A stretch of DNA of 64,000 bases from Acaryochloris sp. CCMEE 5410 (GTDB taxonomy: Bacteria; Cyanobacteriota; Cyanobacteriia; Thermosynechococcales; Thermosynechococcaceae): contig NZ_AFEJ02000001.1 of assembly GCF_000238775.2 (NCBI RefSeq), positions 1,612,001-1,676,000 on the forward strand, written 5' to 3'. The translations under genes and the position numbers were made by a program. The notes beneath the pieces were generated by a model that was given only the letters and a program-made list of their open reading frames with translations, did not search any database and had not been told where the DNA came from. Below are positions 1-64,000 of this stretch, one piece after another. How positions within the stretch are numbered: the first letter of the stretch is position 1; each line of letters starts with the position of its first letter.

Positions 1-2856
1 GCGAACAATTCGTCCTGTCCCTTCTTTAATCGGTTCTGCCCCCACGAGTTCTAGAAGAATACCGATGGATTCCCCGCGAGTCTTAATGGCATCTAATCCC
101 CACAGCATCACGGCGACGGTTTCTGGGTAGCTGCCTTTTTCTTCCAGGTTTTGCTCCAATATCTTACGAGCAATCTCCCGACCTCGCTCATAGGCGGCAG
201 GGGAGGGCATCCGATAGGGGTCAAGGGCATGGATATTTCGTCCTGTGGGTAAGACCCCGGGACCATCACGGAGCAAGTCTCCACCAGGGGCTGGGGGTAC
301 GTATTCTCCGTTTAAGCCCCGCAGTAAGTTGGTGAGTTCATCCCCAGTTTGGGCCAGTAGACTCCGGATTTGTAGGGCTTCTTCCAACTTAGGCGTACTG
401 CCATTGAGTTCAAACCGTTGGCGAATTTGATCGGATTCTTCACCCGTAGCAACGGCTGCGATCTCATCCTCTGGTAACTCTTCTCCAAAGTAAGCCTGAA
501 GGTAACTTTCCAGCTTTTCAGCATCGGGGGATTCCCCTAGTACATGCAGCCCAGAAGAGAATAACCGCGTTTCTAAAACTTGCAGATATTCATATAGCTC
601 CACTAGATAGTGGTTAAAAGCGTCGGCACTAAACATGCGGGCATTCTCAGGGGTAAATTCAATACCCAACTGCTTGGCTTCCTGGAACGGACAATCTGCA
701 TCAATTCCCGCATCAATAATCTTTTTGCAGATGGCCTCCCGCAGCACCGCATTTTTTTCTGGATCTTCTCGGTATTCCTGGATCAGATCGCGCAAGGCGG
801 CTAGCTCTTTGTAGAGTTCAGCTCGACCATAGGGTGGGACATTATGGGAGATCAAAACGCCATATCCTCGACGCTTTGCCAAGATCGACTCCGAAGGATT
901 ATTAGCCGCATAGATATAGAGGTTAGGAATGTTCCCCAACAGCACATCCGGCCAGGAATAGCCGGTATTCCCCAGGGGGCTGCCGGGGAGCCATTCGACG
1001 GTGCCGTGCATGCCAAAATGAATCACCCCATCGGCTTGGAAGCCATTTTGCAGCCATTTGTAAAAGGCCGCATATTGAGGATGAGGCGTTAAATCCCGCT
1101 CAAACATCAGACGCATGGGGTCACCGGATAAGCCTAGCGGCGGCTGCACACCAATCCAGACATTCCCCATCTGAATGCCGCCGACGCTAAATTCCTCGCC
1201 ATTAGTCTTAATCCCCGTCCCCGTTAGGGAGTCCCACTGCTTTTCAATCCGATGGGTCAGCAAATATCCCAGCCACCGTTCCAGCTGGCGGACATTGACG
1301 GAGGTGCTTCCAGCATGACCATTCATCTGGGCTGGATCGACTAAGCCATTATCTGCTTCCCGCACCCAGTTGACGATTTCTTCGCCATCTTCTGGTAAAT
1401 CTCCCACGTTATAGCCTTGGGATTTTAGGGATCTGAGCAGACTTAAGAGAGATTTCGGCACATTCAGTAGCGCTGCAGTTCCAGTCGCCCCGTATCCCGG
1501 TGGAAATCCATAGAGGAGAATGGCTAACTTCCTATCGGCTATTGGTTTCTGGCGGAGGGCAATCCACTGTTTCAGCCGTCCGGTGAGGCGATCGACCCGT
1601 TCGGGCACAATGTAAATATCATTACCAACCAGCCCACCTAGGGGAATCGTATCAATGGCGCCATCGAGTTCGGGCAGGGCATAGAGCACCACACTCTGCA
1701 ATCCACCGATTCCTTGGCGAGTCCAGGAATAAATATCTTGAATTAGCAAAGGGGCGGCAACCAGATAAGGCACATTCTTGGCACTGAGAATCTGCTTGGC
1801 CACGGCCACTTGCCGTCCCGCTTCCATCGATCCTGCGGGACCGCCGACGAGGGGGAAACCAATTGTCGAGACAATCGCATCTACCTCCGCTGCCTTTTCA
1901 GACAAAGACAGAATTTCCTTGGTGCCCTGTTGCCGTTGATCCTGTTCGTGGCGGGTGGTCATTAAATCCCGCACGGCCACATGGCCTTCCACCCCGTTAA
2001 TAAAGATGGGCAAAGGAATCAGCCCCGCTTCCTCAAATTTACGAATCATCTGGGGAATATAGGGCTGTTTAGTGATTACATGCTTGCGATACAGCAGAAT
2101 CCCGACAACGGGGGGCTGGGCAAAGTGAATATGTTGGGTTGTGGAGGTTGCTCCCGCTTTCCAAAGGAAGGGCAGCCGATTAATTTTGTACCAGTCCAGG
2201 TAGTCTTGGGGAGATTCAAAATACCCTTCATAGTCTGGATGGAGCAGACCAATATTAGGGGTCTCGATGGGGGGTGGAATTTCCGCGTTGAGGGGTAGGT
2301 TGAGATATTTCTCGGCCAGGGTCCAGCACATGGCGGCCACATTCTCAGGACCACCCGCATTCCAATAGCCGTAAATAATCAACCAGTTCCGTAAGTCTTG
2401 GACCTTTTTACCGGGCACATACTTGAGCAGCTTAGGACCGACTTTGAGAAAGCTGATATACCCGGCGAGTTTGTCTTCTTCTTTACCACTGCCAAATTTA
2501 TCCAGGATGTATTTGACGGGCTTGGGCATCCCTTTGGGCTTCTCGCCAATCACAAACTTGCCCAACTGGGTCAGGCTCATCAGTTCCAACGCTGATTCAA
2601 ATACCAAGCGGATGGGAATATCCTGCACTCGCTCCCGTAGCCACAGCACTTGATCGTAATCGAAGACTAAGCTGCTAAAGAAGACATCCGCTCCTTGCAA
2701 GGCGGCGGTGACGGCTTCTGGGGCAGCGTTAATATCGCGATCACTAAATATCCGCACCTCCAAACCCGGACAGCGAGCTTGTGCCAGCTCGGCCGCTCTG
2801 ATATATAAGTCGATATTAAAGGATTCAAATCCCGCAATCAGAACAATCCGTGCCAT
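1..2856 (-). CDS. chlH: Magnesium chelatase subunit H-like / CobN-family protein (partial)
   Basis: Large ATP-dependent chelatase subunit that binds the tetrapyrrole and inserts the metal (Mg into protoporphyrin IX for chlorophyll, or Co in CobN proteins). The reading frame is open for 952 codons from the ATG at 2856 to the left edge; the family runs about 1200-1350 residues, so the C-terminus lies outside. The protein begins MARIVLIAGFESFN and has the segment ENVAAMCWTLAEKYL and, near the edge, VGAEPIKEGTGRIVR, all of the ChlH/CobN type. The N-terminus differs from the classical cyanobacterial ChlH start I remember, so this may be a second paralogue. Whether it makes chlorophyll or cobalamin cannot be told from this piece. 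Confidence 0.82.
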   Translation of the reverse strand, partial: MARIVLIAGFESFNIDLYIRAAELAQARCPGLEVRIFSDRDINAAPEAVTAALQGADVFFSSLVFDYDQVLWLRERVQDIPIRLVFESALELMSLTQLGKFVIGEKPKGMPKPVKYILDKFGSGKEEDKLAGYISFLKVGPKLLKYVPGKKVQDLRNWLIIYGYWNAGGPENVAAMCWTLAEKYLNLPLNAEIPPPIETPNIGLLHPDYEGYFESPQDYLDWYKINRLPFLWKAGATSTTQHIHFAQPPVVGILLYRKHVITKQPYIPQMIRKFEEAGLIPLPIFINGVEGHVAVRDLMTTRHEQDQRQQGTKEILSLSEKAAEVDAIVSTIGFPLVGGPAGSMEAGRQVAVAKQILSAKNVPYLVAAPLLIQDIYSWTRQGIGGLQSVVLYALPELDGAIDTIPLGGLVGNDIYIVPERVDRLTGRLKQWIALRQKPIADRKLAILLYGFPPGYGATGTAALLNVPKSLLSLLRSLKSQGYNVGDLPEDGEEIVNWVREADNGLVDPAQMNGHAGSTSVNVRQLERWLGYLLTHRIEKQWDSLTGTGIKTNGEEFSVGGIQMGNVWIGVQPPLGLSGDPMRLMFERDLTPHPQYAAFYKWLQNGFQADGVIHFGMHGTVEWLPGSPLGNTGYSWPDVLLGNIPNLYIYAANNPSESILAKRRGYGVLISHNVPPYGRAELYKELAALRDLIQEYREDPEKNAVLREAICKKIIDAGIDADCPFQEAKQLGIEFTPENARMFSADAFNHYLVELYEYLQVLETRLFSSGLHVLGESPDAEKLESYLQAYFGEELPEDEIAAVATGEESDQIRQRFELNGSTPKLEEALQIRSLLAQTGDELTNLLRGLNGEYVPPAPGGDLLRDGPGVLPTGRNIHALDPYRMPSPAAYERGREIARKILEQNLEEKGSYPETVAVMLWGLDAIKTRGESIGILLELVGAEPIKEGTGRIVR

Positions 2857-2949
2857 CGGTGCAGCCTAAAATCGGTTGAGGTCTCTTCCTAAATCTTAAT
2901 GATCTTTCAGAGATAGATTCAAACTTATTCAAAAAATCTACGTTTGACG

Positions 2950-3372
2950 ATGCAATATCCAGTTGTAATTCATAAAGATACTGATAGTGCCTATGGGGTA
3001 ACCGTTCCCGATCTGCCTGGATGCTTTTCGGCTGGAGATACGATGGACGAAGCCATGAGCAATGTGGTTGAAGCTATTGAATGCCATGTTGAGGGGCTAC
3101 TGCTTGAGGGAGAGGATATTCCCCTCCCTCAGCCGATGGATATTTACTACGATAACCCTGACTATGAAGAGGGAATTTGGGGCGTCGTGTCGGTTGATCT
3201 CTCCAAACTGTCGGGCAAAGCCACGTGGATCAATATCACCATCCCTGAACGGATTTTAAGCAAGATTGATACCCAGGTTGCTGAAAGTGGCGGTAATCGA
3301 TCCAGCTATCTTGTGAACGCTGCCTTGGCATATATACGCAACGATCTGGTCCCTACAAAGTCTGAACGTTAG
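2950..3372 (+). CDS. HicB-type antitoxin, orphan
   Basis: Small two-part protein of about 140 residues. The N-terminal half (YPVVIHKDTDSAYGVTVPDLPGC, then GDTMDEAMSNVVEAIE) is the HicB partial RNase-H-like fold; the C-terminal half (NITIPERIL, then GGNRSSYLVNAAL) is a ribbon-helix-helix DNA-binding domain. HicB antitoxins neutralise the HicA mRNA interferase and repress their own operon. An in-frame TTG at 2944 is possible, but ATG 2950 is the natural start. No HicA-like gene (about 60-80 residues) lies on either side, so it appears orphaned. Its 3' end overlaps the convergent DUF212 gene by 4 nt. Confidence 0.85.
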   Translation: MQYPVVIHKDTDSAYGVTVPDLPGCFSAGDTMDEAMSNVVEAIECHVEGLLLEGEDIPLPQPMDIYYDNPDYEEGIWGVVSVDLSKLSGKATWINITIPERILSKIDTQVAESGGNRSSYLVNAALAYIRNDLVPTKSER

Positions 3373-3833
3373 AGGAGTAAACCAGCCGGGCCGAGCAGTA
3401 TGGCAATCGCAACTCCCAGAATTGAGCCCACTATCACTTGCACAGGGGTATGACCTAAAAGTTCTTTGAGGCGGTCTTCATTGAATTCGGGATGCTCTTG
3501 AAACATTTCATCCACAATTTGATTGAGGACCTTGGCTTGTTTTCCTGCGGCCTGACGCACGCCAGCAGCATCGTACATGACGATGATGGCAAAAACGGTT
3601 GCGATCGCAAACTCAGTACTGTCCCACCCCTGAACTTGCCCCACACAGGTAGCTAAGGTTGTCACCGAGGCAGAATGGGAGCTAGGCATACCTCCCGTTT
3701 CTACCAACACTCGGAAATTGATTTTGCCATTTTGAATCAGATCAATAATGATCTTGAGACCTTGAGCAATCAAACTCGCCGCAAGGGAAACCAGCAAGAC
3801 CTGGTTATGGAGAATATTGCCAAAATCCTGCAT
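3369..3833 (-). CDS. Divergent PAP2 / DUF212 family membrane protein
   Basis: A 154-residue membrane protein related to acid phosphatase/vanadium haloperoxidases (YuiD type). The motif GGMPSSHSASVTTLATCVG near residues 47-65 matches the PSSHS phosphatase signature of the family. Hydrophobic stretches at residues 10-30, 80-95 and 130-154 look like membrane spans. Substrate unknown; a lipid-phosphate or polyprenyl-phosphate role is a family-level guess. It lies 41 nt downstream of crtE on the same strand, so the two are probably co-transcribed, which would fit a link to isoprenoid diphosphates. Confidence 0.85.
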   Translation of the reverse strand: MQDFGNILHNQVLLVSLAASLIAQGLKIIIDLIQNGKINFRVLVETGGMPSSHSASVTTLATCVGQVQGWDSTEFAIATVFAIIVMYDAAGVRQAAGKQAKVLNQIVDEMFQEHPEFNEDRLKELLGHTPVQVIVGSILGVAIAILLGPAGLLL

Positions 3834-3874
3834 ATCTATTGTCGAAACTTGGACCAGGAGAGCATTGACAGCAT

Positions 3875-4825
3875 CTAAGATTGACGAGACGTAATGAAAT
3901 CAGCGAGGGCCTGTAACGGGGCTGACTGTTCTCCGTAAACCGCTAACTCTGCTTTCGCTTCTTCGATTAAATGTTGGGCTTGTCGCTTAGACTCCGGAAT
4001 GCCCCAGAGACTGGGATACGTCGCCTTCTGGGCCGCCACATCTTTACCGGCAGTTTTGCCCAGCTTTTCGCTAGTGGCTGTTACATCCAACACATCATCA
4101 ATAATTTGGAAGGCCAGACCGATATTACGCGCAAATTTAGAGCACCGGTCCAAGAGGTCTTGATTCGCCCCTGCCAGCTCAGCTCCCGACAAAACTGAAG
4201 CTTCTAGCAATGCCCCGGTTTTATGGGCATGGATAAAATTCAAGGTCGAGAGGGTCACGTCTTCTGCACCTTCTGACTCCAGATCAACGACCTGACCGCC
4301 CACTAAACCCGTCGCGGCCACTGCATGGCCCAGGCGAGCAACGACTTTCAACACCTGTTCAGGGGGAACCTGTTGGGTCTGAATCGCTACATGCTCATAG
4401 GCATAAGCTAATAACCCATCCCCGGCCAGAATAGCGATGTCTTCCCCATACTTTTTGTGGTTGGTGGGTTTCCCTCGGCGGAAGTCATCATTGTCCATGG
4501 CGGGTAAATCATCATGGATGAGAGACATGGTATGGATCATTTCCAGGGCGCAGGCCGTGGGCATGGCCATCTCAATGGTGCCACCAGCCAGTTCACAAGC
4601 CGCCAAACACAAAATGGGGCGAAGGCGCTTCCCTCCTGCCATCAAGGAGTACCGCATGGCCTCATAAATTTTTTCGGGGTAGACCACGGGAATAGAGGCA
4701 TCTAAGGCGGCCTCCACAAGTTCTCGCCGCTGAGAGAGATAGTCTACAAGGTTAAAGTTGGAGGGGGTTGGAGCAGACAAATCTTGAGTTGATGAGGTTT
4801 TCTGAGGGTTTTCAGCGGATATCAT
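3875..4825 (-). CDS. crtE: Geranylgeranyl diphosphate synthase
   Basis: Trans-prenyltransferase that condenses IPP with allylic diphosphates to make GGPP for carotenoids, phytol and quinones. The 316-residue length is normal. The first aspartate-rich motif, DDLPAMD, is at residues 105-111 and the second, DDVLD, at 243-247; GGKRLRP at 64-70 is the conserved basic substrate-binding loop. The first 25 residues are polar and variable. It lies 113 nt downstream of folD on the same strand, an arrangement I recall from several cyanobacteria, and is followed by the DUF212 gene. Confidence 0.95.
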
Positions 4826-4938
4826 CCTGGTGATCCTTCGTGATCTTTGACGATGAAATGGTCACCCTAAGTCGGGCAAAAAAAGCCCACTAGTTGTTGA
4901 AAGCAGTGATTCAATGCGATCTCAACCATGAGGCTAGT

Positions 4939-5826
4939 TCAACTATTGTATGATCCTTTGTGCCGTTGCCTAAAACTCCACACGGTATTCTCCAAAAGCA
5001 TGGATACGGTCATGGGACCGACGCCTCCCGGCACCGGGGTAATCAATGAACTTTGAGACTGAACTGAGGCAAACTCCACGTCTCCTACTAAGCGGGCTTT
5101 CCCTTCAATTTCTTGGCGGCTTATCCCCACATCAATCACCACAGCTCCGGGTTTAACCATATCCGCCGTAATCAGTCCAGGCTTGCCGACAGCCGCCACC
5201 AACACATCCGCAGTGCGGGTAACCGCAGCCAAATCAGAGGTGCGAGAATGGGCCATCGTCACCGTGGCATTGGCTGCCAACAGCATCAAAGATACGGGTT
5301 TGCCTACCAAAATACTGCGGCCAATAACAACCGCATGCAGACCGGACAGCTCCACATCATAGGCTGCTAATAATCGCATCACCCCCGCAGGGGTACAGCT
5401 GCGCAATCCTGCCTCACCTCGCACTAATCGCCCTAAGTTTAGGGGATGTAAACCATCTACATCTTTATCTGGATCAATCTCATACAGTAGTGCTGTGGAA
5501 TCCAAATGGGAAGGCAGAGGCAACTGCACCAAAATGCCATCGACTTGAGGATTCGTATTTAAGTCATGGATGGTTTGCTTCACTTCTTCAAAGGTCACCT
5601 CCGCAGGGAAATGGTGACCAAAAGAAGCAATCCCTAACCGTTCGCAGGCCCGTTCTTTATTTCGTACATAGGCTGCACTCGCTGGATTATCCCCCACCAT
5701 CAGAACGGCTAATCCAGGTGGGCGACCGATTTCGGTTTGCAAGGTTTGAATTTGGGCAGTCAGCTCCCCTTGAATTTTTTGGGCTAGTCCCTTGCCGTCC
5801 AGCAGCTTGGAAGACTCAACAGCCAT
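4939..5826 (-). CDS. folD: Bifunctional methylenetetrahydrofolate dehydrogenase / methenyl-THF cyclohydrolase
   Basis: Interconverts 5,10-methylene-THF and 10-formyl-THF (NADP-dependent dehydrogenase plus cyclohydrolase), supplying one-carbon units for purines and fMet. The 295 residues match the family. Visible motifs: [14 protein letters not shown] (residues 53-66, with catalytic Lys57), [20 protein letters not shown] of the nucleotide-binding fold, and the C-terminal [16 protein letters not shown] signature. Cytoplasmic. It reads into crtE on the same strand. No alternative function is likely. Confidence 0.97.
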
Positions 5827-5962
5827 CGGTAACGTCCTTCAGATGCAGTTAAAAGTGCTTCTCGATTGTATCGGCTTACCTTAGAATTCGGGATAGTCTT
5901 AACCTAAGGGGCAACGTTACAGTTTCATCTGGCCCTTTGCACTCAAGAAGTCGTGCCCAACT

Positions 5963-6187
5963 ATGTCTGAATCTATTGATATTGGCGATCGCATTCGTAT
6001 TGTTTCCCTCCCCCCCTATGTCAAAACGGCAGAGCCGATGCCCATGTTGCGGCCTCCAGATGTCATCCGCGTTGGTGAAGAAGGCACGGTCCTCAGCCGA
6101 GAACCTGGGGATTACTGGAGCGTGCGCATGGAGAATGGGGCTTATTTACTCAGCAGTCAATATTTAGAAAAAGTAGACGCCGACTAG
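5963..6187 (+). CDS. sipA: SipA-like regulatory protein (DUF3148)
   Basis: A 74-residue SH3-like barrel protein beginning MSESIDIGDRIRIVS, with EEGTVLSREPGDYWSVRMENG in the middle. In Synechococcus the SipA family binds the histidine kinase NblS and modulates high-light and nutrient signalling; that partner is known from the family, not shown here. A HIP1 octamer lies inside the gene at 5985. The stop codon region overlaps the 3' end of the convergent M16 gene by 4 nt. The family is confined to cyanobacteria and plastids, which supports the taxonomic call. Confidence 0.85.
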   Translation: MSESIDIGDRIRIVSLPPYVKTAEPMPMLRPPDVIRVGEEGTVLSREPGDYWSVRMENGAYLLSSQYLEKVDAD

Positions 6188-7509
6188 GAGGGAGTCAGCC
6201 ACGGCTGCACCGCAGCTTCTGAACCCACTAGGGAAATATAGGAGGGGTGGAGGTGCTGACAAGCGGCTTGGTAAACGGTTTCAACATCTAGGCTCTCGAT
6301 CTGTTTTGGGAAAGTCTGATCGTAGTGGATGCCTAATCCCAACGCTTCGTACCAGCCCATCAGGTGGGCCAATTGAGCATTACTTTGCTTACCCAATACA
6401 TATTGGCCAAGAAGCTTACTTTGGGCAGCTTCTATTTCCTGATTAGAGAGGGGCTGTTGACGAAGGCGATCGATTTCCGCTTGGAGTTTCGTCAGTGCGA
6501 TCGCAGTATTATCCGCAGCAGTCCCCAAATACACCACAAAATGCGAAGGCCCGAGACGAGTCGGATAAAACCCCGACACCTCATAGGCCAGTCCCTGCTG
6601 TTCACGCAGTTCCACAAATAAGCGGCTAGACAGGCCATTACACAGGTAGGTGTACAGCAACTTCAATGCTGCATAGTCTGCTCCCAGTACCGAAGGGGCT
6701 AGATGGCCCAACATAACAATACTTTGCTGGGTCGGTTGAGAGATAACCGAAAGATTAGATTCAGTCGTTAAGGCAGGCTTCGCTGCTGGCTGTAAAGCTT
6801 GTGGCGGAGGCAACTGCTGTTTAGGTGCAGACCAATCTCCAAACACCTGCTGGCAATACCTCACCGCCTCGGCCGCCTTTAAATTTCCCGATAGGCTAAT
6901 CACCATATTGTCAGGCCGAAAATAGGTCTGATGATACTGGTGGAGATCGGTGGGCTGAAGTTGAGCAATCTGATCAGGATCACCTGGCCCTGTCTGGGTA
7001 TAGGGATGCCCTGGGGGAAAAAGGGACTGCCGCAATCCCTTTAGTGCCAAGGTAAAGGGCTGCTCTTGCTGCGACCGAATGGACTGCAGCGCCAACCGCT
7101 TTTCCAACTCCACTTCCGGCTCAGGGAAAGAGGGCGTTCGAAGTAACTCAGCCGCCAGGGTCAAGATATCCAAGAAGTCCTCAGAAACGGTTTTCAGACT
7201 CAGTAAAAAATAGTCGGGCGCCCGTTCTACCCCTAAACTGGCTCCCACCGATTCCACCTGCTCCGCAATTTCCGCAGAAGAGAACCGATACGTACCTTTG
7301 GTTAAGGTTGCCGCCACCAAGTAAGCTAATCCAGACTGGTTCACGGGTTCGCGGGTACTACCGGCCCCGACAAAGATGCGTGCCGCAACAATATCGGCAA
7401 TGGGGTTTTCGGTCACTAAAACCACCAAGCCATTGTCTAACTGAAATTTCTGACAGAGCAGACCAGACGTAACAGGCACCGAGGTCAGGGGAGAGGGAAG
7501 AGGCAGCAT
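6184..7509 (-). CDS. M16 family peptidase, non-catalytic type subunit
   Basis: A 441-residue M16 (pitrilysin/processing-peptidase-like) protein. The fold is recognisable (KFQLDNGLVVLVTENP, then FVGAGSTREP), but where active members have HxxEH this one has AYLVA (residues 62-66), so the zinc site is missing. Such subunits pair with an active partner, as in the mitochondrial processing peptidase alpha/beta dimer. The active partner is the gene immediately upstream, 10 nt away on the same strand. Target unknown. Confidence 0.9.
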   Translation of the reverse strand: MLPLPSPLTSVPVTSGLLCQKFQLDNGLVVLVTENPIADIVAARIFVGAGSTREPVNQSGLAYLVAATLTKGTYRFSSAEIAEQVESVGASLGVERAPDYFLLSLKTVSEDFLDILTLAAELLRTPSFPEPEVELEKRLALQSIRSQQEQPFTLALKGLRQSLFPPGHPYTQTGPGDPDQIAQLQPTDLHQYHQTYFRPDNMVISLSGNLKAAEAVRYCQQVFGDWSAPKQQLPPPQALQPAAKPALTTESNLSVISQPTQQSIVMLGHLAPSVLGADYAALKLLYTYLCNGLSSRLFVELREQQGLAYEVSGFYPTRLGPSHFVVYLGTAADNTAIALTKLQAEIDRLRQQPLSNQEIEAAQSKLLGQYVLGKQSNAQLAHLMGWYEALGLGIHYDQTFPKQIESLDVETVYQAACQHLHPSYISLVGSEAAVQPWLTPS

Positions 7510-7519
7510 TCAGAGGGAT

Positions 7520-8833
7520 TCAAAGAGAGCAGGGTTGCAATGTCGTAATGGCGTAATTGTTTGGGGATAGGTATTGTTGAACCAGGTTTTGCAAGTGTTG
7601 AGGTTCAAGAGCCTGAATCAGCTGGGGATAAGCCAAGGCTTGTTCCAATTCGCCCAATATACTGTAATACCCGTATAATCCGGCCAACTGATTGACCATT
7701 TCCGTGCCAAATGTAAAGTCATTGACCACCAACTGTTGGCACCGATGCAGCTCTGTCTCAGAAATGCAGGATTCTCCTAGCTGATAGAGATACTCTCTAA
7801 TTACCGTTTCCACCCCCTCTAGGTACTGGGGATCTAACCAAACGGAGATGGTGAAACAACCCCCTTCTCGCTGGAGGAAGAATTCACTGTGAATATCATA
7901 AGCCCAGCCCCTTTGTTCTAATAGATCGGCCACCAATTGGGAGGTTCGTCCGCCAGTCAATAGCACCGACAACAGATCCAACCCGTAACCCTGCGCAGAC
8001 GCACTAACATCAGGTCCTAACCAAGCCATGGTCAACCGCGCTTGGTCAATCCCAGGGGTTTCCATCGCATGGCAACTGCGTTGGCTCAAAGGTATCAGGG
8101 GGCTGAGGGGTGGTGGTTTTCGACCCAAAAGAGCTTGAGGCCAATCACAATGCTTCTGGACCAAGTCAATGGCTTGTTCATGGGTCAGATCACCCACCAG
8201 AACGATCGTCATATTGTCCGGCTGATAGAGCCGATGGTGAAAATCTCGCGTATGGGCAGCAGACAGCAGGGGAGGGAGTTCGTCAAACCCCAGCACGGGA
8301 CGACCATAGGGATGGTGAGAAAATAACAGTTGACGAGCCGATTGATAGACCACCCAGTCGGGATTATCATAAGCCTGATCAATTTCGGCACAGATAATGT
8401 CTTGTTCCTGTCTAAACTCTGCTTCAGGAATCGTTGCATGGATGAGGAGGTTCACAAATGGGGCAAAGCAGGCTTCGAGCTGATCGGCCAGGGTGACGAT
8501 ATAGAAATGAGCGTAGTCATACCCCGTCGCCGCATTAACGATGCCCCCTTGTCGCTCTAGTAACCGGTCTAGATACTGGGGAGCAACCGTTTCAGTCCCC
8601 TTAAAAATCATATGCTCTAACACATGCGCTAACCCGGGTACGGATTCAGGTTCTGAGGTTACCCCTGCCTTCACCCAAATATCAACGGCGACCACTGGGA
8701 CTAAGGGAATGTATTGGTGTACAACGGTTAATCCATTCTCCAATCGGGTTTGATTGACGGGATACGCTTGAGCTGCCCCAATGGCCTGGGCAGAATCTTG
8801 GCTCTCAAAAGGATTGTGATGAAACCACATCAA
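7520..8833 (-). CDS. M16 family zinc peptidase, catalytic subunit
   Basis: A 437-residue zinc peptidase. The inverted zinc motif is intact: HVLEH at residues 70-74, followed about 75 residues later by the third ligand region (EQDIICAEIDQAYDNPD). VNQTRLENGLTVVHQYIP and DIWVKAGVTSEPESVPG are typical of bacterial processing-peptidase-like proteins. No signal peptide is obvious. With the 10-nt spacing to the inactive M16 gene, the pair probably forms a heterodimer. Its role may be turnover of small peptides or signal sequences; this is inference from the family. Confidence 0.92.
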   Translation of the reverse strand: MMWFHHNPFESQDSAQAIGAAQAYPVNQTRLENGLTVVHQYIPLVPVVAVDIWVKAGVTSEPESVPGLAHVLEHMIFKGTETVAPQYLDRLLERQGGIVNAATGYDYAHFYIVTLADQLEACFAPFVNLLIHATIPEAEFRQEQDIICAEIDQAYDNPDWVVYQSARQLLFSHHPYGRPVLGFDELPPLLSAAHTRDFHHRLYQPDNMTIVLVGDLTHEQAIDLVQKHCDWPQALLGRKPPPLSPLIPLSQRSCHAMETPGIDQARLTMAWLGPDVSASAQGYGLDLLSVLLTGGRTSQLVADLLEQRGWAYDIHSEFFLQREGGCFTISVWLDPQYLEGVETVIREYLYQLGESCISETELHRCQQLVVNDFTFGTEMVNQLAGLYGYYSILGELEQALAYPQLIQALEPQHLQNLVQQYLSPNNYAITTLQPCSL

Positions 8834-9046
8834 CCAGAGTTAGGGCATTGGGGACAAGGAAATAAACGTTTTTAAAGTTCCAACGAGTTTTTATCAGCAA
8901 GACTAAGCTCTGGAGAAGAGAACAATCTGCTCGTCGTTCCAGTACGATTTTGTGAGAGGTTACTATATACCCCCAGTCTACAAGACGTTAGGGAATCCTG
9001 TTCCTCAGCCCCTCTCTGTCTTTCCACCTTTCCGGCGCTTCCACCC

Positions 9047-9973
9047 ATGTCGAATACTCAAACATTAACGATTCAGGTTCCCGCTACAACCGCCAATATT
9101 GGTCCAGGTTTCGACTGTTTAGGAGCAGCCCTCTCCCTCCATAATCGCTTTCAATTTACGCTCCTTTCCGATCCCTCTGAGTCGCCCCGGATCCAAGCCA
9201 CGGGACACGGGGTAGATCAATTGCCGACGGATGATCAAAATCTGGTTTATCGAGCGTTTGCTGCAACGTATCAACATCTAGGCCAAACGCCTCCCGCCAT
9301 CCAAATCGATATCCATTTAGAGATTCCCCAGGCTAGAGGGTTAGGCAGTTCAGCCACGGCGATTATTGCCGGTCTAATCGGAGCAAATGAACTGGCGAAC
9401 CAGCCTTTAGATCAATCGGAATTATTACAGTTGGCCATTAATCTGGAGGGTCATCCAGATAATGTCGTACCCGCTATGTTGGGAGGCTGCTGTCTGGCTG
9501 CCGAGACCAACGACCGATGGCAAATCTGTTCGATCGATTGGTCCCCTGAGGTGGTTCCCATTGTTGCGATTCCCGATTTTGAGCTAAAGACGGATCTCGC
9601 TCGCAATGCCTTACCCGACACTTGTGGTTATGGCGATGCGATTTTCAATATGGCCCATCTTGGCTTTTTGCTAAAAGGGCTAGAACAGGCGGATCCAACC
9701 CTGCTCAAAACTGCGCTAGAAGACAAGTTGCACCAGCCCTATCGACTCAAGTTAATTCCTGGGTATAGGGATGCCTACCAAGCGGCTCAAGATGCTGGGG
9801 CCTATGGTTTGGTGATCAGTGGTGCAGGACCGACATTGCTGGCCCTAGGGAGTCGTGAATCAGCAGATGCGATCGCATCTACCATTCGCAATCAATGGCA
9901 AACAGCCAATCGGTCAGTAAAGACTCAGGTACTCAAGATAGATAGACAAGGGGCTATCGCTCAGTTCACCTAA
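9047..9973 (+). CDS. thrB: Homoserine kinase
   Basis: GHMP-family kinase phosphorylating L-homoserine with ATP, the penultimate step of threonine synthesis. The 308 residues fit the family. Diagnostic motifs: VPATTANIGPGFDCLGAAL at the N-terminus, the ATP loop PQARGLGSSATAIIAG (about residues 94-109), and the C-terminal GLVISGAGPTLLAL. It stands alone, read divergently from the M16 pair, with about 210 bp between them that must hold both promoters; no clear regulatory motif was seen there. Confidence 0.96.
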   Translation: MSNTQTLTIQVPATTANIGPGFDCLGAALSLHNRFQFTLLSDPSESPRIQATGHGVDQLPTDDQNLVYRAFAATYQHLGQTPPAIQIDIHLEIPQARGLGSSATAIIAGLIGANELANQPLDQSELLQLAINLEGHPDNVVPAMLGGCCLAAETNDRWQICSIDWSPEVVPIVAIPDFELKTDLARNALPDTCGYGDAIFNMAHLGFLLKGLEQADPTLLKTALEDKLHQPYRLKLIPGYRDAYQAAQDAGAYGLVISGAGPTLLALGSRESADAIASTIRNQWQTANRSVKTQVLKIDRQGAIAQFT

Positions 9974-10020
9974 ATCATTGCCCTCAGCCTCTACCCTCTA
10001 CTGACGCCACTAGATACTGC

Positions 10021-12360
10021 TTAGTTCTTAATGCCGTTGGCAACAACACCTAGGATAGGAATCTGAGCAATTTCCAGCATACGAAGGCTTTCCTTCAAGA
10101 GGCTTCTGGGAACGCTGCCTAGATGGGCAACCACCATTAAGCCATCTGTTTGAGGTGCAATAATGGTTGGATCTGCCAGGTTGAGGGGTGGGCAGTCATA
10201 GATAACTAAATCAAACTGTTCGGCAAACACACCCATCAGCTTCTGCATCTTTTGAGACGCCAAGATGCGGGTTGGATCCGATGGCAACATCCCTGCTGTC
10301 AATATAAAGAGGTTCTCGGTCCCAGGCAGCGGATGAATGGTGGACTGAAGATTACCTTCCGTCGCCATCAGGTCACTCAATCCAGGGCTGTTGGGTAAGT
10401 TGAGAACGCGACTAAGGCTGGGAGCCCGCAAATCAGCATCGACCAACAAGACTCGTCTTCCCATGGCCGCTGCGGCCTGAGCTAGGTGCATCGAGGTGGT
10501 GGATTTCCCTTCCTGAGGTGAGCAGGATGAAATAACCAGGGAAGAAATAGGTAAGTCAGGATTGAGGAGATGTAGTTGAGAGTAAAGGGATCGGAAGGCC
10601 TCTAAGAACGGTGAATAGGAGTACTCCGAAGCTTTCTTGTTATTGGCAAAATTACTCAAGTTAGCCAAAGAGAATTGCTCATTATTGAGCAGTGAAGGCT
10701 GTTCTTTTTGCTCAAGTAGCGCCAATCCAACTTCACTCTTTAGGAAGTCACTCTCTGAAGATAAGAAGGGCGTTTCTTCCAGCTGCTTTTGCTGTGGAAT
10801 GATACCTAGGATTGGACGCTTTAATTCAGCCCGGAGATCCTGTAGGGAGTGAATGGCATCATTGGTTCGATCCAAGAGAATCGCAATACCTACACCAAGT
10901 AAAAGACCCAGCATTGTGCCTAGAGCTAAATCACGAGGTAGATTCGCGTTGCTCATGGTTGCAACAGAAGGTTCACCTAGCAACTCCCAAGGCACTTCAT
11001 TCCGAGCCGCATTGATTAAGAGTTCCTCTCGTTTCTCCAGGAATTTGCGATAAGTATCATTGGCAATCTGAAGTTTCCGCTGTAGATTTTCATACTGGCG
11101 GGTGATGGCAGGCAACTGCCCCATCTTCTGTTGTAGAGAGGATTGGGCTCTCAAAATTCCCTGTCGTTTTGCTTCCAGAACTTGAAGCTGTACCGCAGCA
11201 TCTACAAATTGTTGACTCATCCCCTTCCGCAGGGAGTTTTGATAAGGCAGCGCTGCTGTGTCGGGAATCGTACTAGATAGATTCCGGCCAAGGCTATTGC
11301 GGGCTGCCTGGTTGATGAGAGGCAACAGCTTACTACGCTGTTCCCGTAAGTCAACCACTTCCGGGTGATTACTGGTGAGTTCTGCCGACCGAATGGCGAG
11401 TTGAGACTCAATTTCCTGCAATTGCGTCCGCAATTTCTGATAGCTGGGAGACTCTGTCAGCACCGTGGCCGCTTCTGCACCGGATGGAGTCAACTTTAGT
11501 TGCTGTTGTAGGGTCGTATATAACTGCCGAGTCTCCATAAGCTGAATTTGATTTTCAGCTAGCTGGCCTTGAATTGCACCGGCCTGAGAGGAAACCTGAC
11601 CACCAAACGTTGCCGGGTCTAGGAGCTGATACTGTTCACGGAACCGTTGCAGTAGCTGTTCAAATTGACGAACTTGACCTTCAGCTTTGGGGAGTTGCTG
11701 ATCAACAAACTGAATCGCCCTTCTTAAGTTCGTTTGTCGCTCATTGACACTGTAATCGGTGTATTGCTGAGCTACTTCAGCGGCAATCACTTTCGCAGAG
11801 TCAGGATCGGCAGCATCAAGGGTCACTGACAATATCTTGGTGGGCGCTTTGTTTTCGGCAACCCGCTCAATCGTTAGGCTCTTAGCCAACTTTTTGTAGG
11901 ACAAATTAGGATATTGGGGACTCAATTTATCCGCAATGGGTTGAAGAATTTGAGGACTCAGAAGAATTTGGATCTGCGTTGGATAATCAAGAACTGTCTG
12001 GGAAGCCTGAGCGTTTCCTAAGTCTTGCGCATTAACTGGGGTATTGTTACCACTAATCGCGGAAACAACTTCACTTTCAGCAGTAACAGGCTCAATCAAG
12101 AGTCGAAATTGACCTTGATAGGATGATGGCCGGGTACGGCTCCAGTAAAGGGTTGAAACCGCAACAGCAGCCGTCACTAAAACGACCACCGGGAAGCGCC
12201 GACGAATAGCTCCAAACAGCTGGCCAAGATTTAAGCCTCCTTCTTCTTCTACACCGGCTTGAAAAGACTGAGGAAGGAGAGTGAGCGATGGAGTTGGAGT
12301 TTCTTTGACGGTCTCCAATCGCTGTAATCTCGTCATTTTTGAGTTAGGGCTAGGTTTCAT
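10021..12360 (-). CDS. Wzc-like polysaccharide co-polymerase with BY-kinase-type ATPase domain
   Basis: A 779-residue inner-membrane protein for export and chain-length control of a surface polysaccharide. Order: N-terminal cytoplasmic tail; first membrane span (FPVVVLVTAAVAVSTLYW, about residue 55); Wzz domain; long periplasmic coiled coil; second span near residue 480 (LGTMLGLLLGVGIAILLD); C-terminal P-loop domain with SSCSPQEGKSTTSMHLAQ (Walker A), LLVDADLRAPS (Walker A') and DLVIYDCPPLNLADP (Walker B). The protein ends GVVANGIKN without the tyrosine cluster typical of autophosphorylating BY kinases, so kinase activity is doubtful. It lies downstream of the glycosyltransferase locus on the same strand but is separated from it by 1.3 kb. 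Confidence 0.9.
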   Translation of the reverse strand: MKPSPNSKMTRLQRLETVKETPTPSLTLLPQSFQAGVEEEGGLNLGQLFGAIRRRFPVVVLVTAAVAVSTLYWSRTRPSSYQGQFRLLIEPVTAESEVVSAISGNNTPVNAQDLGNAQASQTVLDYPTQIQILLSPQILQPIADKLSPQYPNLSYKKLAKSLTIERVAENKAPTKILSVTLDAADPDSAKVIAAEVAQQYTDYSVNERQTNLRRAIQFVDQQLPKAEGQVRQFEQLLQRFREQYQLLDPATFGGQVSSQAGAIQGQLAENQIQLMETRQLYTTLQQQLKLTPSGAEAATVLTESPSYQKLRTQLQEIESQLAIRSAELTSNHPEVVDLREQRSKLLPLINQAARNSLGRNLSSTIPDTAALPYQNSLRKGMSQQFVDAAVQLQVLEAKRQGILRAQSSLQQKMGQLPAITRQYENLQRKLQIANDTYRKFLEKREELLINAARNEVPWELLGEPSVATMSNANLPRDLALGTMLGLLLGVGIAILLDRTNDAIHSLQDLRAELKRPILGIIPQQKQLEETPFLSSESDFLKSEVGLALLEQKEQPSLLNNEQFSLANLSNFANNKKASEYSYSPFLEAFRSLYSQLHLLNPDLPISSLVISSCSPQEGKSTTSMHLAQAAAAMGRRVLLVDADLRAPSLSRVLNLPNSPGLSDLMATEGNLQSTIHPLPGTENLFILTAGMLPSDPTRILASQKMQKLMGVFAEQFDLVIYDCPPLNLADPTIIAPQTDGLMVVAHLGSVPRSLLKESLRMLEIAQIPILGVVANGIKN

Positions 12361-13381
12361 CGCCTTTTAGGGGGGGTAAGTAAAGAACTTAAACTAATGC
12401 CAAACTTTCACATAGCCTGAGTTTCAAGTCAGACTGCAGATACCAAGGAATGAGGGATTAGTAAAATTTCACATATCTCTAGAATAACTTGTTTGTGAAG
12501 GGTTGCAATTGACTCAGATCACATGAACTTGGATACAAGAGGCTACTAGGCTGTTTTGAGGGAATGTAATCACATTATCTGTTAGCAATGGGTGCGTAAG
12601 CACAAACAATTAAGAAGCATATGGGGCAAAGGGAAAGCTGGATGTGACTTGAATCAACAGGGTTGCTATGAATTTAGTTTTCTTATGATTCAAATAAAAT
12701 TTGCTGCAATAAGTCTCACGAGACCCTAAGTCGTTTCTAGCGCTAGAATGAGCGGAAAAATACTCTATATATTGATAATATCTCCCTCGTTTTCAATATG
12801 GGTGCTGATCGTAAATCGATTGGCTAAAAATTGACCACTATCAGTTTCATTTTCTTAGCAGTAACAAAGTCACAGCTATGTCGGTAGTATTAATTGATAC
12901 AAAACTAATAATTATGGATGTATTCTTATTGTAGGCCTTTAGCATTACCAGAACGGTAAGATAAAGTCTGATTTAGTATGTATTAAGGGTGGTTTTCACC
13001 TGTGATCTCTATATTTTTTATATTAAAAAAATAAGCAGGCAATAATTTTCCTCCTTTAATAAATAAAAATTCTATAAAATAAAAACCTTTTATTTTTTAT
13101 ATTCCTCTAATCCTAAAATCCTGAATAATTATCTTTTTATATACAATCAGCTCATTTACTCATGATCAGCTAAACATATATTTCAGTTGAATTTATCTCA
13201 CTCCAATAAATATATTTGAATTGTATTTTTATGCAAGTAATTTTACTAATATTTGTTTGGACCAGCTTTTTTATCTGATTAGCACTCAAAGATGAAAGCA
13301 AAGATAGAAGATCTCATAAGTACTCCCTAAAGCTTTCCTGCCACCTTCAGAATCACACTCTATGTTCTAGGCGTTTTCTCA

Positions 13382-13407
13382 TGCTATTTTGGCTATATAA
13401 AATAGCA
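13382..13407. repeat. Perfect hairpin, 9-bp stem
   Basis: Arms TGCTATTTT and AAAATAGCA pair perfectly around an 8-nt loop. It is 23 nt away from a second perfect hairpin in an otherwise gene-free region. It could be an operator, a transcript-processing signal or a remnant of a small mobile repeat; no T-run follows directly, so a simple terminator is unlikely. Confidence 0.5.
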
Positions 13408-13429
13408 CTTAGCATTCAGTGCATAATGA

Positions 13430-13450
13430 TGACTCTAAATCATAGAGTCA
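13430..13450. repeat. Perfect hairpin, 8-bp stem
   Basis: Arms TGACTCTA and TAGAGTCA pair perfectly around the loop AATCA. Second of two neighbouring hairpins in the long gap upstream of the Wzc-like gene. A dyad of this size could bind a dimeric regulator. Confidence 0.5.
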
Positions 13451-13661
13451 ATTCACCTAATTTATGATTCAACGATAGAGTAGGAAAGCTTTTGGAAATA
13501 TTGATTTTGTAGGAGTGACAGGTAAAATGGATGGTTCTTTAGCAAGATACTTGCCACTTATTACATAAAAATTAAAATTTTTATACTATCAAAATAATAT
13601 AATCTTCAAGAGAAAAGGTATTAATAAAATAGGCGAAAATCCCTACTTTTAAAGCACAATT

Positions 13662-16085
13662 TTAGGTATTGACTAACTCGGTAGAGGCTGATTCTGCTGT
13701 GGGAGGTTGCCAAATAGCAGCCTTGATCAAAGCCCAAATCAAAGAAACATTGTAAATCGCCCAGGCAGAGTTCAGAAGATGTAGGCCAGGGTTATCTAAA
13801 GTACCCATTGCATACCGAATTAGGCTCCAAGAAATCCCTAATATAGTCAGAACGACAACCGTGAGTTGAGGGATTACAAGACCAACATACATCCCAGATT
13901 GGCGTTGTTTAGGAGTGACTTGAAACTTAACAGGCCGCCCCGTAAACACACTCCACACTGCTTTGATAAAGAGTGGAAAGAGTGCGATCGCAAATTGTTC
14001 TGCTCGCCATAGTTCCTCCTTCTTAATGCCCCAAGCAGCGGCCATAAAGGTAATCCGGTTGAGAATGAAAGCAGGCACAAAATGGATGGCAAACGCCAGG
14101 CCGTAGGTCTGCACGGGTATCGCTTCTGTAAAAAAGTAAATCAGCGGACAGGCAATGAAAATCAGGGTAAAAAATCCAGAAAAGTAACTATACATCGTCT
14201 GGAAGTATTGCAGCTGCTGCCAAACGGTGAGCCCTTTTTTGGTGAGAGGATTCTCTTGTAGCAAAACTTGAACGGTCCCCTGAGCCCATCTCAATCGCTG
14301 CTTTAAAGTAGAGCTGAGATCATCTGGAGCCAGACCAACCGCTAATACTTCATGATGATACACTGACTTCCACCCTGCAGCATGCAGTCGCATCGCCGTA
14401 TTCATGTCTTCCGTAATACTGGCACTGGAGACCCCACCCACTAACTCAAACTCCTCTAAGCGTTTTTGATCTGCCATATATTCATCGGCGAAATTTTGCA
14501 GCCCTGTCGTGACCAATGCTTCGCGACGTAAAACCGCATTCGTGCCTGTATAAAAGGCTGAACTCATGCCGTCCTTCCCTTGTTGAATCGGGCCATAGAA
14601 CAGACGCGCTTGATGGCCAAAGGGGTCACCGGGAGGAAGGTTATAAAAGTCTTGTGGGGTTTGAACAAAGGCAATATCGCTGTCTTTGTATGCCCCATCC
14701 TGCATACTGTAATCAAAGAAATAGGGCAGGGCTCGCTGGAGAAAATGAGGTTTAGGAATATGGTCAGCATCTAGGGTCAAGATGAGATCGCCGGTTGTTT
14801 CTCCGGAAAATAAGGCATAGTTAATGTTGCCTGCTTTAGCATGATGGGGTTTCCCTTTAGGCTTAGGACGAGCAATATAGCGACTGCGCGCTAGGTCAAT
14901 TAAGTCCTGTTCCTTTTGCTCAATGGTGCATTGTAGGGTCTTGATTTCGGCCTTGAGATAGTCCGTCACCGAGCCATATTGATGATTGAGTAGACGAGTG
15001 CTTTGTTGCAGGCTATGGAGATAACCGGCTAACTGCTGAGTTTGATCTTGAATCCCAGTGGACTCTGGTGAAAAGAACTTGATGGCAATTAAACACTGAC
15101 GTTGATCTAGAGTCGGATTGTAGCTGATAAAGTCAGTGAATTGGCTCATGATGCCAAAGCCTCTCCCTCCTTCAGCCATTAGATCCACATCTTCCAAGGA
15201 TTTGAAGATTTTGTCAGGGTTGTCTAGACCTGGACCTCGGTCCCAAATCTGCAGAACTAAGACATTGCTGGAAATGTTTAATTCCAAATCAATCGGTGTG
15301 GTGGGGGGAAGATCCTTATGGGCATATTTCAAGACATTATCCACACCCTCACCCAATACCGTTTGCAGCTCTAACCAGGGTTTCATGGGAATGTGAGGCT
15401 GCTGAAGCTGCCCAAACCAGTCCAAGGCTACTTGGGCATTCTCTCGTTTGGTTTCTAGGGTCAACGTATGAGACTTTAATTTCTCCTCTCCAGCCGCAAT
15501 TTCTGAGACAAGACTCTGGAGATGCTGCACTTGTGCCTTGAGGTGTAGACGTTGCGAGTTGATCTCATCTGCAGCGGCACGAAGCTGTGGTGTTTGCAAA
15601 TCCCCAATACATAATTGCTCCGACATTTTCCGCATTTGAGGAGAGTTGCCGTCATCCAGTACATAGACCTTCAACTTTGTCGCAGGATAGTCCATGTTAA
15701 GAGCTGCTTTCGCCGTTTCTCGAACCATCTCAACGGGTTCGTTGTAGCAGGTGATAAACACATCAACACTCGGCCATTCAGCCTCTGGCAATGCGGGGCG
15801 CATTTGTCTGAGGGGTTTAACATCTCGGACAATGGGCCGCCAGAGACCGATAAAGAACATGACGCCGCCAATATAGCTATAAATTTCCGCGAGTAATAGC
15901 GGAAGCGCTAACCACAGGGCATTGAAGTTAACCGAATTGAGGATCCGCCACTGCAAATACCAGCCCCCAAAAATGAGGTTTATGATCACCAGAAACCGAA
16001 AGAGTAGGGTCCTATCCTTTAGTCTGATGCGGATATTGCCAGAAAAAGCAGGGGTATTTTCAATAATGGGGACGGCATTAGTCAT
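13662..16085 (-). CDS. Cellulose-synthase-like GT2 glycosyltransferase with inserted RsbW-like HATPase domain
   Basis: An 807-residue membrane glycosyltransferase. GT2 catalytic motifs are split: VLDDGNSPQMRK (142-153) comes before, and TLDADHIPKP (437-446), FYTGTNAVLRR (511-521), ITEDMNTAMRLHAAGW (557-572) and QRLRW (596-600, the QxxRW motif) come after, about 245 extra residues. Those residues contain coiled-coil-like segments (165-215 and 345-400) flanking a GHKL/HATPase_c domain: N box GEGVDNVLKYAH (245-256), G1 box DRGPG (282-286), G2 box GGRGFGI (306-312), most like anti-sigma kinases of the RsbW type. Membrane spans lie near 28-85 and in the C-terminal 200 residues. No PilZ domain for c-di-GMP is visible. 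Product probably a beta-glucan such as cellulose (inference). It follows the DUF3131 genes on the same strand. Confidence 0.88.
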   Translation of the reverse strand: MTNAVPIIENTPAFSGNIRIRLKDRTLLFRFLVIINLIFGGWYLQWRILNSVNFNALWLALPLLLAEIYSYIGGVMFFIGLWRPIVRDVKPLRQMRPALPEAEWPSVDVFITCYNEPVEMVRETAKAALNMDYPATKLKVYVLDDGNSPQMRKMSEQLCIGDLQTPQLRAAADEINSQRLHLKAQVQHLQSLVSEIAAGEEKLKSHTLTLETKRENAQVALDWFGQLQQPHIPMKPWLELQTVLGEGVDNVLKYAHKDLPPTTPIDLELNISSNVLVLQIWDRGPGLDNPDKIFKSLEDVDLMAEGGRGFGIMSQFTDFISYNPTLDQRQCLIAIKFFSPESTGIQDQTQQLAGYLHSLQQSTRLLNHQYGSVTDYLKAEIKTLQCTIEQKEQDLIDLARSRYIARPKPKGKPHHAKAGNINYALFSGETTGDLILTLDADHIPKPHFLQRALPYFFDYSMQDGAYKDSDIAFVQTPQDFYNLPPGDPFGHQARLFYGPIQQGKDGMSSAFYTGTNAVLRREALVTTGLQNFADEYMADQKRLEEFELVGGVSSASITEDMNTAMRLHAAGWKSVYHHEVLAVGLAPDDLSSTLKQRLRWAQGTVQVLLQENPLTKKGLTVWQQLQYFQTMYSYFSGFFTLIFIACPLIYFFTEAIPVQTYGLAFAIHFVPAFILNRITFMAAAWGIKKEELWRAEQFAIALFPLFIKAVWSVFTGRPVKFQVTPKQRQSGMYVGLVIPQLTVVVLTILGISWSLIRYAMGTLDNPGLHLLNSAWAIYNVSLIWALIKAAIWQPPTAESASTELVNT

Positions 16086-16311
16086 GAGACTGTGTATCCT
16101 TACTGCTTGACTAAAGAGTGATGATGTTGGGTTCTACTAACAATATTTTTGAGAATCACCACAGTACCGTTGCGGTTATGTTGAGTATTGACACTTAGAT
16201 GCTCTTTCTCACAACATCTCGCAAAATATTTGTCTTGAGATGGTCTTGAATTGGTCACTAGACTATCGACTGCTAAAGGGAGAGTTTCCATTCGTCTGTG
16301 GGTTGAAGAAG

Positions 16312-19300
16312 TTATTTATCATTGTTTTTGGACAAAGCGCTATGGGGAGCCCCCCAATAGGTGCCGGTCGAATCAGTAATGAGCTGCAATTTAGGCTTGG
16401 GGGTTGGCGGTAGGCCTGTACCAATTTCTTCGTTGGCTACGGCTTTCCACCAGGGGGAGCTACGGGAGATATCCGCAACGAGTAACGGTTGGCGATCGCG
16501 CAAGCGATACAAGATGGACTGCAACACAATACTGTTGGTGGAGCCACTAAAACCAGGATTAGATTGGCCCGATTGCTCATTCACCCCTTCGTAAAAACCC
16601 AATACGGGGTTATACAGATCTAATGCTGACTGATACAGCTCTTGAGCATAGTCATTGTCAGGGAAAATTGCATGGTAGGCGAAAGCGGCAGCACTACTGA
16701 TCACGCGTTGCTCAGACTTTAAGGCTTGGTCAGCGGACGAAGCCGCCCAAGCTTTTTTATCTTTATCCAACAGACTGCTATGGATTACGTAGGGGGCTTT
16801 CGTCGTCAGGGTGGTTCCGGCTGCTGTCAACACCCCTTCACGGTTGTACCGCTCTTGTTGAGCTTGCAACATGGGTAGAACTAATTGTCGCATTTGAGGA
16901 TCTAGGCCCAGTTCTAATCCGTAAACCATAAACGGATTGCTAACGATCTGTTGATCCTTATCAGACTTCTTGCGAGGCCGGTCTCGCTCAATCGGAATTT
17001 GGAACCCTTCTAATTCGGCTGTTTTGTAGTTCCCGCCTACTGCCGCTTCTGTTACATCAAAGCCCCAAAGCTGGAAGCCTCGGGCTGCATATTCTTCATA
17101 GCCCAAGCGAGAATCTGGTTTGACTCGGATTAAACGACGGCCATTGCTGTCAGCTTCGACAAAGGCACTGTGGATACGACCGTCTCGAACAACCCGTAAG
17201 AACGACCAGTCCAATACAATCTCATCAATAATGTCGGTATAGCCTTTATGACACCCCTTGAGATTGTGGAGCGCCAACAAGAAACGGCCCACATCCAAAC
17301 CGGACCAGCCAATCCCTTCAAGAGAAGGGTTCATGCCGTAATCTACCGCCTCAAGGGTGCGAATATCATAGTTGCGATGGGGCAATTCACCACCATGTAA
17401 CGGTAACCGTTTTATTGCACCTAAAAATAAGCGAACCCGCTGATCAAATTCTTCGATGGTAATCACATCCAGGGATTCAGCCGCTTGAAGTGCTGCGATA
17501 TAGTCTCCCATCCCCCAAAGGGTTGCAACTTTCATGTCGCTGCGATCGCTCACCAGTCCCGTACTCGATTCATAATTCGCTTCAAAATATTTCCAGGCTG
17601 CTTTGGCATATCGCTTCTCAGCTAGGTGAGGTCGGCGAGTTAAGTCCTGACAGACCGAAGAATCTTTGGGTTTTCGTCCCGACAAGATGGGAGCCACAGC
17701 CACCTGAACAGGCTGATTCGGCGGTTCCGGCTGTTCTATTTTGCCGATGGGTTCTGGTGGAGGAGCTGGGGTTGATGCGACAACTGGAGCTGGGGCTATA
17801 GCAGGCGCAGGAGTCGGCAAGGATGTCGTCGTTTGACCAGGGGAGAATTGGGGACTAGCACCATCCCCTTCAATAAATTGGCAGCAAACAACTAGGTTCG
17901 GATCAATTGCGCTAGGTTGAGATACGCTTTGCTGAGTGGGAGACTGAGCAACAACAGGGCTAGGTGCTGGCGCAGCACTTGGGCCAGGCGTTGGTGCAGG
18001 AGCCGGAGCGGGTGCAGGCGCTGGAGCAGGCACTGGAGCGGGTGCAGGTGCAGGAGCGGGTGCAGGTGCGGGTGCAGGTGCAGGCGCTGGAGCGGGTGCA
18101 GGTGCAGGTGCGGGAGCAGGTGCAGGCGCTGGAGCGGGTGCAGGTGCGGGTGCAGGCGCTGGAGCGGGTGCAGGTGCAGGAGCGGGTGCAGCAGCCGGAG
18201 CGGGTGCAGCAGCTATATTATCTGGAGCTGGATAGCCTTCTGCAACGATTGTATTTTGGGGACTTCCAGTAGACGCATTAACACCATTCCCACCGATCAA
18301 CGGTCGATATCCCCTGGCCTTGTAATAGAGGATTTCCATGATCAGTCCGTTGGTATTTCCGGTCAGTGCTTGATTCGGCTGATTGGTCTCTTCATACAAT
18401 CCTGCATAAAAGCCACCACCATCCGGGCTCATCAACCCCTTCGCGACTTCAAATAATTTATCCGCATAGGGTTCATCGGGAAAGATATATCGCCAGCCAA
18501 ACGCAGCTTTGGTACTAATACTGCGTTTATCGGGATGAAGCTCATTTTTTTCGGTAATCGTAGCCCAAGCCACGCCATTGGAAAAAACAGTGTTGTAAAG
18601 GAAGTAAGGCGGGCCATCAATATTGTCTTCTGTTACAGCTGTAAGCTGTCCAGTTGCTTGATATCGACGTTTTTGAACTTCTAGAACCCGAGCGGCATAG
18701 TCTCGCATTTGGTCGCCCAGGAAACCAAATTCAATCCCATCCAAAATATAAGATTCACTCACCACATAGTTATTGGCATTTGTTTCTTGATAGGCCCGAG
18801 TATCTACAGGAATCTGCACCCCATAGATTTCGACCATTTGGAAGGGTTCAAAGGATAGTGCTTTGGGGACAGAGAACCCCCATAACTCATACCCTCGGGC
18901 TGCATATTCTTCATACCCTAGACGGCCTTCTTGTACAGGTAGGGTTTGGCCATCTTCCAGTACCGTTGCCCCAAACATATTGCCATCTTCAATGGAACGT
19001 TCAATCGCCCAGCGATCGACAATAGCCTGTAACCAGTCGGCATACTGGGGATGGCAGGTACGGAGAACATGGAAAGCTGCCAGAATTCGACCAATATCGA
19101 GAGCCGACCAGCCAATCCCCCGCTCAATGGGATTGTTGCCGTAATCCACCATGTCACCATTGGCAGCGTTATAAACCTTATTTGGCAGGCTATCTTCGAA
19201 TAATTTCAACCCAGCCAAAGAAGTTAGAAACTTATTCAGCTTTTGATCTAATTCCTCTTGCGGGATCAGGTTCATCCACCGGGCTGCATTCAGAGCCATC

Positions 19301-20982
19301 AGGTAGTTGCCCATATCCCATAAGGTTCCGGAGGGATAGCCTCCTGATGAGTTGGTAAACCCAGTTGCTTCTTGATAGTTATTGACAAAATATTGCCAAG
19401 CAGTGCGAGCGTAGGTTTCTTCTTCCGGCGTTAAAGGATTGGTAATGCCCCCACAGGAATTATCGCCAGGTGGTGGGGGGGGAGCCGCAATAGGTGCTGG
19501 AGATGGAGCTGGGGTAGCCGCAGGTGTGGGAGCCGGAGCTGGGGCCGGGGCTGGAGCCGGAGCTGGGGCCGGGGCTGGAGCTGGGGCTGGGGTTTGGGCC
19601 GATGCAGGTGCAGGAAACTCTTCCATGACCACGGTCGTTTCAGGGGTTCCAGTCGAAGCACTAACGCCATCCCCCCCAATCAGTGGCCGATTGCCTCTGG
19701 CCTTGTAATAGAGGATTTCCATAATCAGCCCGTTTGTGTTTCCGGTTAAGGATTTATTGGGCTGTTGGGTCTCTTCATACATGCCAGCAAAAAAACCGCC
19801 ACCGTCCGGACTCATTAATCCCTTGGCAACCTCAAAAAGTTGTTGAGCGTAGGGATCATCTGGAAAAATATAGCGCCAACCAAATGCTGCCTTTGTGCTG
19901 ATACTGCGTTTATCAGGGTGGAGTTCGTTCTTTTCCGTGATGGTGGCCCAGGCGACACCATTAGAGAAAACAGTGTTGTAGAGGAAGTAGGGCGGACCAT
20001 CAATGTTATCCTCAGTCACTGCTGTCAATTGGCCTGTGGCCTGATAGCGTCGCTTCTGAACTTCAAAGACCCGGGCTGCATAGTCCCGCATTTGGTCGCC
20101 TAAAAAACCAAATTCAATGCCGTCTAAGATGTAGGACTCACTGACAACATAGTTATTCGCATTGGTGTCTTGATAATTACGCGTATCGACAGGAATTTGC
20201 ACCCCATAGATCTCGACCATTTTGTAAGGTTCAAAGGACAATGCCTTCGGAACCTGAAAATTCCAAAGTTCGTATCCTCTGGATGCATACTCTTCATATC
20301 CGAGGCGACCTTCCTGTACTGGCAAGGTTTGACCATCTTCAAGGACTGTAGCCCCATACATATAGCCATCTTGAACAGAACGATCAACCGCCCAGCGGTC
20401 GATGATAGCTTTTAACCAATCTGCATATTGCGGGTGACAGGTACGTAAGACATGGAATGCAGCTAGAATACGGCCTATATCTAGGGCAGACCAGCCAATC
20501 CCCCGCTCAATAGGGTTGTTGCCATAGTCCACCATGGCTCCATCGGCAGCGTTATAGACCTTATTCGGTAAGCTATCTTCAAAAAGCGTTAATCCAGCCA
20601 GGGAAGATAGAAATTTGTTCAGTTTTTGGTCAAACTCTTCTTGTGGAATCAGGTTCATCCATCGGGCTGCGTTGAGGGCCATCAGGTAGTTGCCCATATC
20701 CCACAGGGTGCCTGAAGGGTACCCCCCGGTAGAGTTGGTAAAGCCTGTCGCTTCTTGATAGTTATTCAGAAAGTATTGCCAAGCAGTGCGGGCGTAAGTT
20801 TCCTCCTCTGGTGTCAGAGGATTTGTAATCGCACCACATTCATTGGCTTCTTGGGCATAGGCAGCCTTCTCTGTAGTAAAAGGTAGCCACAGAGGAGGAG
20901 AAAAAATGCCTAATGCCAACCAGGCAACTAGTCTAACTATTGGCAGAGGACGACGTCGCTTCATCAGATAGGATGGCCCCAA
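16312..20982 (-). CDS. Secreted three-domain DUF3131 protein with Ala-Pro linkers
   Basis: A 1556-residue exported protein. A signal peptide follows MKRRRPLP (in-frame ATG at 20964, an alternative start) and ends near AAYAQEA. Three DUF3131 domains lie at about 50-435, 520-905 and 1120-1525. The first two are almost identical (LWDMGNYLMALNAARWMNLIPQ, GRLGYEEYA, SLTGNTNGLIMEILYYKARG); the third is much more diverged. They are joined by long alternating Ala-Pro linkers, probably rigid spacers through periplasm or wall. DUF3131 resembles (alpha/alpha)6-barrel carbohydrate-active folds, so polysaccharide binding or trimming is plausible but unproven. It precedes the glycosyltransferase gene by 226 bp on the same strand. 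Confidence 0.85.
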   Translation of the reverse strand: MGPSYLMKRRRPLPIVRLVAWLALGIFSPPLWLPFTTEKAAYAQEANECGAITNPLTPEEETYARTAWQYFLNNYQEATGFTNSTGGYPSGTLWDMGNYLMALNAARWMNLIPQEEFDQKLNKFLSSLAGLTLFEDSLPNKVYNAADGAMVDYGNNPIERGIGWSALDIGRILAAFHVLRTCHPQYADWLKAIIDRWAVDRSVQDGYMYGATVLEDGQTLPVQEGRLGYEEYASRGYELWNFQVPKALSFEPYKMVEIYGVQIPVDTRNYQDTNANNYVVSESYILDGIEFGFLGDQMRDYAARVFEVQKRRYQATGQLTAVTEDNIDGPPYFLYNTVFSNGVAWATITEKNELHPDKRSISTKAAFGWRYIFPDDPYAQQLFEVAKGLMSPDGGGFFAGMYEETQQPNKSLTGNTNGLIMEILYYKARGNRPLIGGDGVSASTGTPETTVVMEEFPAPASAQTPAPAPAPAPAPAPAPAPAPAPTPAATPAPSPAPIAAPPPPPGDNSCGGITNPLTPEEETYARTAWQYFVNNYQEATGFTNSSGGYPSGTLWDMGNYLMALNAARWMNLIPQEELDQKLNKFLTSLAGLKLFEDSLPNKVYNAANGDMVDYGNNPIERGIGWSALDIGRILAAFHVLRTCHPQYADWLQAIVDRWAIERSIEDGNMFGATVLEDGQTLPVQEGRLGYEEYAARGYELWGFSVPKALSFEPFQMVEIYGVQIPVDTRAYQETNANNYVVSESYILDGIEFGFLGDQMRDYAARVLEVQKRRYQATGQLTAVTEDNIDGPPYFLYNTVFSNGVAWATITEKNELHPDKRSISTKAAFGWRYIFPDEPYADKLFEVAKGLMSPDGGGFYAGLYEETNQPNQALTGNTNGLIMEILYYKARGYRPLIGGNGVNASTGSPQNTIVAEGYPAPDNIAAAPAPAAAPAPAPAPAPAPAPAPAPAPAPAPAPAPAPAPAPAPAPAPAPAPAPAPAPAPVPAPAPAPAPAPAPTPGPSAAPAPSPVVAQSPTQQSVSQPSAIDPNLVVCCQFIEGDGASPQFSPGQTTTSLPTPAPAIAPAPVVASTPAPPPEPIGKIEQPEPPNQPVQVAVAPILSGRKPKDSSVCQDLTRRPHLAEKRYAKAAWKYFEANYESSTGLVSDRSDMKVATLWGMGDYIAALQAAESLDVITIEEFDQRVRLFLGAIKRLPLHGGELPHRNYDIRTLEAVDYGMNPSLEGIGWSGLDVGRFLLALHNLKGCHKGYTDIIDEIVLDWSFLRVVRDGRIHSAFVEADSNGRRLIRVKPDSRLGYEEYAARGFQLWGFDVTEAAVGGNYKTAELEGFQIPIERDRPRKKSDKDQQIVSNPFMVYGLELGLDPQMRQLVLPMLQAQQERYNREGVLTAAGTTLTTKAPYVIHSSLLDKDKKAWAASSADQALKSEQRVISSAAAFAYHAIFPDNDYAQELYQSALDLYNPVLGFYEGVNEQSGQSNPGFSGSTNSIVLQSILYRLRDRQPLLVADISRSSPWWKAVANEEIGTGLPPTPKPKLQLITDSTGTYWGAPHSALSKNNDK
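17992..18209 (-). repeat. Ala-Pro codon repeat (second linker)
   Basis: Short-period repeat built from GGTGCAGG / GGAGCGGG units, encoding alternating Ala and Pro on the minus strand within the DUF3131 protein. Because the units are nearly identical, slippage and copy-number change between strains are likely. It creates long spurious open frames on the opposite strand. Confidence 0.85.
19497..19610 (-). repeat. Ala-Pro codon repeat (first linker)
   Basis: GGAGCTGGGGCC-type units encoding alternating Ala and Pro between DUF3131 domains 1 and 2. Codon choice differs from the other linker (GGGGC-rich here, GGTGCAGG-rich there), so the two linkers expanded separately rather than being copied with the domain. 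Confidence 0.8.
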
Positions 20983-21046
20983 TCAAAAAATGTAAAAGAA
21001 ACACAAACCCTGTTGTAGTCGAGCAGGGAAATAGGGCTAAATCCGA

Positions 21047-22537
21047 TTAAGTTCCCAGCTCAGAAACACCAGCCCAAACGGCTAAAGGTTTGCCAACCTT
21101 TTTGAATAATAAGCACTCTAAGATAATGCCATTATTATTAGCTGTCAATACGGCATTTGGCTCATCTAAGGTCTCATAAAAACCACTGTACCAGCCTTTT
21201 TTTGAACCAACTTTTTCTTGCACAAAAGAAAACAGCTTTTTGGTGTAATCCGTGTTGTAAAGAACATGCCAACCAATTGCCGCTTTCGTACTAACAAAGC
21301 GAAGATGATTGTAGTTTTCTCCGGTATCACTAATGGTTGCCCAGGGCTTACCGTTTACATACAAGGTGTTGTAAACAAAATACGGTTCCCGATCTAAATT
21401 ATCTTCCGTGATAGCGGTCAATTGCTTCGTCGCTTTATAACGGGCTTCCTGAGCGGCTAACATCCGATCTGCATAGGCCTTAGGTAGGGCTTTAAAGCCT
21501 GTCTCAATGCCATCCAAGAAGAACGGCTCACTTAATACGTAATTATTCGCTTCCGAATTTTCGCGATCGCGCACATCAAATGGAATGCTATGGCCATAGA
21601 GTTCAACAAAGGCTGACTTGTTGTCATAATCTAACGCCTTATCAACATTGAGCCCCCAGAGCTTCAAGCCATAGGCTGCATAATCTTCGTACCCTAAGCG
21701 TCCTTCCTGGTTGTATTGCTCTTGCCCATCTTTGATGCTGGTGCCATACATCTGGCCATCTTTCGTCAACCGTTTGACATCCCAGGCTTCCCACACTGCC
21801 GTGGTTTGGGGCTCAAACTCGGGATATTTGGCAGCAATGATTTTTAGCCAGAGGGCAATTCGCCCTAGATCAATCGCCGACCAGCCAATTTCTTCCCGCT
21901 TGTCGAGAGAACCATAATTCACCGGCATCAGGTTTTGGGAATTGTAGACCTTATTGGGAAGCTCTCCCTTATACAATTCCAGTTTGGCAAGAGTGGTCAA
22001 CATCTTGCTCATGGTTGCTTTGAATTCCTTTTCTGAAATCAGGTCCAATTCTTTGGCACTGACCACAGCCGCCATTGCTGCACTTTGATCCCAAAGGGTC
22101 ACCGATTGAAATTGATCAACCGAATTAGCCAAACCTGTGTCTGGATTAATATTGGTCTCAAAATAGCTCCAAGCCTTCTTGGCGACCTTTAGCTCAGCAG
22201 GGGATAGTTTACCGACATGTGCTGGGATATAAGGTGTGGTTGTTTTTGCAATTTCTTGTTTGCTCACCCGATCACCTGGAAATTTAATTGAGCGGGAATC
22301 AGGCTTTTCATTCTTGGCCTTGGGTTTCGCCTTGGTGGTGTCAGAGGTCTTTGAACTAGGAGCGGTAGCAGTGGTCGTAGGGCCAGACTCTTGAGTCGAT
22401 TCCTTTTGGGAAAGATTGCCCGATAACATTTCTAAACCTGCGATCGCAGCGACGGCTGTCACTACCCCCCCTAAGTAGGTGAGAAAAGCAAGTTTTTTAG
22501 GTGGCATTTCGAAATTAGAATTCATGACTGCTCCCAC
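21047..22537 (-). CDS. Single-domain DUF3131 protein, membrane-anchored
   Basis: A 496-residue protein with an N-terminal membrane anchor (KLAFLTYLGGVVTAVAAIAGLEML, about residues 14-37), a polar Ser/Thr/Lys-rich stalk to about residue 110, and one DUF3131 domain (AKKAWSYFETNINPDTGLANS to the C-terminus). Shared landmarks with the larger neighbour: GWSAIDLGRIALWL, GRLGYEDYAAYGLKLWG, YFVYNTLYVNGKPWATI. It lies 64 nt upstream of that neighbour on the same strand, so they are probably an operon. Enzymatic role unknown. Confidence 0.85.
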   Translation of the reverse strand: MGAVMNSNFEMPPKKLAFLTYLGGVVTAVAAIAGLEMLSGNLSQKESTQESGPTTTATAPSSKTSDTTKAKPKAKNEKPDSRSIKFPGDRVSKQEIAKTTTPYIPAHVGKLSPAELKVAKKAWSYFETNINPDTGLANSVDQFQSVTLWDQSAAMAAVVSAKELDLISEKEFKATMSKMLTTLAKLELYKGELPNKVYNSQNLMPVNYGSLDKREEIGWSAIDLGRIALWLKIIAAKYPEFEPQTTAVWEAWDVKRLTKDGQMYGTSIKDGQEQYNQEGRLGYEDYAAYGLKLWGLNVDKALDYDNKSAFVELYGHSIPFDVRDRENSEANNYVLSEPFFLDGIETGFKALPKAYADRMLAAQEARYKATKQLTAITEDNLDREPYFVYNTLYVNGKPWATISDTGENYNHLRFVSTKAAIGWHVLYNTDYTKKLFSFVQEKVGSKKGWYSGFYETLDEPNAVLTANNNGIILECLLFKKVGKPLAVWAGVSELGT

Positions 22538-22738
22538 TTGGAATAATGACTGAAATAGTCAGTGATTAGACAATATTGATTGGTAACTAGGACAACTGAC
22601 TAGAGAAAGTTTTCTTAATTCTTGAAAATCAGAAAAAAATATCAATAATAATCGATTAAAATGAACTTTCTTTCGTTAAAAGAGGCTTGTCTGCTCTAGA
22701 ATTCCCAACTTTACAATAGGTTTAACACTCTTAAAAAA

Positions 22739-24745
22739 TTAAAAATCGATTCTCAACTGCCCAGAAAAGATATGGCTATTACTGGCCCCAGACCCACTTG
22801 AAATGATGTTGGTGAGAACATAACCAAAATCAAGCTCTACATTATCGGCCAAAGATGCTGTACATTTCGCTTGTAGTCCTCGACCAGTACTTTTTCCCCC
22901 ATTCACGACTTGGTTACCAATAGAGGCAGCAAATTGGCAGGTTAAAGGGTCAAAAATTTTGCCTTTCCAACCCACTTCAGCGTTGTAGAGTAAAAAACTG
23001 AGGGGCGAAAAATAGCCACTCTCTGATTCTAGATCTTCCGCAAAGTTCCAGGTGAATACGTTCGCAGCGACAGAAAAAGGTCCGATTTTTCGTTCTAATC
23101 GACTAAAAGACTGGATTTCTTGGTTGCCATCATTGAAAAATCCAGCTTGGAGCAGCCCAAAGAAGGTGGTTTTGCTATCAATTTGCCAAAATACACTTGG
23201 ACGAATTCGCCAATAGCTAATTTCATTCTCTAAAGTCGTGGTGTTGAATTTATAAGGACCATGCTCGACTTCTCCAGAAACCAAGACTTGTCCAAAAAGG
23301 GACGTTTTTGCTCCCACCTTAAAAGTAGGCTGAGGATCTAAACGGTTGAAGACTTCAGCACCCGCCGCCACATTGATGGAAACATCTCCAACTTCAGTCT
23401 CCCATCCTAAAATCAGCGGAATATTCTTGACGGGTTCTTGCCCTTCCTGGCTATAGGTGTTTACCCCTGTTGTAAAGGTGACAACATCTCCATTCCGAAC
23501 CCGAAAAGTCACTATTTCTTCGATTTTTAGGTTTTCTTTGCCAAACTCATCGAAATCTAGCTTGAAATCAGTCGTCGAACTCTCTAAGACAATAAAAGAC
23601 ACCTGTGGATCATCAGCGGCTCCAATCGGGGTTAATTCAGTAGGGAACCGATCTAGAGGTGCTTTTTGAGGCGGCTGAAGGGGGAGGTCTGGAGGTACCG
23701 TAGGAGATTGAGCAGTCGTTTGTGCAGGAACCTTAGGTGTATCTTGCACCAGCACAGGCTGAGAAGTAGGTGAAATATTTTGCTGTGGTGGGGGCGAGGG
23801 AACGGATCGGAAACGAGGAGTAGATGAAGGGGAGGGACTATTCCGAGAAGATTCTGGAACAGTTGGTTGGGACCTTTGTTGTAGCGTTGGGGGCGGACCT
23901 GATGGACGGACAGCAGGGCTAGAATGAGGTGCTGGATGAGTAGGCATTGCCGCACCCCCTGTCGCAGAATCCTTGGGAAGAGTAGAAGAGGGTATATTTC
24001 GAGGAACGGGACCTGAAGGACGGACCGTTGGACTATGGGCAGGAGCACTATCAATGGGAGTTGCCGCACCTCCTTCAAAAGAATCGGGGAGGGAAGGGCG
24101 TGTTGGGATATCTATTGGTCGAGGAGCTGGACCTGATGGTCGGGCCGCCGGACTATGGGCTGGTGTTGCTGCACCGCCTTGAAAATCATCGGGTGAGGAG
24201 CGAGGAGGAATATTAGTTGACCGAAGAGCTGGACCTGAAGGACGGGCTGCTGGACTATTGGTAGGAGGTCTAGGGGTTGCCGCACCTCCGTGAAAATTAT
24301 CTGATGAGGGCAGTGGTGAGGCTATTGGCTGAGGATCTGGACCTGAAGGACGGGCCGCTGGACTAATAATTAGTAAGGGTGAATTAGGTGGAACTGGGGA
24401 TGGAGAATATGGCTGAGAATTCTCCACTAGCGGAACTCCATCCGCCTCTGCTGGAATATTCACATCAGTTGGAAATGAAGCTCCGCCTTGGGGGCCTGCT
24501 GCAGATGGGCTGGTCGGGGTAATGGTTGGCGAGGAGGGGAAAGGTTGGGGAGAAGCCTGGGGACGTGCAGGCTTTTTCTGAGAACGGTCAGGTTGATCAA
24601 TAGGCTGGAGCAAACCGGGATTCAACTCATAGGGGCCTGCCACTAACATCGGCTGTTGAATCACAGGCGAGGATAACTCCTGAGCCTCTGGCGTATTGAG
24701 GTCAGTTTGACAGCCTAAGCATAGCGTTGCCAACACGGAAAGCAT
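22739..24745 (-). CDS. Probable outer-membrane beta-barrel protein with proline-rich repeats
   Basis: A 668-residue protein. It opens MLSVLATLCLGCQTD, a short hydrophobic segment ending in a lipobox-like LGC, so it may be a lipoprotein. Residues about 120-290 carry five copies of a roughly 38-residue repeat centred on RPSGP and GGAATP (the last two degenerate), then another Pro/Ser-rich stretch. From about residue 390 on, alternating hydrophobic strands and a final aromatic residue (GQLRIDF) suggest a porin-like barrel. As the first gene of the locus it may be the outer-membrane exit for the polysaccharide, in the place BcsC has in cellulose systems; that is inference from position and fold only. 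Confidence 0.65.
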   Translation of the reverse strand: MLSVLATLCLGCQTDLNTPEAQELSSPVIQQPMLVAGPYELNPGLLQPIDQPDRSQKKPARPQASPQPFPSSPTITPTSPSAAGPQGGASFPTDVNIPAEADGVPLVENSQPYSPSPVPPNSPLLIISPAARPSGPDPQPIASPLPSSDNFHGGAATPRPPTNSPAARPSGPALRSTNIPPRSSPDDFQGGAATPAHSPAARPSGPAPRPIDIPTRPSLPDSFEGGAATPIDSAPAHSPTVRPSGPVPRNIPSSTLPKDSATGGAAMPTHPAPHSSPAVRPSGPPPTLQQRSQPTVPESSRNSPSPSSTPRFRSVPSPPPQQNISPTSQPVLVQDTPKVPAQTTAQSPTVPPDLPLQPPQKAPLDRFPTELTPIGAADDPQVSFIVLESSTTDFKLDFDEFGKENLKIEEIVTFRVRNGDVVTFTTGVNTYSQEGQEPVKNIPLILGWETEVGDVSINVAAGAEVFNRLDPQPTFKVGAKTSLFGQVLVSGEVEHGPYKFNTTTLENEISYWRIRPSVFWQIDSKTTFFGLLQAGFFNDGNQEIQSFSRLERKIGPFSVAANVFTWNFAEDLESESGYFSPLSFLLYNAEVGWKGKIFDPLTCQFAASIGNQVVNGGKSTGRGLQAKCTASLADNVELDFGYVLTNIISSGSGASNSHIFSGQLRIDF

Positions 24746-24862
24746 GAGAGATTAACTACCACAGAACAGGTCATAAGGGGAATTCAGCTAAAAAACCGAC
24801 ATTTTCTGAGAAAAATCAATCTGCCCCAGCTTAGAGTGCCCTGTAAGTTGTGGACTAACGCA

Positions 24863-26230
24863 TCATTTTTCTGTCTGTTTAGAGGAAATAGGTCGCCATC
24901 CAGGTAATACACTTTGCCGTTGACGCGCCACGACTAGGGCATCATCACCGACATTCTTAGTAATTGTGGAGCCTGCCGCCACGGTAACATTTGCCCCTAA
25001 GGTGATCGGAGCCACTAAGACGCTGTTTGCACCTGTTTTGGTGCGATCGCCAATCAGAGTTGGATGTTTATTCACCCCGTCATAATTGGCAGTAATGGTT
25101 CCTGCACCAATATTGACCTGGGTTCCTAAAGTGGCATCCCCTAGATAAGACAGATGGGCAACGTTGGTGCGATCGCCAATGGTCGTTTTTTTCATTTCAA
25201 CGAAATTACCGACCCGGCATTTCTCACCAATCTGTACATTCCCTCGCAGATGCGTATAAGGCCCTATCCGGGAGTTGTCGCCCACTCGGCTGTCCGAGAT
25301 AACAGAATAAAGAACCTGTACATTAGCGCCAATATGGCTGTTCTCAATCAAACTCCCAGGACCGATACGGCTACCGGTATCAATTTTGGTATCGCCCCGT
25401 AGGTGGGTTTGGGGTTCGATAATGACGTCGGTCGCCAATTTAACGGTTTCATCGATGGTAATGCTGTCTGGATCCACAATTGTCACGCCAGCAGCAAGCC
25501 AATCATCCTTAATCCGATCTTGCAAAATCGTGTAGGCGGTGGCTAATTGTTTGCGATCGTTAATTCCTAGAATTTCTTGATAATCATCGACATCCAGAAC
25601 CATAACTGGATCTAGATAGTTAACTGCATCGGTCAGATAATATTCTTTTTGATCATTTTCAGCTTTCAGGTTTGGTAACACTTCGGCTAAAGCCGACCAG
25701 CGAAAACAATAGACCCCTGCATTGATGCGTTGATTTTGACGTTGGGCGGGGGTACAGTCTCGATCTTCAATAATTTCTTGCAAATGCATTTGAGCATCGC
25801 AAAAGACCCGACCATAACCTTTGGGATTGGGCAATTGGGCTGTCAAAATGGTCGCTGCATTCTGATGCTCTTGATGGGTTGCCAACATCTTTTGCAACGT
25901 CCCAGGTCGGAGTAAGGGGACATCGCCGTTGAGGACGAGTAAGTCTCCTGTAAAGCCTTCCATCACAGGCAGCACTTGCTGGACGGCGTGGCCTGTGCCT
26001 AATTGCTCCGCTTGTTCCACAAATTCTAAGTGCGGCCAGCCTTGCATTTCTGTCCGCACTTGATCAGCGGAATAGCCCACAATCACAATCTGACGGGATG
26101 GAGAAAGGTTTTGGGTGCTGCTTAATACGCGCTCAACCAGGCTCTTACCCCCTAACTGATGTAGGACCTTGGGCAGGTTTGACCTCATACGTGTGCCTTT
26201 ACCCGCTGCCAAAATTGCTACCGCGATCAT
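24863..26230 (-). CDS. glmU: Bifunctional UDP-GlcNAc pyrophosphorylase / glucosamine-1-phosphate acetyltransferase
   Basis: Makes UDP-N-acetylglucosamine for peptidoglycan and LPS. The 455-residue length is typical. The N-terminal nucleotidyltransferase has [17 protein letters not shown] (residues 7-23) and [12 protein letters not shown]; the C-terminal half is a left-handed beta helix of hexapeptide repeats ([18 protein letters not shown] and following), with the acetyltransferase segment [14 protein letters not shown]. It is a single gene after the polysaccharide locus, about 120 bp upstream of the barrel gene on the same strand. Confidence 0.97.
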
Positions 26231-27124
26231 GTCCTTGTCCTAGGGAGTCAACACTCACGGAGTATATCGTGCTTCTTCGCCAATAGAGACAACAGATTGT
26301 TGCTAAAGATAGGACGTGGGTTGCGACAAGGTTGGTTGCCCCGGACAACCTTCCCGAAAGCATCTAATTTGAGTCTCCATCCTTGGAATTGTGAACATAG
26401 AAAAATCAGGGTTTGAAATAGCGGATTGCTCAATGTATATTCTGACGGATTCTGGTCAGAAGGATTTGAGATTAGAAATGTTCAAGTTTTATTCTAAAAA
26501 TAATTTTCTCGACGGCCTCTGGATATGGGCTATTGATGTTAGAGATCTATAATCGTCATCCATTATGGGAGGTGATATCCTGGCACTCTTGCTGGTGGAT
26601 GAGGACGATATCTTTTACACACAACGCAAAATTCTACTCCCTACCAATCGGGCAATTGAGGCCTCTATTTCCTAGCATTTTTATGGCTATATCCTCAGAC
26701 TGAATCTTGCAAATCATGGACACAAAGGCTAACTCTTCAGCACTGGCCAGATGAATATCACTGGCTTAGAGAAGACATGTATTTTTACCTATCATGTCTA
26801 CTATGTCTTGCAGGTTACAACTTGTGGTATGGGAGAAAATAACCGCTTCAAAAATCATTCTCCAAATTTTCACAAATCTGAGCTTATATAAGGCTAGCAG
26901 AACTCAAAGACTAAGGAATCAAGAGTAAAAAAAAGGAAATCTGTAAATCTGCGAAATTATTATTAATAATCTGAGGCGTTGTTAGATTCTGATTATTTTC
27001 CAGAATTACATAGTAAACAACTTTAAGCTGTGCTGATTTTCTTAATCCTTTGTTGCTCAAAATCCAAAAAAATATGGCAGTATTAATACATTCAGGTGAT
27101 ATTTATAGAGAGACTTATTGATTT
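26231..27124. other. Gene-free region
   Basis: Roughly 0.9 kb between divergent glmU and cyAbrB with no convincing open frame; short frames show no family I recognise. It must contain both promoters. The part next to the AbrB gene is A/T-rich, as expected for its upstream region. Confidence 0.5.
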
Positions 27125-27502
27125 ATGCCTAGGAAAAATAAGCAGACTAAGCCTTTAACAGGTGAGGCGTTAATTACGAAGGTCAAACAACTGAGTGATT
27201 TGACTCGTGAGGAGAAAGCGAAAGCCTGTGGATATATTTCCAATGAGTCAGATGGCTCAGAACGAGTGAAAGTGATGGCCTTCCTCAATGCTTTATTGGA
27301 TGCAGAAGGCATTAATTTAGATCGGCATTCTGCTGATGGAGATGGCCGAGGTGGGCGCAAAGCCAGTTATAAGGTCAGTGTGCAGTCCAACGGTAATATT
27401 TTAGTTGGACGGACTTATACGAAAGCTTTGGAATTAGAGCCTGGGGATGAATTCGAAATTACCGTGGGTCGTAAGCATATTCATTTGAACAAGGTTGCTT
27501 AG
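27125..27502 (+). CDS. AbrB-like transcriptional regulator (cyAbrB)
   Basis: A 125-residue cyanobacterial AbrB protein. In this family the DNA-binding AbrB-like beta fold lies at the C-terminus, seen here as ILVGRTYTKALELEPGDEFEITVGRKHIHL; the N-terminal part (PLTGEALITKVKQLSDLTREEKAKACGY) is the typical cyAbrB helical region. Members regulate carbon/nitrogen balance, hydrogenase and transporter genes in Synechocystis. It stands alone with its own terminator at 27612-27647. Clade A or B cannot be assigned with confidence. Confidence 0.9.
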   Translation: MPRKNKQTKPLTGEALITKVKQLSDLTREEKAKACGYISNESDGSERVKVMAFLNALLDAEGINLDRHSADGDGRGGRKASYKVSVQSNGNILVGRTYTKALELEPGDEFEITVGRKHIHLNKVA

Positions 27503-27611
27503 TTGATATAACTGGCCCCTTAAATGCACTTATAGGCTCTGGTGTAGTGGGGAGGCCAACGACTTATCGACATTCTGTTAAGTTTCGCTTACATTCAATA
27601 CCTACAAATCA

Positions 27612-27647
27612 ACGGGTGGCTGGTCTTTAGATGCCATCCGTTTTTTT
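27612..27647 (+). terminator. Rho-independent terminator of cyAbrB gene
   Basis: Arms ACGGGTGGC and GCCATCCGT pair over 9 bp with one G-T wobble, around a 12-nt loop, and run directly into seven T residues. It lies 110 nt after the cyAbrB stop. Confidence 0.8.
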
Positions 27648-27973
27648 ATGGGCGGGCTTATTCTTTGATTTCGCAAAGAATTAGTAATCCATTTCATTTT
27701 AGATAGATGGGGCTATTCATACTTGAAGGAAGTTCGCTGACAACTTCAAACACTGCATGAGCTGGTGACAGCAAGCAACCTAAAGCCAATGAAAAATCGA
27801 GGGCCATTACTCCGTTATCATCCCCGTTGCCAGATGTATCAGATTTGCGATCGCACCCCCATCATCCTCGTAAAAATCAAAACAAATGTACTATAATCCT
27901 CCAATCTATATCCCCCTAACCATAACCTCCCCACTGCTACCGCAGTCATTCACGCATCAATAGAGAACCCCAT

Positions 27974-30106
27974 ATGTCTCGCCTGCTCATTGTCGAATCC
28001 CCCGGAAAAATCAAGAAGCTGAGATCGATTCTCGGATCAGGCTGGCAAGTGCGGGCCTCCATCGGCCATATCAGACAGCTCGCTAACACAGGCACGGGCA
28101 ACTTAGGGTTTGAGGCGAAAAACGGTCAGATCACCTGTAGCTATGAACCCAGAGACGACCGAGCCAAAAAGACCATCGCCGATCTTAAAACCGCTGCCAA
28201 ACAGGCCGACGAGATTTTTATTGCCAGTGACCCAGACCGGGAAGGAGAAGTGATTGGGTGGCATATTGCCCAGGTACTTGGGATTAAAAAACCGAAGCGG
28301 GTGGTCTATCAAGAAATTACGGAACGAGCCGTTCGGCAAGCCATTGCCCATCCCAAGTCCTTAGATATGGATTTGGTAGAAGCGGGTCGCTGTCGAGATT
28401 GCCTAGACAAGCTCGTGGGCTATCGGGGGTCGCCGTTAGTCTGGCGCTTAAATAATGGTGCAAAGTCCGTCGGTAGAGTCCAGTCCGCAACCCTGCACTT
28501 GATTTGTCAGCGTGAACGCGAGATTCAAGTGTTTGTGCCCCAAGACTATTGGTCGGTATTTGTGGAATATGCCGAAGGGTTCAAAGCGTTTTATCACGGC
28601 AGCATGACCGGGAGCGAGTCAGACGAAACCACCATTGAGGATGCGGGGTCAGAGGCTAAAACGGAAGAATCTACCCGAGTCACCTCCCAGGCGGCAGCCG
28701 ATGCCTTAGTTGAAATCGCCCAAACCCATCCCCACCAGATCCTCTCCATCGAAGGAAAGATCACTCCCAAAAAGCCCCCCGCTCCCTTTACCACCTCAGC
28801 TCTCCAACAAGCCGCTGGCTCGCGCCTTAAGTTCAGCCCAGAGCAAACGATGCAGGTGGCCCAAAAGCTCTATGAAGCGGGTCTGATCACCTACATGCGC
28901 ACGGATTCAGTGATCTTATCCCCGGACTACTGTGCTGCCGCTAAAAAATGGCTAGAGCAAAATGATGTGGATAATGTTCCCAAAAAAGTCGCCAAGCAGA
29001 AAGGGGGTAAGCAGACCCAGGAAGGCCATGAGGCCATCCGCCCAACGGATATTTTCAAACCCTCCGCTGAGCTGAAGCAAACCCTACCGGAAGATCAGTT
29101 CAAGCTATACGTGTTGATTTGGACTCGGGCCTTAGCCTCCCAGTGCAAACCCGCTCAGATCCGTAAAACCATTGTCATTAGCCAGTCTGGGGAGGTTCAG
29201 TGGAAGGCCAAGGGCAATCTCGTTGAGTTCAAGGGTTACTCGAAATACTGGAAAGACATTAAAGCCGATACGGAACTGCCCACCCTACAGCCCCAACAGT
29301 CTCTCACCCTGGTCCAGGCCGATTCCCAGCAGAAGCAAACCCAACCCCCCGCCCGCTACAGTGAACCGAAGCTGGTCCAACTGATGGAGAAAAAGGGAAT
29401 TGGTCGACCATCGACTTATGCCCCCACGATCAAGACTATCAAGGCTCGGGGCTATGTCGATCTGATCAAAGGCAAACTCCAGCCCACCCAGATCGGCATG
29501 GAGGTGGATCAGTTTATGGGTGGCGCTTTACCGGAACTATTGGAGGCTGAGTTTACGGCCCAGATGGAGAGTTCACTGGATGCGATCGCACAAGGGCATC
29601 AGGAATGGCAAAACTATCTAATTGACTGGAACCGCAGCTATTTTGCTCCAGCCTTGGCGAAGGCCTTGAAAGAGTTACCTGAACCGACTAGCAACTACGG
29701 AGACAAAGTCTTACAAAAATCTAGAACCAAATGCCCAGGTTGCAGTCACCCCATGTCCAAGGTGCCTAGCAAAAAGGTGAAGAAGAAGTATTTCCTCAAA
29801 TGCGAAAACGGCTGCACGGCGGATGATGGTCGAGGTCTAGTGATGTTCTGGTCTGATCGAGGTAAGAATTGGCAAGTCCCCCAGGCAAAATCAGATCAAC
29901 CTGCGCCGCCAGCAGAACTCACGGATTATCCCTGCCCGGCTTGCCAGCAGAAAATGGAGATTTACTCATACCACAAGGATGAGCAGACCAAGCAGATGCT
30001 CCGATGCTCAGACCCCAAAGCTAGATCCGATAAGAAACATAAGAATGCGGTCTATTTTCAAAGTAAAGGACGGTGGTGGAGTCCTAAATATGGGGAATTG
30101 GAATAA
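27974..30106 (+). CDS. topA: DNA topoisomerase I (type IA)
   Basis: Relaxes negative supercoils through a transient 5'-phosphotyrosine link. 710 residues. Toprim domain at the N-terminus (LLIVESPGKIKKLRSIL, then SDPDREGEVIGWHI); active-site region GLITYMRTDSV with Tyr at about residue 307; GIGRPSTYAPTIKTI further on; and two C-terminal Cys4 zinc ribbons (CPGCSHPM...CENGC from about residue 585, and CPACQQKM after it). It is shorter than many cyanobacterial TopA proteins. It stands as its own transcription unit; a hairpin follows the stop. Confidence 0.95.
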   Translation: MSRLLIVESPGKIKKLRSILGSGWQVRASIGHIRQLANTGTGNLGFEAKNGQITCSYEPRDDRAKKTIADLKTAAKQADEIFIASDPDREGEVIGWHIAQVLGIKKPKRVVYQEITERAVRQAIAHPKSLDMDLVEAGRCRDCLDKLVGYRGSPLVWRLNNGAKSVGRVQSATLHLICQREREIQVFVPQDYWSVFVEYAEGFKAFYHGSMTGSESDETTIEDAGSEAKTEESTRVTSQAAADALVEIAQTHPHQILSIEGKITPKKPPAPFTTSALQQAAGSRLKFSPEQTMQVAQKLYEAGLITYMRTDSVILSPDYCAAAKKWLEQNDVDNVPKKVAKQKGGKQTQEGHEAIRPTDIFKPSAELKQTLPEDQFKLYVLIWTRALASQCKPAQIRKTIVISQSGEVQWKAKGNLVEFKGYSKYWKDIKADTELPTLQPQQSLTLVQADSQQKQTQPPARYSEPKLVQLMEKKGIGRPSTYAPTIKTIKARGYVDLIKGKLQPTQIGMEVDQFMGGALPELLEAEFTAQMESSLDAIAQGHQEWQNYLIDWNRSYFAPALAKALKELPEPTSNYGDKVLQKSRTKCPGCSHPMSKVPSKKVKKKYFLKCENGCTADDGRGLVMFWSDRGKNWQVPQAKSDQPAPPAELTDYPCPACQQKMEIYSYHKDEQTKQMLRCSDPKARSDKKHKNAVYFQSKGRWWSPKYGELE

Positions 30107-30117
30107 AGACGAAGAAA

Positions 30118-30140
30118 TCCCCTGCAAAAAGCACAGGGGA
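30118..30140 (+). terminator. Possible topA terminator hairpin
   Basis: Arms TCCCCTG and CAGGGGA around a 9-nt A-rich loop, 12 nt after the topA stop. There is no strong T-run right behind it, so termination would be weak; it may instead stabilise the mRNA 3' end. The remaining ~270 bp up to the next gene hold nothing I recognise. Confidence 0.4.
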
Positions 30141-30408
30141 AGTAAGGCTTTTGTAACTTTAGTACTTCCTCTTATAATGCCCACTGGGAAGCGGGTTTCA
30201 AGCTTGGTTCTGCCTGAGACTGAAGCGAATTTCCCTTATCCAGAAGTGGCGTTATCACTCTCCCTGTTGAGAGGCAGACAAAACATCCATTGGCTAGCAT
30301 CCCCCCGTTACGGAACATTGCTCCTAATGGGTGACAGACAGGTACTCATAACATCACCAACTGGGGAAGTTTAGAGGCTGTCCAGAACAAGTTAAAGGGA
30401 TAATCACG

Positions 30409-30672
30409 CTATTCAGCGAAAATCTTGTTAAACAAGTTGGTGACCTTGCTAAACGTTTGTGCCCTTCTGCGACGTCCCTCTGCTAGCCTCGCATCCAGAT
30501 CATCAGTAGGCTCTACCTCCTCGGACCTTAGCAATTGATTCACTGTATTTTCAGTGGGGGGAATCGTTGGCAATAAATCTTGCGTTCTGACAGACTCAGA
30601 TTTGGGGTTGGAAGCCTGTACAGGCTTATCTACTTGAAGCTCTGATGACGCGGCAGGGTTAGACAGTTCCAT
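30409..30672 (-). CDS. Hypothetical small protein
   Basis: About 87 residues, polar, low-complexity first half rich in Ser, Pro and Glu, and a basic C-terminal helix (ARLAEGRRRRAQTFSKVTNLFNKIF). The frame stays open further upstream to 30747, but the residues before MELSNPAAS look unlike coding sequence, so the inner ATG at 30672 is preferred. No family recognised. It runs divergently from the phosphatidyltransferase gene. It could be a lineage-specific protein or a chance frame. Confidence 0.4.
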   Translation of the reverse strand: MELSNPAASSELQVDKPVQASNPKSESVRTQDLLPTIPPTENTVNQLLRSEEVEPTDDLDARLAEGRRRRAQTFSKVTNLFNKIFAE

Positions 30673-30867
30673 CTTGAATATCTCGATTCTTATATAGTTC
30701 TTGTGGGCAGGCTTGCTTGTGGGCAGGCGCTGGTCAACCTTTAGCAATCACGCCAGCATGTAACCTCTTAGGTCCTCAGTGTTCCCCTCTGCAAAGGCTA
30801 GAGAAACATTACGACTCCTTTGAGACCTGATCGAAACCGAAGTACAGTAGTGAATTCTTAGGCAAGT

Positions 30868-31479
30868 GTGGACTATCGGGCAATGCTAAACCTTGCGCAA
30901 CTTCCTGGGCTGCTGGTCGGATTTCGTGTTCTGATCGCACCTTTATTACTCGTAGATGCAGTGGACCATCAAACGAGCATTTGGTTTTTAGTAGGATATG
31001 GGCTGGCCATTCTGTCCGATATTTTCGATGGCATCATTGCTCGCCGCTTAGGAGTGAGTACGCCCCAACTTCGTCAAGCAGACAGTTGGGCGGATATTTG
31101 GTTGTTTTCTTGCTTAGCGCTTAGTACCTGGTGGGTCCATCCTGACGTTTTGCAAAACTTACGCGTCCCTTTACTGGTTGCGGTTGTCGCTCAATTTAGC
31201 CTGTTTGGGATCAGCTTGATCAAGTTTCGTAAGTTTCCGAGTTTTCATACCTATACGGCTAAAGCCTGGGGAATTGCACTACTGGTGGCTACGCTCTCGT
31301 TGTTTGGCTGGGGGGATTCCAGGGCATTGTGGGTTGCGATCGCAGCCTGTCTCGTCAATAGTCTAGAAGAGATAGTGATGACCCTCGTTTTAGCCGAGTG
31401 GCACTGTGATGTCCTGAGCCTCTTTCATGCCCTTAAATTACGTCAATCTGAATTAGTGGAGTTAGGTGAAGAAAGCTAA
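30868..31479 (+). CDS. CDP-alcohol phosphatidyltransferase family protein
   Basis: Integral membrane enzyme of about 200 residues that moves a phosphatidyl group from CDP-diacylglycerol (or a related donor) to an alcohol. The family motif D-x2-D-G-x2-A-R...D-x3-D is visible as DIFDGIIARR followed by QADSWAD (about residues 51-76), although the Gly expected four positions before the third Asp is Leu here. Several hydrophobic helices follow. The start is GTG at 30868 or the in-frame ATG at 30883. Substrate not assignable: the sequence does not clearly match PgsA or CDP-alcohol enzymes of known product. Confidence 0.8.
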   Translation: MDYRAMLNLAQLPGLLVGFRVLIAPLLLVDAVDHQTSIWFLVGYGLAILSDIFDGIIARRLGVSTPQLRQADSWADIWLFSCLALSTWWVHPDVLQNLRVPLLVAVVAQFSLFGISLIKFRKFPSFHTYTAKAWGIALLVATLSLFGWGDSRALWVAIAACLVNSLEEIVMTLVLAEWHCDVLSLFHALKLRQSELVELGEES

Positions 31480-31536
31480 CGGCTCTGTTTTGCTCAGCTT
31501 CCGGTTGCAGCAAGACCTAGATATAGTTCCGACTGA

Positions 31537-32100
31537 TTAACTAATCCAAAACCTAAACCGAATATGTCTGGACTCAACCTTACCTAAAAATGTTGAGAAG
31601 TCATGAAGATCTTGAATCACATGTGCTAACAATTCATCACTATTCTGTACTCGTGAATGGGCGAATACATCAGGATTCTCCTTCAAGTACTGGATTAGCT
31701 CATGCATCGTTTTAATGGCAATGCCAGCATCAACAGCACTAAACCAGTCAGCCTGCCCTTCCAGTTCATGTAATTTAGCTCGCAAACACCGTCGATCATT
31801 CTCAAGTTCAGCCCTATCTAATTCATATGCAGGGGGTAGTTCACCCAATGCATCAGCAATGTCCAGTTCATCGAGGGCTTCTAACGCATCTTTATAAACG
31901 TCAAGGTCTTCTATAACAAAATGACTTAACTGTGTTAATCCCTTATCTCTGGCTATTTTCTCCAATCTTTCCCATACTTTGGTGATGGCAAGAGCCTCAC
32001 TTGGAGAATTCTCCGGTAAGGATTGCATCCATCTCTCGCACTCAAGAGCAATACCAAAGGCAGCAGTTGACACTCTTTCAGCCCTATCAAGTCTGGGCAT
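31537..32100 (-). CDS. Hypothetical helical protein
   Basis: 187 residues, strongly acidic and predicted mostly alpha-helical, with no Cys-based or catalytic motif evident. It begins MPRLDRAERVSTAAFGIALE and contains VIEDLDVYKDALEALDELDIADALGELPPAYELD. No family recognised. It converges on the phosphatidyltransferase gene (58 bp between stops). Codon use looks ordinary, and the frame is long and clean, so it is probably a real gene. Confidence 0.6.
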   Translation of the reverse strand: MPRLDRAERVSTAAFGIALECERWMQSLPENSPSEALAITKVWERLEKIARDKGLTQLSHFVIEDLDVYKDALEALDELDIADALGELPPAYELDRAELENDRRCLRAKLHELEGQADWFSAVDAGIAIKTMHELIQYLKENPDVFAHSRVQNSDELLAHVIQDLHDFSTFLGKVESRHIRFRFWIS

Positions 32101-32263
32101 CTACACTTGAACCATTAGATATTAAGGCTGGTTCAATTCTAGCTAAACATAGAGCGCTTGCTAGACGACAGTGATGAGGTGATGTTGGCGGGAGTGTTGA
32201 GTGCGATCTGGTCTACCAGCGATCGGGTTGTCCTATAAGACTTGCGGGACAGCTATAAGATAT

Positions 32264-32611
32264 TTATGCCAATTCAACCCGCTCTTCCCCCGTACGGACC
32301 TGGACTACTTTCTGTAGGGGGGAAACGAATATCTTGCCATCTCCGACTTGTCCGGTTCGAGCTGCAAAGGTGATTTTTTCGATGACTGGTGCCACCATCT
32401 CTTCATCTACCTTGATCTCTACTTTTAATTTGCGATGAAACCGAATATTGGCATCTGAGCCGCGATACTGTTGTAGTGATCCCTGCTGTCTGCCAAATCC
32501 TTTCACATCCGACAGGGTAATGTCGATAATTCCCAGTTGGACTAGGGCTATTTTGACCTGATCGCATTGTTGGGGGCGGATGAATGCGGTAATTGTCCTC
32601 ATCTGAGCCAT
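32264..32611 (-). CDS. PII-like nitrogen regulatory protein with altered T-loop
   Basis: A 115-residue PII-superfamily protein. PII proteins are trimers that bind ATP/ADP and 2-oxoglutarate and regulate targets through the T-loop. Seen here: GFGRQQG (residues 38-44), YRGSD (49-53), and the C-terminal signature AARTGQVGDGKIFV (83-96) with VRTGEE. The Ser equivalent to phosphorylated Ser49 of cyanobacterial GlnB is kept (Ser52), but the Tyr51 position is Ala54, and the rest of the T-loop (ANIRFHRKL) differs from GlnB. It is therefore a paralogue rather than canonical glnB. The start at 32611 (MAQMRTITAFIRP) is chosen over the longer frame because the family begins there. Confidence 0.88.
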   Translation of the reverse strand: MAQMRTITAFIRPQQCDQVKIALVQLGIIDITLSDVKGFGRQQGSLQQYRGSDANIRFHRKLKVEIKVDEEMVAPVIEKITFAARTGQVGDGKIFVSPLQKVVQVRTGEERVELA

Positions 32612-32772
32612 GATGGACCTGCATTGAGTCGCAAAACTTACATCACCATTGTTAACCCTATTCTGGCAAACCGTTATTTTTGATACAGTTTGCAATCGGT
32701 CGCCCGCTTTGCTGCAGAACCCAGAGTGAGGTGCCATGCTAGAAAAGCACCTTCACGCATTGGGATATCATT

Positions 32773-33546
32773 GTGCAACTCCCCATTTATCGAGCTATTC
32801 GTATTGTGTCAGCTCCCAGATGTGGCAGTTCTCGGCCAATTGTGGTGGAGACGGAGGCAGGATACTTCTTGACTAAGTTGCGAGGGGCTGCCCAAGGCAC
32901 CGCAGCCCTGGTCTCAGAAATGGTGGTGTCGGCCTTGGCTGAAGCCCTTGGGTTCTGGGTTCCCAGTCAGGTGTTTATCTCCATTGATGCATCTACCCAA
33001 AACGATATTTACGAAGATGAGTTTTTAGATCTCCTGGGGGCAAGCCACGGACTGAACCTGGGGTTTCAATATTTAGAGAGGGCTCGTGATCTTCGCCCTC
33101 GGGACATTGAATCGGTGGATCGAGACTGGGCGTGCCGAGTTTTGTGGTTGGACGCCTTGGTGATGAATCGTGATCGGACTCCGTCTAATCCCAACCTAAT
33201 GGTTTGCCAAAATCAGCTGTGGGTCATCGATCATGGAGCGGCTCTTCCTTTTCAGTACAACTGGTCTCAGGTCACAGAAGAGGTTCCTCGGCGGTTGAAT
33301 TACGCCATGGACCGACACCTGTTCGGGGAGAAAGCAACCGCACTCCAGCAATGGGATTTGGCATTGGCCGCAAAGCTGTCTAGAGACGTGATCCAAGACG
33401 CTGTTGCCCATATTCCAGATTGTTTTTTGCTGCCCCTCTGTCGCCCAGGGGCGGTGGCCGAGCAGCTTGAACGTCGGCGGCAAGCCTATGGGGCATTTTT
33501 ATGGAAACGTTTGAAATTTCCTAGACCCTTTGTCCCTAAGTTTTAG
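32773..33546 (+). CDS. HipA-like kinase domain protein
   Basis: A 257-residue protein of the stand-alone HipA-like kinase family. Seen: KLRGAAQGTAALVSEMVVSALAEALG (ATP-binding lobe), LWLDALVMNRDRTPSNPNLMV (catalytic NRDR and metal-binding Asn region, about 137-157) and LWVIDHGAALPF (the DFG-like metal-binding DHG, about 162-173). The start is GTG at 32773. No HipB-like repressor adjoins it, so it is probably not a classical toxin. Target unknown. It runs divergently from the PII-like gene with 161 bp between them. Confidence 0.8.
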   Translation: MQLPIYRAIRIVSAPRCGSSRPIVVETEAGYFLTKLRGAAQGTAALVSEMVVSALAEALGFWVPSQVFISIDASTQNDIYEDEFLDLLGASHGLNLGFQYLERARDLRPRDIESVDRDWACRVLWLDALVMNRDRTPSNPNLMVCQNQLWVIDHGAALPFQYNWSQVTEEVPRRLNYAMDRHLFGEKATALQQWDLALAAKLSRDVIQDAVAHIPDCFLLPLCRPGAVAEQLERRRQAYGAFLWKRLKFPRPFVPKF

Positions 33547-33636
33547 GACAGGGCATCATGACGCTAAAGCATTCAATGGCCGCTGACTTTGTCTCTTGAA
33601 TAGAAAAGCAAGATTGCCCTGCCCAGACCTTGGACA

Positions 33637-33660
33637 ATAAAAAACCCCCTGACGGGGGTT
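33637..33660 (-). terminator. Rho-independent terminator of the peroxiredoxin gene
   Basis: Read on the minus strand: AACCCCC, loop GTCA, GGGGGTT, then a run of Ts. It sits 28 nt past the peroxiredoxin stop. Strong GC stem and T-tract make this a confident call. Confidence 0.88.
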
Positions 33661-33688
33661 GGAAATCGCAGTCTAAATCACGAAAGGC

Positions 33689-34324
33689 TTATTTGTTGGG
33701 TTGAGGAGTCATCCGTAAATAAGGCTTGATTTCAGTGACCCCTTTGGGGAATTTCTGCTTGGCTTCTTCTGTAGGAATGGTGGGGGCAACAACAACATCA
33801 TCACCATCTTTCCAATCCACGGGTGTAGCAACTTGATAGTTATCGGTCAATTGGAGTGAGTCAATGACCCGCAAGATCTCATTAAAATTCCGACCTGTGC
33901 TCGGTGGATAGGTAATGGAGGCTCTGAGCTTTTTATTATTGTCAATGATAAATACTGTTCTGACGGTGACTTTGGCGTTGGCGTTGGGATGAATCATGTC
34001 GTAGAGATCAGACACTTTCTTATCCGCATCCGCCAGGATGGGGTAATCAACCGTTGTATTTTGGGTTTCATTGATATCGCCAATCCAGCCGTTGTGGGAC
34101 TGAGCATCATCGACGCTTAGGGCAATGGTTTTGACGCCGCGCTTGTCGAATTCAGGCTTGAGTTTAGATACAGACCCAAGCTCAGTGGTACAGACGGGGG
34201 TGTAGTCCGCAGGATGCGAGAAGAGAACAACCCAGCTATCGCCAGCCCATTCAAAGAAGTCAATTGTGCCAGCAGTGGAATCTTGAGTAAAGTTAGGTAC
34301 GGTGTCCCCTAGTCGCAAAGACAT
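33689..34324 (-). CDS. 1-Cys peroxiredoxin (Prx6 type)
   Basis: Reduces peroxides through a single peroxidatic cysteine. The protein is 211 residues, starting MSLRLGDTVPNF; the motif HPADYTPVCTTELG (about 37-50) holds the active Cys, and it is the only Cys in the protein. The long C-terminal extension (PVDWKDGDDVVVAPTIP) is typical of the Prx6 class. Start 34324 is fixed by an AGGAG ribosome site 8 nt upstream; a longer open frame to 34480 has no such support. It has its own terminator. Confidence 0.95.
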   Translation of the reverse strand: MSLRLGDTVPNFTQDSTAGTIDFFEWAGDSWVVLFSHPADYTPVCTTELGSVSKLKPEFDKRGVKTIALSVDDAQSHNGWIGDINETQNTTVDYPILADADKKVSDLYDMIHPNANAKVTVRTVFIIDNNKKLRASITYPPSTGRNFNEILRVIDSLQLTDNYQVATPVDWKDGDDVVVAPTIPTEEAKQKFPKGVTEIKPYLRMTPQPNK

Positions 34325-34567
34325 GGTGAAACTCCTGTCATGAAAGGTCGGTTTGTGGTTACAAATGAGATCATGCCATAACCGAATTCGGATAATGTCC
34401 GGTTTCCCGACCGAGAAACAGTTCTTAATGTAGTTGACGAAGAATGATCCGGAACAATAGATGGATTGATGCCAGGGCAAGAAGCCTTGAAGTCAAAACA
34501 ATAAAAGACTTACGGGTCTGGAGACTAGCTTGAATCACAGACTTCCAGTATTAAAGGGATGCTTAAT

Positions 34568-35071
34568 TTAACTGTGAGGAGAAAACTGAGTGACTTCTCG
34601 CCATTCATGGATCACGGCAGGAGGGGCGACGATGTTGGCGGTCAAACCGCTCACTAGGGGAATTTCGAGGACGAGACGGGTATCACTCTCTAGATTTTCA
34701 AGCAGAGGCTGTACGTTGTACTGACCTACGTTCTCAGGCAGCATCAAGGTTGTTCCATCCATGGCGGGTTGAGACTGCCAAAGAAATTGGTCGGCAATGC
34801 TCAATTGCAACGGCTGTTCGGGGGCGACTTCGACTTGCCCTGGAAATCCGACGAGACGCAAAAATATTCCTTCGAGCTGGTTATCGACATAGCGTTTAAA
34901 GAGAATGGTTTGCCAACTGCGCTTGGCCTGATCTTGGAGACTTTGTTGCGATCGCAACGTCACTTGCCCCGGTTTCTCTTGATAAAGATGGGTTTCAGCT
35001 TGAACAGGCAGAGGATAGATAGTCAGACTGAGGAGTACTAGCAATAGGATGACTAGACGGCGAAGCATCAT
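34568..35071 (-). CDS. DUF3122 protein, secreted
   Basis: 167 residues with a clear signal peptide (MMLRRLVILLLVLLSLTIYP, cleavage near VQAET). The mature part is a beta-rich domain with QVTLRSQQSLQDQAKRSWQ and VDNQLEGIFLRLVGFPG, as in the cyanobacterial DUF3122 family. Function unknown. Its ATG overlaps the gmk stop by 4 nt, so the two genes are translationally coupled. Confidence 0.8.
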   Translation of the reverse strand: MMLRRLVILLLVLLSLTIYPLPVQAETHLYQEKPGQVTLRSQQSLQDQAKRSWQTILFKRYVDNQLEGIFLRLVGFPGQVEVAPEQPLQLSIADQFLWQSQPAMDGTTLMLPENVGQYNVQPLLENLESDTRLVLEIPLVSGLTANIVAPPAVIHEWREVTQFSPHS

Positions 35072-35625
35072 AATGACAACACCTTAGATTTAAGGGTTTG
35101 CAGGGCTGCATCCAGATCGTCGTTAACGAGTTGAAAATCAAATTCATTGGCTGCGGCGAGTTCGACCTTGGCTTGGTCTAAACGACGGGCAATGGCTTCT
35201 TCTGAATCCTGGCCTCGCCCTCGAATTCGAGCCTCTAAATCGGCCACAGAAGGGGGACTGACAAAGATTTGAAAGGCATCGGCAACCTGATCTCGGATTT
35301 GACGAGCCCCGACCAGTTCAATTTCCAAAATCACTTTTTTCCCTTGGGCAATTTCCCGCATCACGGGCTCCCGTAACGTTCCGTAGAAATTACCTGCATA
35401 TTCTGCCCATTCCAAGAGCTGATTTTGATCAATGCGGGTTTGAAATTGATCTTTGGTCAAAAAGTAGTAGTGTTTGCCGTCCACTTCTCCTTCTCGGGGA
35501 GAACGAGTCGTGGCGGAAACCGCAAGGTATAAATCTGGGCAGGCTTGTAAGAGCTGCTGCAAAAGAGTGCCTTTGCCGACACCGCTGGGTCCAGTGAGGA
35601 CGATCAGCTTACCCGTTTTTGTCAT
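35068..35625 (-). CDS. gmk: Guanylate kinase
   Basis: Phosphorylates GMP to GDP with ATP. 185 residues, P-loop LTGPSGVGKGTLLQQLL (residues 9-25), GMP-binding segments SATTRSPREGEVDGKHYYF and EWAEYAGNFYGT, all canonical. It sits between a remA-like gene and DUF3122 on the same strand; the remA-gmk order is common in bacteria. A 27-bp perfect palindrome lies 127 nt upstream of its start. Confidence 0.97.
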   Translation of the reverse strand: MTKTGKLIVLTGPSGVGKGTLLQQLLQACPDLYLAVSATTRSPREGEVDGKHYYFLTKDQFQTRIDQNQLLEWAEYAGNFYGTLREPVMREIAQGKKVILEIELVGARQIRDQVADAFQIFVSPPSVADLEARIRGRGQDSEEAIARRLDQAKVELAAANEFDFQLVNDDLDAALQTLKSKVLSL

Positions 35626-35751
35626 TTCCTGGGACCTTGCGTCTTATAGGGGGAAAACACCTCATTTTAACGCCAGTTCAGGTTAAGCCTGGTTTGAACT
35701 TTTTATATGAAGAAATAAAGGAGTTCGTCAGCACGAAAATTGGAGTTTTAG

Positions 35752-35778
35752 CATAAAATGAACGGCGTTCATTTTATG
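35752..35778. promoter_or_regulatory. 27-bp perfect palindrome upstream of gmk
   Basis: Arms CATAAAATGAAC and GTTCATTTTATG, 12 bp each with no mismatch, around GGC. Between the remA-like stop and the gmk start. It has no T-run, so a repressor operator or an mRNA hairpin is more likely than a terminator. Confidence 0.55.
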
Positions 35779-35885
35779 AGCATAAACTGCCAAATAATAG
35801 ACCATTCCCTTCAAGGACTGGTTGAGGATGTACCGGGTAAAGGAGACATTTTGCTCGATACCAATCCTGAAGGAGATAGGTCGTC

Positions 35886-36152
35886 CTATTTATCTGAATC
35901 CTTGGTGTCTTTGTTGGACATAAAACGGTGAGCGACCGTTTCTGGCTGAATTGCAGACAGGACAACATGACCTGAATCAGTTACGATTACTGCGCGTGTG
36001 CGCCGCCCATAGGTGGCATCAATCAATTGGGCCCGATCTCGGGCTTCACTGATGATACGCTTAATGGGTGCAGACTCGGGACTGACGATGGAAATCACTC
36101 GATTCCCAGAGACAATATTTCCAAAGCCTATATTGATTAACTTGATATCCAT
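35886..36152 (-). CDS. RemA-like DNA-binding protein (DUF370)
   Basis: An 88-residue member of the DUF370/RemA family, beginning [32 protein letters not shown] and containing [24 protein letters not shown]. In Bacillus, RemA activates extracellular-matrix operons by direct DNA binding; the cyanobacterial role is not established from this sequence. It lies upstream of gmk on the same strand, a frequent arrangement. Confidence 0.88.
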
Positions 36153-36491
36153 AAATACAAATCCTCACGCAGATTCCAACCTTTTGTAATATCAGAGCGC
36201 ATCACCCAAAAAAGCTCTGATATCTTCCTTTTTTCCATCTTATCCACAAAAGATCTAGACCTACAACCTATTTTTAAGTATTTATTTCTAGTCATAGGAA
36301 TCTTATTTAGGATTTACAGGATTACTTAGGGTGAAATGTATCGCAGGATACAAAATGGCTATGAAAAATCAGCATCTCAAGGCTTGGATCGACAAATCAG
36401 TATTAATCCTTAAAATATGAATGAATTTCCGAACGATAGGTTTTCCTGCCTTGGAACTCCTCCCAAGAGGTCCATTTACTTGTAATTACCC
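36153..36491. other. Divergent promoter region
   Basis: 339 bp between the divergently read remA-like and NFACT genes. No open frame, terminator or repeat was recognised; both promoters must lie here. Confidence 0.5.
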
Positions 36492-38234
36492 GTGCAACAG
36501 GTTGACTTTACGACATTGACTGCAGCGTGCTGCGAGTTGCGATCGCAATGGTTACCAGCGCGTATAGAACAAGTGGTTCAGCAAGATCGGTTCACGGTCT
36601 ATATGGCCCTGCGGACCCTCGACCATCGGGGATGGCTTTCCCTGAGTTGGCATCCTCAAGCGGCCCGAATTTGCATGGGAACTCCACCCCCGAAAGGCGC
36701 GGATACCTTTACCTTTAGCCAGCAGTTGCGTCACCAGCTCAATGGTCTGGCTCTGATTGCCGTTGAACCGATTGCCGATTGGGAACGGGTGATCGACCTG
36801 CAGATTGGTCAGCGCCCCCAAGCTCCCGTAGATTGGCATGTCTATGTTGAAATCATGGGTAAGTACAGCAACGTTATCTTGACCAATGGAGAAAATCGAA
36901 TTGTCACAGCGGCCCATCAAGTCAGTGCCCAACAGTCGAGTGTTCGCCCCATTCAAACCGGAGACCTTTACCAACCACCGCCCCACCTGACCGACCCCAT
37001 TCCCACTTTGTCGGAATCCTTTGATCATTGGCAGCGACAAGTAAGCTTAGTACCTGGCCCTCTGAAACAAAATTTACTTAAAACCTATCGAGGCCTAAGT
37101 TCAGCTTTAGTGTTGTCCATGCTGTCCTCGATTCATCTGCAGCCTGATCGATCCACTGAAACCCTGCAAGAAACGGATTGGCAACGGCTCTTTCAAGTCT
37201 GGCAAGATTGGCTATCGGCTCTAGAATCCCAATCCTTCACTCCTGGTTGGTGTTCATCAGGGGGCTACACGGTATTGGGTTGGGATATCACCCGGCCAGC
37301 AGCAGATACTCAAACGTTGTTGGATGACTATTATTGCCAACAGTTAGGCGAGCAAGTCTTCAAGCAGCTCCGGCATCAGCTCCAGCAAAAGGTCAAAGGC
37401 CATCTCAAGAAGTTCAATACCAAAGCTAAAACCTTTCAAGATCAGTTGAAGGCATCCGATACAGCTGAAACCTATCGGGAAAAAGCTGACTTACTGATGG
37501 CCCACCTACATGAATGGCAGGTGGGGATGAAAACCCTAACTTTGACGGATTTTGAATCCGGTGAACCTCGAACCCTGACCCTCAATCCAGAAAAAAACGC
37601 AGTTCAAAATGCCCAAGCCTGGTACAAGCGTCATCAAAAACTGAAACGTTCTCGTGCCCAAGTGCAGCCTTTACTGGAAGAGGTGCTATCAGAGGTGGCC
37701 TATCTAGAACAGGTGGAAGCCAGTATTCAGCAGTTAGAACAGTTTGAAGATGCCGCTGATTTGTTGACGCTGCACGATATTCGAGATGAACTGATCCTGC
37801 AAAACTATTTCCCAAAACTGGAGTATCGAAAGGAAGCCCCACCTGAAATTCCGTTTTACCAATACCAATCTCCCTCAGGATGGGAGCTACTCATTGGTCG
37901 CAATAATCGTCAAAATGATCTGCTCACCTTTCGGACAGCTGCCACCTACGATCTGTGGTTTCATACCCAAGAGATTCCCGGTAGCCATGTGCTCTTGAGA
38001 TTAGAGGCTGGTTCTATTGCTGAACCCGAAGATATGCAGTTTGCTGCAAATATGGCCGCCTACTATAGTCGGGCTCGGCAGAGTCATCAAGTTCCAGTAA
38101 TCTATACCGAATCCAAAAATGTGTATAAGCCCAAAGGGGCCAAACCAGGGATGGTGATTTACAAACATGAACAAGTGATTTGGGGCCAGCCCCAATCTGT
38201 GAAAGATCAGGTTCATGGTTCTGGCACAGGCTAG
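36492..38234 (+). CDS. NFACT family protein (RqcH / Rqc2 homologue)
   Basis: A 580-residue protein of the NFACT family; bacterial RqcH binds stalled 50S subunits and adds C-terminal alanine tails to the nascent chain. Order: NFACT-N domain from the start (QVDFTTLTAACCELRSQWLPARIEQVVQ), a coiled-coil middle (about 290-440), and the NFACT-R domain with TYDLWFHTQEIPGSHVLL (about 486-503). Start is GTG at 36492, since the family's N-terminal residues follow directly. Older annotations call it fibronectin-binding protein. Confidence 0.93.
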   Translation: MQQVDFTTLTAACCELRSQWLPARIEQVVQQDRFTVYMALRTLDHRGWLSLSWHPQAARICMGTPPPKGADTFTFSQQLRHQLNGLALIAVEPIADWERVIDLQIGQRPQAPVDWHVYVEIMGKYSNVILTNGENRIVTAAHQVSAQQSSVRPIQTGDLYQPPPHLTDPIPTLSESFDHWQRQVSLVPGPLKQNLLKTYRGLSSALVLSMLSSIHLQPDRSTETLQETDWQRLFQVWQDWLSALESQSFTPGWCSSGGYTVLGWDITRPAADTQTLLDDYYCQQLGEQVFKQLRHQLQQKVKGHLKKFNTKAKTFQDQLKASDTAETYREKADLLMAHLHEWQVGMKTLTLTDFESGEPRTLTLNPEKNAVQNAQAWYKRHQKLKRSRAQVQPLLEEVLSEVAYLEQVEASIQQLEQFEDAADLLTLHDIRDELILQNYFPKLEYRKEAPPEIPFYQYQSPSGWELLIGRNNRQNDLLTFRTAATYDLWFHTQEIPGSHVLLRLEAGSIAEPEDMQFAANMAAYYSRARQSHQVPVIYTESKNVYKPKGAKPGMVIYKHEQVIWGQPQSVKDQVHGSGTG

Positions 38235-38347
38235 GATGCCCTGATTCAGTCCTTTAGCTTTAAAGGCGACTGACCTGCAGGATGTTCGCTCTGGCTAGTG
38301 CTTTTTGAGCACCCCTCTAGTTCTGCTGTAGGATATGTAACCTGAAT

Positions 38348-38674
38348 TTATGAAATGATAGGGGCCTCATTTTTTTGCTGAAATTCTTCCTTGTCTGTAA
38401 AAATATCGAAAATTTGGTCCATTCTAGATAATTTCAACACAAGACTAACCTGCTTTCTCATTGAACAGATAGATAGCTTGCCACTTCTACCATGCACTGC
38501 TTTATGCATCGCGACTAAAGCACCAATTGCCGAACTATTGATAAAGGTGACATCTTGCAAATCTAATAGGATCGTTTTAACGCCTTCATTCAGCACCGTG
38601 TCAATTTCATTGCGTACCTGGTTAAGACCAATTCCGTCTGTCAGGCTGAGGGGTTGGATAATTTTATAGCTCAT
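38348..38674 (-). CDS. STAS-domain anti-anti-sigma factor
   Basis: A 108-residue STAS protein. ILLDLQDVTFINSSAIGALVAMHKAV carries the Ser of the phosphorylation site typical of SpoIIAA/RsbV. Such proteins release a sigma factor or other target by binding an RsbW-like kinase. Start 38674 (MSYKIIQPLSL) is set by AGGAG 8 nt upstream; the longer frame to 38806 is not supported. No RsbW gene adjoins it. The only RsbW-like domain seen in the window is the one inside the glycosyltransferase at 13662-16085; a link is speculation. Confidence 0.85.
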   Translation of the reverse strand: MSYKIIQPLSLTDGIGLNQVRNEIDTVLNEGVKTILLDLQDVTFINSSAIGALVAMHKAVHGRSGKLSICSMRKQVSLVLKLSRMDQIFDIFTDKEEFQQKNEAPIIS

Positions 38675-38935
38675 TGGTTGCACTCCTAGGTCAGATCTGT
38701 TGGTTTTGAGTCTGGTAAAGGCGAAAAAGCCACCAATGAATGACCCGTAAACCATAAGGAATTCGTTGTGTACCCAGAATTCCCTTTTCTGAAAGCGAGT
38801 GAACATTCACAACACAACAAGTAAACCTCGGGACGGTTTTATGTTCACCAGAGTAATTTGAAAGCACTGAAAATCCTGGAGATGTAGTAGGGGGCAAAGA
38901 AATTTGGTTAGGCAAGAACTTTGGTAGTCCACTCA

Positions 38936-41704
38936 TCAACGCTTTGTCGTTGAACGAGTCCCTTGTACAGGTAGCTGCTTGAATTCACTCAGCCAAGATT
39001 GAATCATGAGTTTCAACTTTTCTCTTTCTTCATCAGTGAGACCTTGGGGGTCAAAACGATAGCGATAATGTAAATCAATAATTGGGTGTAACTCGCTCAT
39101 GTAAGAAGCAGGTAGTTCCTGTTCTAGTCGCCCCAGCCATTTGCGGACCGTTTCTGAGGGAAGACGTGCAAGCCCCCAATCGCTTAAGCGTTTTTCAATC
39201 TGGTAAAACTCAGAATCGAGTCCGTCCGAAGTTGGTTTACGGATGCGTTCTGTCCCCTGCCCTCTCCGCCTTTTTGTGCGCCGAGATAGCTTCTTTCGGA
39301 TCATTCGCCAGATTAAATAAATCGATCCAAAAACAATCGCCAGTCCTAAAACAATTATTGAACCCGCCCAAGCCAAAGTCTCCGAATTTTCAGAAAGCAG
39401 AGTCATCAGCTCAGACCAGGCTTCAGACAATTTTTCGAAGAAAGACTTAGAGGGTGGTTGGTTCTTCTCCCCAGTGAATGAGCCGTCTTCAGATGAGGTG
39501 CCATCCTGGTTAGGGTTGCCCTCTTCAGATGAGGTGCCAGAATTGCCATTCCGAGAACTATCTTGCGTTGGAACGCCATTTTGCTGTGAGGATCCGTCTT
39601 GGGATCGGGTGCTATCCCCTTGGGTAGTTTCACTTTGAGTCGTCGAGGTGTCGCCTTCAGAGGTCATCCCGCCCCCTGGAGTGGTTTCGACTTTGACCCA
39701 AGTGTTGTCTACATAGGCCAAGACCCAGGCATGAGCATCTTTCAATCGGACAATATACTGTTGCTCTGCAGGACTGTATTCATGGGCGGTATAGCCCACT
39801 GCATAACGGGTGGGGACACCTGCCGCCCTCAGTAACAATGAAGTGGCCGATGCATAGTATTCACAGTGGCCGGACCGATGGTCTAACAAGAAAGCTGCGA
39901 TCGGCGTTTTGTTTTCCTTGGGGGTTGGCAGATCGAGGGAATATTTAAATCCCTGCTCTTTAAAGAACGCGGAAATGGCTTCAACCTTTTCTGCATCAGC
40001 TTTACCTTTCAGGTCCAATGAATTGGTAATTTTTCTGAGCGTCCGCTTTTCAATAGCCGGAACGGCTTTATCAAAAGGGGTGGGTGGACTGTCTGCAGAT
40101 TGTTTGGGGTTATACTGCACCGTATAGGCAAGGGGACCGGGTTTTCCCTGGATGGCAACCGTTCCGTACTGGTTTGCTTTTAGGGTTTTAACCTGAAGCT
40201 GGTTAACTTCAGACGTTCCTAGGGGCAGTTTGAGGATTCCGTCTTTTCGCGGTAAGTCTGATGAAATGCGGACAGAGGTTGCTTGTTTCGTTTTGGCCCC
40301 CAATTGCCAGCTTTGTCGGGACTGTGGGCGTTTAGCCGAAAATTTAGATTTAACAGCATTCCAGGTGCCTGACTGGTATTGGTTATAGGTGGCTTCTCGT
40401 ATATAAAGCGGGAATTGGGGTTTGGGGCTATTAGCTTTTTGATTAGGGGCCACCCGAAACAGAATGGCATTGGAACGTTGTAGAGAGCCAATATTGCCAA
40501 TTTGGGTCTGAGCCTTTTCTGGATCAACAATGCCGCCCGATCGCTGCACTAGGCTAGGAATGGATTGCCCGCCATCTCGACCAGGCCGAGAAGCCTGAGT
40601 CTGTCCTGGATTTCTACTGCCTCCACGGTTTGAGGGGGGCGTTGGAAGATTTGGAGGTTGGGACGTTCCAGTGTTTTGTTCAGGACTCGGCTCAGAACTG
40701 TCTGGAGGACTGGTGTCTTCGTTGGGCTGGCTGATATCTGAATCAGGCTCTTGCTCAGACGTGGCGGACGCATCTTCATTTGTCTCTCCAGGATCATCCT
40801 GCGTTGCCCCATCAGAAGTTGATGGGTTGCGACTGTCGTTACCGGAGTTGCTGGGCGTTCCTGGTGTTGAGGCTGACGAGTTCCCGTTGGAAGCGCTGGA
40901 TGGGCCAGGTGGATTGGGATTTTGATTGCCGTTTGGCGTTCTAGAGCTAACCACGGTGTCCGTGTTGGTCTCTAGCTCCATATCCTCCAGTAACCTATCC
41001 AGATCCTCCGGGTAGCCCCGCCCTGGATCATCGGGCCAGATTCGAGCCATTTTCTGGAAAAACTCACCAAAAACAGCGGGGCCGGGGAGCCGAACATTAG
41101 CCTGTAGCCAGTAAAACTGATGGGTGCCAACCAGGCTCAGGACCAGTGCCAGGACAATCAGACCGTAAAAAGTGGACTGGGAAAAACGCAGAGCCAGTTT
41201 GCGGTCAACAGGCCAGCGGACGGTGCCCAAGAAAAGGGCGATCAGTAGGGCGCTGATAGCCAGAAAGACGAACAGGTTACCTCCGGTGGCGCTGGCGGCG
41301 AGCAGACAAATGCCAAAGTAGGGGTAATACCAATTAACGGTTTTCCAAGACTGGGCCATATCCCCCAGGAATTGGCGATAGACTGAGACAAAATTCCGAC
41401 AATAGGTCTGAGCCAGGACAAAAGGGAATAAACCAACGGGCAAACACTTAATCAGATGATAGTGGGCAGTATAGGGGATGACCTCGGAAGACACAGAGGG
41501 TAGAAAGAAGATCGCCAACAACCATAGGATAAAGGCGACCACATGAAGTTGCTTCAGCTTGTCGAGGGAGATAGACCAGCGCTGTTTGACTATTTCCCTC
41601 GCTTCCAGGGCTAAGGCCATGGGAATTGCGATGATCCAGGCCCCGGTTTGATAGCCCCAAAAGCAGAGGGATAGGCTGCAGAGGGTAGGAGTCGATTGCT
41701 TCAT
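38936..41704 (-). CDS. Membrane transglutaminase-like protein (TgpA type)
   Basis: About 922 residues. N-terminal half: several membrane helices (to about 200). Then a long Ser/Pro/Gly/Asn-rich linker (about 220-380), a DUF3488-like region, and a transglutaminase core with RSGHCEYYASATSLLLRAAGVPTRYAVGY (catalytic Cys) and DAHAWVLAYVDNTWV (catalytic His). A second low-complexity linker, one membrane span (WAGSIIVLGLAIVFGSIYLIW) and a cytoplasmic tail follow. Start 41704 (MKQSTPTL) gives a 4-nt overlap with the DUF58 stop, which decides against 41758. Last gene of the MoxR operon; it may crosslink or cleave envelope peptides. Confidence 0.9.
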   Translation of the reverse strand: MKQSTPTLCSLSLCFWGYQTGAWIIAIPMALALEAREIVKQRWSISLDKLKQLHVVAFILWLLAIFFLPSVSSEVIPYTAHYHLIKCLPVGLFPFVLAQTYCRNFVSVYRQFLGDMAQSWKTVNWYYPYFGICLLAASATGGNLFVFLAISALLIALFLGTVRWPVDRKLALRFSQSTFYGLIVLALVLSLVGTHQFYWLQANVRLPGPAVFGEFFQKMARIWPDDPGRGYPEDLDRLLEDMELETNTDTVVSSRTPNGNQNPNPPGPSSASNGNSSASTPGTPSNSGNDSRNPSTSDGATQDDPGETNEDASATSEQEPDSDISQPNEDTSPPDSSEPSPEQNTGTSQPPNLPTPPSNRGGSRNPGQTQASRPGRDGGQSIPSLVQRSGGIVDPEKAQTQIGNIGSLQRSNAILFRVAPNQKANSPKPQFPLYIREATYNQYQSGTWNAVKSKFSAKRPQSRQSWQLGAKTKQATSVRISSDLPRKDGILKLPLGTSEVNQLQVKTLKANQYGTVAIQGKPGPLAYTVQYNPKQSADSPPTPFDKAVPAIEKRTLRKITNSLDLKGKADAEKVEAISAFFKEQGFKYSLDLPTPKENKTPIAAFLLDHRSGHCEYYASATSLLLRAAGVPTRYAVGYTAHEYSPAEQQYIVRLKDAHAWVLAYVDNTWVKVETTPGGGMTSEGDTSTTQSETTQGDSTRSQDGSSQQNGVPTQDSSRNGNSGTSSEEGNPNQDGTSSEDGSFTGEKNQPPSKSFFEKLSEAWSELMTLLSENSETLAWAGSIIVLGLAIVFGSIYLIWRMIRKKLSRRTKRRRGQGTERIRKPTSDGLDSEFYQIEKRLSDWGLARLPSETVRKWLGRLEQELPASYMSELHPIIDLHYRYRFDPQGLTDEEREKLKLMIQSWLSEFKQLPVQGTRSTTKR

Positions 41705-43032
41705 AGGGCCAATAACTCCTGTTGCAGATTGGAAATTGCCCCGGAGTGCAGCTGACACTGGGGGCCAAAATATTCCTGAAACTGGGGGTCCATATGCAAG
41801 CTGAGGTCAGATAGGCAAAGGGCTTTGATCGGAATACCAAACTGACTGAGCATTTTCAGAAAGGCATAGCGAGTGTCGTCAAAACCCAACAGGATGCAGA
41901 AGCAACCACTCAATCGAGATAAGCGAGATTGAATCATCGGATTGAGGCAATCCAGTTCCCGGTGTGGGCTGGGATTAAGGGTGGCAACCGTTTCAATAAT
42001 TTGGGCCCGTTGGCGCAGTCCCTTGCCCACGGTCACCAATCGAGGATCTGGGCCAGCATAGATCACGTCCAGTAGAGACGCTTCCGGCTGTTCCTGCATT
42101 AAAAAAGAAATGGTCACCGCAATAGCTTCTTCAAAGGTGGTGCTGTGGGGTTCTAGCTGAAAGGTATCCAGAATCAGGGCATGGTGGATGGCGGTCTCGT
42201 CCTGCTGTTCTTTGACGATGGGGCGGCCAACCTTGGCCCAGCTTTTCCAGTGAATCTTATTGGTGGGGTCTCCAGCTCGATAGTCCCGTAGGGAGCGAAA
42301 TTCTAGAGCTTCTCCGGCAGTGGAGGTGCGTAGGGTTTCACTGGCCTGGTAGCGACTAGCTTGGGAGAGATTAAGGAGAGAGAGCTGATAGCGCTGGGGC
42401 AAAATACAGATCGATTGGCCAACATCGTAGGTGTGGCGTTTATAAACTAAGCCCAGGGGGTCGGGACAAGCGAGTGTTATGGTTTCGAGCTGCAAGCTAC
42501 CCCGCCGCAAAGGGAGAATTTCCACTCTGGCTTTGGTTTTGCCTTTGGTGGAGAGGGTGGGTAAATCCTGAAGGTGGGCAGTGGCCCACTGCTGCTTGGC
42601 GAGATAGCGTCGCCAATGGGGTCGCCATTGGTTGCCAACGGGATAGCGACGTTTAATCTGAATAAACTCCTGGAAGCTAGGGAAGGGGGTGGCAAAGGTT
42701 TCCACTAGCTTTAAGCCTTTCTGCGGCTGGGGAGAGAGATTCTGAATCACCACTTGGTAGGGCAGCGGTTCACCCACGGTGCCAAAGCGGGGCAGCAGGC
42801 GGGTGGCCTTAAACCGGAACTGAATCAATCGGCTGCCAATGGTCCCTAAGATTAGCAGAGCCAAGGCAAAGAAGAACAGAACGTGGCACATGCTGCGGGT
42901 GGATCCGAGACTGACAAGCGCACTGCCAATACCGCCCGCTAGTACCCCTAATCCTGCAGGGGTAAATTGCTGCACCAGCCATTTGCGGGTGACATATATT
43001 AATCGGAGACAGCGATAAGTAAAGCGATCCAT
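41701..43032 (-). CDS. DUF58 domain protein
   Basis: 443 residues. Two hydrophobic segments (about 25-70) anchor it; the DUF58/vWA-like part has GEALEFRSLRDYRAGDPTNKIHWKSWAKVGRPIVKEQQDE (read in two halves), the family hallmark, followed by a beta-alpha domain with ALILDTFQLEP. DUF58 proteins act with MoxR ATPases in assembly or maturation of envelope complexes. It lies 3 nt after the second MoxR gene and overlaps the transglutaminase gene. Confidence 0.92.
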   Translation of the reverse strand: MDRFTYRCLRLIYVTRKWLVQQFTPAGLGVLAGGIGSALVSLGSTRSMCHVLFFFALALLILGTIGSRLIQFRFKATRLLPRFGTVGEPLPYQVVIQNLSPQPQKGLKLVETFATPFPSFQEFIQIKRRYPVGNQWRPHWRRYLAKQQWATAHLQDLPTLSTKGKTKARVEILPLRRGSLQLETITLACPDPLGLVYKRHTYDVGQSICILPQRYQLSLLNLSQASRYQASETLRTSTAGEALEFRSLRDYRAGDPTNKIHWKSWAKVGRPIVKEQQDETAIHHALILDTFQLEPHSTTFEEAIAVTISFLMQEQPEASLLDVIYAGPDPRLVTVGKGLRQRAQIIETVATLNPSPHRELDCLNPMIQSRLSRLSGCFCILLGFDDTRYAFLKMLSQFGIPIKALCLSDLSLHMDPQFQEYFGPQCQLHSGAISNLQQELLAL

Positions 43033-43035
43033 AAC

Positions 43036-43998
43036 TTAGGCAGGCACCGGAATACTGGTCAGAATACGGTCAATACAGTCCTGAGCTGTTTGCTCAGCAA
43101 AGCAGGCTTGAGGGGACATCACGAGTCGATGGGCCAAGACATCCCTGGCAATTTCTTGAATATGATCGGGGGTGACATACTCATATCCATCGAATAGGGC
43201 TAAGGCTTGAGCCACTTTCATTAAGGTGAGGGATCCGCGAGGGCTGGCCCCCAGTTGGACCTCCGGTAACTGCCGAGTTGCAGCGACGATATCGACGATA
43301 TAGCGCTTGAGTTCTCGACTCACCCGTACCTGCTTCACCGCTTGCTTCAGGGTAAAAATCTCTTCTAGGGAAATGCAGGGCTGCACCCGCTGGATGGGAT
43401 GTTCTTCCAGTTGCTGGGTGAGGATTTTAATCTCATCGGCTGGAGATACAAAACCCAGGCTGAACTGCAAGGCAAACCGATCCATTTGGGCCTCGGGCAA
43501 GGGGTAGGTGCCCTGAAAGTCCACGGGATTTTGGGTAGCAATCACAAAAAAAGGATCGCGCAGCGTTCGTTGCTGACCATCAGTCGTAACTTGGGACTCG
43601 GCCATCGCTTCTAGAAGGGCCGATTGGGTGCGGGGAGAGGCCCGGTTAATTTCATCCGCCAGAATCAGATTGGCAAAAATTGGACCTTCATGAAACTGGA
43701 AGGTCTGATCTTGAGGATTGAGAATCGAAACCCCCAAAATATCGGAGGGCAACAAGTCAGGGGTAAACTGAATCCGCTTAAAGGCGATATCAACGGAATA
43801 GGCCAGAGTCTTAGCAAGGGTGGTTTTGCCCGTGCCGGGATAGTCTTCCAGCAATACATGGCCTCCACTAAAAAAGGCCGCCAATAATTTGCGAATGGCC
43901 GCGTCCTGCCCCTTAATCACCTGCTGGATATTGCCTGCCAAGTGACGATAAATGGTTTGCCCCTCGGAGCAATCGGTTTGAGTGTCTAATACCACCAT
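43036..43998 (-). CDS. MoxR family AAA+ ATPase (second copy)
   Basis: A 320-residue AAA+ ATPase. Walker A LLEDYPGTGKTTLAKTLA, Walker B LILADEINRASPRTQSALLEAMAE, sensor ATQNPVDFQGTYPLPEAQMDRF, and C-terminal HIQEIARDVLAHRL. MoxR proteins act as chaperones for vWA/DUF58 partners. The nearly equal gene upstream is a tandem duplicate; the two differ most at the N-terminus and in the lid. Spacing to both neighbours is 3 nt, so it is a tight operon member. Confidence 0.94.
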   Translation of the reverse strand: MVVLDTQTDCSEGQTIYRHLAGNIQQVIKGQDAAIRKLLAAFFSGGHVLLEDYPGTGKTTLAKTLAYSVDIAFKRIQFTPDLLPSDILGVSILNPQDQTFQFHEGPIFANLILADEINRASPRTQSALLEAMAESQVTTDGQQRTLRDPFFVIATQNPVDFQGTYPLPEAQMDRFALQFSLGFVSPADEIKILTQQLEEHPIQRVQPCISLEEIFTLKQAVKQVRVSRELKRYIVDIVAATRQLPEVQLGASPRGSLTLMKVAQALALFDGYEYVTPDHIQEIARDVLAHRLVMSPQACFAEQTAQDCIDRILTSIPVPA

Positions 43999-44001
43999 GG
44001 G

Positions 44002-44997
44002 TTATGCCGGAACGGGAAGCCGCCTCATGATGTCCATTACCACTTGTTCCGCTGTTTTACCGGCAAATTTCGCTTGCGGATCCATGACTAGGCGGTGGGC
44101 CAAGACGGAAACCGCGGCCTCTTGAATATGCTTGGGGCGAAGGGCAGGGGTGCCATCAAACAGGGCTAAGGCTTGAGCAATTTTCATTAAGGCAATGGAA
44201 CCACGGGGACTGGCCCCCAGCTGGACTTCCTCGGCTTGGCGGGTGGCGTTAACGATATTGACGACGTATTGCTTGAGGTCTTCGCTAACGGTAATCCGCT
44301 TGACCGCTTGCTTGAGGGTAAACACATCTTCGAGAGACAGGCAGGGCTGCAACTGGTCAATCGGGTGAGCCTGCATTTGGTTGGATAGAATTTCCACCTC
44401 TTCTTCAGCGGAGATATATCCCAATCCAAACTGGATGGAGAACCGGTCCATCTGGGCTTCCGGTAAGGGGTAGGTGCCCTGGGAGTCAATGGGGTTTTGG
44501 GTGGCAATCACAAAGAACGGATCATGCAGTTTCATCTGCTGACCATCAATGCTGACCTGGGACTCGGCCATTGCTTCTAGCAGGGCTGACTGGGTACGGG
44601 GAGAAGCCCGATTAATCTCATCGGCCAGAATCAGATTGGCAAAAATAGGACCCTGGTGGAATTCAAAGGTTTGGTCTTTTGGATTGAGAATCGATACGCC
44701 CAAAATATCTGAGGGCAGTAGATCCGGGGTAAATTGAATGCGCTTAAATTCAATATCGACGGATAGGGCGAGGGCTTTAGCGAGGGTGGTCTTACCTGTA
44801 CCGGGATAGTCCTCTAGCAGGACATGGCCGCCACTAAAAAAGGCTGCCAATAACTTGCGAATGGCAGGTTTTTGTCCTTTGACAACGGTTTGGATATTTT
44901 TGGCTAAGCGGCGATAGATCTCTTGGCCGGAAACCCCGGACATCGGCAAGGACGACACTGTCATAAATGCTTTTTTACTTAGGGTACCCGACTTCAA
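44002..44997 (-). CDS. MoxR family AAA+ ATPase (first copy)
   Basis: 331 residues, first gene of the MoxR-MoxR-DUF58-transglutaminase operon. Same motifs as its neighbour: LLEDYPGTGKTTLAKALA, LILADEINRASPRTQSALLEAMAE and ATQNPIDSQGTYPLPEAQMDRF. The true start may be one of the inner Met codons (residues 12 or 19), as the first residues are not conserved between the copies. Two paralogous ATPases could form a mixed ring; this is inference. Confidence 0.93.
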   Translation of the reverse strand: MKSGTLSKKAFMTVSSLPMSGVSGQEIYRRLAKNIQTVVKGQKPAIRKLLAAFFSGGHVLLEDYPGTGKTTLAKALALSVDIEFKRIQFTPDLLPSDILGVSILNPKDQTFEFHQGPIFANLILADEINRASPRTQSALLEAMAESQVSIDGQQMKLHDPFFVIATQNPIDSQGTYPLPEAQMDRFSIQFGLGYISAEEEVEILSNQMQAHPIDQLQPCLSLEDVFTLKQAVKRITVSEDLKQYVVNIVNATRQAEEVQLGASPRGSIALMKIAQALALFDGTPALRPKHIQEAAVSVLAHRLVMDPQAKFAGKTAEQVVMDIMRRLPVPA

Positions 44998-45549
44998 TTA
45001 GGTGTCTTGCAGCTTGTTCAGTCTTATTGATAATGCAATCTAGCGATCTGAGCTTCTTGTATTCCTAGCAGCCAGTAGTCTGAAGAGACATATAGAGAAA
45101 TTTCTTAACTGATTCAAAAGTGAACTCACTGTTGGCATCCAAGTTTTAAATACTATATTTTTTTTGTCTTTTGTGAGTGACGAATAAGGATGATATACGA
45201 TGTAGTCCCTAGTCATTGCCTAGCAATGAACAAGCTTTACAAGTGTTGTATTGAAGCTCACTAAATCTTAAAAAAAGGCTTGATAAAGTAAGTGACTAGG
45301 TAGATAGTGATAGCTCAATTTTAAATTAAAGTATAAGAACTCAGAATTTAGGGTGAGTCTATTGTATAGACTTGTCTATAGTTTCAGAAAACACGCCTAG
45401 AAATCTTGATGAGAGAAATCTTAAGCCTCAAATATTTGCATGTTACATTTTTTATTTAAAGAAATATAGTCAATATTAGCCTCTAAAAATCTGGATGTTT
45501 TTATGTGATCCAAAAAATGGCATTTAATGATATTTAAGAAGGAATACTC
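44998..45549. other. AT-rich divergent intergenic region
   Basis: About 550 bp between the MoxR operon and the interrupted helicase gene, which read away from each other. Very A/T-rich; no credible gene. It marks the left border of the accessory, IS-rich region. Both promoters should be here. Confidence 0.5.
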
Positions 45550-45862
45550 ATGGATGACAGACAAAAACTTCGAGAAGCTACAAAAAGTCTCGTCAGGGCT
45601 CAAAAATCTATTCTCAAGTTATTAGATGAGTCACCTAAATCTATAGAAGGTTTAAATTCTGCCATAGTTTCAACTCTTAAAGACAGGAAATTGGTAGAGA
45701 TTGATAATAACCAGATCCGTTTAACAAAACTAGGTCATGCTGCTTGTGAATTATTAAGTAAAGCTGAAGACGACCTCACTGTGCCAGTCTCTATTGAAAA
45801 TAAAAAAACAGTAAATTATCAACAACATCTTCATATAAAGAAAGCTAAAAAACTGGAAAGGG

Positions 45863-46930
45863 GGCACTGGTCTACTAACAGGGCACATACCTAAACCCTT
45901 TATTGGTGAGGAGTTCTAGTGTGCTCAACGGACGAGAACAAAATCCCATCTCCATTGCTGGTGTGGTCTGCTTACTGAGCCCCCAATGGGGTCTAACCCA
46001 GTTATGAATCAGGCGTTGTACATCTAGCACTCGCTGTAACCCCGACCGCTTCTTAGCGTAGAGATTCTGCCGTCTTCGATAAGCACTACATCGTCTCCTC
46101 AAGGCAGCATTGTGAGCCTCATTATGATTGGCATGGACCTCAGACCCTAGACTGATAGCGGTAAAGGGATGCTCTGCTTTCACCCACTCTACTCGCCGAT
46201 TCCCCTGAGACCCTTTAACTTTCATCGCGACTTCTAACCCCTCTCGCCAAACCTTGCGATGCCCATAGTCAGGATGACACTCCTCACCATTGAGATAGAC
46301 ATTGGCGAGCTTCCAAAGTTCTTGTCCATAACGCCTCTCACCATCGGTAAACCATCGAATCCCATCACAGGCTTTGACCCACTCCCAAGCTGAGTAAACG
46401 CCATTTGCAAAAAGTTGTGCATCCTTGAGGCCAGCTTGTGCTGTCAACCAATAGCGGCTTTCGCGTTCAAGGAAATGGATGGTCCAGCCCTGGGATTGGC
46501 TGGGGGGAAGATTTTTGCCTACACGCGTGTAAACTTCATCCCCTTCTACCGTCACATCAGAGGCTGCTGGTGCGGGAGGTGACCAGTTCTGTGCTTGGTC
46601 TGCTAGGCGTTTTTCCCAACGCATAATGGTGGTATGAGATTTACCGAAAGTTCGACCTGCAGCACGAATACCCATCCCTTCGGTGCGAGCTTTGATGGCA
46701 TAGCTCACTACTGAACTAGCGGTGCGTAAGCGAGCCATTGGGGTACCCGTGCGTTCGTTGAAACGCCGATTGCAATCCTTACACTGATATCGCTGGACTA
46801 ATGTCCCATCTTGCAGGCTATCAAAGCCGCGCTTTAGGATCTTCTCGCTTAGACAATATGGGCATTCCATTGATCTACATTAGGTTGCGTCGGAAGCATT
46901 ATAGCTAGATCCTGCTAACAGACCAGTGCC
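45863..46930 (-). mobile_element. IS1-like insertion sequence
   Basis: 1068 bp with terminal inverted repeats GGCACTGGTCTACTAACAGG (left) and its near-complement at the right end, flanked by the 8-bp duplication GGAAAGGG (45855-45862 and 46931-46938). It splits the zinc-ribbon/helicase gene at codons 102-105. It is the only element in the region whose transposase frame is undamaged, so it may still be active. Confidence 0.9.
45875..46870 (-). CDS. IS1-like transposase, intact
   Basis: 331 residues. N-terminal Cys4 zinc ribbon (CPYCLSEKILKRG...CKDCNRRF), then a helix-turn-helix (GMGIRAAGRTFGKSHTTIMRWEK), then a DDE-type catalytic domain with VEGDEVYTRVG and FTDGERRYG, ending in RPHWGLSKQTTPAMEMG. 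This resembles single-frame IS1-family enzymes; IS1595 is the alternative, as it also makes 8-bp duplications. Start and stop lie just inside the terminal repeats. Confidence 0.75.
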   Translation of the reverse strand: MECPYCLSEKILKRGFDSLQDGTLVQRYQCKDCNRRFNERTGTPMARLRTASSVVSYAIKARTEGMGIRAAGRTFGKSHTTIMRWEKRLADQAQNWSPPAPAASDVTVEGDEVYTRVGKNLPPSQSQGWTIHFLERESRYWLTAQAGLKDAQLFANGVYSAWEWVKACDGIRWFTDGERRYGQELWKLANVYLNGEECHPDYGHRKVWREGLEVAMKVKGSQGNRRVEWVKAEHPFTAISLGSEVHANHNEAHNAALRRRCSAYRRRQNLYAKKRSGLQRVLDVQRLIHNWVRPHWGLSKQTTPAMEMGFCSRPLSTLELLTNKGFRYVPC

Positions 46931-47934
46931 GGAAAGGGGTAACCAATTTCTAAAGCTTTACAAACAAGGTCTAAGTTACCAAAAAATTGGAGATGAATTT
47001 GGAGTCAGTAAAGAGAGGGTAAGGCAGATCCTGAAAACCAATCCTGAATTTAAAGAATATCTAGAGCAAAAGAGAGAAGAGAAAGCAGCATTAGAGCAGG
47101 CTAAAAAAGAGAAAGCTAAAGAGAAGTTTTACTCTCGGACTCTGGCAGCATTATACCCAGAGAGAGTTGCTGCGCTATGGGATTATGAAAAAAATGGGGA
47201 TCTAAAACCAGGAGAGGTTCTGGCTGGTAGTACGAAGCATTATATCTGGTTCAAGTGTCCTATCGATGGACATTCCTGGAAGAAAAAGCCTTCTGAAATA
47301 ACAAGATATAGCTGGCTAAGAAACGGTGCCAGTGGATGTCCTCAATGTGCAGGAAAAAGTAAGAAACTGAAAAAACAGCCCGCTTTAGCTGAAGCTTATC
47401 CAAAACTTGTTGGCAAATATTGGGACTATACTAAAAATTCTGAATTAGGTCTAGATCCTGAAAAGATATCTCTTGGAAGCAATAGGAAGGCATGGTTTAA
47501 GTGTCCAATTGACGGTAATGAATGGGAAGCAATCGTCGCATCTACGGTTACGCAGCAATGGTCAAAGGATAATGCTGGTTGTCGTATTTGCAATGGAACT
47601 TCTGATCGCAAGCGAGGTAAGTGGAAGCGTAGAGAACCTATATCTATTGAGTTTGCCGAAGAAGTTGAAAAATACTGGCTTTTTGAAACAAATAATGAGC
47701 TTGGGATAGATCCAATGAAGCTGACTAGTGGATCCCAAAAAGAAGCCTTCTTTAAATGTCCAGATGATGGATATGAATGGGTTACTAAGCTTGCTTCAAT
47801 TAGATTGTCTTGGAGAAAGGGTAATAGTGGATGTCCTAAATGTGCTGGAAGATTAGGCACCTATAAAAAACAGTTAAGCCTTTTGGAGACATATCCTGAT
47901 TTCGTTAGCAAATATTGGGACTATGAGAAGAATT

Positions 47935-49069
47935 CAGGACTAACGCATTGACAGAAATTACCCCCAATGTTCAAGAGAGCCATCCCAGCAGTGGTTGTTC
48001 AAGAATGAATTGTCGAGCAACCTCTTGATATAACTTGCGTTGTAGGGCATACCAGTTGTCTATCTGTTGGTGCCAAACTTGTAATTCCAGCTCCACAAAA
48101 GCCCTAAGAGCACAAAACACATGGGTATGAACAGCCTCAGTTAAACGCACACGAAACCGCTGAAGTCCACACAATTGTTTGCCTGCACGATGAAAGCATT
48201 CAATGCCCCAGTGGAGTGTGTGTAAATGCTCAAACTCAGCTTTACCTGCAATAGCAAGCTCCTTCGGGTCTGGCGCATACAGAAGGTAATAGCGACACGA
48301 TTCGTTTTTGAATCGCTGGCAAAAACCTTCACGATGCCCACCCCTTTGAGGTAAACATGTAATCCTTGTTCAGGGATGACAAGGGTATCCACGCGTTGAT
48401 ACTGGCTCTGGCCCAATCGCACCTGTCGATTTTTGGCAACACCAACCAGGAATCCCAATTGCACGTCTTTGAGTAAATTGAGATTGGCCTTGGATGCATA
48501 CCAAGCATCGCTGGTGAAGGTCGTCGGTCGAAGCCCCAAGCTAAAACCTCTTGGAGCATTTCCTGGAGATATTGATTCTTGGTTTTGCCCTCCTGTTTGT
48601 CATAAATACGATAGTTAATGGGGACTCTCAAGCCATTGGGACTGGTGTAGTACAGGGTGATTAAGGGGATTCCCAAATCGGTTTGCTATGTTTGCTACTC
48701 CAGTAATATCCCAACAGGTCCATTTTCTTGGGGTTGCTGTAGAGTTTCTCAAGAACAGTATCATCAGCACTCAAACGCCTCCGGTCAGCTCAATCCATTC
48801 ATTGTCTGCAAGTAAATCAAATAGATCTTTGGGCTCATAGCGTTCTCGAAGCAAAAAGCGGTTGATGCTGTCGTGAGAAACATCTTTGAGGATTTCTGCC
48901 ATATGGCTGCATCCATCTCCTTGGGGTTGAGCTAGGAGATAGCGGACATAAAGGTCTTGGGTGCACTGAGCAGTTGAAGGCTTGCTGGGTATTCGCAACA
49001 GAGGGAGAACATTAACGGCCTTTATCTTTCAACCCACAAAATAAAACCCGTGTCAATGCGTAAGTCCTG
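47935..49069 (-). mobile_element. IS4/IS701-like insertion sequence, degenerate
   Basis: 1135 bp with ends CAGGACTAACGCATTGACA and, inverted, CAGGACTTACGCATTGACA (one mismatch), and the 5-bp duplication GAATT (47930-47934 and 49070-49074). It splits the helicase gene within the fourth zinc-ribbon repeat. Excision restores DYEKN-SILDLDP, matching the other repeats. Family is uncertain. Confidence 0.8.
47971..48998 (-). pseudogene. Transposase remnant (IS4/IS701-like)
   Basis: Fragments in different frames: MRIPSKPSTAQCTQDLYVRYLLAQPQ (48998 down), YTSPNGLRVPINYRIYDKQEGKTKNQYLQEMLQE (about 48650), then RPTTFTSDAWYASKANLNLLKD, which holds a likely catalytic Asp (about 48525), and a further shifted C-terminal piece to 47971. 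At least three frame changes or stops. The order of the fragments is that of a DDE transposase, but it cannot make a working enzyme as read. Confidence 0.7.
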
Positions 49070-50676
49070 GAATTCTATTTTGGACCTTGATCCCAATGAG
49101 ATTTCTTGTGGAAGTAATAAATTAGCTTGGTTTAAATGTCCTGAGGATGGCTATGAATGGGAGACAAGAATTGGAGGGATTTCAAAAAGCTCTTGGTCGC
49201 TAGGCAATAATGGTTGTGCTCGCTGTGGTTCAGGATGGACATTAGAAGTAATTCGCCAGTTTGTTTCTAGTTTAGAAGAACATATCCCTAATCTCACTCA
49301 AGCTGAGCTTTATAAAATCTTTGAGCAGTCAGGCGTTTTAGAAAGCAAAAATTCTCAAGGGCTCAAAATCGTTAAGAGTATCATCAAGGGTAAACTTTCT
49401 GGTCAGAAACTTCGTTCCTTTACTCAAGGAGTACCAGCTTCTCAGGAGAATGAAGTCAGTTCTGATGATGAGCTAATGACTGATGCTGAGCTACAGGTGG
49501 TTGATGCAGAGTCAACACCCACTAGCGAAACATCTAAATTTTCAAATGATGAGAACTCCGCTGGAACAGACAATGATGCTTCTCTTCATGAATTACCAAA
49601 GGTTAAGGTTCAGAGAAGTTTAGAGTTTTTGAGTAGTAAAATTGTTGCTTCAGCAGACCAAGAAGCAGTTGACTTTTTTATTGCCTCAAGACGTAATCGT
49701 ATCTGGGCTGAGGTTTTTGAGGATGAATCAGCGGTTGACGGTATAGAAGAGTTCACCGATGAAGGCTATGGACGTCAAGTCAGAGATGAATTTCTTGACG
49801 AATATAATCAAGCACGAGATCTGAATATTCCCTCTGGCTGGTCTTTTCGCATCAATGGAAAAATTACTCCACCCAATTTGATGCAGAAGCTGGCTGCAGT
49901 AAGATTGCGTAGCCAGCAGCGGATGTTGAATCTCTCATTGACCGGGACGGGAAAAACAATCGGTGGAATTTTAAGTAGTCGAATTATTGATGCTCATCTT
50001 ACAGTCATCATTTGTCCGTTGGATACTATCCCCAACTGGCATGGAGAAATTAAGCATGTCTTTTCTGATAGTCGAGTGACCATAAAGAATTTCAATCCTC
50101 ATTGGTCAGATATTGAAAACGGACATCATTATATTATTTTGAATCATGAGAGGTTCCAGCAACCTTCAACAGCGATTAATATTCGTCAATTACTGGACAG
50201 ATTCAAGATTGATTTAATCATCGTCGATGAAATTCATCGCTGTAAACAAAGAGGTGATAATCCATCAAAACGTCGCCAAATGGTACTAGCACTAATTTCA
50301 AATGCTGCCAAACAGAATTCTGATATTCATGTTTTGGGTATGAGTGCAACACCAGTTATCAATAACTTAAAGGAAGGTAAGAGTTTAGTTGAGCTAGTCA
50401 CAGGACTTGAAAGGGTTGATTTAGGTGAAAGAGCCACAATTAACAATTGTATGCGCCTGCACCAAGCATTCGTAACTTTGGGGATTCGTTCTAGGGTAAA
50501 ACCAAGAATCAAAATTAGTCGAAGAACTATTCCAGTTGAATGTAGTCATCTAATTGATGAAATTAGAGAAGAAGGAACTTCTATTCTGAAGATGGAGCAA
50601 ATTCTGACTCGCGCCAGAATACCTACAATCCTTGATGAGCTTCGACCAAAAACAATTGTTTATACACATTATGTTG

Positions 50677-51838
50677 CAGGGCTGTTTTAAGTTAGCAGCG
50701 AAAAAATAATATCGACCCGATTAGCCAGCTTAGTCATCGCGGTTTTGAGGGATTGATAGTCGTTTAGCCGCAGGATATTAATCCCAATAGTTCTAAGCAC
50801 TGACCAATTGAGCAGTGCTTGTTCATCTTCGAGTCGATAATCATCTTCGCCAAAACAACATCCTTCGGCCAATGCAACCGATTTTCAATGCCCCAATGTT
50901 CTCGGACCAGAGATTGCCAATGCTGGGGTGAGGTGGCAGCTGAACTGATGTAATAGGCCGTATTGTGATACTCCTTTCCTTTGCGAGTGCCCCATCGTTG
51001 GACACAAAGCACAGAGCGAATTGCCTCCCATTCTTGTAGGGCTATGCCGACAGGCTCATAAACCTGTATACACCGATGTTCATCTCGTCCTCTACTTTGG
51101 GCGGAGTGGATGTGCTCAGCCATGGGTTTAAGACACTCAAAGTAAGTCTGGAGGTGGTCGTAAAGTCTTCCCTGATTGGATTTGACCGCCACAAGATAGT
51201 CGTTACCCGAGGCCACAATCTTCTCAAGTGTTTTTTGGGCGTGTAAGGCATCCATGGTAATCAGCAAGCCATCGAGTTGAAGGGTTTCCAACAGTGCCTG
51301 GACGACTTTGATTTCGCTATTATCCTCCTGAGTGAGGGCTTCGAGCTTGAGGGTGATGCCTGCTTCCACCGCAAATAAACTCACCAAGCCCACAAACGCT
51401 GCTTCCCTTGGCATCTGTCAGCCCCTGACGAATCCGTTTGCCATCAATGGAGGCTGCATAATTATCGGGAGAGTGAGTCTGGGCTTTCGAGAGCATCCAT
51501 GCTTCAAATTGGTGGCTCAACGCTTGGAAGTCAAGACCCTTCATCACTCGACGAAAGGTACAGTGAGACGGAACTTCGAGGCTCTCAAGCCCCAATAGCT
51601 CACTTAAAGGCTGGCGATAATCGCTCACAAAGGTTTCTAACGGACGGTACCCTTGATATCCAGCAAGCATGCCCATCACCATCAATAGCAACAGCAGCCA
51701 TAACGGATGAATACGGCCATGGGCACTGCGGAAATCCGGGACTTGCTTCAAAGTATCGATTAGATGGCTCATCGGTCTCTCTACTGTTGGTCAGTAGAAC
51801 CATCCTATTTTTTCTAGGAGGAACGTAAAACAACCCTG
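50677..51838 (-). mobile_element. ISAs1-family insertion sequence (copy 1)
   Basis: 1162 bp with ends CAGGGCTGTTTTAAGTT and, inverted, CAGGGTTGTTTTACGTT, and a 10-bp duplication CATTATGTTG (50667-50676 and 51839-51848); 8-10 bp duplications are normal for ISAs1. It splits the helicase gene between motif III and motif V; removal restores KTIVYTHYVEGIVNQL. Confidence 0.92.
50764..51772 (-). pseudogene. ISAs1 transposase, frameshifted (copy 1)
   Basis: Two overlapping frames: 51772-51320 gives the N-terminal part (HLIDTLKQVPDFRSAHGRIH...SIDGKRIRQG), and 51414-50764 the C-terminal part (FAVEAGITLKLEAL...LLITMDALHAQKTL...REHWGIENRLHWPKDV). One frameshift near 51400 separates them. Motifs SIDGK and HWGIENRLHW are typical of ISAs1 (H-repeat-associated) proteins. 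Confidence 0.88.
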
Positions 51839-54373
51839 CATTATGTTGAAGGCATTGTCAATCAACTTTCAGAAGCAATTGAGGCTGCCGGATGGACAGT
51901 TGGCTTTCATATGGGTGGCAATAAAAGCGGGCGTAATGAGTTTATAGATGGCTCTATTGATATTTTGATCGCTAGTAGCGCTATGGCTACTGGTGTAGAC
52001 GGCTTTCAAAGAGTCTGTGATCGATTGATTCTGAATATTCCACCTTGGACAAGTGCCGAACTGGAACAGCTTGAAGGCCGATTAAATAGACAAGGTCAAT
52101 CCCACGATACTCTCTCTATTATTATGCCTGTCACTTATGGGATAGATGATGGCGAACATTGGAGTTGGGATGAGGGGCGTCTAGCGCGTTTGCAAAATAA
52201 ACAGACTGTTGCTGATGCAGCTGTCGATGGTGTGATGCCCGAAGGACAATTACGCACTGAGTCGCAGGCCTTCCGCGACCTACGCAAATGGCTTGAGCGT
52301 CTTAAGATAGGTGAGCAAAAATCGATTACTAGACCAAAGATCTTTGTCCCACTTCCAGATGAAAATCTAGGCGAAGTCCATCGCCGTCTAGCCCGATATG
52401 GAGACTTTAGCCGTATGAGTGCGCGGTGGAGTAATAGCTATAGTCATACGAATTTTGGGCGACTGCAGCGTAATCCTGAAGAGTGGATGCAATATCACAC
52501 CCTCTATCAGCAAGCTCGACAAGATTGGAACGTGATTCCTTATAAAGAAACGATCAAATGGCTTCAAAACCGTTCTAATTTGATAGTTGCTGACTTTGGT
52601 TGTGGAGAAGCACTGATTGCAAAAGAGATATCAGATTTACATACAATTCATAATTTTGATTTTGTCGCAATCAATGATTCAGTTATTGAATGCGATATGG
52701 CAAATGTGCCATTAGAGGACGCTTATTTAGATGTTGCCCTCTTTAATCTTTCACTAATGGGCCGCAATATTTCTGATTACATTCGAGAAGCAACCCGGAC
52801 ACTGAAGCTTGATGGACAATTATTAATATATGAAGTGAGTTCTCACTTTAAAGATCTTCAAGGATTTATTCAAGGTCTTGAGCATGCAGGATTTAAGATC
52901 ATCGAAAGTTCGGAAAGATGGAAGTTTAGATATGTTCGAGCTATAAAGACTGAGGAAATTGATTATGCACAGATTGCAGTAAATCTTTAATGTATCGATA
53001 AGGTCACCAAGTCGATAGAGTGATTAAGGTCATGTATTTCGCATGATTTATGAGGCTACTTATTTTTGGTTGGATCTGAATCCATGCCTTTATCCTCCAA
53101 AGAAATGCAAGAAGTTGCAACCCAAATTGATTTTGAGCCTGGGATTTTCTCCATAATCGGATCAGAGTCTCCAACACTCTTGAAGAAGCTGGAACTAATT
53201 CAATACTGGTATGAAGAAGTCTTCGCTCAGCTCGAACAAAACTTACCCCCTACTGTCCAGATCCAAAAAAATGTTGAATTAGAGGGAACGGGTAGCGATC
53301 GCTTTATCAAATTGCAGCTTGATGGCGTTTTTTTTGAAGTGAATACCCCTGACGCTATCTCAGTAATCCTCAGACTACGATCCAAGCTTCCCAAAGGCTA
53401 TATGCCAATCACGCTAGATTTCCAACGGCGAGAAGAACTCCTCAAAGAAGACTTTGAAGGGGCGTAGCTAATGGATCGGGGATGCCTTAGACTTCGGAAT
53501 GGTTACCCCTGGGAATAGGGAGTCAAACCGTTGATTGACCCAGGCAAGCCGCAGCATGAGTAGATGATTGAAACCATCCTCACTCCAGCGCATACCAACC
53601 CCTTAAAGCGCTGTTGAATCAGCCACTTACAAGCACTTTCGACCATTCCTGACCCCAGCGGTATCTGTAGTTGTTCAAAGTGGCGATATTGGATGTGTCG
53701 CAGATGGCGCTGGAAATAAGCCTGTACCTGGAGCAACGTCGTAAAAGATTTGCCCGTAAACAATTGTGAGTGAATCAACATCGTCAAGGACCGCAATACT
53801 AATAGGTGTTGCCCATGTCGCAATTGGTGTCGCCAGCGCCGAAACCAGGCTTGGGCTTGAGCAGAGCGAGCATCCCCAAACATCGCTTTGTTGCTCGTGC
53901 AAGATGGCCTGCTGCATGAAAGAAATCGAGAACTGCCACAGCACAGTGAGAGAACAAGGTGCGGTAGACTCGCCAGAAGCCTCGCCCCCATCACTCAACC
54001 AGATGACGCTTGGGGCCGATTCAAAGTCTTGTTTGCGGGCTTCGAGGTGCAGTAAGGGGATGAACTGGTCGATATCGCCCAATACTGCCACCAGTCTTCG
54101 ACGTAGTAGTTGGGGGACACGCTTTTGTGCTCGGGTGCCCCGTGTTCCTAGGCGGGCTAAGATAGCAACTTTGACTTCTCGCCACTGGATTTTCCCTTGG
54201 GGTTTTCGGGGTGGGGCGAAAGGGCACCATCACACCGTCAGCAGCAATGGCCAAAGGTAGAGCAGACAACACCTCTGAAATCGCTTCACAAGGAGTCTGG
54301 TCACCTGAGGCTTGAGCTTTGAGTTGAGTCTCTAGCTCCTGATAACGGCCCGTTCGCTTATTCTGGGGAACCC

Positions 54374-56200
54374 AAATAAATTAACGATTTGGGAGGCTAG
54401 GCATAGAGCAATCGAAACAGGCAAACAGGAGAGATGGGCTAGTGCAGTAGGCTACAGAGCAATGAATGGAGCCTTCAGTATATGAGTGACGCTGTGCAAA
54501 TCAGTTCAGAGCGGGTTGATGATATTCCCCTGATCGTCGAATGGCTCAAGCAGATGCAGATTGTCGAATGGATGGATCAAGAACTCAAACAACCTCACGG
54601 AAACCGTAAAGGATTGAGCTATGGTCAATTGAGCGTATTGCTGTTGACCTACATCATGACTCAAGCAGATCATCGCTTGTGTGGCGCAGAATCGTGGGTG
54701 ACATCACACCGTCAGATATTGGAGTTGGCCACTGGTTGGGGCATAGGGGAAAAGGATGCAACCGATGATCGTCTGGCCCGGATGGTGGAAGAAGTTGGCC
54801 AAGCGGAAGAAGCTTGTCGCCAGATTGAGGTGAACCTTGGTCAGCATGTGATTCGAGCCTATGAATTACCGACAGAGGTTGCTAGGGCAGATACAACCAG
54901 CTTTAGTGTGCATCATCGCTCAGATGAATCTGCTGAAGAGAGTCTGCTCCGTTTTGGGTACTCCAAAGATAAACGCCCTGACTTGCTTCAGTACCGTCAA
55001 CTGCTAGGCACCCTTGACCCTGCAGGGATTCCGTTAGTCAGTGCAACGCTTCCTGGTAATGGAGCAGATGACCCATTGTATTGGCCCACCTGGCAGCAAA
55101 TGGCTCAAGTTATTGGCCACAAGCACTTTGTCTTTTGGCAGATTGCAAAGCTGCCGCGATTGCGACCCGTGCTCAAATTGCTTCAGAGGGAGGAATCTAT
55201 TGTTTCCTGTACCCATGACGGGACAACATCCGTCCTGGCTAAAACAATGGGTGTTCAACCCACCCAGTCCGAGTACAGAGATTCGTCTGCCGACCCAAGA
55301 TGCGAATGAAGCTGCAGTTGGGAAAGGATTTGAGGTTGAACTCGGTCAGTTTTGGTATCATCCAGACACTCAAGAATGGGTGCAGTGGCATGAACGTTAT
55401 CTGGTCGTTTACTCCCAGAGTTTTGCGGCAGCGCAGATTCAGGGTCTGCAGCAGCGGCTTGAACGAGCCCAGAACGCACTTGATAAGCTAGCGGCAAAAC
55501 CAGGCAAAGAGCCAGAGGAACTCAATCTAAAGGTAGAAGCTATTCTCAAACGTCACCGTGTGAAGGAATTCTTCTGCGTATCCCTGAATGTAGAGACGGA
55601 TACTCAAACCGTTATATGGGACCGGGTAGACCCATCCGTAACTCAGTGAAAAGGAGGTTACACAGATCCGACTTCACCTCCACATTGAGCGGGACACTGA
55701 TGCGATTGAACAAGCCAAGCAATTGGCGGGATGGCGCTTGTATGTCACTAATGCCCCCATCTCTCAACTTCCTCTACCTCAAGCTGTCCTCTACTATCGA
55801 GAGGAGTGGCTAGTTGAACGGGGTTTCATCGCTTCAAGCGGGGGCGGCTACCCGCGTTGCCGATCTATTTCAAAACCAAAATCGAATTGTCGGTTGATGT
55901 TCTTGCTGACGCTAGCATTAAAAGCATTTACCCTGGTTGAATTTGTTGTGCGGCGCGCATTACAAGCTGCTGAGGAATCCCTAGCAGGGCTCTACGATGG
56001 AAATCCTAAGCGAGCGACCCAACGACCTTCTACTGAAAACTCTTTAAGGCGTTTGACCAAATCACACTCTATTTATTGCCAGACCTGACACGCTTCATAA
56101 CGCCTCTATCTGATCTTCAAAAGCAGATTCTTCGGCTGATGAAAATGCCAGAATCTCTATACCTGCCACATCCCATACAGCATAAGACTTAATTTATTTC
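54374..56200 (+). mobile_element. IS1634-family element nested in ISKra4
   Basis: About 1.83 kb. Its ends share AAATAAATTAA in inverted orientation (54374 and 56190-56200). The exact ends and target duplication could not be resolved by eye, so borders are good to about 10-20 bp. Oriented opposite to the host element. Confidence 0.72.
54482..56190 (+). pseudogene. IS1634-type transposase, frameshifted
   Basis: Starts MSDAVQISSERVDDIPLIVEWLKQ (DUF4277-like N-terminal domain), runs through ARADTTSFSVHH (catalytic Asp region) to about 55200, shifts frame to DANEAAVGKGFEVELGQFWYHPD (to 55649), then again to AGWRLYVTNAPISQLPLPQAVLYYREEWLVERGF (about 55723-55830). At least three frame changes. The order matches a full-length IS1634 transposase. 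Confidence 0.82.
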
Positions 56201-57377
56201 TCTCTACAAGAAGGGGCGAACCGACCGTGATAAGCTTTGTTGCCCATGACTTGCACCCAACTCCACAAGCTTGATGAGCTGACGGATAAACCACTCCACT
56301 GACTCAGCATCCAACTGGCCAGTTCATAGGGCATAAATAGACTTAACAAGCAGCCTAGACGAACCAATTCTTCACTGCTGTGCTGATAGGAGGTAATCCC
56401 AATGGATTGATCCAAAGGAGCGGATAGACTACCTGGACACCTGTGGGGACAACGACCCACCCGTCGCTTTCAGGCAATATTCCCACCAGTGTCTGCATCT
56501 GACGAGATTCCCATCCCTTCGAGTGCAAGCGGGTTCCGCAAGTGGGACACCTCGGCCATTCCAATACTGTTTTTGCTCGCCGTGAGAGTTCATCCTCCAG
56601 AAGCCAGCGAGCCAAAAACAAACCCATTTGCAGAACGATATAAACCATCTGACTCAGGCTGGGTGCTTCTTTGAGTGCTTCGACCTGTTCTAGAAATTCG
56701 TGATGCTCTAGTACGGTTGGCAATTGCGATGTTAGGCTCATGACAAGTTTTTGATTCGGGTACAGGATCTATTGTCCTTGACCCGTTTTTCTTTGAGCCA
56801 TACATCCCCGATTCTGTGCTTACGCCCCTTTGAAGAATCATTGGGTAACTCAGCCGAAAGATCCTTGATTGGGGTGGTTAAACTAGACGACCATTTCCAA
56901 ATCGTTCAATTTTTCGGTACTGCTGCCGGGAACTACGAACTGAGTAACGCCGATATTATCGATAAGCTACGCGCCTGGGAAAAGCTCTGCGACTTTGAAA
57001 TCATGGGTGGAGGAGGAGACACTCTAGAATTGGCCTTCAAAACCCTGCCCGAGGACCGATTAGCCTTTGCAGAAGACGTTTATGACTTTTGTCCTGACTT
57101 GATGGATCAGGGATATGTGGGACCACCATTAGGGGAAGGGGCCACTATGGAAGATTTTGCAGAAGCAATGGACGAGCAAACCGTAGAAGACTTAGTTGAT
57201 TATTTAGAGCGGAATATGGCTGTGGGATTCTGGTGGGATTAGGTGAGACGTTTTGCGATCGCTAATTCTGAATCTTTTGAGTAAGTTTTAGAGCGTGAAG
57301 TACCCCCTCTCCATGAAGATGAAACTGGATCCGTGCGAATGGGAAATTCACGAGTACTGCTAGAGATCGTCATTCGG

Positions 57378-58646
57378 CTGAAGGGGCGACATGCCCGCTG
57401 CCCCTTTGCTATTTGTGCAATAACCAGATAAATAAGAAAAAAGATGGGCTGCAAATGATGTCTCTCCAGCTCACCTTATTGACAATGATATTGCCACTAT
57501 ACCAACCCCATTTACGCCGTCAACTGTCTCCTGCCCAGTATCTTCTCCTTGAGATTCTGGTTCATCTTTACAAACGCTTCGCTGTGTCAAAATCGAGACC
57601 CTAGCAGAAGGACTGCCACTGCCGATTCTATTGAGAGTCGCCGAAAAAATACAACGGTTCTTCTCCTTACCGACCCTTGAACTTGAAACGCTTTGGCTAC
57701 CGCTGGTTGAACTGTGGCTGAGCAAGCAGTACCCTCAAGGCTCCCAGCTTTATGTCGTCATCGACCGTACCAGTTGGGGTGTGATTAATCTATTGATGGT
57801 GAGCGTGGTCTGGCAACATCGCGCTATTCCCATATGGTGTGAAGCGCTCGCTAAAAAGGGCAGCAGCAACTATGACGAGCAAACGGCTATTTTGAGCAAC
57901 GTCATTCGCCATTTATCCGCCTATCGTCTGGTTATCCTCGGTGACCGAGAGTTTTGTTCCGTCAAGCTCGGACAGTGGTTAGCTCAACAGAAGGTCCACT
58001 TTTGTCTGCGCCTCAAGCAGAATACCGAAGTGTCTATGGACCAGCAGTTTACTCAACAACTTCAACAGTTTGGCCTTGCCCCTGGTCAAAAGCTGTTTCT
58101 CAATGATGTACGCGTCACTCAGGCTAAAGGCTTTGGACACTTCAATGTGGCCGCCAAATGGAAACGACGCTATCACGGCTTTGCGCCTGATGAAGCCTGG
58201 TTTATCCTCACGAACTTCTGTGACCTCAACAGCGCTATCGTCAGCTATCAAAAACGCTTCTGTATCGAAGAAATGTTCCGCGACTTCAAACAGGGAGGCT
58301 ATTGCCTCGAAGGCTCTCAAGCGATGGAAGAGCGTTTGGTTGCGATTGTCATTCTGATTGCCATTGCCTATACCAGTGCAGCCCTGCAAGGGCAAAGTCT
58401 TAAGCAAAAAGGACTCCAGCGCTACATTACTAGACCCGAATCTCCCACCTCACCGAACAAGCGTCATAGTGCATTCCGAGTCGGACTCTCTGCTCATCTG
58501 TGGGCGATAACAGGGGATGGAGTTCTAGCTCGATTGGTGGATGAGCTGATGAAACTCTCTCCCAATAAGCTACCTGAATATCAACGGGGGATGAGAGCGA
58601 TGGAGCTTGTCTGTGCTGGGGTATAGTTGCCATGTCGCCCCTGCAG
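57378..58646 (+). mobile_element. IS4-family insertion sequence
   Basis: 1269 bp with ends CTGAAGGGGCGACATGCC and, inverted, CTGCAGGGGCGACATGGC, and a 9-bp duplication GTCATTCGG (57369-57377 and 58647-58655). It splits the DUF433 gene in the VIR-AFQDG segment. Confidence 0.92.
57455..58626 (+). pseudogene. IS4 transposase, one frameshift
   Basis: N-terminal MSLQLTLLTMILPLYQPHLRRQLSPAQY in one frame, then a shift near 57580 to VKIETLAEGLPLPILLRVAEKIQRFF and the rest to 58626. Catalytic features: VIDRTSWG, LGDREFCSVKLGQWL and the YREK-like signature YQKRFCIEEMFRDFKQGGY (about 58248-58304). Apart from the single shift the enzyme looks complete, so a sequencing error or translational frameshifting should be considered. 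Confidence 0.85.
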
Positions 58647-59271
58647 GTCATTCGGGCCTTTCAGGATGGTGCGTCTCCTGAATCCATTTTTCATCGGTAT
58701 TCCACCCTATCCTTGTCCGATATTGACAACACAATCCGGTTATTATCTTCGTCATCAAAAAAACAGTAGAGACGGACTTAAAACAAAGAGAACAATTAGC
58801 TGAATCTTTACAACAGCGTTTATCCACTATTCAGCCCGGATTGAGTTCTATCCGTCCTCATTTGCTCTCCCAACAGAATCCATAAAAGCAGCTATGCCTT
58901 ACCCACAAGTGGATTAAACGCATATGCAGAAGCATTTTTGGTGCTAAGACAAATGTTTCAATATCCCGTAGATTGGCCTTTTCCACAGCATCGTCAACGA
59001 CAGAATAGGGGTTCAACCTCCTCGCCGTGCCCACTAGGCATTCTCTGGGGCAAAGAATAAGGGGGGTTAGCTCACCTATTAGACGACAATCGAGCTGACG
59101 GATTAATGACGATGTCGTGTCGGCTATAGCTATGAAGAAACCAGCCATCCCCTGAGAGGGATAAAACAAAATCTCAATTCTCTAGAAACGATGTGTGAGA
59201 TCGCGTTTCTAGAATTTAATCTCAAGAAAAAAGACACTTTTAACATCCCCATTCGATAGAGGGCTGTACAA

Positions 59272-60830
59272 GTGCCTAACAAAACAATTGATTCCTATCA
59301 TACTCGTGTTTATATGAACGGAAGAGACCTCGGCTTGAAACAAGCTGATGCAGCTTACATTGCCGAAATATCCCCCGAACCGGCCAACGAATTGAGGCCG
59401 GTACCCATCAACCTAATCGCGGCCGCATGCAGGACCAACGCACCGTCCCTGACCCTTGGCGGATGTGTGGGAAGACGAGCTAGAGCCAATGCTGCGTCGA
59501 GATCCGCGCCTCAAACCCATGACCCTGTACGAGTATCTGCAGGATAAATATCCAGGCCAGTATCCCCAAGTCCTGCGGACCCTGCAACGTCGGGTAAGAA
59601 CGTGGAAAGCCTTGCATGGTCCGAGCCCTGAAGTGATGTTTGAACTACGTCATGAACCAGGGGTACAAGGGTTCTCCGATTTTACAGAACTCAAGGGCAT
59701 CACGATTACCATTGCCGGTAAACCGTTTGAGCATCTGATATACCATTACCGTCTGGGATATAGCGGCTGGCGATATGCCCAGATTATCCAAGGAGGCGAA
59801 AGCTTTGTCGCCCTTTCAGAAGGATTACAAAATGCCTTTGAAGCCTGTGGAGGTGTTCCTAAACAGCATCGTACCGATAGTTTGAGTGCAGCCTATCGCA
59901 ACATGGGCGGCCGTCGGTCCAAAAATCTCACGCGTTTGTACGACGAACTGTGTGACCACTATCGGCTAGAACCCACTCGTAACAACAAAGGTATAGCCCA
60001 TGAAAACGGTTCAATCGAGTCTCCCCATGGTCATTTGAAGAACCGAATTAAGCAGGCGATCTATCTGCGCGGCAGTGCAGATTTACGAGCGTTGCTGAAT
60101 ATCAAGCCTTGATTGATGCACAGGTCGCCAAGTTAAATCAGCAGTGCCAAACCAAGTATGAGCAGGAAAAGAGCATCTGCAACCCTTACCTAAATATCGA
60201 ACCCCTGACTATGAAGTGCTCACGGCCAAAGTCAGCAAACGCAGCACCATTGATGTCCGCTGCATTCTATACACCGTTCCTTCTCGGCTAATTGGCCGTC
60301 AATTGGAACTGCATCTATACCACGACCGGATTGTCGGCTATCTGGAACGACACCCGGTTGTGGAACTGCCAAGAAAACGCGTCAGTGGCAAAGGCAAACG
60401 TCGAGACCGTTGCATCAACTATCGCCATGTGATTGGTTCAATGCGATTGAAGCCTCGTGCTTTTATCTATTGCACCTGGCAATCAGACCTACTTCCCAAT
60501 CCTGAATACCGCCAAATTTGGAAACAGCTCAAAGCTCAATTTGACCTGGAGCAGGCTGCCAAAATCATCGTTGAAGGTCTCTATATTGCTGCAGTTCAAG
60601 ATAAAGAGCAGGCCGTAGCAGCATACTTACAGCAGCAACTCCAGGCGTCCAGTCTCACCCTCAATCGCCTGAAAAAGCAGTTTGAGCCTCCTCAGATGAA
60701 GCAGGTTCCTGACCTCAGCATTGAACAACATTCCCTCGACCTTTATGACAAACTCCTCCCCTCCTACTCAGTCCCCGCTAAGCCCCTACCAACACCTGAG
60801 CCTCTATTTAAAAAAGCTCAGGCTCTCCCA
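59272..60830 (+). pseudogene. istA-like transposase, frameshifted
   Basis: Starts about 59272 (KTIDSYHTRVYMNGRDLGLKQADAAYIAEIS), shifts near 59380-59450, then runs ADVWEDELEPMLRRDPRLKPMTLYEYL through FSDFTELKGITITIAGKPFEHLI and NNKGIAHENGSIESPHGHLKNRI (DDE domain) to 60112, and shifts again to VDVRC-type C-terminal sequence (SKRSTIDVRCILYTVPSRLIG...KIIVEGLYIAAVQDKEQAVAAYL) to about 60830. All parts of IstA are present but not in one frame. Confidence 0.8.
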
Positions 60831-61561
60831 CATGCTGACCCATTGGGAATCTATCGAATCCCAAGCTATGCAGGAAAGCTGGTCCTATGCGGAATTCTTA
60901 CTGGCCTTGTGCGAAACGGAAACTCAACGAAGAGAACAAGCTCGTCTAAAGCGAGCTCTCACCGAAGCCAGACTCCCAAACGCAAAAGTTTTACCAACTT
61001 TGACTTTAGCCATTGCCCCCAGCTCAATCCAGCTCCCTTAATGCAATTAGCCGCAGATCCAGGGTGGTTGGAGCGGGCCGAGAACTGCCTCCTTCTGGGG
61101 CCTTCGGGCGTTGGAAAAACACATTTGGCTACTGGGGTCTCCCAAAAGATGCTGGAGTTTGGTAAACGGGTGAAGTTCTTTGCAGCCAATGCATTGGTCC
61201 AACAATTGCAACAGGCTAAGCTCCAACTGCAGCTGCATCCGGTGCTCAAAAACTGGACCGCTATGATCTATTGGTCTTGGATGACTTGGGCTATTGCAAA
61301 AAGTCGGAAGCGGAAACATCCGTTCTGTTTGAATTAATTGCGCATCGCTATGAACGTAAGAGTTTGTTGATTACAGCCAACCAACCCTTTAGCCAGTGGG
61401 ACGACATCTTTACTGATTCGATGATGGCGGTGGCTGCCATTGATCGCTTAATTCATCACGGTTTGATTATCGAAATTCAAGCCGATAGTTATCGACGTAA
61501 ATCAGCGACTCAGAGGACTACTCAAACTCAGTCTCAACCTCAAAAATCTCAGTCCAAATAA
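60721..61561 (+). pseudogene. istB-like ATPase, frameshifted
   Basis: IS21 helper ATPase. N-terminal part (LYLKKLRLSHMLTHWESIESQAMQESWSYAEFLLALCETE) in the frame of 60721, P-loop part (LLLGPSGVGKTHLATGVSQKML, about 61090-61155) in a second frame, and Walker B plus C-terminus (LVLDDLGYCKKSEAETSVLFELIAHRYERKSLLITANQPF) in a third. Two frameshifts. It overlaps the end of istA, as is usual. Confidence 0.82.
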
Positions 61562-61805
61562 TCGAGCGATCACAGGTTGTCATTTCGATCACGGGTTGTC
61601 GTTTTGATCTGAAAGTGTCGTGTTAGGTCTGAAAAAGAGCTAGCGCAAAGGAGGTGTGCGCCAAATAATACGGTTCAATTTTAGGGGCTGATCCGACTTT
61701 TGGTTGTCGCGACATCGCCTATGGGGTTGACATCCAATACTCACCTCAAGTCTTTTGCTGGTAAGTACTTCAGGACTTGTGGGTAAGGCATAGATAAAAG
61801 CAGAG

Positions 61806-61910
61806 ATGCTGTGCTTGTTGAGTGACGAATACTTCAACGGTGACATTGCTCGGGGTCTACTACTCCGTCACCCCAATCTTGATTTGCTTCGAGTTCAAGA
61901 TGTAGGTTGA
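61806..61910 (+). pseudogene. DUF5615 PIN-like toxin, N-terminal fragment
   Basis: 34 codons, MLCLLSDEYFNGDIARGLLL then RHPNLDLLRVQDVG and a stop. This is the N-terminus of the PIN-like DUF5615 family (normally about 110-120 residues; the SDE Asp is a conserved acidic residue). Removing the 58892-61793 element puts its ATG 8 nt after the DUF433 stop, the usual gene order of this toxin-antitoxin pair. The C-terminal two-thirds are missing and are not found beyond the next IS. Confidence 0.72.
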
Positions 61911-61939
61911 AAATTAGTCAATAAAATTAGAGAAGTATT

Positions 61940-63198
61940 CAGGGCAACCGCACATAGTTCTTCATGAAGAAGGTATAACCTTGTCAGCAGCGCTGAGGAG
62001 TTTGAGCAAGTATTCGTCATCCCAACCCGCCTTGAGCCGTTTTGCCTTAACCCCACATTTCGCAGTTGACTCTTGCTGCAGCAAATTAGCAGCAATATGA
62101 CGAATAACAGACAGGTTTTGAGCACTGTATCCCTGACAAGCCCGAAGCTTATCTTCACGAAAGCCCACATCCAAAATCCAGTGCAACTGATTTTCAATCC
62201 CCAATGAGAGCGCACAGCATCGGCAAACCGTTGTGCATCACTCTCAATGCTCAAAAGGTAATAGCGCTGCTGAAGTGTTCCTGGGTGTCCTGGCTGACGA
62301 CGACACGATTCAACACACCCAATCGACTTCAATTGAGCCCAACGCTCAGCCCCCAGTAAGTAATCGGTTTGCCCCATTGTCCAATAGGTACGATGTTCAA
62401 TTCGCCCATGCCCTTTCTCGACGGTTGATAGCTATCATGCTCAATCCCTGAAATTGAGTCTGACAAGCATGCTCAAACAGTTGCACTACATCGGTATATA
62501 AATCCCCTTGATTGCCTTGAGGGCCAACACATAATCACCTTCGCCCTCAATAATCGTCTCAGCAATCGCTGTTTGACAGCCCATTGCATCAATACTGACC
62601 AATGCTCCTTCTAGATCTAAAACTTTCAGTAATTCAGGGATAGCCGTAATCTCATTGGATTTCTCATCAACGGTTCGTTGACCTAAAACGAGATGATTGT
62701 GGCTCGCCCATGCACTGACCATGTGAATCAAGCTGCGCTGCTCACCTGGCGCAAATGCTCCGCGCAGCGTCTTACCATCAATGGCAACAAGTGCCCCTTC
62801 GCTCAATTTATAGATCGCTTGAGTCCAATTGAGAAAGCATTGCTGCAATTGTTGAGGTTTCAATCTGGCAAAGACCCATTCGAAGGTGTCATGGGAGGGA
62901 ATGCCGTTTGGCAATGCTAGCCATTGCTTTAACCACTGGGCTTTGGAACGACCATAATTGGACACCTCCACCCAATTATCCGCTCCACAAAGGACGGCAC
63001 ATAGGGTGATGATGACGATGTCTTCTAGCTGATACTCTATGCGATGGGCTGCTCGTGGGTCGTCTAGGTCGCTGAAGTGTTCAATAATTGAGGCAAAGGG
63101 GGAGGATGTCATGGCTTGCTGAGTGTTGCTTTTGAGGCATTATCCTCCGACCTCTTCCTATTCGACTACTTTGTTAACTTCTATGTGCGGTTGCCCTG
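61940..63198 (-). mobile_element. ISAs1-family insertion sequence (copy 2)
   Basis: 1259 bp with perfect inverted ends CAGGGCAACCGCACATAG and a 10-bp duplication GAGAAGTATT (61930-61939 and 63199-63208). Different from copy 1 in sequence but with the same CAGGG ends and duplication length. It lies in the space between the toxin fragment and the M48-like gene. Confidence 0.92.
61977..63112 (-). pseudogene. ISAs1 transposase, frameshifted (copy 2)
   Basis: N-terminal 63112-62486: SIIEHFSDLDDPRAAHRIEYQLEDIVIITLCAVLCGADNW, then VAIDGKTLRGAF and VSIDAMGCQTAIAETII. After a shift near 62500 it runs through HRTYWTMGQTDYLLGAERW, and after another near 62200 through GIENQLHWILDVGFREDKLRACQ to its stop near 61977. 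At least two frameshifts in an otherwise full-length ISAs1 transposase. Confidence 0.88.
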
Positions 63199-63255
63199 GA
63201 GAAGTATTCTACATAGGCTGGGAATCTATTACGCTTCAGCTATTTAGGGAGAGAG

Positions 63256-64000
63256 CTACTTCCGACGAAACAGGAGAGACTGTTCAATTTGGCGGATCTT
63301 CTTGCCTAATTTTCCAGACTGAGGATGATTCAGAATGATGATATAAGCCTCTGTCGTAAACTGCAGGTTATTTATTAATTGTTCAATTAATTTGTTTGCA
63401 GCCGTTTCACTTTCAAACAACTCTCGTTTGCGAACCACACCCATGATGCAAAACCGCTCTTCTGGAAACATCTCAACAACTTTCTCGACCAGATAGGCTT
63501 CTTTTACCTGAGGATAAGTCTGCACCTGTTGAATCAATGAATCGATTTCGGACTGATCTAGAGTATGGGGTTTAAATTGATGATGCTCAGAGACTGTAGC
63601 CCTTTCGGTTTGGGCTTTTTGTAAGCATAGTTGATGTTGTTCAGCGCGCTCTAGGTACTTTTGGGCTTGCTCAGCCTGCTCTTGCTTAAGGTGGAAATTG
63701 TATAACAACTCACAGCCATCGATCACCCAATCGATCCTCTGGTCAATCGCTTTTTCAAGACAAGTGATACCTGCAGCATCTTCCTTCTTCAGCAGTACTT
63801 GACCAAGGGCATAGTTAGCTGCAGCATGATCAGGTTGTCTTTCTAGTACCGCTTGCAGTAAAGGCAATGCCTCATTCTCATCCCTCATTTCCAATGTATA
63901 GTAGGCCCGTTCCCAAGCCTCTTGATCTGTAAGTCGGCGCGTTTTAATCGCTTGCTCTAGACAGTTGAGCTTGTCCTGAATATCTGACAGATAGGCAAAA
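63256..64000 (-). CDS. M48-type metallopeptidase with TPR region, C-terminal part (partial)
   Basis: The frame is open from the right edge to the stop at 63256 (248 codons seen). It contains TPR-like helices (EALPLLQAVLERQPDHAAANYALGQVLLKKEDAAGI) and a C-terminal alpha/beta domain (PQVKEAYLVEKVVEMFPEERFCIMGVVRKREL...YIIILNHPQSGKLGKKI). From memory this matches the C-terminal half of cyanobacterial M48 (Ste24/HtpX-like) proteins; the catalytic HExxH part would lie to the right of the window, so the peptidase call cannot be checked here. The IS-rich region ends just downstream of its stop. Confidence 0.65.
   Translation of the reverse strand, partial: FAYLSDIQDKLNCLEQAIKTRRLTDQEAWERAYYTLEMRDENEALPLLQAVLERQPDHAAANYALGQVLLKKEDAAGITCLEKAIDQRIDWVIDGCELLYNFHLKQEQAEQAQKYLERAEQHQLCLQKAQTERATVSEHHQFKPHTLDQSEIDSLIQQVQTYPQVKEAYLVEKVVEMFPEERFCIMGVVRKRELFESETAANKLIEQLINNLQFTTEAYIIILNHPQSGKLGKKIRQIEQSLLFRRK

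Follow-up and report, generated by a model that had tools for sequence, protein, structure and literature searches.

The synthase gene and its catalytic core

The window analysed here, a stretch of 64,000 nucleotides from Acaryochloris sp. CCMEE 5410, encodes a cellulose-synthase-like enzyme of family GT2 that carries a grafted HATPase domain. Its open reading frame begins with an ATG and specifies 807 residues. The gene, its upstream neighbours and one more distant gene of interest are as follows.

13662..16085, minus strand: cellulose-synthase-like GT2 enzyme with grafted HATPase, 807 residues (open reading frame, Pfam, family alignment)
16312..20982, minus strand: triple-DUF3131 protein, upstream gene in the same cluster (Pfam; conserved neighbour in most loci)
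21047..22537, minus strand: single-DUF3131 protein, upstream gene (Pfam)
22739..24745, minus strand: probable protein of the outer membrane, matching BCSC_C weakly at E 0.0047, under the cut-off (conserved neighbour cluster c4)
38348..38806, minus strand: STAS protein of graft-partner type with an NSSA motif, some 22 kb upstream; the genome has three such candidate partners (Pfam, tree, motif)

Sequence on both sides of the insert matches cellulose-synthase and GT2 families in Pfam (PF03552 at 118.7 bits, PF13641 and PF13632). The catalytic motifs are placed around it as listed, with HAKAGN intact at residues 415-420.

15648..15656, minus strand: DDG motif, residues 144-146, on the N-terminal side of the insert (D144 and G146 in 22/22 grafted synthases, D145 in 21/22)
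14763..14771, minus strand: DAD motif, residues 439-441 (invariant in 43/43 family members)
14406..14414, minus strand: TED motif, residues 558-560 (D560 in 21/22 grafted and 21/21 ungrafted synthases)
14286..14300, minus strand: Q(R/K)LRW motif, residues 596-600, QRLRW in the window (family alignment)

A preliminary description of this DNA had the GT2 motifs intact on either side of the insert and no PilZ domain. Both points hold: DDG, HAKAGN, DAD, TED and QRLRW are all present, and Pfam finds no PilZ domain in the window synthase at E ≤ 0.1, nor any at E ≤ 0.01 in the ungrafted synthase of locus L011. The window synthase scores 325 bits against the NCBIfam model for CelA (TIGR03030), below its cut-off of 699. 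Judged by its sequence, on the absence of PilZ and the CelA cut-off, the enzyme is not a BcsA, and control by c-di-GMP through PilZ was rejected because the domain is absent.

Position and shape of the insert

14886..15614, minus strand: entire insert, roughly residues 158-400, between helix 2 and strand 3 of the GT2 fold (alignment with BcsA spans the junction; PilZ-type synthases lack the insert; 243 residues against 103-120 in ungrafted members)
15480..15590, minus strand: outgoing arm helix, residues 166-202 (AlphaFold2; present with or without the graft)
15066..15473, minus strand: grafted SpoIIAB/RsbW-type HATPase domain, residues about 205-340 (Pfam, Foldseek/VIA, tree)
14898..15044, minus strand: return arm helices, residues 348-396 (AlphaFold2)

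The central claim of the preliminary description, that a HATPase domain lies within the GT2 core, is borne out by an insert of about 240 residues (158-400) that contains Pfam HATPase_c_2 and is shared by intact homologues. Because the same architecture occurs in 22 intact family members, the window's included, from several cyanobacterial families, the insert is due neither to chance nor to an assembly join; an assembly or frame artefact was accordingly rejected. With the insert excised in silico, the alignment to E. coli BcsA runs through the junction and opens a gap of one residue, which places the insertion point between GT2 helix 2, behind DDG, and strand 3, ahead of HAKAGN. In R. sphaeroides BcsA some 15 additional residues come directly behind DDG, and PilZ-type synthases from the same cyanobacterial family are without the insert. 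The arm that carries the domain has its roots about twelve residues away from the motifs DDG and HAKAGN, which bind UDP.

AlphaFold2 predicts arm helices at residues 166-202, 348-366 and 373-396, with pLDDT mostly 60-90. The flanks had been described as coiled coils, and of that claim the long helices stand in the model, while the heptad pattern is only weakly significant in the first arm helix (93 of 5,000 shuffles scored as high) and not significant in the last by the shuffle test. The full-length AlphaFold2 model is poor (pTM 0.39). Since most of the GT2 C-terminal half has pLDDT below 50, the orientation of the arm, the placement of the head and access to the active site cannot be read from it.

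The head resembles SpoIIAB and RsbW

Pfam identifies HATPase_c_2 (PF13581) at residues 217-330 with 49 bits (E 7.5e-13, cut-off 27.4), and NCBIfam gives weak matches of the insert to the anti-sigma factors SpoIIAB (E 1.3e-4) and RsbW (E 0.0054). Modelled alone, the insert has a confident HATPase core (mean pLDDT 75.6) with a poorly ordered ATP lid and long flanking helices. The closest solved structures found with Foldseek/VIA are SpoIIAB in complex with SpoIIAA (Z 17.7) and RsbW/RsbV (Z about 16; range for the group 15.8-17.7), histidine kinases ranking lower with Z below 10. A HATPase of the histidine-kinase type was rejected on that far lower structural score, on a HATPase_c match of 23.3 bits against a cut-off of 26.4 and on the lack of HisKA. 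The three nucleotide-binding boxes are located as follows.

15336..15350, minus strand: N box EGVDN, residues 246-250 (E246 and N250 do not vary; residue 249 is Asp in every graft)
15228..15242, minus strand: G1 box DRGPG, residues 282-286 (D282 and G284 invariant in grafts)
15153..15170, minus strand: G2 box GGRGFG, residues 306-311 (R308 in 21/22 grafts, R or K; G309 in 22/22)

These boxes are complete, as had been read from the window, and the survey of homologues proposed to challenge the idea of an ATP-dependent or partner-switching regulator did not refute that idea: E246, N250, D282, G284 and G309, together with D249, are invariant in 22/22 grafts. The last glycine of G1 and that of G2 vary among the grafts, and in the stand-alone relatives too. 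By sequence and predicted fold, the insert meets the criteria of the SpoIIAB/RsbW kind; its kinase activity is inferred.

Grafted and ungrafted forms of one family

Homologues of the synthase were identified in Acaryochloris, Symplocastrum, Coleofasciculus, Calothrix, a Nostocaceae MAG, Pseudanabaena and further cyanobacterial genomes. They come in two forms with a highly conserved GT2 core, one of about 800 residues with the HATPase and one of about 660-690 without it. We count as grafted 22 intact synthases, including that of the window; neighbourhood counts use 23 loci, one truncated synthase being added.

All members of the family, grafted or not, have a helical arm at the junction. In the ungrafted members it is bare and spans 103-120 residues (about 106), and the grafted insert measures 243-246 residues in 21/22 cases. 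The difference, about 137 residues, corresponds to the size of the stand-alone HATPases (mostly 138-142 residues), which indicates that a complete HATPase was placed inside the arm or was split out from it. The graft HATPases form one clade with support of 99/98, and their relatives, present in 298 of 390 cyanobacterial genomes, are nearly all stand-alone proteins that adjoin the synthase in the ungrafted genomes. Presence of the graft requires two changes on the unrooted GT2 tree; with an outgroup that is too distant, the tree fits both gain of the graft and its loss with fission.

Two members depart from the common pattern. The graft-bearing synthase of G131 (L081:8583-10937) has broken catalytic motifs (DDG to DEG, HAKAGN to LVQTGT, TED to TEK and QRLRW to EKLHW) and keeps both the head and an adjacent STAS gene, making it a possible pseudo-polymerase. 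The grafted synthase of G587 (L097:8707-10398) has an open frame of only 563 residues with no STAS gene nearby, and is probably a degraded copy.

A partner-switching module in complementary arrangements

The ungrafted synthases are followed downstream by a STAS gene, a divergent gene for a response-regulator-PP2C protein (SpoIIE domain) and a stand-alone HATPase gene, as assigned by Pfam. Wherever the flank of an ungrafted locus reaches 6.8 kb or more, all three are present (17/17). Near the grafted synthases, not one stand-alone HATPase turned up (0/23 loci). There, a STAS gene lies within 1.2 kb downstream in 17 of the 23 loci, in distant cyanobacterial families, and one more locus has STAS and PP2C genes upstream. 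A PP2C gene falls inside the flanks of 9 grafted loci and was not found in those of the 14 others, some of which are short. Free STAS-PP2C-HATPase modules are encoded elsewhere in other genomes, including the window's own (G000 C2). The case for the graft being the kinase in a partner-switching module rests mainly on this complementarity of graft and stand-alone protein in gene neighbourhoods.

The two arrangements also differ at single residues. Position 249 of the N box is Asp in 22/22 grafts and Thr, Ile or Ala in the 38 stand-alone proteins (Asp in 0/38). The phosphorylatable Ser is retained in all 18 graft-adjacent STAS proteins that have the motif and is preceded by Asn in each of them (a truncated frame in L008 lacks the motif), whereas Asp precedes it in 20/20 STAS proteins encoded beside ungrafted synthases. 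That this Asn/Asp position would contact the N box is inferred by analogy with what is generally known of the SpoIIAB-SpoIIAA mechanism. With a single graft clade and two changes on the GT2 tree, very few independent events underlie both the complementarity and the paired substitution; the patterns of graft, neighbour and residue are strong as description and weak as statistics.

Within the stand-alone proteins, those of Nostocaceae type (L066-L080) have Ser in place of the G1 Asp in 12 of 17 synthase-linked cases, which form one clade, mostly of family f7. They keep the catalytic Glu and the Asn and may not bind ATP normally, so that normal use of ATP does not hold throughout the wider system.

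Dispersed candidate partners in the window genome

Neither a STAS nor a PP2C gene adjoins the synthase of the window, or that of L001. Besides the STAS gene within the window, the genome holds two others of graft-partner type, at C1:2118967-2119290, whose product is 82% identical to the graft-adjacent STAS of L004 or L003 (tblastn), and at C1:2257935-2258315. The three group with the graft-adjacent STAS proteins of Acaryochloris (99/97; bootstrap values are rough). A REC-PAS-GAF-PP2C protein encoded at C1:199785-201890 is 82% identical to the graft-adjacent phosphatase in L003, another Acaryochloris. As far as sequence can tell, the partner-switching module of this genome is complete but dispersed.

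Proposed working of the graft

We consider it probable that a serine kinase and switch protein of the RsbW/SpoIIAB type, belonging to a partner-switching module, has been fused into a processive GT2 polysaccharide synthase, and that phosphorylation of the STAS protein gates synthesis. With the kinase fused into the polymerase, the phosphorylation state of the STAS protein is proposed to control polymer synthesis directly. The head would bind ATP/Mg and the unphosphorylated STAS protein, and would phosphorylate the STAS serine, upon which the STAS protein would be released. A sensor PP2C with REC, PAS and GAF domains would strip the phosphate when its input signal is present. Docking or departure of the STAS protein would then move or re-pair the arm rooted beside DDG and HAKAGN, turning synthesis up or down; alternatively, the pairing of heads between synthases may change. 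Unphosphorylated STAS is expected to mean synthesis on, by analogy with SypA (PMC10120452) and with the suggestion made for HmpV (PMC8256260). A more specific version, towards which we lean with less assurance, is that the built-in head makes the polymerase the terminal output of the STAS/PP2C system, through an arm placed like the plant P-CR beside the UDP motifs, and that the ungrafted arm docks the free HATPase.

The preliminary description had put forward a regulator, either ATP-dependent or partner-switching, that acts on the polymerase itself. The partner-switching part is well supported by gene neighbourhoods, and the genomic evidence for a putative partner-switching kinase inside the synthase is strong; direct action is inferred from the fusion and has not been demonstrated. 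The fold, the nucleotide residues, the composition of the module, the graft/stand-alone complementarity and the paired changes (T to D and D to N) can be read from the sequences, while kinase activity, STAS binding, direct gating and the sign of control are all inferred, with no biochemical evidence.

The invariance of the nucleotide residues across grafts would suit an energy or nucleotide sensor, in which a head that binds ATP/ADP lets energy charge gate the synthase and STAS is not the main input, as would the lack of an adjacent STAS gene in the window and in L001. We think this unlikely, given that a STAS gene is the downstream neighbour in 17 grafted loci from distant families, that the STAS motif differs with the graft and that partner-type STAS proteins are still encoded in the window genome. 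To a similar degree we doubt that the head serves merely as an assembly platform, dimerizing or recruiting STAS so as to cluster synthases with no catalytic switching. SpoIIAB and RsbW are indeed dimers and the arm sits at the site of the plant CESA P-CR coiled coil, a proposed CESA-CESA contact, but the catalytic Glu and Mg-binding Asn in 22/22 grafts, and the conserved Ser of the STAS proteins, point to a phosphorylation cycle.

That the closest folds are anti-sigma factors raises the further idea of a membrane-anchored anti-sigma factor, the synthase being anchor or sensor and the head sequestering a sigma factor to tie synthesis to transcription. No sigma gene was noticed in the clusters and the ungrafted module pairs with a synthase, which leaves this idea improbable, though there are no data on sigma binding. 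Least credible is a neutral or decaying insertion without function: the G131 lineage does carry the graft on a synthase with dead catalytic motifs, yet an insert length of 243-246 residues in 21/22 and nucleotide residues invariant over wide divergence are hard to reconcile with it.

Relation to known systems

A fused partner-switching kinase, the reading we prefer, shares with RsbW and SpoIIAB of B. subtilis the HATPase_c_2 fold, the N, G1 and G2 boxes, a STAS partner with a phosphorylatable Ser and, in the 9 grafted loci with such a gene in their flanks, a PP2C phosphatase of SpoIIE type. Those proteins are free anti-sigma factors, whereas the graft is a domain lodged within a membrane polysaccharide synthase; its N box reads E..DN with partners NSSG, NSTG or NSSA, where RsbW/SpoIIAB and the cyanobacterial stand-alone modules have E..TN with DSSG. 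HmpU, HmpV and HmpW of Nostoc punctiforme form a cyanobacterial PP2C/STAS/HATPase switch tied to motility and polysaccharide, although we have no data on orthology. The hmpV gene lies apart from hmpU and hmpW (Npun_F5169 versus R5135/R5134; PMC10581220), and HmpV acts on an effector so far undefined (PMC6495340). In Vibrio fischeri, the STAS protein SypA, controlled by the kinase and phosphatase SypE, promotes an exopolysaccharide biofilm below the level of transcription, again with its target stated as unknown (PMC10120452). No fusion to a synthase is reported for HmpUVW, and SypE, unlike the graft, is a separate protein that unites kinase and phosphatase.

With BcsA and the cyanobacterial c-di-GMP cellulose synthases, the enzyme shares the GT2 core (DDG, D-x-D, TED, QxxRW and membrane helices). 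BcsA has PilZ, which the grafted synthase lacks; the partner-switching head appears to be what regulates the latter. The arm, in turn, is missing from E. coli BcsA and from cyanobacterial synthases of PilZ type. The plant CESA P-CR is an insertion at the same place in the GT2 fold (work of 2017 cited in PMC6508838), with about 116 residues between matched flanks and no HATPase. The flanks of the arm map to residues 20-66 and 182-245 of the 7ck1 chain, in the interval from the DDG helix to the strand that precedes K-A-G. A 6-row arm profile gave no match to the P-CR; coiled coils are hard to match by sequence, and homology is not excluded. All4160 of Anabaena, as cited in PMC8256260, is a fusion of STAS with a glycosyltransferase; on that brief account it is a looser precedent, the fused domain being STAS and not a kinase, and N-terminal and not inside the catalytic core.

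The openly licensed literature yielded no paper linking HATPase, STAS or partner switching to a cyanobacterial cellulose synthase and no characterized enzyme of such build, in keeping with the preliminary description, which knew of none. The regulation of sigma factors is the role for which partner-switching modules are mainly known. A natural kinase-synthase fusion, with an unfused version in relatives, provides a concrete candidate target and indicates which component touches it. For SypA and HmpV, the two polysaccharide-related cases, published accounts describe what lies downstream as unknown (PMC10120452, PMC6495340). The graft further suggests control of cellulose-like synthases free of c-di-GMP, and a regulatory use for the insertion site shared with the plant P-CR arm.

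Surrounding genes

A literature search on DUF3131 together with cellulose yielded nothing useful. In the protein encoded at 16312-20982, beside the single-copy DUF3131 gene, long Pro/Ala repeats link three DUF3131 copies. Upstream of the cluster there is a GlmU-like gene, at 24863-26230 in the window, and also in L002; several Nostocaceae clusters have a PIG-L-type GlcNAc de-N-acetylase gene between synthase and STAS (L066:6537-7247 and similar). Given these de-N-acetylase and GlmU-like genes, the polymer may be one with GlcNAc in it and not cellulose. The ungrafted cluster of Nostoc sp. UHCC 0926 (L152, NZ_CP117772.1 887917-905854) is located on the 1.04 Mb plasmid pn1. Elsewhere in the window, at 51911-52990, a single frame of 359 residues combines a Methyltransf_8 match with a weak Helicase_C match.
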